DNA of 11,268 bases from Deltaproteobacteria bacterium. GTDB taxonomy: Bacteria; Desulfobacterota; DSM-4660; Desulfatiglandales; Desulfatiglandaceae. Below are positions 1-11,268 of the stretch, piece after piece (within the stretch, counting starts at the first letter, position 1; each line of letters opens with the position of its first letter). The translations under genes were made by a program, and so were the position numbers. The notes beneath the pieces were generated by a model that was not told the origin of the DNA, did not search any database, and saw nothing but the letters and a program-made list of their open reading frames with translations. Location: the NCBI GenBank assembly GCA_018644785.1, contig JABGPV010000171.1, positions 1 through 11,268 of the forward strand. The letters run 5' to 3'.

Positions 1-336
1 CCAAATATAAATTTCCGCATTCGGGTCCTTTATTTTTTTGGGAATGGTGTACATCAGGCCGGAACTAATGTGATCCGTACCCTCAATGTGAAAGGCATCG
101 AATTCGGGATACGTCCTCACATCTATCAGGTAAGCCTTCTTTTTGCCCGCAATGACATCCTGGTAAACCTGATAAAACTTATCCACACCGACAACCTTAT
201 CGGCCGGAATCAACGCCGCAAAGCTCGCATTCACTTTTTTTTCTTGGGCTTTTAGGGGGTTGTCCCCCGCAAAGGTCATACTTGCCATGCACAGAAACAG
301 CACGATAACGAGTGAAAGAATAATTTGCTTTTTCAT
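1..336 (-). CDS. Secreted rhodanese-like domain protein (partial; C-terminus lies beyond the window)
   Basis: The frame is open for 112 codons from an ATG at 336 to the window edge. A GGGAGG ribosome binding site lies about 10 bases upstream of the start. Residues 1-23 form a classical Sec signal peptide: MKK, a hydrophobic core, then TFA before Gly24. The mature part has the first half of a rhodanese fold. LIDVRTYPEFDAFHIEG (residues 70-86) matches the family's D-V-R...E-F...H-I-x-G signature, with Asp72, Arg74 and Glu78 visible. The catalytic cysteine loop would follow the last visible residues (AEIYIW) and lies outside the window, so catalytic competence cannot be judged. Rhodanese domains bind or transfer sulfane sulfur, and an exported copy would act in the periplasm. 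Its neighbourhood (a TSUP permease and a PhsA-like enzyme) suits a sulfur role, but this is inference. It appears to be transcribed separately from the rsmE stump upstream. Confidence 0.8.
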   Translation of the reverse strand, partial: MKKQIILSLVIVLFLCMASMTFAGDNPLKAQEKKVNASFAALIPADKVVGVDKFYQVYQDVIAGKKKAYLIDVRTYPEFDAFHIEGTDHISSGLMYTIPKKIKDPNAEIYIW

Positions 337-376
337 CTTAAAAAAACCTCCCGTCTGTAAGACATTAAAAGAGCAT

Positions 377-475
377 GGCTCTTCGCGGATTAACGTGAAA
401 ACCTGGATTCCGGCTCAAGCCCGGAATGACCTTAAGGCGTTTTCATATAAGCATCACGCTAATCCGCGATGAACC
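377..475. repeat. Imperfect approx. 99-bp palindrome, REP/MITE-like element
   Basis: Two outer arms of 22 bases (377-398 and 454-475) are inverted copies of each other with 19 of 22 positions matching. The core arm reads CGCGGATTAACGTGA on the left, and TCACGCTAATCCGCG on the right. A second, inner hairpin sits near the centre: ATTCCGG (407-413) pairs with CCGGAAT (421-427) around CTCAAGC. A motif of the type TGGATTCCGG...CCGGAATGAC is common in dispersed palindromic repeats of many bacterial genomes; this is recalled from general knowledge, not searched. The element fills much of the 283-bp gap between the rhodanese gene and the rsmE stump. No transposase is present. The rest of that gap (476-619) has no gene I can support. 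Confidence 0.55.
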
Positions 476-619
476 GAGAGTATTTAACCAGACCCTGAAA
501 CAATCGATTGTCACCCCCTTTCGTTTTCGAGGCCTTACATCTCTGTAGAGTTTAAGAAGCGCTCCGGCACACGTCAAGGCGGTTTATGGAAACGCAGCGC
601 ATTTCCCAAAGCGGCCGCC

Positions 620-859
620 TTAGCCCATGCGAAGATCCCCCCATTCATATTTAACAATGGCCACCAGGACCAGGGCTGCGGTTTCAGCCCTCAGAATCCG
701 GCTGCCCATGGAGACCGGTATAAAACCGGCGTGCTGAGCTGTTGAAACCTCTTCCGGCGTAAACCCTCCCTCAGGACCGACCATTCCCGTAAACCTCCCT
801 GATGGTTCATACTTCTGAAGAAAATCCTTCAGGTCCCGTGACTGTTCCCTTCCTATCAT
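620..859 (-). pseudogene. rsmE: Truncated rsmE remnant (16S rRNA m3U1498 methyltransferase, C-terminal third)
   Basis: The 79 codons contain two diagnostic motifs of the RsmE/SPOUT knotted methyltransferase C-terminus: VGPEGGFTPEE (residues 27-37) and SRILRAETAAL (about residues 53-63), which build the S-adenosylmethionine-binding trefoil knot. RsmE proteins are normally about 240 residues; the PUA-like RNA-binding N-terminal domain and the first part of the SPOUT domain are absent here. An in-frame TAA lies three codons before the ATG, and the stop codon of the TSUP permease gene is only 27 bases upstream, so the missing part is not just outside the called frame. I see no ribosome binding site that makes this a convincing gene. 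It is most simply a stump left by a deletion or insertion. An intact copy elsewhere in the genome is possible. Confidence 0.8.
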
Positions 860-885
860 TATGGTTTATAACCATTCCCTATTGT

Positions 886-2592
886 TTATATCCAGATCTC
901 AATTTTGAAAAAGCGGAAGAAGAGGAAAAACAGGGTGATCGCCAGAACGATCTTCAGGGTTTTCTCACTGAATAGCTTCTGCGCGCGGCTCCCTAACATA
1001 CCGCCGACAAAACCGCCGATGATAATGGAAATCATCAGCCATAGATCCGGCATATATCCATTCAACAGGTAACCGATGAAGGATCCGACACTGCTGAAGC
1101 AGGTACCGATAAGCGAAATCGGAACAGCAACGTACATGGGAAGCGCCCCCAGCGTGGTCATCGCCGGCACCAGCAAAAAACCGCCGCCAATGCCGAAAGA
1201 CCTGGAGACGACCCCAATACCCAGGCCCAGAATACCGAAAAGAAGTGGGTTGATTGTAAACTCTTCACCCCAGAATTTGAATCGATAATCGGTCAAACCG
1301 GTCTTGACGGGCTCAATCCTGCCCATTTCCACGGATTTTCCTTCTTTTTTGGCTTTGGCGACCGCCTCGTTGAATTTTTTAACCATGGCCTTGATGTTTT
1401 TCCGTTTCTCCATGGCCTTGGGCATCATCTCCCTTAGGGTCTGAATACCCATGAGGACCACAAGGACAGCCAGCCATTCTTTATATTGTTTCATCGGCAG
1501 GTATGCCGAGACATATTTTCCCAGCCAGATAGATCCGATGAAAATACCGACACCGAAAGAGATACCCACCGGCCAGGCCACCCGTCTTTCCACCACCGCA
1601 TACCGATAGAAAGAACCTAAGGGTGAGAACAAGGTCAGGGCCATGTTGGAGGGTTTCAGCACATTAGCGGCATTGATGCCCACGGGTCCGGCCGTATGGA
1701 CAACCAGTATCTGGAATGCCGCCATGAGCATGCCCCCGGCGGCGCCAATCATGGAAAAGTATGTGCCCACAAGAATGGCCCCGATAATAATCCAGAGAGG
1801 GTTCATGTAACGACAAGCCAAGTTCAGCCAGAACCCGTTTTTCAACACTCTATAAGAACCGCTCTTGGCGCCGTTGACATAGACATCGAAATCGGTATCA
1901 GGTGGTGTATTTCGGAAAGATTCAAAAGCAGCGGTGAATTTGCCTGTTTTCTTGTCCAACTGAATGGATGTGCCTTTGTCCCAGTATCTACCGCTTCCCT
2001 GGTCGGCCATGACCGTTCGGGAAAAGATCGTTACCTTGCCCACATTAGTGCTCTCTTTGACGATGGTGTTGATGCCGTATGAGGACTCGTTGGCGTATCT
2101 GAGAAAATTCCACTGATCCTCGGACGTGATGGGACCCAACATGGATTTGGCGCCGGCATCAATATCACCAAACTTCTTTTTAAGATAGTACATGGTGGTG
2201 GAGTATATCCCTCCGGTTTTGCCCATAAGAAACGACGGACCACCGAATCTTTTTTTTCCTTCTTTTCCGAAAGCGGCGGTATCGGTGGTTAGCATGTAAT
2301 AGAGTGGTGGAATCGCAGTGTTTTCGCTAAACTTATTTTTCTTTGCCGCTTTTTTAAGTTTTTTCTGTTCAGTAATCCCATCCGTGTCCTTGGTCGCAAA
2401 CATTTTCTGTTGCGCAATCGCGATATACAACTCCTGCCCCGGGGATATGGTACCTTCGATGGTCACAATATCACCGGCTTTGTATTCACTGGAAGATATT
2501 GTAGCCTCTGCATGAGTGATGCCGGGAACTGCAATAAATATGGCAATTGCCAGAATCAATAATGTAGTAAATAATTTCAATACTTTGTTCAT
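886..2592 (-). CDS. TSUP-family (TauE/SafE) permease with large exported N-terminal domain
   Basis: This 568-residue protein starts at an ATG preceded by GGGAGGAAAAC. Residues 1-28 are a signal peptide or first membrane anchor, ending in THA before Glu29. Residues 29 to about 258 are hydrophilic and probably periplasmic; I do not recognise a domain there. From about residue 262 there are roughly eight membrane segments in two halves, separated by a Lys/Glu-rich cytosolic loop (about 390-445). Each half opens with a glycine-rich helix, GTYFSMIGAAGG in the first and GVVSRSFGIGGG in the second, the internal repeat typical of TSUP transporters. Family members export or import small sulfur or organic anions (sulfite, sulfoacetate, taurine-derived products, thiosulfate). 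Usual length is 250-300 residues, so the N-terminal extension is notable. The substrate is not determinable here; sulfite or a related anion is the inference. The upstream membrane-protein gene is on the same strand, 86 bp away, and may be co-transcribed. Confidence 0.85.
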   Translation of the reverse strand: MNKVLKLFTTLLILAIAIFIAVPGITHAEATISSSEYKAGDIVTIEGTISPGQELYIAIAQQKMFATKDTDGITEQKKLKKAAKKNKFSENTAIPPLYYMLTTDTAAFGKEGKKRFGGPSFLMGKTGGIYSTTMYYLKKKFGDIDAGAKSMLGPITSEDQWNFLRYANESSYGINTIVKESTNVGKVTIFSRTVMADQGSGRYWDKGTSIQLDKKTGKFTAAFESFRNTPPDTDFDVYVNGAKSGSYRVLKNGFWLNLACRYMNPLWIIIGAILVGTYFSMIGAAGGMLMAAFQILVVHTAGPVGINAANVLKPSNMALTLFSPLGSFYRYAVVERRVAWPVGISFGVGIFIGSIWLGKYVSAYLPMKQYKEWLAVLVVLMGIQTLREMMPKAMEKRKNIKAMVKKFNEAVAKAKKEGKSVEMGRIEPVKTGLTDYRFKFWGEEFTINPLLFGILGLGIGVVSRSFGIGGGFLLVPAMTTLGALPMYVAVPISLIGTCFSSVGSFIGYLLNGYMPDLWLMISIIIGGFVGGMLGSRAQKLFSEKTLKIVLAITLFFLFFRFFKIEIWI

Positions 2593-2678
2593 GTTTTCCT
2601 CCCTTATTTGAATGTTTTCTTCAATTAATTTAAACTAACTAAGAAAAAAATACCCCCTTTCCTCATGAACTTATGATA

Positions 2679-3083
2679 CTATTTTTTTAACTTAAAATAC
2701 TGAATTGCCAATACTGCGCCCAACTCACTACAGACAATGCCGATTATTAAGAAAACCATAAGATCCCCGCTATTAAACAAGTTTTCACCCATTATATTTA
2801 CGGATATTAAAATCAAGATGGAGTAAGTGATTAAAACGTTTAAAATACCTGATATCATAGCGGATATCTGTTTATATCTTAGCAGATCCCTTGCCTTATC
2901 CAGCAGGGAGTATCCTGTTATTGCGGTATTCAGAGCTATTATCCACGGAATAAATTTGAGAACTGAAAAGATATTAAGGAAGGTAGAGAAAAACAGAACA
3001 ATGAGTATTGCACCCAATACACCCGCAAGGATTGAATAGGCGATTTTACCCAGTAGAGAAAAACTATTTTTAGTAAGACCCAT
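2679..3083 (-). CDS. Hypothetical small integral membrane protein, four predicted helices
   Basis: I do not recognise this family. From the Met at 3083 (MGLTKNSFSLLGK) the product is 134 residues with about four hydrophobic segments: ILAGVLGAILIVLFFSTF, a shorter one around FIPWIIALNTAITGY, ISGILNVLITYSILILI, and VFLIIGIVCSELGAVLAI. A short basic stretch (DKARDLLRYKQ) lies between segments two and three, and the C-terminus is lysine-rich. The frame stays open upstream to an ATG at 3182, which would add 33 residues, but that extension is not hydrophobic or family-like and neither start has a convincing ribosome binding site, so I chose the internal Met. Base composition is clearly more AT-rich than the downstream TSUP gene. 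It could be an accessory membrane partner of the permease or simply an orphan gene. Confidence 0.5.
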   Translation of the reverse strand: MGLTKNSFSLLGKIAYSILAGVLGAILIVLFFSTFLNIFSVLKFIPWIIALNTAITGYSLLDKARDLLRYKQISAMISGILNVLITYSILILISVNIMGENLFNSGDLMVFLIIGIVCSELGAVLAIQYFKLKK

Positions 3084-3410
3084 TGTATTTAATATATAAT
3101 TTCCATTAGTGTGAAATACCAGCCCTTTCAAGGTAGTACTCTCACCTGCTCCTTTTGGCGAGAATCTTGGATGTAGAAACATGTGGAGTATTCTTGCAGC
3201 TTTTCCGCTTCGGTTGCGGCTTTTTTGGTCCTCGGGGATGTTTTTGAAAAGTTGAAAGTCTTATATTACCCGCAAGTTCTTTAAGTAATTGGGATAGCTT
3301 AGCTGAAGGATGAACTTAAAGCGCAATAATTTTGTTGTACAAAGAAAATACGGCGCCTGAAGCTGAATCGTTTGAGAGATCGGCATGTAATATAAATAAT
3401 TTCATATGGG

Positions 3411-3442
3411 AGTGCAATAAAAGTTTTGCACTTACCGGTAAG
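3411..3442. promoter_or_regulatory. Adjacent palindromes, possible activator binding sites
   Basis: AGTGCAA (3411-3417) and TTGCACT (3426-3432) form a perfect 7-bp inverted repeat with an 8-base spacer. Overlapping its end is the perfect 12-bp palindrome CTTACCGGTAAG (3431-3442). They lie roughly 195-225 bp upstream of the start point predicted from the sigma-54 promoter candidate. Enhancer sites for sigma-54 activators usually lie 80-200 bp upstream, so these are at or slightly beyond that range. The symmetry is seen directly; the regulatory role is inferred. Confidence 0.35.
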
Positions 3443-3609
3443 ACTCTCCTCCATATTTGGAAATTGTTTAACAAAATCAATTTTCACATAAGAATGATAG
3501 ACGCCCTCTTTAAATATTAAGCAAAAATATAAACATGTTACACGTATTCAAGCACGCCTTAAACCGCTATACTGGAAATATGACATTAAATAAAAAGTTA
3601 TGATGTTCC

Positions 3610-3625
3610 AGGCATACTATTTGCA
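3610..3625 (+). promoter_or_regulatory. Candidate sigma-54 (-24/-12) promoter
   Basis: The sequence AGGCATACTATTTGCA matches the RpoN consensus TGGCAC-N5-TTGCA at nine of eleven defined positions. The essential GG (3611-3612) and GC (3623-3624) are separated by exactly 10 bases. Transcription would start near 3636, just before the signal-peptide ORF at 3668 and about 310 bases before the molybdoenzyme gene. If real, the promoter would need an ATP-dependent enhancer-binding activator, which is not encoded in this window. It may serve the whole operon, or it may have belonged to the decayed secreted-protein gene. Confidence 0.5.
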
Positions 3626-3667
3626 GAAATCCCGATGGCATTAAAAAGTTTTTAAGAGGAGAGATTA

Positions 3668-3781
3668 ATGAAAAAACTATTGACAATCGGTATGACAATC
3701 CTGCTGCTTGTTGTTTTAACATTGCCTGCCATGGCAGTTAAAAACAGGCGCAATCGCTCCAAAGACAATCTCTCTACTTGA
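3668..3781 (+). pseudogene. 37-codon signal-peptide ORF, probable remnant of a secreted-protein gene
   Basis: An ATG with a strong purine-rich ribosome binding site (AAGAGGAGAG, 5 to 8 bases upstream) opens a textbook signal peptide: MKKLLTIGMTILLLVVLTLP followed by AMA at residues 21-23. The frame then ends after only 14 further residues (VKNRRNRSKDNLST). Just after the cleavage site, the next frame reads LKTGAIAPKTISL, which loosely resembles the beginning of redoxin domains (G-x-x-A-P-x-F-x-L). A third frame continues open from there to about 3862. This pattern suggests a frameshifted, decayed exported protein, possibly thioredoxin/peroxiredoxin-like, though that assignment is weak. The alternative is a genuine very short exported peptide or a leader ORF of the operon. 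It lies 32 bases downstream of the predicted sigma-54 start point. Confidence 0.4.
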
Positions 3782-3943
3782 ACGGCTGTTCAGGTAAATG
3801 GGCACAACGGATGAAGGGCAATCGAATCTCATTCCATAGCAGCCCATGCGGGTGGTAGTAATACAGAGAAAGTTAAATAATTATATTCTTAAACAAGTTG
3901 CAAAAATTCAAAAAAGCGAAATCAAAGAAAAGGGAGGAAAGGC

Positions 3944-6028
3944 ATGACGAAAGAGATATTCAGTCTCTGTTTTATGTGTTCTGTGCGTTGTCCCATTAAG
4001 GTGCAGGTCACAGACGGCCTCGTCAAGTTCATTGAGGGCAATCCCCATGTGGCGGGGATTGAAGGAAGCCTCTGCCCCAGAGGATCAGCAGGTATTTCCC
4101 TGCTCTATGACGATGAAAGAGTAAAGGACCCGATGATCCGGGTGGGCGAGCGGGGCGAAGGGCACTGGAAAAAGGCCACATGGGATGAGGCCCTTGACTT
4201 TGTCGCCGAAAAGCTAAAACCGATCATTGAAGAGCACGGGGGGCACAGCGTCGTCATCGGTGAGCGCACACAACTTGCCACACATGCCACGAAAACCTTT
4301 TTGAAAGCAATCGGTTCTCCCAATCAGTTTACCCATGACTCCCTATGCAAGGGTTCGGTGAACACGGCCTGCCGCTCGCTTTTCGGCTACACAGACGCTC
4401 AGATGAACATGGACTATGGAAATACAAAACATATCGTGCTCTATGGGCGAAATCTGTTTGAGTCTCTTTCGGTGAAAGAAGTAAACAACATGATGAAGGG
4501 CTTGGAGAAAGGAGCCGAACTCACCTACATCGATCCCAGGGTCACTGTGACCGCTACCAAGGCACGACGATATTGGATGATCCGCCCCGGCACCGATCTT
4601 GCCCTCAACTACGCCCTTATCCACGTGATACTCAAAGAAAACTTATACGATACCGAATATGTCCACAGGTGGGTCCAGGGTCTGGCCGCCCTTCAGGATT
4701 TCATTGGTCCCTATACACCGGAATGGGCTGAGGAGGAGACAGGAATTCCTGCCGGCGCCATTGTGGACCTGGCACGAAGGGTGAGCAAGGCCAAGCCTCA
4801 GGTCATCTTTCATTTCGGATATCGAGGCGCCAACCACCCTAATGAGATCTACCTCCGCCGCTCCATTATGATCTTGAACAGCCTCATGGGAAGTGTTGAG
4901 GCAAAAGGAGGCTTCTTTTTCAAGAAAGGCCCGGGCGAAGAAGGGGGCAAACCCGCAAGGAAGCTCACGGAACAGGATTTTCCCAAGATCGAAGTTCCTC
5001 GCTTCGACAAAGTAGGAACACCGGAGTTCCCGCTGCCTGATCCAAACCATGGTGTGGGCCAGATGCTGCCCAACGCCATCCTCAATGAAGACCCCTACCC
5101 AATCAAGGCGTTGATTGCCTTTCGCTTTGATCCATTAATGTCCATACCCGATACCAATCTTACCAAGAAAGCATTAGAGAAACTTGATCTGATTGTAGCC
5201 ATTGATATTAACTACAGTGATATTGCATGGCATGCGGATGTTATCCTTCCGGAGTCCACCTACCTTGAACGAACCGACTCTATCCAGCAAGCCAATGCTC
5301 TCAAGCCTCAGATGTTTTTGAGGAGACAGGCCGTTCCTCCCCGGTACAACACCCGGGAGGGGGCCATGATCCTTAAACAGATCGCCGACCGCATCGGTAC
5401 AGGGAAGTATTTTCCCTATGAAAACATGGAAGATCTGGTCAAATGGCAACTTGAAGGGACAGGCTTTAAGATTGAGGACTTTGACGCCAAGGGTTTTGTG
5501 GCTTATGGGAAAAACAAAATCTTCTGGGACCGAAAGGACGGAATCAAATTCAAGACCCCATCCGGGAAGATTGAATTCAAATCATCCCTTTTGGAGGACG
5601 CGGGATTCGAGTCATTTCCCGCCTATGAGCACATGCCCTCACCGCCAGAGGGCTACTTCAGACTTGTGGTGGGCCGAAATGCCGTCCATACCCATGTTTC
5701 CACACAGAACAACCCTTACTTAAATGAAATTTGCCCGGAGAATCTTCTCTGGATCAATTCAGAGAAGGCGGAAGAGCTGGGCATCAGTGACGGTGATTTG
5801 GTGGAAGTAGCTTCCAAGGTTGGCAGTGGCACAATCAAGGCGTTCGTTACCGACCTCATCCACGCGGAAGCTGCTTTTATGCTTCACGGCTTTGGCCATG
5901 AGGCGGAGCGGGCCACACGCTCATATCAGAAGGGTGTTAATGATGCGCTACTCCAGGAGAATATCTCGGATCTGATTGGTGGAAGCCCGGCCCTGCACCA
6001 CACTTTCGTATCCGTAAAACCGGCATAA
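3944..6028 (+). CDS. Cytoplasmic PhsA/PsrA-like molybdopterin oxidoreductase, catalytic subunit
   Basis: The 694-residue product starts at an ATG preceded by GGGAGG at a 6-base gap. A [4Fe-4S] motif opens the protein: Cys9, Cys12, Cys16 and Cys44 (C-x2-C-x3-C-x27-C, followed by PRG). The bis-molybdopterin-guanine-dinucleotide domains follow, with HWKKATWDEAL near residue 74. Cys135, in THDSLCKGS, is the likely Mo/W ligand. The C-terminal cofactor-binding domain (about 567-690) contains STQNNPYLNE and LGISDGDLVEVAS. No twin-arginine signal is present, so it should act in the cytoplasm, unlike periplasmic PhsA/PsrA. The overall pattern fits thiosulfate/polysulfide reductase-like members of the DMSO reductase superfamily. 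Formate dehydrogenases have Sec/Cys followed by His at the ligand; here Lys follows. The ligand codon is TGC, not TGA. Substrate and direction are unproven. It heads an operon with an electron-transfer subunit 20 bp downstream and NAD-linked subunits beyond. Confidence 0.85.
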   Translation: MTKEIFSLCFMCSVRCPIKVQVTDGLVKFIEGNPHVAGIEGSLCPRGSAGISLLYDDERVKDPMIRVGERGEGHWKKATWDEALDFVAEKLKPIIEEHGGHSVVIGERTQLATHATKTFLKAIGSPNQFTHDSLCKGSVNTACRSLFGYTDAQMNMDYGNTKHIVLYGRNLFESLSVKEVNNMMKGLEKGAELTYIDPRVTVTATKARRYWMIRPGTDLALNYALIHVILKENLYDTEYVHRWVQGLAALQDFIGPYTPEWAEEETGIPAGAIVDLARRVSKAKPQVIFHFGYRGANHPNEIYLRRSIMILNSLMGSVEAKGGFFFKKGPGEEGGKPARKLTEQDFPKIEVPRFDKVGTPEFPLPDPNHGVGQMLPNAILNEDPYPIKALIAFRFDPLMSIPDTNLTKKALEKLDLIVAIDINYSDIAWHADVILPESTYLERTDSIQQANALKPQMFLRRQAVPPRYNTREGAMILKQIADRIGTGKYFPYENMEDLVKWQLEGTGFKIEDFDAKGFVAYGKNKIFWDRKDGIKFKTPSGKIEFKSSLLEDAGFESFPAYEHMPSPPEGYFRLVVGRNAVHTHVSTQNNPYLNEICPENLLWINSEKAEELGISDGDLVEVASKVGSGTIKAFVTDLIHAEAAFMLHGFGHEAERATRSYQKGVNDALLQENISDLIGGSPALHHTFVSVKPA

Positions 6029-6048
6029 TAAGCTATTGGAGGAGAACA

Positions 6049-6570
6049 ATGAGCAAATATTTCATGTTGCAGGATCAGCAGAAATGTATTGGCTGTCATT
6101 CATGCGAAATTGCCTGTAAGAGCAATAAAGGTCTGCCCGCAAGCTCGAGACCCTGCCAGATAATCACTGTGGGCCCCAAGTTTTTCAACGGCAGACCGCG
6201 GGCATCCTATATTTTTATGCCCTGTTTTCATTGTGAAAACCCCTGGTGCATAGCCTCCTGTCCCACAGGGGCCATGCAGAGGAGGCCACACGATGGGATC
6301 GTTTTCGTGAATCACAATCTCTGTGTTGGGTGTAAGACCTGCATCTCCGCGTGCCCCTGGGGCGCGCCTCAGTGGAACTCGGAGACTGGAAAGGTAGTCA
6401 AGTGTGATTACTGTATGGACCGGATCGACCTGGGGCTCAAACCGGTCTGCGTTACGATCTGCACCTCCCATTGCCTTAATTTTGACGTAACCGAAAAGAT
6501 GCCGCTCATGAAGCGGGAGCGTTACGCTCAGGCAATGGCCTCCACAAAAGGTGCGGCACACCTAGAATAA
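6049..6570 (+). CDS. Four-[4Fe-4S] ferredoxin-like electron transfer subunit (DmsB/PhsB type)
   Basis: The 173-residue protein begins 20 bp after the catalytic gene, with GGAGGAG as ribosome binding site. It has sixteen conserved cysteines in the standard order: C13-x2-C16-x2-C19-x3-C23; C59-x2-C62-x4-C67-x3-C71; C92-x2-C95-x2-C98-x3-C102; and C119-x2-C122-x11-C134-x3-C138. These bind four cubane clusters in the family that includes DmsB, PhsB, PsrB, FdhB and HycB. It has no C-terminal membrane helix and no signal peptide, and no NrfD/PsrC-like quinone-reacting subunit is encoded beside it. Electrons are therefore likely passed to the NuoE/F/G-like subunits encoded next rather than to the quinone pool. 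The pairing with the catalytic subunit is supported by adjacency and family precedent. Confidence 0.9.
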   Translation: MSKYFMLQDQQKCIGCHSCEIACKSNKGLPASSRPCQIITVGPKFFNGRPRASYIFMPCFHCENPWCIASCPTGAMQRRPHDGIVFVNHNLCVGCKTCISACPWGAPQWNSETGKVVKCDYCMDRIDLGLKPVCVTICTSHCLNFDVTEKMPLMKRERYAQAMASTKGAAHLE

Positions 6571-6743
6571 TAGATGCCTACAAAACCCCCTAACCGGGTC
6601 GGAGGCCTCGAGATCCCTTTGAGAAAGAGGGAGACCTATTTCACTCTCTCCATTGAAATAGCACCTTCAAATCCTCCCCTTCCAAAAGGGAGTGAGAGCG
6701 ATTTTGGCAGGGGAATCCTTCACTAACAAGAGGAGCATGATTC
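6571..6743. other. 173-bp intra-operon spacer with short repeats
   Basis: No gene is seen. The spacer holds purine- and pyrimidine-rich tracts and weak symmetry: TCACTC near 6640 against GAGTGA near 6691, and a small hairpin TCCCCTTCCAAAAGGGA around 6674-6690. It resembles a degenerate palindromic repeat of the kind often found between genes. A processing site or partial terminator that lowers expression of the downstream NAD module relative to the catalytic genes is possible but unproven. Confidence 0.3.
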
Positions 6744-7202
6744 ATGGATGTGGAAACAGTAAATTCAATCCTCACTAAATTTCCGGAAGTAAAAGGCAAT
6801 CTTATTGGGATCCTTCATGAGATGCAGAACCGCTTCAACTATCTTCCTGAGGAAGAGCTGCGGTACTTATCAAAAAGAACCAACGTACCAATTACCCAGA
6901 TATACAGTATTGTGAATTTCTATAACCGATTCAGTCTCGAACCAAAGGGCGAGAATGTGGTCTGCGTATGCCTTGGCACGGCCTGCCATGTGAAAGGCGC
7001 TGAAAGGGTGATGGATCAAATCAGGGGGGAGCTGGATATCAAGGCCGGAGCAGGCGGAACGACGGATGATATGAAATTCTCTCTGGAAGAAGTCCGGTGT
7101 ATCGGGGCCTGTAGTCTGGCCCCGGCAGTTGTGGTGAATGAAGAGACCTACGGCCAGGTGACTCCTAAGCAGGTTCATAAGATATTGAGACACTATAGGT
7201 AA
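6744..7202 (+). CDS. NuoE-like [2Fe-2S] thioredoxin-fold subunit (HydC/HoxE type)
   Basis: This 152-residue protein matches the 24-kDa subunit family of complex I and of soluble NAD-linked hydrogenases and formate dehydrogenases. An N-terminal helical part (about 1-65, with LIGILHEMQNRFNYLP and VNFYNRF) precedes a thioredoxin-like domain. Its [2Fe-2S] ligands are Cys76 and Cys81 (CLGTAC) and Cys119 and Cys123 (CIGAC), the family's spacing. AGAGGAG lies 8 bases before the ATG; another ATG nine bases upstream is out of frame. NuoE partners NuoF and relays electrons near the FMN site. It is encoded directly before a NuoF-like gene, which supports a NuoEF heterodimer in the cytoplasm. Confidence 0.92.
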   Translation: MDVETVNSILTKFPEVKGNLIGILHEMQNRFNYLPEEELRYLSKRTNVPITQIYSIVNFYNRFSLEPKGENVVCVCLGTACHVKGAERVMDQIRGELDIKAGAGGTTDDMKFSLEEVRCIGACSLAPAVVVNEETYGQVTPKQVHKILRHYR

Positions 7203-7305
7203 TTGTTCGGCCAGGTGGGTTCGTTTCGTGCTGTTGGCGTTGTGAAAAGCGCGAATAACTCAAAAGGGCGGACAGTGCAACCAATTACGTCATAAGGGTT
7301 AAAAT

Positions 7306-9087
7306 ATGGCTTCAAAAACCGACAAAGAAATCGTCATAAGTATCTGTGCCGGCACCGGCGGCGTTGCAGCCGGAGGCAATAAAGTGATAGAGGCATTCCA
7401 GCAGGCATTGGATGAAAACGAGCTGACAGCGAAGTACAAGGCTCGAACCCACAAGGTGGGATGTCGAGGTTTTTGCGCAAAGGATGTCCTGGTGGATGCG
7501 GCCATTGACGGTGAGCAATGGACTTACCAATTTGTTACGCCGGATAAGGCAAAAGCGATTGTAGAAAAACATATTGTTGGAGGTGAGCCCGTCAGTAAGT
7601 GGTTGGTCAAGGAAGACTACCATGCTTTTCACAGCAAGCAACAAAAGCTGGTGCTCGCGAATTGCGGTCAAATTGACCCGGAATCCATTGAGGAATATAT
7701 TGCCTTTGGAGGATACGAGGCCGCCAGAGATGCTCTGGGGATAGATCCGGATGAGATAATCGGGACCATTACGGAGTCAGGTCTTAGGGGCCGAGGGGGA
7801 GGCGGTTTTCCCACCGGTATCAAATGGGGAAGCTGCCGGCGGGCCGGCGGTGATATTAAATACGTCCTGTGCAACGCTGACGAAGGCGACCCCGGGGCCT
7901 TTATGGATCGCTCCATCATTGAGGGAAATCCCCACTCTGTCATAGAGGGGATGATCATCGGCGCCCACGCCATCGGTTCTTCCCAAGGCTTTGTCTATAT
8001 TCGCGCCGAATACCCCCTGGCGGTGGACCGTCTTCGCCTGGCCCTTGATCAGGCGCGGGAGAGAAATTTTCTGGGGAAAAATGTTTTTAGCACGAATTTC
8101 AATTTTGAGATCAAAGTCGTGCTTGGCGCCGGGGCCTTTGTATGCGGCGAGTCAACCGCCCTTATGACTTCTATTGAAGACAGGGCAGGTGAACCAAGGC
8201 CAAAATATGTTCACACCACCGACCGGGGAGTTTGGGGAAAACCGAGCAACCTGAATAATGTGGAGACATGGGCTAATGTCCCTTTGATCATCAAAAATGG
8301 GGCAAAGTGGTACAATGGGATCGGCAGCGATATCAGCAAAGGAACCAAAATATTCTCTTTGGTGGGTAAGATCAATAATACCGGTCTGGTGGAAGTCCCC
8401 ATGGGTATCCCTTTGCGAGATGTCATTTACGAGATAGGCGGCGGCATTCCCAAAAAGAGAAAATTCAAAGCCGTTCAAACGGGTGGGCCATCGGGCGGAT
8501 GCATCCCGGCCAGCCATCTTGATATGCCTTTGGACTATGAACACCTTTACGAAGCAGGGTCCATGATGGGCTCTGGCGGCATGATCGTCCTAGACGAGGA
8601 TACATGCATGGTTGACATGGCCAGGTACTTCTTGGAATTTTGCCGGGATGAGGGATGCGGACAGTGCACACCGTGCAGAGAAGGTATTTTCCACATGGTG
8701 CGATTGCTGACAGAGATCACCGAAGGAAAGGGAACACCGGAGCATATCTCGATACTAGAAGAGCTATCCCCCATGATTGAGGATGCTTCTCTGTGCGGCC
8801 TTGGCAAAAGCGCGCCGAATCCCGTTTTATCCACGCTTCGCTATTTCCGGGACGAATACGAGGCCCACATCATAGATAAGCGCTGCCCGGCCGGGGTATG
8901 CAAGGCCCTTACCACTTTCACCATAGATGAAGCCGCCTGTAACGGATGCACGGTGTGTGCCCGAAACTGCCCTGTAGCCGCAATTACCGGTGAAAAAAAA
9001 GAACCTCATCATATCCATCAAGATAGATGTATCAAATGCCGTATCTGCTACGAAGGCTGCAAGTTTGGGGCTATTATGAAAGGATAG
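7306..9087 (+). CDS. NuoF-like NAD(H)/FMN-binding subunit with extra ferredoxin domains (HydB/HoxF-like)
   Basis: The 593-residue protein has three parts. Residues 1 to about 90 form a thioredoxin-like [2Fe-2S] domain with Cys14, Cys53 and Cys57. The usual second cysteine is replaced by Gly19 (CAGTGGVAAGG), so this cluster may be altered or absent. Residues about 130-520 are the NuoF core. It has the NADH/FMN glycine-rich motif GLRGRGGGGFPTGIKW (159-174), CNADEGDPGAF (189-199), CGESTAL (280-286), and the N3-type [4Fe-4S] ligands Cys451, Cys454, Cys457 and Cys497. The C-terminus carries a bacterial 2[4Fe-4S] ferredoxin: Cys545, 548, 551, 555 and 575, 578, 581, 585. Complex I NuoF (about 450 residues) lacks both extensions, whereas NAD-linked and electron-bifurcating hydrogenases such as Thermotoga HydB have them. 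This is the NAD(H) entry or exit point of the complex. The ribosome binding site is weak (AAGGG, about 8 bases upstream), after a 103-bp gap from nuoE. Confidence 0.92.
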   Translation: MASKTDKEIVISICAGTGGVAAGGNKVIEAFQQALDENELTAKYKARTHKVGCRGFCAKDVLVDAAIDGEQWTYQFVTPDKAKAIVEKHIVGGEPVSKWLVKEDYHAFHSKQQKLVLANCGQIDPESIEEYIAFGGYEAARDALGIDPDEIIGTITESGLRGRGGGGFPTGIKWGSCRRAGGDIKYVLCNADEGDPGAFMDRSIIEGNPHSVIEGMIIGAHAIGSSQGFVYIRAEYPLAVDRLRLALDQARERNFLGKNVFSTNFNFEIKVVLGAGAFVCGESTALMTSIEDRAGEPRPKYVHTTDRGVWGKPSNLNNVETWANVPLIIKNGAKWYNGIGSDISKGTKIFSLVGKINNTGLVEVPMGIPLRDVIYEIGGGIPKKRKFKAVQTGGPSGGCIPASHLDMPLDYEHLYEAGSMMGSGGMIVLDEDTCMVDMARYFLEFCRDEGCGQCTPCREGIFHMVRLLTEITEGKGTPEHISILEELSPMIEDASLCGLGKSAPNPVLSTLRYFRDEYEAHIIDKRCPAGVCKALTTFTIDEAACNGCTVCARNCPVAAITGEKKEPHHIHQDRCIKCRICYEGCKFGAIMKG

Positions 9088-9099
9088 GGATATAGAGTT

Positions 9100-9903
9100 A
9101 TGGCAACAATGATCAATCTCACAATTAACGGAAAAAAGGTTCAGGCCTCCGAAGGCATGACTGTTATTGAAGCGGCCAAAAATGCGGGGATCTTTATCCC
9201 TTCTCTCTGCTACCATGAAGCTTTCGAGCCTGAAGGGACATGCAGGCTCTGTATCGTCGAGGTGAGCGGCCCGATCCGAAACTCAGTCAGGGTCTCCTGC
9301 ATCCAGGAGGTCAAAGAAGGCCTGGTGGTGGAGACAGAGACAGAGCGCATAAAAAAACATCGCACGCTCATCTTAGAGCTCCTTTTGGGCCGTTCGCCAT
9401 ACTCAAAAGAACTCCTGGATCTGGCTGCCAGATGCGGAGTCGTCACAAGTCGGTTCCTGACCGGGGAGCAGGATGATTGCGTACGATGCGGCAGATGTGT
9501 CCGGGTCTGCCGCGACAGAATCGGCGCTTATGCCCTCTGTTGGGCCAATCGAGGATACGAGCGAAAAGTCACCACGGATTTCGAGCGGCTTTCGGAATAC
9601 TGTATAGGCTGTGGCTCCTGCGCCCAGGTCTGCCCAACCGGCGCAATCAAGATGGAAGACAGGGGAGTTGAGAGAAAGATATATACCTGGGGACAAGTAG
9701 TTGCCCGATTTAAACTCGAAAGATGCAAGCAGTGCGATAAGCCTTTTGCTCCCAAGAAATATCTGGATTGGGTGAGAGAAAGGGCATACAAACCCATGGG
9801 TCTGAAACTTGTGGACATTATCTGTCCTGAATGTGTCAGGAAGGCTGAACGTCCGGCACCTGTTGAAAGCCCATTGACTGGTGCACCGTTTCAGGCTTGG
9901 TGA
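9100..9903 (+). CDS. NuoG-N-terminus-like iron-sulfur subunit, paralog 1
   Basis: The 267-residue protein starts 12 bp after the NuoF-like gene. Residues 1 to about 80 form a plant-type [2Fe-2S] domain with Cys37, Cys48, Cys51 and Cys67. The segment that in NuoG/HydA carries the H-x3-C-x2-C-x5-C cluster is present only as a helical stretch (about 84-115) without those ligands. A 2[4Fe-4S] ferredoxin domain follows: Cys127, 130, 133, 137 and Cys168, 171, 174, 178. The C-terminal part has a further pair of CxxC motifs, Cys209/Cys212 and Cys242/Cys245, which may bind zinc or another cluster. No molybdopterin-binding half is fused, unlike full NuoG. It probably links NuoEF to the catalytic module or to ferredoxin. 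The gene immediately downstream encodes a paralog with the same layout. Confidence 0.85.
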   Translation: MATMINLTINGKKVQASEGMTVIEAAKNAGIFIPSLCYHEAFEPEGTCRLCIVEVSGPIRNSVRVSCIQEVKEGLVVETETERIKKHRTLILELLLGRSPYSKELLDLAARCGVVTSRFLTGEQDDCVRCGRCVRVCRDRIGAYALCWANRGYERKVTTDFERLSEYCIGCGSCAQVCPTGAIKMEDRGVERKIYTWGQVVARFKLERCKQCDKPFAPKKYLDWVRERAYKPMGLKLVDIICPECVRKAERPAPVESPLTGAPFQAW

Positions 9904-9924
9904 TTTTTACTGGGAGATACTGCA

Positions 9925-10719
9925 ATGGAGAATTTTGTCAAGATAAAGATCAATGGAGAGCAACATGAGGCGGAAGCGGGCAAGAGACTCATCCTGATAT
10001 TGGAGGAGAAGGGCGTCAAGGTCCCCCATCTTTGCTTTCATCATGCCCTGGTGCCAGGCGCCTCATGTAAACTTTGCGTAGTGGAAGTAAAGGAAAAAAA
10101 CAAGCCGCCTTCCACCAAGCTTTCATGCGCAATCAAATGCAGGGAGGGATTGGAAATAACCACAGAGAGTGCAATGGTTTATCAGTTGAGAAATACTGCC
10201 ATTGGCAATCTTCTGAAACTGGCGCCCCGGGCCGATATCATCCATCAGATTGGCGAAGAATTCGGGCTTACCACGGGCACAAAACCCGATGGTTGCATTC
10301 GTTGCCGTCTGTGCGTCAGGATTTGTAAAGATATTATCGGAGCAAAGGCCCTTAGAATAGTTAAAAAAAACGGAATGAATTGTGTGGTTCCTTCTGAAGT
10401 GGGAACTTGCCTCGGATGCGGAACCTGCGCCAATATCTGCCCTACCGGCGCCATCAGGTTTGAAGATAGGGGAAATGTGCGAACCATACTTATCAGGGAT
10501 GAGACTATCGGAAGCCATGCGCTTGAGAGATGCGAGATATGCGGAAGCCTGTTTGCGACTGCCAAGTTTCTGAAACATGTGGAAAAGTCTGAGGAATCCC
10601 ACCCGCATGTGAAGGAATCTCATATACTTTGTTCCACCTGCGCCAAACTGTCCGCGGTAAAAAACCTGAAACTGCTCACCCCGCATCTTGCGAATACATA
10701 CGCTGGCAAACCCACATAG
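9925..10719 (+). CDS. NuoG-N-terminus-like iron-sulfur subunit, paralog 2
   Basis: The 264-residue product begins 21 bp after paralog 1, with GGGAG 8 bases before the ATG. It repeats the same architecture: [2Fe-2S] ligands Cys37, Cys48, Cys51, Cys68; a helical linker lacking the His-Cys3 motif; 2[4Fe-4S] ligands Cys124, 127, 130, 134 and Cys162, 165, 168, 172; and terminal CxxC pairs at Cys203/206 and Cys236/239. The string GAIRFEDRG aligns with GAIKMEDRG of paralog 1. Elsewhere the two differ a lot, so the duplication is old or the subunits were recruited separately. Two such subunits could form alternative branches from NuoEF, or contact different partners (catalytic pair versus ferredoxin). 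It is the last gene of the operon; the next gene is convergent. Confidence 0.85.
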   Translation: MENFVKIKINGEQHEAEAGKRLILILEEKGVKVPHLCFHHALVPGASCKLCVVEVKEKNKPPSTKLSCAIKCREGLEITTESAMVYQLRNTAIGNLLKLAPRADIIHQIGEEFGLTTGTKPDGCIRCRLCVRICKDIIGAKALRIVKKNGMNCVVPSEVGTCLGCGTCANICPTGAIRFEDRGNVRTILIRDETIGSHALERCEICGSLFATAKFLKHVEKSEESHPHVKESHILCSTCAKLSAVKNLKLLTPHLANTYAGKPT

Positions 10720-10756
10720 CAGAGAAAAGGCCTTGAAATTCATCGATGTGAACAGG

Positions 10757-10772
10757 AAGGTGGAACCACCTT
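10757..10772. terminator. Short hairpin after the operon, weak terminator candidate
   Basis: AAGGTGGAACCACCTT folds into a 6-7 bp stem with a 2-4 base loop, 38 bases after the last operon gene and before the convergent flavoprotein gene. It is followed by ATTAAAGAT on the plus strand, so it lacks a true U-tract. It may stabilise the 3' end rather than terminate efficiently. Confidence 0.3.
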
Positions 10773-10837
10773 ATTAAAGATATAAAAACCAGGGTAGAAA
10801 AGCTCTAAAGGTTGGCCAAAGATATTTGAAATTGTGA

Positions 10838-10922
10838 AAGAAGGAACATAAGCAAGACAGGCACTTAATTTCGTTTATGGGAGACTGCTTTCTCTGTAGG
10901 TCAGTCTTGCTTCTTCCTTCTT
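10838..10922. repeat. Long interrupted inverted repeat across the end of the flavoprotein gene
   Basis: The left arm (10838-10858) reads AAGAAGGAA, a 3-base spacer, then AAGCAAGAC. The right arm (10904-10922) reads GTCTTGCTT, a 1-base spacer, then TTCCTTCTT. All 18 arm positions pair, around a 45-base loop. The right arm lies inside the last codons of the minus-strand flavoprotein gene and the loop contains its stop codon. In the minus-strand transcript this would be a 3'-end stem, so it may protect or end that message. The symmetry is seen directly; the role is inferred. Confidence 0.4.
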
Positions 10923-11268
10923 GACCACGATATTCCGTAACCAGCGGTCGTTATCCTCTTCCGGACAATCTGTGCGGTAGTGAGACCCTCGGCTCTCGGT
11001 TCGCAATAAAGCCGCCCGGCAGACCACTTCGGAGAGCAGCAGCATATTTTCAAGCTCAAGGCATCGGATGAGATCAGACATTTTCCCGATCGAAGCTTTT
11101 GCTGCCTCAGACCCGATATGGGATATTTTTTCCAGAGCCTCGCCAAGGCCTTCCGGATCACGCAGAATCCCGGCCTTGGACCACATGGCCTCCTTCAGGG
11201 ACCGACACAAAACCTTTGGATCCAAACCACTTCCCCCGAAATGGGATTCCAGACGGACTTTTTCATGG
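10875..11268 (-). CDS. C-terminal end of a fumarate reductase/succinate dehydrogenase-type flavoprotein (partial; N-terminus lies beyond the window)
   Basis: The frame is open from the right window edge to a TAA at 10875, giving about 131 residues; no start is needed inside the window. The C-terminal helical domain of the FAD-dependent family (SdhA, FrdA, L-aspartate oxidase, adenylylsulfate reductase alpha relatives) is recognisable. It has LELENMLLLSEVVCRAALLR, then TESRGSHYRTDCPEEDNDRW, which corresponds to the conserved R-x-E-S-R-G-x-H-x-R-x-D-x-P signature. The segment ends shortly after, which is short compared with long SdhA/FrdA C-termini. The exact substrate cannot be told from this part because the FAD and active-site regions are missing. 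The gene converges on the molybdoenzyme operon, so it belongs to another transcription unit. Confidence 0.8.
   Translation of the reverse strand, partial: HEKVRLESHFGGSGLDPKVLCRSLKEAMWSKAGILRDPEGLGEALEKISHIGSEAAKASIGKMSDLIRCLELENMLLLSEVVCRAALLRTESRGSHYRTDCPEEDNDRWLRNIVVKKEEARLTYRESSLP

Follow-up and report, generated by a model that had tools for sequence, protein, structure and literature searches.

The window analysed here, the whole stretch of 11,268 nucleotides, contains six plus-strand open reading frames (ORFs) that fill positions 3944..10719, a span identical to that of the original prediction. The claim of six genes in one direction was confirmed by ORF calling, Pfam/NCBIfam domain assignments and an inventory of cysteines (Table 1). 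The nuoE gene is flanked by gaps of 173 and 103 bp, and a hydrophobic window was not found in any of the six proteins. Relatives of the 167-aa protein encoded nearby were present at the equivalent place in L001 (57%), L114 (35%), L115 (33%) and L116 (29%). At the edge of the window (1-336), a rhodanese-like match was weak and fell short of the Pfam cut-off. No Rfam family reached the gathering threshold in the window, and promoter-like and terminator-like sites in the window were not above shuffles (10 vs 8.9 and 9 vs 9.5, respectively). A search of plasmids brought up 1211 records, none reaching 60% identity; the 15 matches listed lie at 32.6-33.0%.

Table 1. Genes at the locus, with positions numbered along the window
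Feature	Length (aa)	Position	Strand	Description
phsA	694	3944..6028	+	signal-less catalytic subunit of PhsA/PsrA-like type (Mo/W-bisPGD)
ferredoxin	173	6049..6570	+	DmsB/PsrB-type four-[4Fe-4S] electron-transfer subunit
nuoE	152	6744..7202	+	NuoE/HydC/BfuC-like thioredoxin-fold [2Fe-2S] subunit
nuoF	593	7306..9087	+	extended NuoF/HydB/BfuB
NuoG1	267	9100..9903	+	BfuA-like, one 2Fe-2S and two 4Fe-4S motif sets
NuoG2	264	9925..10719	+	second BfuA-like subunit, cluster set same as NuoG1
TauE/SafE-family permease, N-terminal extension		886..2592	-	often adjoins phsA in relatives
167-aa protein	167	2679..3182	-	four hydrophobic windows; relatives at equivalent place in other loci

The primary structure of PhsA comprises the domains Molybdop_Fe4S4, Molybdopterin and Molydop_binding (Pfam/NCBIfam). 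The best NCBIfam model was the PhsA equivalog NF012032 with 614.1 bits, which does not reach the curated cut-off of 694; a match above the cut-off was found in none of six relatives' genomes. The Fe-S cysteines are C9, C12, C16 and C44 and the metal ligand is C135, and features of the PhsA/PsrA lineage are present in sequence, fold and Cys ligand. The residues beside the metal ligand (Cys-Lys; GYRGA) are unlike those of E. coli PhsA and polysulfide reductase (PSR), and the substrate may therefore have shifted. By sequence and by the fold predicted for PhsA as a single chain, the closest solved relative was polysulfide reductase, with ArrA third by fold.

A tree of 92 rows (the window, 21 clade I, 29 clade II, 35 other homologues and 6 references), run in quick mode with SH-aLRT as the sole support measure, placed the subunit in a sister position to PhsA. 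The nearest reference was enterobacterial PhsA, with the PSR of T. thermophilus further out. Loci with partial PhsA (L018, L153 and L023) are left out of the tree and present in the module count below, L173 fell outside the split between clades I and II, and nothing is drawn from two long rows (L078 and E. coli DmsA) that meet according to a warning of the tree program. The sister position, together with TauE-type permeases nearby, lends support to a sulfur compound as the candidate substrate, as had been tentatively suggested. We found no biochemistry on any clade I member in the literature.

The original prediction had also described the catalytic subunit as signal-less and without an NrfD/PsrC-type anchor, and both descriptions held. 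Among 98 loci sharing at least 42% identity, a set in which one place appears twice and a few sequences break off before the start, a loose RR pattern occurred in five, none of which by eye had a hydrophobic stretch ahead of the Fe-S domain. A membrane anchor was looked for by a crude scan of the surrounding 3 kb for multi-TM ORFs that were unassigned and on the same strand; candidates came up at 1/49 clade I loci (982 aa, in L138) and 5/51 clade II loci. A periplasmic, quinone-linked PSR was rejected, as neither a Tat signal nor, in this crude scan, an NrfD/PsrC- or PhsC-type anchor was found.

The ferredoxin subunit is of the DmsB type (Pfam/NCBIfam), with 16 of its 18 Cys assigned to four clusters, and was present at 40% identity or more in 48 of the 49 clade I loci, the remaining one (L153) being truncated within phsA. 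NuoE was assigned by the same databases and answers to the BfuC [2Fe-2S] subunit of the Bfu family. NuoF consists of a thioredoxin-like N-terminus, Complex1_51K (FMN/NADH), SLBB, NADH_4Fe-4S (B1) and Fer4, with two 4Fe-4S motifs at the C-terminus in the cysteine inventory; the feature set of BfuB (FMN/NADH domain, SLBB, B1 and two C-terminal 4Fe-4S clusters) is thus present. The B2 ligand positions in NuoF are C434, T472, H521, C527 and C532, corresponding to C438, C476 (Cys or Thr), H525, C531 and C536 in BfuB. The B2 His is missing in just 8 of 1558 BfuB and is absent from non-bifurcating homologues (PMC9304861). NuoF matches this bifurcation-diagnostic set, His included, and is an extended NuoF as described. 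At the N-terminal B5 [2Fe-2S] place, NuoF has three Cys (C14, C53 and C57) against four in A. mobile; 9n5u_B and 9bov_B also have three, one of them placed differently.

NuoG1 and NuoG2 both harbour Fer2_4 and 4Fe-4S domains, each with one 2Fe-2S set and two 4Fe-4S sets. Their description as NuoG-N-terminus-like agrees with this content. However, the best PDB match for both was 9mqx_A, a 247-aa chain, and because the alignment spans most of their length, the two proteins are more than NuoG N-termini. The 4Fe-4S/C-terminal part of NuoG1 is homologous to the C-terminus of a GltD-type protein of relatives, and NuoG2 orthologues also stand as separate genes in GltD-type loci.

The same six-gene order recurs in L114, L115 and, up to the contig end, L001, with PhsA identities to that of the window of 83%, 80% and 88%, respectively. 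Modules were counted anywhere in the fetched region and on either strand, so that "beside" phsA is meant loosely. Among the 49 clade I loci, 39 had a GltD-type flavoprotein, 3 had NuoEF and 7 had no recognised module, leaving 46 with PhsA and without NuoEF. L005 was assigned to the GltD type by hand from a 99-aa match at its contig end, and L007 was left out because it duplicates L122. The family is thus modular, with NuoEF in a minority of its members and, taking into account the 39 GltD-type loci against 3 with NuoEF, bifurcation cannot be the general function. No module was found in 14 of 51 clade II loci, a count that leaves out the unscanned L028. Some modules lie on the opposite strand: GltD-type in L160 and L161, NuoEFG1 in clade II locus L181, and complex I, with weaker matches (e.g. 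NuoD, 40-41%), in L023, L187, L190 and L192. In clade II locus L180, still counted under NuoEF, NuoF belongs to a fusion of 1054 aa in which the C-terminal pair of 4Fe-4S motifs is missing. The complete genome G169 has TauE, GltD-type and NuoG2 genes without an adjoining PhsA. Other flavoprotein partners were seen in L131 and L142, and putative Wood-Ljungdahl genes were read by eye on the opposite strand in L116 (D. widdelii genome).

From the genes, their order, motifs, clade and fold, we infer, with about even confidence, that the products of the six genes form a single soluble complex in the cytoplasm, a Phs-type Bfu enzyme that acts on thiosulfate and is likely confurcating. PhsA (Mo/W-bisPGD) and the four-cluster ferredoxin subunit would interconvert thiosulfate and sulfite plus sulfide. 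Electrons would run along the clusters of the ferredoxin subunit, through the BfuA-like NuoG2 and NuoG1, into the NuoEF (BfuBC) core, in which NAD(H) would be the exchange partner of FMN and ferredoxin that of the C-terminal clusters. The net reaction would likely be confurcation, NADH and reduced ferredoxin driving thiosulfate reduction at low thiosulfate, with the reverse direction when sulfite and sulfide are high. Confurcation seems likely from the potential of the thiosulfate couple (E0' -402 mV), which falls between those of NADH and reduced ferredoxin; about -402 mV is the value for thiosulfate to sulfite and sulfide in the available part of PMC3949148. The nearby TauE-type permease may handle cytoplasmic sulfite or a related compound. 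Against this explanation stand the sub-threshold NCBIfam score of PhsA, here and in the six relatives' genomes, and its differing ligand-side residues, the predominance of GltD-type partners in clade I, the strand in L181, the fusion in L180, the unaccompanied genes in G169, the gaps flanking nuoE and the three Cys, rather than four, at B5. A further point against it is the low PhsA content of Desulfolithobacter during thiosulfate disproportionation, as given in the available text of PMC9751629.

A broader reading, possible though doubtful, is that the signal-less PhsA-ferredoxin pair would be a plug-in head for the thiosulfate/(sulfite + sulfide) couple near -400 mV, docking on at least four electron machines: BfuBC (NADH and ferredoxin), the GltD-type NAD(P)H flavoprotein, Rnf, and complex I without NuoEFG. 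In the complex I case, thiosulfate cleavage would be powered by menaquinol and the proton gradient, with electrons flowing backwards through complex I; alternatively, the reverse reaction would pump protons. Such cleavage would account for the energised step in thiosulfate disproportionation, and the pair would supply the electron partner that complex I without NuoEFG needs. However, the available part of PMC9751629 reports no PhsA-type orthologue in Thermosulfurimonas dismutans and, for ten thiosulfate disproportionators, none of either the PhsA or the TtrA type, and this reading therefore could not be general. The complex I of T. dismutans is likewise without NuoEFG.

It is unlikely that the same soluble Bfu-type complex uses polysulfide or sulfur, dependent on NADH and with ferredoxin optional. 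The closest solved relative and the rhodanese-like match agree with such a substrate, but the tree puts enterobacterial PhsA nearer than PSR, and the TauE neighbours would better suit a sulfite-producing enzyme. Going by potentials, NADH alone can reduce polysulfide, so a confurcating core would waste ferredoxin. Still less probable are two enzymes side by side, a PhsA-ferredoxin thiosulfate/polysulfide reductase and an unrelated bifurcating NuoEFG1G2 unit. The gaps around nuoE, the 46 clade I loci without NuoEF (7 of them without any recognised module), G169 and L181 would fit this arrangement. On the other hand, the window holds no other catalytic gene alongside NuoEFG1G2, L114 and L115 keep the gene order, and the GltD-type protein of relatives carries a fused NuoG1-like domain, which points to a shared docking piece. 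We regard as improbable a complex that serves a different oxyanion, or an organic compound, among the substrates of the Psr/Phs/Srr/Arr lineages (e.g. selenite, arsenate or tetrathionate): the available part of PMC10100899 groups PsrA, PhsA and SrrA in a single lineage and ArrA ranked third by fold, but the TauE link argues otherwise, and no As/Se genes were noticed on an untargeted look over the laid-out neighbourhoods. An NAD/ferredoxin-linked formate dehydrogenase (FDH) or CO2 reductase is largely excluded, even though many Bfu enzymes are FDHs (PMC9304861) and Wood-Ljungdahl genes may lie near L116, as the subunit is without the Sec/Cys-His pair and the RGQNNVQG-type motif, did not cluster within characterised FDHs and, by tree, motifs and fold alike, is placed away from them, in line with the non-formate enzyme originally proposed.

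The favoured Phs-type Bfu complex would resemble Type 2 members of the Bfu family (BfuABC/HydABC; PMC9304861), which have extra catalytic subunits: the BfuBC core, B2 His and BfuA-like subunits are shared, and the extra subunits would carry the third-substrate site. It differs in having two BfuA-like subunits rather than one and a Phs/Psr-type catalytic subunit, a type not found in Table 1 of PMC9304861, whose main text does not contain "thiosulfate", "polysulfide" or "molybdopterin". In the 9mqx oxidoreductase complex, 9mqx_B resembles NuoF, 9mqx_E the ferredoxin subunit and 9mqx_A NuoG1/NuoG2. We take 9mqx, including its catalytic chain, to be the tungsten aldehyde oxidoreductase Wor-Bfu, whereas the catalytic subunit here belongs to the DMSO-reductase superfamily, PhsA/PsrA type. 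PsrABC/PhsABC share the catalytic and four-cluster subunits, the fold and the metal-ligand Cys; here, NAD(H)/ferredoxin-type modules are present instead of a Tat signal or an NrfD/PsrC-/PhsC-type anchor, neither of which was found. According to the available part of PMC9751629, PhsA-1/PhsB-1 of Desulfolithobacter dissulfuricans are PhsAB without subunit C, and their locus tags adjoin those of Nuo subunits, an arrangement shared with clade II loci of this analysis; compared by description, the neighbour is complex I and not NuoEF, and the authors draw no PhsAB-Nuo link in that part. Similar to the role proposed here is a polysulfide reductase described from the cytoplasm of Thermotoga maritima, which depends on NAD(P)H and also has thiosulfate reductase activity; it is introduced via archaeal NAD(P)H-dependent enzymes, and nothing in the available text marks it as a molybdoenzyme (PMC9431562).

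Judging from sequence, some sulfur-cycling bacteria harbour a thiosulfate reductase relative that stays inside the cell, its genes standing with an NADH/ferredoxin bifurcating unit instead of the usual membrane anchor. The same enzyme core beside other energy machines in relatives suggests how a thermodynamically awkward sulfur step might be powered, the thiosulfate couple at about -402 mV being out of reach for menaquinol and difficult for NADH. If the complex I version is true, it would provide some sulfur disproportionators, whose complex I is without NuoEFG, with a concrete partner for that complex, a partner left as "some unknown electron-donating oxidoreductase" in the available part of PMC12142623. 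If the bifurcating version is true, a cytoplasmic enzyme merging electrons from NADH and ferredoxin would give cells access to trace thiosulfate or allow them to run the couple in both directions, and the Bfu family would gain an inorganic sulfur couple.

The gene content, clade, fold and motifs of the six-gene locus were established, and its features are collected in the table below. The six genes are separated, from 5' to 3', by 20, 173, 103, 12 and 21 bp, and a hydrophobic-window scan found no such window in any of the six products. The long gap 5' of phsA is AT-rich (37% GC at 3001-4000); it contains no Rfam family, and promoter-like sites were no more numerous there than in shuffled sequences.

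Features of the window and of related loci
Feature	Position	Strand	Remark
phsA-like gene, gene for a ferredoxin with four clusters, nuoE, nuoF in extended form and a pair of nuoG-N-like genes	3944-10719	+	
167-aa protein	upstream of the six genes	opposite	four hydrophobic windows
TauE/SafE-family permease	upstream of the six genes	opposite	
Gap 5' of phsA	3183-3943		
Rhodanese-like match	window edge		weak, under cut-off
Fumarate reductase/succinate dehydrogenase flavoprotein-like C-terminus	10875-11267	-	best NCBIfam model TfrA; truncated by window end
PhsA, ferredoxin and Rnf genes	L010:9884-17076		
NuoF with extra domain	L180:5939-9100		
Dihydrolipoamide-dehydrogenase-like flavoprotein	L142:6924-8378		identified by eye
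TauE, GltD-type and NuoG2 genes	L200:3415-8933		
phsA with complex I genes	L012, L013, L017, L019, L154, L156, L157, L158, L162-L167, L170, L171, L172, L189	same	
phsA with complex I genes	L023, L187, L190, L192	opposite	weaker matches

In a PDB search, the nine best matches of NuoF were HydB/NfnB-type chains (605-737 bits), among them 8a6t_B, named 'Electron bifurcating hydrogenase subunit HydB', and NuoF chains from complex I and NAD-dependent formate dehydrogenases ranked after these at no more than 381 bits. The electron-bifurcating Bfu family is defined by its BfuBC core, and five B2 ligands are named for BfuB, the His being absent in 8 of 1558 proteins (PMC9304861). Aligned with the positions given there, the window NuoF carries all five ligands. 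Both NuoG1 and NuoG2, the two NuoG-N-terminus-like proteins, matched 9mqx_A (247 aa) best. If all motifs are filled, a count of them predicts about 17 Fe-S clusters, plus FMN and Mo/W-bisPGD. We infer that the six products form a complex; its substrate, direction and electron bifurcation are proposed in the same sense.

PhsA matches at E <= 1e-150 were present in 102 of 395 Desulfobacterota genomes, 39 of the 395 having clade I PhsA, the group of the window protein (at least 62% identity, two partial, counted from the match table). Partner modules were counted anywhere in the fetched region, on both strands. Among 49 clade I loci, 38 had a GltD-type NAD(P)H flavoprotein, two NuoEF, one both and one Rnf, with none in seven; a ferredoxin gene occurred in 48. 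Clade II, a further group of PhsA relatives (51 loci, L028 left out), had complex I genes in 22, GltD-type in 13, NuoEF-like genes in two (one a fusion, the other on the opposite strand) and no partner in 14, with a ferredoxin gene in 47. Fer4_20 and Pyr_redox_2 were found in all five GltD-type proteins scanned, and a C-terminal 4Fe-4S domain in all four that reach the C-terminus; the domain from L018 is closer to NuoG1 (40%, 126 aa) than to NuoG2 (34%, 130 aa). Because GltD-type genes dominate clade I and locus L114 has nuoEFG1G2 followed by a GltD-type gene, NuoEF in clade I looks like a late gain on one branch.

Other arrangements were also observed. In L010, the PhsA and ferredoxin genes are followed by RnfC (Pfam) and then by RnfD, RnfG and RnfE-like genes recognized by eye, possibly an Rnf-coupled version of the pair. 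The L180 ORF (1054 aa), adjoining a clade II PhsA, lacks the C-terminal 4Fe-4S pair, and in L142 it is the flavoprotein, and not a GltD-type gene, that comes after PhsA and ferredoxin. Sensor-kinase- and response-regulator-like genes were seen by eye near phsA in L009, L114, L120 and L122, some of which have a protein of about 200 aa next after the TauE gene.

NuoG2 orthologues (at least 47%) occurred in 16 of the 395 genomes, 13 of them belonging to the 39 genomes that carry clade I PhsA (5e-12 in a hypergeometric calculation that takes no account of relatedness). Outside the 39, G143 has an N gap immediately 5' of the ferredoxin gene and G112 a contig edge inside the GltD-type gene. The complete genome G169 has the L200 genes with no adjoining PhsA, its clade II PhsA lying elsewhere, and this layout counts against a strict NuoG2-PhsA link.

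Where both flanks reached at least 3 kb, a TauE-family gene lay within 3 kb of phsA in 27/38 clade I, 12/43 clade II and 0/21 other PhsA-family loci (30/47, 13/50 and 0/45 for all loci). With 4-11 TauE matches per genome in 15 genomes, we estimate a chance expectation of about 1-2%. The reduction of thiosulfate to sulfite is placed at -402 mV, and intracellular sulfite is toxic (PMC3949148). At 10 uM sulfite and 1 mM sulfide, we computed near -343 mV for 1 uM thiosulfate and -254 mV for 1 mM. Compared with NADH (-280 mV) and ferredoxin (-500 mV; PMC9304861 Table 1), confurcation is therefore worthwhile only at low thiosulfate.

The component families were already known, and it is their combination that is new. 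The literature searched, chiefly passages of openly available papers, neither describes a Phs/Psr-type Bfu enzyme nor states a link between PhsAB and complex I; for Desulfotignum, PMC4046663 places NuoEF beside FdhF and mentions PhsAB separately.

In 18 of the 22 clade II loci with complex I genes, these lie on the same strand as phsA, with phsA and the ferredoxin gene first. The adjoining PhsA proteins are signal-less, and the ferredoxin gene is mostly present. A NuoF-family search at E <= 1e-40 found no match in 14 of the 16 genomes searched, all of which have same-strand loci, the assemblies perhaps being incomplete; G009 and G288 had one. According to PMC9751629, Thermosulfurimonas dismutans has no PhsA-type orthologue, and ten thiosulfate disproportionators have neither PhsA- nor TtrA-type orthologues. 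In Desulfolithobacter, the locus tags published for PhsA-1 (GF1_30490), PhsB-1 (GF1_30500) and Nuo (GF1_30510 and GF1_30520) suggest adjacent genes; both Nuo proteins were detected only during thiosulfate disproportionation, when PhsA-1 was slightly more abundant, and the authors describe Phs as missing subunit C and low in content (PMC9751629). Complex I without NuoEFG has been reported in sulfur disproportionators (PMC4911364, PMC12142623), with 'some unknown electron-donating oxidoreductase' proposed as donor (PMC12142623). The signal-less PhsA-ferredoxin pair is a candidate for the electron partner of this NuoEFG-less complex I.
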